Both the position numbers and the translations under genes were made by a program. Under the pieces are notes generated by a model. It had not been told where the DNA came from. It did no database searches and worked only from the letters and a program-made list of their open reading frames with translations. From contig PFOG01000202.1 of the NCBI GenBank assembly GCA_002792395.1, positions 1 to 6,630 on the forward strand: a stretch of DNA of 6,630 nt, read 5' to 3'. This document shows, one piece after another, positions 1 through 6,630 of this stretch. The number at the start of each line of letters is the position of its first letter. The stretch's first letter is position 1. The DNA comes from Candidatus Portnoybacteria bacterium CG_4_10_14_0_2_um_filter_44_20 (lineage in GTDB: Bacteria; Patescibacteriota; Minisyncoccia; Portnoybacterales; GCA-002795985).

Positions 1-84
1 GATGGCGACTGTAAGAAAACAAATCAGAACCAAAACCACCGGAAGGCGGGAGAATATTCGATTATTTTTGAGAAAAAAATTCAA
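1..84 (-). CDS. Doubtful partial ORF at left edge, possible signal-anchor start
   Basis: Reading the minus strand from a TTG at 82-84 gives an open frame running off the window edge. It has a basic N-terminal stretch (about residues 6-12) followed by a hydrophobic run rich in Leu, Val, Ile and Phe, which looks like the start of a membrane or exported protein. It would be the next gene in the same direction as all others here. Against it, the start is TTG, no Shine-Dalgarno sequence precedes it, and only 28 codons are visible. The competing reading is a plus-strand frame from position 2 to a TGA at 101-103. That gives a very Arg/Lys-rich 33-residue tail, possibly the end of a convergent gene whose stop lies in the adjacent repeat. 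I cannot decide between them, and neither may be real. Confidence 0.22.
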   Translation of the reverse strand, partial: MNFFLKNNRIFSRLPVVLVLICFLTVAI

Positions 85-93
85 AAGAAAGGC

Positions 94-207
94 GTCATCC
101 TGAGCGATAGCGAAAGATCTCAGTGCGTAGAAATGGTTTAAATATGAAGCCCTTGGTTTCCCCCGCAGTACTGCGGGGAGGAGATTCTTCACTGCGTTCA
201 GAATGAC
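94..207. repeat. Intergenic inverted-repeat element with perfect inner palindrome
   Basis: The arms at 94-121 and 181-207 are imperfect inverted repeats. The left arm begins GTCATCCTGAGCGA and ends GATCTC; the right arm begins GAGATTCTTC and ends TTCAGAATGAC. An 18-base perfect palindrome, CCCCGCAGTACTGCGGGG, sits between them at 161-178. The arm sequence belongs to a recognisable class of short intergenic repeats (GTCATYCTGAG...GAATGAC) seen in many metagenome-derived bacterial genomes. It lies 31 bases downstream of the stop of the large exported protein gene, so in transcripts it would fold into a long hairpin that could protect or terminate the 3' end. No T-tract follows, so a classical rho-independent terminator is not supported. 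It encodes nothing convincing and is best viewed as a non-autonomous MITE- or REP-like element. Confidence 0.75.
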
Positions 208-238
208 AAAAGGACGTGAAACGTGTAAGTCGTGATAT

Positions 239-2260
239 CTAAAATCCAAAAGGATTTGTTGTTTCTTGCTCTTGCCGCTGTCGTCGTTCTTCTTGAAGCT
301 GCAATAAATATTGTTGGCAGGTTGTAACGGCGGCTTGCGCCTCTGTTCCTTTTTGCTGGAGCGCTGATTGCTGTTGATAAATCGAGGACTCCGGATTACT
401 CAGTTCCGATTGAAGATTCGCGGCCTGTTCAACCACTCTTAAGTTCATATTTTGAGTGTCGAGATTCAAGTTTTGGGTTTGAGTCGGGTCAACCAGCGAG
501 CCGAGGTTGGCCGAAGATGAATTGGTAGTTTTCTGGGCGGCGGCTATCATGGCATTCCAAGCCGTTTCTACTCTGTTTTCCGCCGCCGGAATCGCAGCCG
601 CGCCGCCAGCACCCGTTAAGGACGCGTTGGCGCTGTAAACTGCTTGATAGTCTTCGGCTGCCGCAATATAGTTTTCGGTAGTTGAGATAGCAGCGCTGAC
701 ATCGGCAATAAGTTGTTGAGTTTCTCTTACGTCTTTGTCTGGATCGGAAATCTCCGGATTAACCTGCGAAATTTGAACACTGATGCTCTCGCCTATGTCG
801 GTGGTAGCAATGGTATTGGTGAAAGTGATATCGCCGACACCGATAGCCGTTACTTTGATGGTTTCGACGGTGGCGCCGTTGGTTGTCTGGCTGCTAAGAA
901 TTTGTTTGGAAGCCCAAGTCGGCAGGGTGCAAGGCGATTCTTTGGCGACATCAACCAAGGCGGTTAAAATGTTTTGTTGCAGTTGCTTCATTTGGGCTAG
1001 GATGTCGCGCTGTCTGGTGAGTTGCGGCATTAATTCGTTTTCCAGATTCTCTTTAAGCAGTCTTTGCTGCATCAATAATTGTCTGGCCATCGGGAGCACT
1101 TCAAGCGTTGAGTTGGCAGTTATATCTGACGGCCAATTTGATTCGTTAACTAAATCTGGCCCATTGCTTAGTTGCGAGTAGTAATAAGTGTCGTCCGCAG
1201 TGGCGCTAACGCCAGTAAGACTTCCTAGTCCCATATTAATCATCTTGTTTATGAGAGAAGTGAACAAGGAACTCATGAAGGGGGCTAAGTTGATACCGAA
1301 TAGTTCAAGATGGGGAGTCATGGCGGCAATTTGTTGTTGGACCAGCTGCCGGCCGGAATCCGTTGTTTGAGAAATTTCATGTTGCAGAACAGAGGGAGGA
1401 GTAATAATTTGATTGTTGGTGCAGGTAGCTTGCAAGTCGCCACCGCTAAGATCGCCCGGACTTTTTCCGTTGACCGTCGTCACCTCCCCGCTAATCAGAT
1501 TTTCAACTCGCCACTGTTTGCAGTCTTTTGCGCCGATAAATCCGCCGCCGCTTATTGCTTCATCTTCGGCAGCCCGGCGAGCCTTTTCTTCGTCGGCCAA
1601 AGTTTTATCGAGAGTTTCAAGATAGCTTCCATAAAAATTTCCGCTTGGCTGAATTTGTTGTAACCAAGTATCCCATTGGTTGTTTGATGATTGCACTGGG
1701 CAACTAATTTGTTGAGCAAAGTTTGGTTGAGCGCTGAAAGCTTGTTTAATGGCCGCGTCATACGACTGGCACATTAATCCCTGGCCCAAATAGTTATCGA
1801 GAGTGGGATTTAATCCGTTTTTCAGGGCCGCGCCCTCAAGATACTGATTCCAGTTGGTGACGAACATTACCTGTTGCCCACCGTTAATCCATTTGATAAT
1901 GTCATTGCTGACCGTAGCCAGAAGCTTATACAAGAGTTGAGTTATCGCCCATCTCGCCGCTTCGCGGAGGATTTTTTTGGCCTGACCCCACATGTCGATT
2001 GCAGAGCTGGTTGCGGAAGACGCGGAGGTAACTTTTTGCAGAAGCTTATCAGCCGCTTGCCAGGCGCCGTCAATCGCTTTCCATGCGGATTGAATAGATT
2101 GGAGAAGAGGATTACTGGTGATTACCCCTAGTTTTATTTGCGCCTTCGCCTCCTGTGTCGGCAAAAGCGCGTAGGCAAAAACAAGATTGATTAAAAATAT
2201 AAAAACCACTAAAATAGCGAAAATCCTTTGGTATTTAGAGGGAGTCAAAGACGAATACAT
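239..2260 (-). CDS. Large exported Gln/Ala-rich protein, Patescibacteria secretion-locus type
   Basis: The 673-residue protein starts at ATG 2258-2260. An in-frame TTG at 2264-2266 would add only two residues, and neither start has a Shine-Dalgarno sequence. A Lys/Arg n-region and a hydrophobic segment (about residues 14-32) end near Ala-Lys-Ala-Gln (38-41), a good signal-peptidase I site, so export is likely. Residues 80-180 hold a conserved-looking block with DIIKWINGG, FVTNWNQYL and a Cys. Residues 285-350 hold an IITPPSVL-type segment followed by an amphipathic or hydrophobic stretch (LAPFMSSLFTSLINKMI). Helical Gln-rich regions predicted to coil cover about 390-440, 510-545 and 600-665. 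Six cysteines, at about 164, 187, 247, 280, 444 and 648, could form disulfides in the envelope. From memory, the 80-350 pattern resembles hypothetical proteins near type IV secretion/pilus-like loci in Parcubacteria; that is recollection, not a search result. Its enzymatic role is unknown and no catalytic motif is visible. The upstream neighbour is also membrane-anchored and exported. Confidence 0.85.
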   Translation of the reverse strand: MYSSLTPSKYQRIFAILVVFIFLINLVFAYALLPTQEAKAQIKLGVITSNPLLQSIQSAWKAIDGAWQAADKLLQKVTSASSATSSAIDMWGQAKKILREAARWAITQLLYKLLATVSNDIIKWINGGQQVMFVTNWNQYLEGAALKNGLNPTLDNYLGQGLMCQSYDAAIKQAFSAQPNFAQQISCPVQSSNNQWDTWLQQIQPSGNFYGSYLETLDKTLADEEKARRAAEDEAISGGGFIGAKDCKQWRVENLISGEVTTVNGKSPGDLSGGDLQATCTNNQIITPPSVLQHEISQTTDSGRQLVQQQIAAMTPHLELFGINLAPFMSSLFTSLINKMINMGLGSLTGVSATADDTYYYSQLSNGPDLVNESNWPSDITANSTLEVLPMARQLLMQQRLLKENLENELMPQLTRQRDILAQMKQLQQNILTALVDVAKESPCTLPTWASKQILSSQTTNGATVETIKVTAIGVGDITFTNTIATTDIGESISVQISQVNPEISDPDKDVRETQQLIADVSAAISTTENYIAAAEDYQAVYSANASLTGAGGAAAIPAAENRVETAWNAMIAAAQKTTNSSSANLGSLVDPTQTQNLNLDTQNMNLRVVEQAANLQSELSNPESSIYQQQSALQQKGTEAQAAVTTCQQYLLQLQEERRQRQEQETTNPFGF

Positions 2261-2265
2261 TGTCA

Positions 2266-2316
2266 AAAATTATTCTAATTAACCTAATTGTTCTAATTAT
2301 TCTAAATAAATCCTAA
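2266..2316 (-). repeat. TTAGAATAATT-family dispersed repeat, copy A
   Basis: On the minus strand this 51-base AT-rich sequence runs from TTAGGATTTATTTAGAATAA to the bases just before the start of the large exported protein gene. It aligns almost base for base with copy B at 5066-5117 in the opposite orientation, differing mainly at the A/G before CAATTA and in the four to five bases after it. It also shares a 23-base block with copy C at 2711-2750 with a single difference. It fills nearly the whole gap between the four-helix-bundle gene and the exported protein gene, so it forms the leader immediately upstream of that start codon. Confidence 0.7.
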
Positions 2317-2330
2317 AACCCAACGGCTAC

Positions 2331-2708
2331 CTAGATTTTGTTATTTTTATTTCTTATCTTTCGGACTATTGCGTTGAAAATTAAATTCAGTTCAGTTGCT
2401 TCTTTCCAAAGCTTTCTGGCCTCTTCTTTCAATTCGGGAGCGGCAATGGCAACCATTCTTAGCCAATGTTTAGTCTCTCTCGATTCTTTTTTACAGATTC
2501 CAATTTTATGAATAAAGTCTTTTCCGGATTCCGCATCGTCAGCCTCGCAAAAGTTCGCGCCCACGCTGGTCCCGGCTGCCACCAGCTGAGGTATTATTCT
2601 TTTTGTGGTTGCGTTTTCAGGAATTTTCTTGGCGAATTTTATGATATTTTCTCCAAACTTTGCCGTCCTTTCTTCTAAATCGTATTTGGGATTTCTGTCG
2701 TTGGCCAT
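2331..2708 (-). CDS. Four-helix-bundle protein (S23/Avd-like family)
   Basis: The 125-residue protein begins at ATG 2706-2708. It matches the four-helix-bundle family known from proteins encoded in 23S rRNA intervening sequences and from the Avd accessory protein of diversity-generating retroelements. The recognisable blocks are YDLEERTAKFGENIIKFAKK (9-28), GTSVGANFCEADDAES (46-61), KDFIHKIGICKKESRETKHW (63-82), and a charged final helix at about 92-119. Full length is normal for the family. Chromosomal members are common in CPR genomes and usually stand alone; their function is not established. The family forms pentameric barrels with a positively charged surface, and nucleic-acid binding is suspected. 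No reverse transcriptase or variable repeat lies in this window, so a retroelement role is not supported. It interrupts two exported-protein genes and is bracketed by inverted repeat copies A and C, which suggests it arrived as a cassette. No Shine-Dalgarno sequence precedes it. Confidence 0.93.
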   Translation of the reverse strand: MANDRNPKYDLEERTAKFGENIIKFAKKIPENATTKRIIPQLVAAGTSVGANFCEADDAESGKDFIHKIGICKKESRETKHWLRMVAIAAPELKEEARKLWKEATELNLIFNAIVRKIRNKNNKI

Positions 2709-2710
2709 TG

Positions 2711-2750
2711 GGATTTCTTTAGGTCAATTAGATTAATTAGAATAATTAGA
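2711..2750 (+). repeat. TTAGAATAATT-family dispersed repeat, copy C
   Basis: This 40-base AT-rich sequence starts GGATTTCTTTAGG and contains CAATTAGATTAATTAG followed by AATAATT. It matches the end of copy A with one difference over 23 bases, and its beginning resembles the GGATTTATTTAG start of copies A and B with about ten bases missing in the middle. Orientation is opposite to copy A, so the pair forms inverted ends around the four-helix-bundle gene. It fills the 46-base gap between that gene's start and the stop of the thrombospondin-repeat protein gene. Confidence 0.6.
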
Positions 2751-2754
2751 GATT

Positions 2755-3753
2755 TTATTGCCCTATCAGCTTCCCTGCGTCTTCCATCATCTTCTGCGCC
2801 CCGGCAATTATTTGGTTGTATTGCAACAGGACTAAGTAGCTTTTTAGGGGATCTTCGTTAGCGGTTTCGAGGGCTTCGAAGATATTAGCGCTGCCTAAAA
2901 GCAGGGTTAAGTTCTGCTTGTGGATTTCTTTCCAGGTCGACGGCACGGGGATTTGTTTGATTTCTTGATACTCTTTGTGATAGGTGTCGATATATTTGTC
3001 GAGAAGAGAGAAGTCGCCGCTCTGAATTGCTTCAAAAGCGATTTTTATGTCCGGGCCGGAAATGTCTTGTGAGGTTTGCGGGGGAAAAATGGGATATTTA
3101 TCAAAGACGCCGGAAACCTTACCTGAATAATTTCTTATTGCCTCGAGGCTTGTGTCGTCGGAAATAATTATATCGGTGTCTTGTAGGGTGGGAATCAGCC
3201 GCAGTTGCGGCGATTTGACCAAGGCCTCGGCCAACGCGTTGTTGAGGACATTGTCGGTTTGCGGATCTGAGTTGTCAGTTCCCGACCCGTCGTCCTGAGA
3301 ATTGAAGCTATCATCGGCTATCCTGTTAAGACCCATATTTTTTATGTTACCGGTCATTGCTTTTGCCAACTCTTCCGTTAGGTTCGTTTTGAGCGATCCG
3401 GGATTTGGTCTTGGATTTAGGGCGGTATCGGCCAGTTTGTCGTTGGGCGCTGGTTTCGAAGGGTCATAGCCCGACGTCACCTCTTCTCCGTCGAGATAAC
3501 CATCACCATCGGTGTCGGGATTAAAAGGGTCGGTGCGGTAGATTTCCGTTTCTTGCCAATCGGTTAAACCGTCGTGGTCGGAGTCTTTATTTTTTGAATC
3601 CCGGCTGGAGCTACCGCCGGTAAAAAAATTAATCAGTTGCTGTGAGACGTCGGCCGAACTTTTTTTCGATTGCAAAACCAAAAATCCGCCGATTAAAATA
3701 CCGGACAGAAGAATGGAGGCGGCGATGACAAAATTAATTTTTTTGTGGCTCAT
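2755..3753 (-). CDS. Membrane-anchored thrombospondin type-3 repeat protein
   Basis: The 332-residue protein begins at ATG 3751-3753. A short Lys-containing N-terminus and one hydrophobic helix (about residues 7-28) suggest an uncleaved signal anchor with the rest outside the membrane; no lipobox is visible. Two Asp-rich calcium-binding repeats follow at 57-69 (DSDHDGLTDWQET) and 80-91 (DTDGDGYLDGEE), separated by TDPFNPD, the classical thrombospondin type-3 or dockerin-like spacing. Residues 100-190 are a Pro/Asn/Asp-rich, probably disordered linker. Residues 190-332 are predicted mostly helical with no family I recognise. Such proteins are frequent surface components in Patescibacteria. Its place ahead of another exported protein suggests a shared envelope or secretion role, but this is inference. 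Its TAA stop abuts repeat copy C. No Shine-Dalgarno sequence and no convincing promoter were seen upstream; the 5' spacer is repeat-filled. Confidence 0.9.
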   Translation of the reverse strand: MSHKKINFVIAASILLSGILIGGFLVLQSKKSSADVSQQLINFFTGGSSSRDSKNKDSDHDGLTDWQETEIYRTDPFNPDTDGDGYLDGEEVTSGYDPSKPAPNDKLADTALNPRPNPGSLKTNLTEELAKAMTGNIKNMGLNRIADDSFNSQDDGSGTDNSDPQTDNVLNNALAEALVKSPQLRLIPTLQDTDIIISDDTSLEAIRNYSGKVSGVFDKYPIFPPQTSQDISGPDIKIAFEAIQSGDFSLLDKYIDTYHKEYQEIKQIPVPSTWKEIHKQNLTLLLGSANIFEALETANEDPLKSYLVLLQYNQIIAGAQKMMEDAGKLIGQ

Positions 3754-3825
3754 TTTTTATTGATTGTCGTCGGAAGCAGTTGATTAAAATTTCAATAACC
3801 AAGCCAGAAGCGCTCCGGAAAATAA

Positions 3826-3928
3826 CCAATAACCAAATCAGAATACCGAACAAATATCCAAATCTGAATATCCAAGCAATTAATTAAATATTAGGAATTT
3901 TTTCGGGATTCGGGCTTGTGAATTGGCC
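3826..3928 (-). repeat. Palindromic element E1, intergenic copy
   Basis: Read on the minus strand, this 103-base element begins GGCCAATTCACAAGCCCGAA and ends GATTTGGTTATTGG. Its two halves are imperfect inverted repeats, sharing CCAAT, GAATnCCGAA and an A-rich run ending in CC, so it can fold into a long hairpin. By eye it matches the copy inside rsmA (4575-4679) at about 29 of 36 positions at one end and 27 of 34 at the other, with similar spacing between. A further arm-like stretch (CAATAACCAAGCCAGAA) at 3793-3809 suggests a decayed or nested additional arm. The element occupies the middle of the 252-base rsmA-to-thrombospondin-repeat spacer. The rest of that spacer (3754-3792 and 3929-4005) shows no ORF, promoter or terminator that I can support. 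Confidence 0.7.
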
Positions 3929-4005
3929 CTTTGGTTCGCGTGAGGATTATGTAAATTCGGTCCAACGGGAGAAATAATTGTGACAAATTCGCCCGATTAC
4001 TTAGA

Positions 4006-4998
4006 TTATACTATATTTTCAACAATCAATACAGTTAAAATCCGCCAGTTATCCACAGTTAGTTCTTCGGCTCGTTGGGTGGGTTTTAGCTGAACCTTTT
4101 CAAGAAAGTTCTCTATTTTTTGCCGAGAGATTTTTAATTCTGTGGATAAGTTATTAGCTAGTTGTTTTCTTGGGTGTGAGAAGCCGGCGTGGACAATTTT
4201 AAAAAAGTGGTCGCGGAAAGTGTTTTTGTATTTTTTTTCTAATTGTGAGATTGGGAAAGCGAGGGGACTCGGCGTTATTTTAATAATTGCCGAATCGACT
4301 TCTGGTTGTGGCCAGAAAGATTCTCTCGAAACATAGGAGATGATTTTCGGCGCGGCATAAAATTGAACAGAGACGGAAAGCAGAGACATGCGCGGCGGAC
4401 TTGCCCGCCTAAATTTTTGTCCTGCAAAAATTTTGGCGGGTGAAGCGCAGATTCTTTGGGCCACTTCTTTTTGGATCATCAGGGTCATTGACTGCGGCGG
4501 ATTATCTGATTCTAATAATTTACGAATAAGCGGCGAGGTTAAGTAGTAGGGAATGTTAGCGATTACTTTATAATGGCCAATACCTAAACCAGAATCCCGA
4601 AAAAAATCCCAAGCCCCAATGTCTAATTTTTGGGGATTGATTGTTGGGTATTTTTTCTGGATTCGGACTTGGTCATTGGGAATTAGTTTCAGGATGTCGC
4701 CTTGTGTGATTTCCACGTTTTCAATTTTATTCTCAGCTAAAATCTTTTTAAGAGCCTCGACCATCCTTTTGTCTTTTTCAACGGCAATAACTTTTTTTAC
4801 GCGCCGGGCCAGTTCAATAGTCAGAATTCCTAATCCTGGCCCGATTTCTAGTACGATATCGTTTGCCGATAAATCAGAAGCTCCGATAATTTTGTAAAGA
4901 ACCTTTTGACTGATCAAAAAGTTCTGCCCTAGTTTTTTTGAGGGACGGAAATGATATTTTTGGAGAAATTTTGATTGTGTGTTTCGTTTCTCGCGCAT
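4006..4998 (-). CDS. rsmA: 16S rRNA (adenine1518/1519-N6)-dimethyltransferase RsmA
   Basis: RsmA (KsgA) transfers four methyl groups from S-adenosylmethionine to two adjacent adenines near the 3' end of 16S rRNA, a late checkpoint of small-subunit assembly in the cytoplasm. The motifs are in order: GQNFL (24-28), the SAM-binding glycine loop EIGPGLGILT (51-60), the ribose-contacting acidic residue in AVEKD (72-76), GDIL (100-103), the catalytic NIPYY (148-152), and FWPQPEVDSAIIKI (228-241). The C-terminal helical domain includes SHPRKQLANNLS (274-285). The 330 residues exceed the usual 260-290. The surplus is explained by two in-frame palindromic repeats: one encodes residues 108-142, between GDIL and NIPYY, the other residues 187-199, between QKEVAQRICA and MSLLSVSVQFY. 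The frame stays open and every key residue is kept, so the enzyme is probably active. The gene starts at ATG 4996-4998 without a Shine-Dalgarno sequence, 118 bases after the helicase gene. Confidence 0.96.
   Translation of the reverse strand: MREKRNTQSKFLQKYHFRPSKKLGQNFLISQKVLYKIIGASDLSANDIVLEIGPGLGILTIELARRVKKVIAVEKDKRMVEALKKILAENKIENVEITQGDILKLIPNDQVRIQKKYPTINPQKLDIGAWDFFRDSGLGIGHYKVIANIPYYLTSPLIRKLLESDNPPQSMTLMIQKEVAQRICASPAKIFAGQKFRRASPPRMSLLSVSVQFYAAPKIISYVSRESFWPQPEVDSAIIKITPSPLAFPISQLEKKYKNTFRDHFFKIVHAGFSHPRKQLANNLSTELKISRQKIENFLEKVQLKPTQRAEELTVDNWRILTVLIVENIV
4404..4440 (+). repeat. Palindromic element E2, hairpin inside rsmA
   Basis: The left arm CCCGCCTAAATTTTTG (4404-4419) and right arm CAAAAATTTTGGCGGG (4425-4440) pair over 16 bases with one mismatch around the 5-base loop TCCTG. 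On the coding strand it supplies residues 187-199 of RsmA (PAKIFAGQKFRRA). These sit between the flanking CAS and SPPRMS, where relatives run straight through with a short loop. The local protein excess over typical RsmA is about 12 residues, matching the hairpin. A G+C-rich base with an A+T-rich stem and tight loop is very unusual for coding sequence and points to an inserted repeat rather than drift. Confidence 0.75.
4575..4679 (+). repeat. Palindromic element E1, in-frame copy inside rsmA
   Basis: This 105-base element is exactly 35 codons long. It starts GGCCAATACCTAAACCAG and ends GGACTTGGTCATTGG. Its halves are inverted repeats: CCAAT, ACC, GAATCC, GAAAAAA and CCC recur in the same order on the opposite strand, and an inner CCCCAA...TTGGGG pair extends the stem. 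It resembles the intergenic element at 3826-3928 in length, termini and internal motifs. On the rsmA strand it encodes about residues 108-142, a segment rich in Gly, Asp, Ile and Trp lying between the conserved GDIL and NIPYY motifs. From memory, E. coli and B. subtilis RsmA have roughly 20-28 residues between these landmarks, against about 47 here. Confidence 0.75.
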
Positions 4999-5000
4999 GC

Positions 5001-5052
5001 GATTAATCTAACTAATGCTTAGCTAAGAATTATTCTAATCGATTAAGAATAA
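5001..5052 (-). repeat. TTAGAATAATT-family repeat, diverged copy D
   Basis: The minus strand reads TTATTCTTAATCGATTAG followed by AATAATTCTTAGC and later GTTAGATTAATC, a rearranged relative of copies A-C. It contains a 23-base near-palindrome at 5030-5052 and the perfect 10-base palindrome CTTAGCTAAG at 5018-5027. It lies just upstream of the rsmA start and faces copy B in inverted orientation across a short GC-richer spacer. Similarity to the family is weaker than for A-C, so membership is tentative. Confidence 0.4.
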
Positions 5053-5065
5053 CCCGCCTTTTGGC

Positions 5066-5117
5066 TTAGGATTTATTTAGAATAATTAGAGCAATTAAAA
5101 ACAATTAGAATAATTTT
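5066..5117 (+). repeat. TTAGAATAATT-family dispersed repeat, copy B
   Basis: This 52-base AT-rich sequence begins TTAGGATTTATTTAGAATAA and ends AATTAGAATAATTTT. It matches copy A at 2266-2316 nearly throughout. Its last base is the first plus-strand base of the helicase stop codon, so the repeat starts exactly where the helicase gene ends. With copy D it forms a roughly 115-base inverted-repeat block that fills the helicase-rsmA spacer. No T-tract-associated GC stem typical of a rho-independent terminator is present. Confidence 0.7.
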
Positions 5118-6630
5118 CATGAATAATCTTCGGGCGGAGTTTCACAAAACTCCTGCCCACTTAGGTATTTATCGGAAGAATGGCGCACTAACACTATATT
5201 TTCCGATATTTCCGATAAAAAGCGCGAAGGCGGATTTGTTATCAGCGAGCCAAAAAACAACCTCTTTTCGGCAAAGGATAGATAAAGCAGATTTTTAGCC
5301 CGCGTCATGCCGACATAACATAGGCGGCGTTCTTCCTCCGTCTGAGTTTTGTCTAGCAAGCTTTTGCTGTGGGGGAAAATTCCTTCTTCGCACCCGACAA
5401 CGAAGACCGCGGAAAACTCCAAACCCTTGGCACAATGGATGGTCATTAAATTAACCAGATTTTTTTCTGTTTCCACTTCGTCAGAATTTTGAAGGAGCGC
5501 CGCTTCTTCCAAAAAAGCGCCTAACCCGTCGGGCGGAGGGAGGGCGTCAAATTTTTGAGTTACAGAAAAAATTTCTTCGATGTTCTCCAGGCGCGCCTCT
5601 CCATTTTCCTGCCCGAGAATATAGTCTTCATATTTTGTTTTTTCAATGATTAATTTAAGAAGTCCGGTTAGGGGCAGGGCTTTGTTTTCTTGGCGCAGTT
5701 CGTCGAGAAGATTGTTAAAGTTTTCCCAGGCTTGAAGTTTTTTTAAGATCGGCCTTTGGTTGGCGGTTGGCGGTTGGCGCAAGCCGCGCGGCGGCACATT
5801 GATAATTCTTTCCAGAGAGAGTAGGTCATTGGGATTGTGGATAATTCTTAGGTAGGCTAGTAGGTCTTTGATCTCTTTTCGGTCGTAGAACTTGGTTGCG
5901 CCGACAACTTTGTAGGGTAGGCCGACTCGCAAAAAAGCTTCTTCGACGGCGCGTGATTGAGCGTTGGTCCGATAAAGAACCGCAAAGTCGGAAAGCCTGA
6001 GTTTAAATTCGGCAATAAGTTTCCTTATTTCGCTAACAATAAATTTCCCTTCGTCTTTTTCGTTCAGGGCTTCGTAAAGCACGATTGGCGCGCCGGTTGG
6101 GTTATTGGTCCAGAGGTTTTTATCTTTTCTTTCGAGATTTTTGCTGATGACTTGGGCGGCGGCGGCCAGAATATTTTGCGTGGAACGATAATTTTCTTCC
6201 AGGACAATGACTCTGCAGTCAGGGTGTTCGTGTTCGAAGTTCAGAATGTTTCTGAAGTCGGCGCCGCGCCATTTGTAGATGGACTGATCGAAATCTCCGA
6301 CGACGAAAATGTTTTTATGCTTTTCGCTTAGTAGGCTGATGAGAGCGTACTGGGCAAAATTTGTGTCTTGGTATTCGTCAACTAGAATATATTGCCAGCG
6401 TTTTTGGTATTTTTCCAGGACCGAAGGAGTGTTTTTAAGCAGCAAAACAACTTGCATTAGGAGGTCGTCAAAATCAAAGGCGTTGTTGTTTTTTAGTTTG
6501 TCTTGATATACCATGTATATCCTAGCCGTTGTTTCTTCGTAGTAGCTGGTTGCCTGTGCGGCGTATTCTTTCGGCTCTGAGAGGTTATTCTTTGCTGAAG
6601 AGATGGTCTCTTGAATTGAGCGGGGCTTGA
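5117..6630 (-). CDS. uvrD: UvrD/PcrA-type superfamily 1A DNA helicase, N-terminus off window
   Basis: This is an ATP-dependent 3'-5' DNA helicase of the UvrD/PcrA family, acting in repair and replication-fork maintenance. The frame is open to the window edge, giving 503 residues; about 150 N-terminal residues with Walker A are outside. The ATG at 6512-6514 is internal, because the upstream residues (KPRSIQETISSAKNNL) align with PcrA. Counting from the first full codon, motifs are FDFDDLL (about 51-57), Walker B LVDEYQDTN (82-90), motif III GDFDQSIYKWRGAD (111-124), LEENYRST (143-150), YRTNAQSR (219-226), FYDRKEIKDLLAYLR (247-261), motif V TIHCAKGLEF (396-405), and motif VI RRLCYVGMTRA (434-444). 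The C-terminus ends about 35 residues after PPSRFL, so the Tudor-like C-terminal domain of Gram-positive PcrA is absent. The 2B-domain GIG motif expected after INVPPRG is replaced by a Pro/Gln-rich insert encoded by a heptamer repeat. It stops with TGA. Confidence 0.95.
   Translation of the reverse strand, partial: KPRSIQETISSAKNNLSEPKEYAAQATSYYEETTARIYMVYQDKLKNNNAFDFDDLLMQVVLLLKNTPSVLEKYQKRWQYILVDEYQDTNFAQYALISLLSEKHKNIFVVGDFDQSIYKWRGADFRNILNFEHEHPDCRVIVLEENYRSTQNILAAAAQVISKNLERKDKNLWTNNPTGAPIVLYEALNEKDEGKFIVSEIRKLIAEFKLRLSDFAVLYRTNAQSRAVEEAFLRVGLPYKVVGATKFYDRKEIKDLLAYLRIIHNPNDLLSLERIINVPPRGLRQPPTANQRPILKKLQAWENFNNLLDELRQENKALPLTGLLKLIIEKTKYEDYILGQENGEARLENIEEIFSVTQKFDALPPPDGLGAFLEEAALLQNSDEVETEKNLVNLMTIHCAKGLEFSAVFVVGCEEGIFPHSKSLLDKTQTEEERRLCYVGMTRAKNLLYLSFAEKRLFFGSLITNPPSRFLSEISENIVLVRHSSDKYLSGQEFCETPPEDYS
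5758..5778 (+). repeat. Three tandem GGTTGGC heptamers within the helicase gene
   Basis: GGTTGGC occurs three times without a mismatch, followed by GC. On the coding strand it gives CGCCAACCGCCAACC and encodes part of RQPPTANQRP, at the point where PcrA and UvrD have the Gly-Ile-Gly DNA-contact motif. Twenty-one bases preserve the frame, whereas gain or loss of one or two units would shift it. Confidence 0.85.

Follow-up and report, generated by a model that had tools for sequence, protein, structure and literature searches.

A palindromic repeat inserted in frame in rsmA of a Patescibacteria-type genome and its likeness to S23 cassettes

In a Patescibacteria-type draft genome, the gene for RsmA, a conserved ribosomal-RNA methylase, carries a 105-bp segment that we confirm to be a real in-gene palindromic insertion. 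This segment is probably an in-frame copy of a dispersed palindromic repeat with S23-cassette-like arms, likely an internally deleted (MITE-like) cassette for which we predict mobilization in trans by copies that encode S23. Drawn from sequence comparison, the evidence consists of the insert itself, short-loop and replaced alleles (as proteins), other copies of the element, the match of its arms to S23 flanks, and two characteristic spacings of these arms.

Results

The insert in rsmA

The window, meaning the whole 6,630-nt stretch of DNA that was analysed, is contig C185 of a draft genome of 1.02 Mb in 219 contigs, whose sequences find their nearest named homologues in Candidatus Portnoybacteria and other Patescibacteria. 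On its minus strand, rsmA (ksgA) occupies 4006-4998 and encodes a protein of 330 aa, which scores 210.7 bits with TIGR00755 (cut-off 171) and matches PF00398 at E 4.9e-49. A sequence-only reading of the window had proposed a 105-bp in-frame palindrome here, between the GDIL and NIPYY motifs, and both points are borne out. The insert length is a multiple of 3, the insert covers residues 108-142 and lies, in codon phase, at 4573-4677 on the minus strand (4575-4679 in the earlier reading), and it is flanked by GDILK and YKVIANIPYY. A 116-nt stretch around it folds at -37.4 kcal/mol (z -3.56) into a long imperfect hairpin, which 0 of 200 shuffles equalled. The palindrome arms were delimited with R1, a sequence-only covariance model of 21 distinct S23 flanks. 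Arm 1 lies at 4568-4626 on the plus strand (18.9 bits; E 5e-6 in the window, 7.5e-4 in the own genome), and the inverted arm 2 at 4623-4687 on the minus strand (13.7 bits; E 2.1e-4 and 1.2e-3, respectively). Two of the six frames are open in this copy. From its hairpin, its alleles among homologues and its arm matches, we class the insert as an ORF-less S23-type palindrome.

The predicted RsmA structure has a mean pLDDT of 81.6. Values below 50 are confined to the N-terminus (residues 1-5) and three insert sites, namely 110-120 and 122-136 (site A, the insert described here), 189-197 (site B) and 247-249 (site C). Residues 108-142, which had been singled out for a structural check, are a low-confidence loop, and by prediction the insert protrudes as a disordered segment from an otherwise intact RsmA core.

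A second in-frame palindrome, unrelated to the first, is found at 4404-4440 on the minus strand (about residues 187-199, PAKIFAGQKFRRA; inverted repeat, z -3.63); it is missing from the RsmA homologues P0004 and P0008. Neither this palindrome nor the S23 cassette at 2268-2747 of the same window figured in the sequence-only reading. An Rfam scan of the window returned four matches at E≤1, all under their gathering scores. One of these is a weak match to RF03531 (n00280) inside a helicase gene at 5265-5363 on the minus strand, with 36 bits against a gathering score of 65.2.

Other copies in the genome

A noncoding element nearby had been noted for its resemblance to the rsmA segment, and the alignment agrees: 3826-3931 is 72% identical over 108 query nt to the rsmA element (BLAST query 4570-4685; own-genome E 1.6e-8). 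This intergenic relative, for which no strand was assigned, carries both arms and extends over 3820-3931 (R1, 14.5 and 14.4 bits); folded with its flanks (181 nt), it shows no significant structure (z -0.03). The genome search for further copies yielded, besides the spacer copy, C195:5851-5949 (E 8.6e-9), located directly after the stop codon of aspS. The own genome therefore holds 3 strong BLAST copies, including that in rsmA.

Arm hits are more numerous. At E≤0.1, R1 gave 50 hits in the own genome, forming 15 convergent pairs and 0 pairs in any other orientation; these counts are lower bounds, because scoring was limited to 150 of the 774 candidates. We inspected 30 of the arm hits and counted, by hand, 24 elements; only 3 of the 24 sit 60 nt or more within a long gene (rsmA, lepA and the gene for a prepilin peptidase). 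Several others overlap just the end of a longer frame, and frames of 103-133 aa spanning three other arm hits were not counted as genes. In addition, 8 of 10 elements tested have stops in all six frames. The suggestion that the family as a whole is coding-tolerant is not upheld by these numbers.

The prepilin peptidase gene (L250, on G000 C11; PF06750, PF01478) contains a single S23-type arm in frame, and lepA (L269; PF00009, PF06421) contains an S23-type arm in frame followed by a piece of a second repeat. The prepilin peptidase also has a further long low-complexity stretch of repeat-like appearance, KKNSILLPSDEGRHPKGGG...PPPAPSSTEEGAGR, before its CPHC stretch.

Alleles of the insert in RsmA homologues

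Alleles were compared at the protein level among 120 listed RsmA homologues. The sequence-only reading had proposed aligning rsmA from close relatives for presence or absence of the segment, and such differences are seen among the proteins. Homologue P0008, with a core identity of 201/255 (79%), has a 10-residue loop at the insert site. The core of P0003 is identical to that of the window (256/256) and that of P0002 nearly so (255/256), and in both proteins a different repeat (...SFPRKRESRKFSGAMDSRES.ND...) takes the place of the middle of the element, whose start (LIPNDQ) and part of whose end are kept; P0003 has one extra piece. In P0005 and P0006 the element is present with another repeat nested inside, and P0004 has the element.

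These alleles bear on whether the segment could be a normal, lineage-specific RsmA surface loop that was inherited vertically and is only incidentally palindromic. Three more distant homologues, P0010, P0011 and P0013 (56-58% core identity), do carry a similar peptide at the same place, as such a loop would predict. However, the loop is short or refilled in the closer relatives P0008 and P0003, the other copies of the element sit in spacers, and a core tree of 120 rows (the fragment P0012 omitted) requires at least 24 changes between long and short loops, 14 of them forced by well-supported branches. On the same tree, the S23-like state, marked by hand-made peptide patterns that were also used for the LepA loops, changes at least 8 times, 6 of these forced. 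The inserts of P0011 and P0013 also agree at 35 of 38 residues, against 186 of 247 in the core, as would be expected if the insert postdates their split or was exchanged. We regard vertical inheritance of an ordinary loop as highly improbable.

S23 cassettes and the arm match

S23/IVP is the protein of 23S-rRNA intervening sequences. The window itself encodes an S23/IVP four-helix-bundle protein of 125 aa at 2331-2708 on the minus strand (PF05635, 51.1 bits; TIGR02436, 72.8 bits). Inverted arms at 2268-2296 and 2719-2747 (29 nt, 90% complementary) enclose this gene in a cassette that spans 2268-2747 on the minus strand. A stretch of the cassette (2285-2316) is 97% complementary over 32 nt to 5066-5097, inside an ORF-less palindrome at 5028-5115 (without assigned strand) that shares this arm and has ends of its own (5028-5044 and 5099-5115).

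S23 genes were found in 31 of the 38 genomes searched, the own genome included, where there are 4 matches. Flank scoring covered 67 of 71 loci (L149, L190 and L194 were left out; L128 has a short flank). The best inverted match between the two flanks of a locus has a median score of 22, compared with 9 for flanks of different loci, and 28 of the 67 loci exceed the 95th percentile of this control, which is a strict one because it consists of S23 flanks itself.

BLAST of the rsmA element in the 23 genomes of the order gave only five short matches beyond the own genome, and flank profiles were therefore used. An HMM was built from 22 AAT-type 5' flanks of S23 genes in other genomes (two of the 22 represent one locus); since the AAT-type arms were picked by eye among the 67 scored loci, other arm types are not represented. 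Searched against the window and locus L002, its top 7 hits comprise both arms of three elements, namely that in rsmA (18.9 and 10.3 bits), the 3826 copy (13.9 and 10.3) and the L002 copy (17.9 and 11.1), together with the upstream arm of the window's own S23 cassette (12.1 bits with this foreign profile in an unfiltered search; R1 does not list it). The eighth hit scores 1.9 bits. R1 likewise recovers the arms of the rsmA and 3826 copies.

All 23 genomes of the order have R1 arm hits at E≤5. The arms are short and AT-rich, and it could be argued that the insert is an RPE-like coding repeat (RPE, Rickettsia palindromic element) spread by another route, independent of S23, whose arms resemble S23 flanks through a shared AT-rich heptad composition. 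In-frame palindromes in conserved genes are indeed the signature of RPEs (PMC10969869), and clearly different repeats occupy the same loops (see below). R1 lists no arm at E≤2 for any of the four S23 genes found here, and among their flanks only that of the window's S23 gene scores, in the unfiltered HMM search, so that parents with matching arms are known only from other genomes; this weakens the S23-cassette reading and strengthens an origin independent of S23. Against the latter, the best HMM hit in 100 dinucleotide-shuffled windows reached 8.4 bits, compared with 10.3-18.9 bits for the arms. Shared composition also sits poorly with the strictly convergent orientation of the own-genome pairs, and a second flank model (R2), built from the flanks of GxxExxY genes, gives no hit in the window. 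Spread independent of S23 appears unlikely to us, although we rate it the likeliest of the alternatives.

Two spacings of the arms

Arm pairing was surveyed over 234 loci (905 kb). In 42 loci with hits, none of them among the 22 named S23 loci, short gaps (-30 to 110 nt) gave 25 convergent pairs (24 distinct elements), and the other orientations had 3, 2 and 1. At gaps of 300-400 nt, convergent pairs numbered 17 and those of the other orientations 1, 1 and 0; every one of the 17 belongs to an S23 locus. These wide-gap pairs come from loci chosen for S23, whose 5' arms, but not 3' arms, trained the model. An ORF of 122-144 aa lies between the arms in 12 of 16 listed rows with gaps of 319-366 nt, two loci being listed twice. 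In the loci surveyed, the arms thus have two arrangements: a distance of about 320-370 bp with an S23 gene between them, or near-contact with no such gene. This pattern is expected of parent cassettes and gene-less miniatures. Given the arm match, the convergent pairing and the two spacings, the best reading of the insert is a MITE-like form of an S23 cassette that lacks the ORF.

REPIN/RAYT systems consist of miniature palindromes that depend on a trans-acting gene, and a REP/REPIN-type miniature moved by a Y1 (RAYT) transposase was considered as well. The rsmA element is likewise a miniature palindrome, and Y1_Tnp genes occur in 15 of the 23 genomes of the order, with 3 matches in the own genome. 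However, in none of 12 Y1 loci (of 24 matched stretches) is the transposase gene bracketed by convergent rsmA-type arms with a gap of up to 700 nt; the only one of the 12 with arm pairs is L231, where they lie away from the transposase. Movement by a Y1 transposase is therefore very unlikely.

Reverse transcriptase genes (PF00078) are present in 13 of the 23 genomes of the order, with one partial match over the cut-off in the own genome. Some low-scoring S23 matches adjoin reverse transcriptase genes and appear to be Avd genes of diversity-generating retroelements; for this reason, reverse transcriptase was set aside as the mover.

The RsmA loop as a recurrent target

We compared 110 RsmA loci, 106 of them distinct (L040, L044, L045 and L054 are copies of others). 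Three sites vary: site A (this insert), site B (after QRICA) and site C (before FFK..AGF). Site A has a median length of 12 residues in the 110 loci and exceeds 20 residues in 14 distinct loci. Among 26 long stretches at sites A-C, 18 fold with z below -2, and 16 fall under the 5th percentile (z -3.0) set by 151 background windows from the same genes (L040 and L044 were left out of this test; L045 and L054 have no long stretch). As sets, the long stretches and the background windows differ with a Mann-Whitney p of 2.9e-9, with stretch lengths and shuffle numbers also differing between the sets. The remaining 8 stretches, including the window's own site C, are not below z -2, and one background window reached z -9.7.

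At L012, one repeat fills both site A and site C (91% over 99 nt); at L011, the inserts at the two sites are strong palindromes (z -13.3 and -10.2); and the site A insert of L019 matches the site C insert of L015 (88% over 81 nt). A second rsmA, in genome G012, has S23-type arms at the same site A (27.0 and 13.7 bits). In other genera, the same RsmA loop is filled by several unrelated repeats.

Some further observations concern these loops. The short site A loops of P0044, P0063, P0064 and others can be read as tandem arm remnants (YNLKPKTYNLKPKT, IQDTRYKIQDT, IENCKLKIENC), and many loops may therefore be element debris. In two other genomes, an S23 gene lies about 130 nt or less from the rsmA match (L015/L182 on G006 C16; L026/L176 on G019 C55). 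A spacer stretch of the window, 93-207, carries GTCATCCTGAGCGATAGCGAAAGATCTC and GAGATTCTTCACTGCGTTCAGAATGAC at its two ends, and we take it to resemble a repeat that is widespread in bacteria. HPERSEGS-like peptides, which a repeat of this type could encode, occur in the RsmA and LepA loops of relatives.

LepA, GxxExxY cassettes and other genes

Where lepA L269 carries its arm, the loop is short in the LepA homologues P0122 (85% identity) and P0124, and it reaches at least 20 residues in 45 of 120 homologues. In P0132, a LepA known solely from the predicted product of a contig of about 6 kb, this loop, which has palindromic repeats elsewhere, is 166 residues long and holds a complete GxxExxY domain in frame (PF13366, E 4.9e-32; TIGR04256, E 1.9e-33).

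Stand-alone GxxExxY genes gave 29 matches in 13 of the 23 genomes. These genes (L279-L307) have inverted flanks of TACGAAT-like units, with a median score of 24 compared with 10 for the control, and 28 of the 29 loci exceed the control's 95th percentile. No S23-type arm hit was found within 260 nt of the GxxExxY gene in any of the 29 loci. The own genome has at least 9 R2 sites at E≤1 (150 of 454 candidates scored), including one convergent pair on C129.

A search with another, different repeat, from rsmA of genome G020, found it in 15 of the 23 genomes, with 6 matches in the own genome. Of 30 copies examined, ten lie in open frames, one being the query's own copy. Nine of these frames are genes by Pfam or by RsmA identity: rsmA twice and genes for a Mur ligase, an O-antigen ligase, two glycosyltransferases, an Mfd-like helicase, RNase HII and TrmD. 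The tenth is a 121-aa candidate (L215). Other conserved genes (those of LepA, TrmD and RNase HII) thus hold unrelated repeats as the RsmA loop does.

Discussion

The known precedent for palindromes within genes is the RPE (Ogata 2000/2002, cited in PMC10969869). The features in common are a similar palindrome size, many copies, some of them in frame in conserved genes, and several families per genome. The rsmA element, with 105 bp and a hairpin z of -3.56, falls within the range of about 100-150 bp for RPE palindromic repeats, and it lies in frame in a conserved gene with copies in spacers and single arms in lepA and the prepilin peptidase gene. In contrast to RPEs, the host is a Patescibacteria-type draft genome rather than Rickettsia, the arms match S23 cassettes, most inspected copies lie outside genes, and one loop has been hit by several unrelated families. 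An NCBIfam scan of the insert at E≤10 returned 0 families, from a library that may or may not hold RPE models. The RPE-like interpretation given in the sequence-only reading thus stands in part: a dispersed palindrome did enter a conserved gene in frame, but the match of its arms to S23 cassettes and the unrelated repeats in the same loop were missing from that account. We would call the rsmA element RPE-like in behavior, by analogy rather than by demonstrated sequence kinship.

The intervening sequences (IVS) of 23S rRNA, whose transcripts RNase III cuts out, offer a second comparison. They share with the present elements an S23 ORF within an element bounded by inverted repeats and insertion into loops of a conserved molecule, and an early proposal is cited in PMC4990558 of a mobile element whose ORF encodes a component for its mobility. 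The inverted terminal arms of the rsmA copy match the flanks of S23 genes of other genomes. Unlike an IVS, however, the rsmA copy has no S23 ORF (the 2268-2747 cassette has one) and is sited in a protein gene rather than in 23S rRNA. Like MITEs, for example the QMITEs (PMC5896051), the element is short, has inverted ends, lacks an ORF and has ORF-bearing relatives with like ends. Those partners were seen in other genomes, and, unlike in MITEs, the partner ORF is S23 and not a recognized transposase.

We propose that the short copies arose through loss of the S23 gene. The S23 protein would recognize the heptad-like arms, and a folded arm-loop nucleic acid may be the mobile form. The folded arms could then serve as the substrate of S23, both in its own cassette and, in trans, in gene-less copies, which would land mostly outside genes. 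Within genes, only stop-free copies that keep the frame would survive, in loops dispensable for folding, and the survivors might subsequently be eroded, replaced or nested. We infer S23 as the mover from sequence relationships, and we know of no transposase activity of S23.

A broader proposal is offered tentatively, and we would place it somewhat short of probable. Patescibacteria may possess a class of palindromic mobile cassettes in which inverted arrays of 7-8-nt units surround one small gene, either for S23 or for a GxxExxY PD-(D/E)XK nuclease, and whose miniatures, lacking that gene, insert in frame into the loops of conserved genes. The intervening sequences of 23S rRNA and the coding palindromes would then be two outcomes of a single mobile class, and the LepA with a whole GxxExxY domain might be a parent caught in the act.

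To our knowledge, no source has been identified for the in-frame palindromes described in protein genes of Rickettsia. Here, both ends of an in-gene palindrome match cassettes of an identifiable gene, S23. Among the papers listed in searches of the open-access PMC literature, we found no report that links in-gene palindromic repeats of Patescibacteria, CPR or Parcubacteria with S23/IVS or GxxExxY. The link between the insert arms and S23 cassettes is the new and testable part of this work. Because RsmA proteins with identical cores differ in the filling of the loop, the process can be dated and tested. The old proposal of S23 as a mobility component, as cited in PMC4990558, would gain a testable setting outside rRNA, and the element would help to explain the strong variation in loop length among conserved enzymes of these bacteria.
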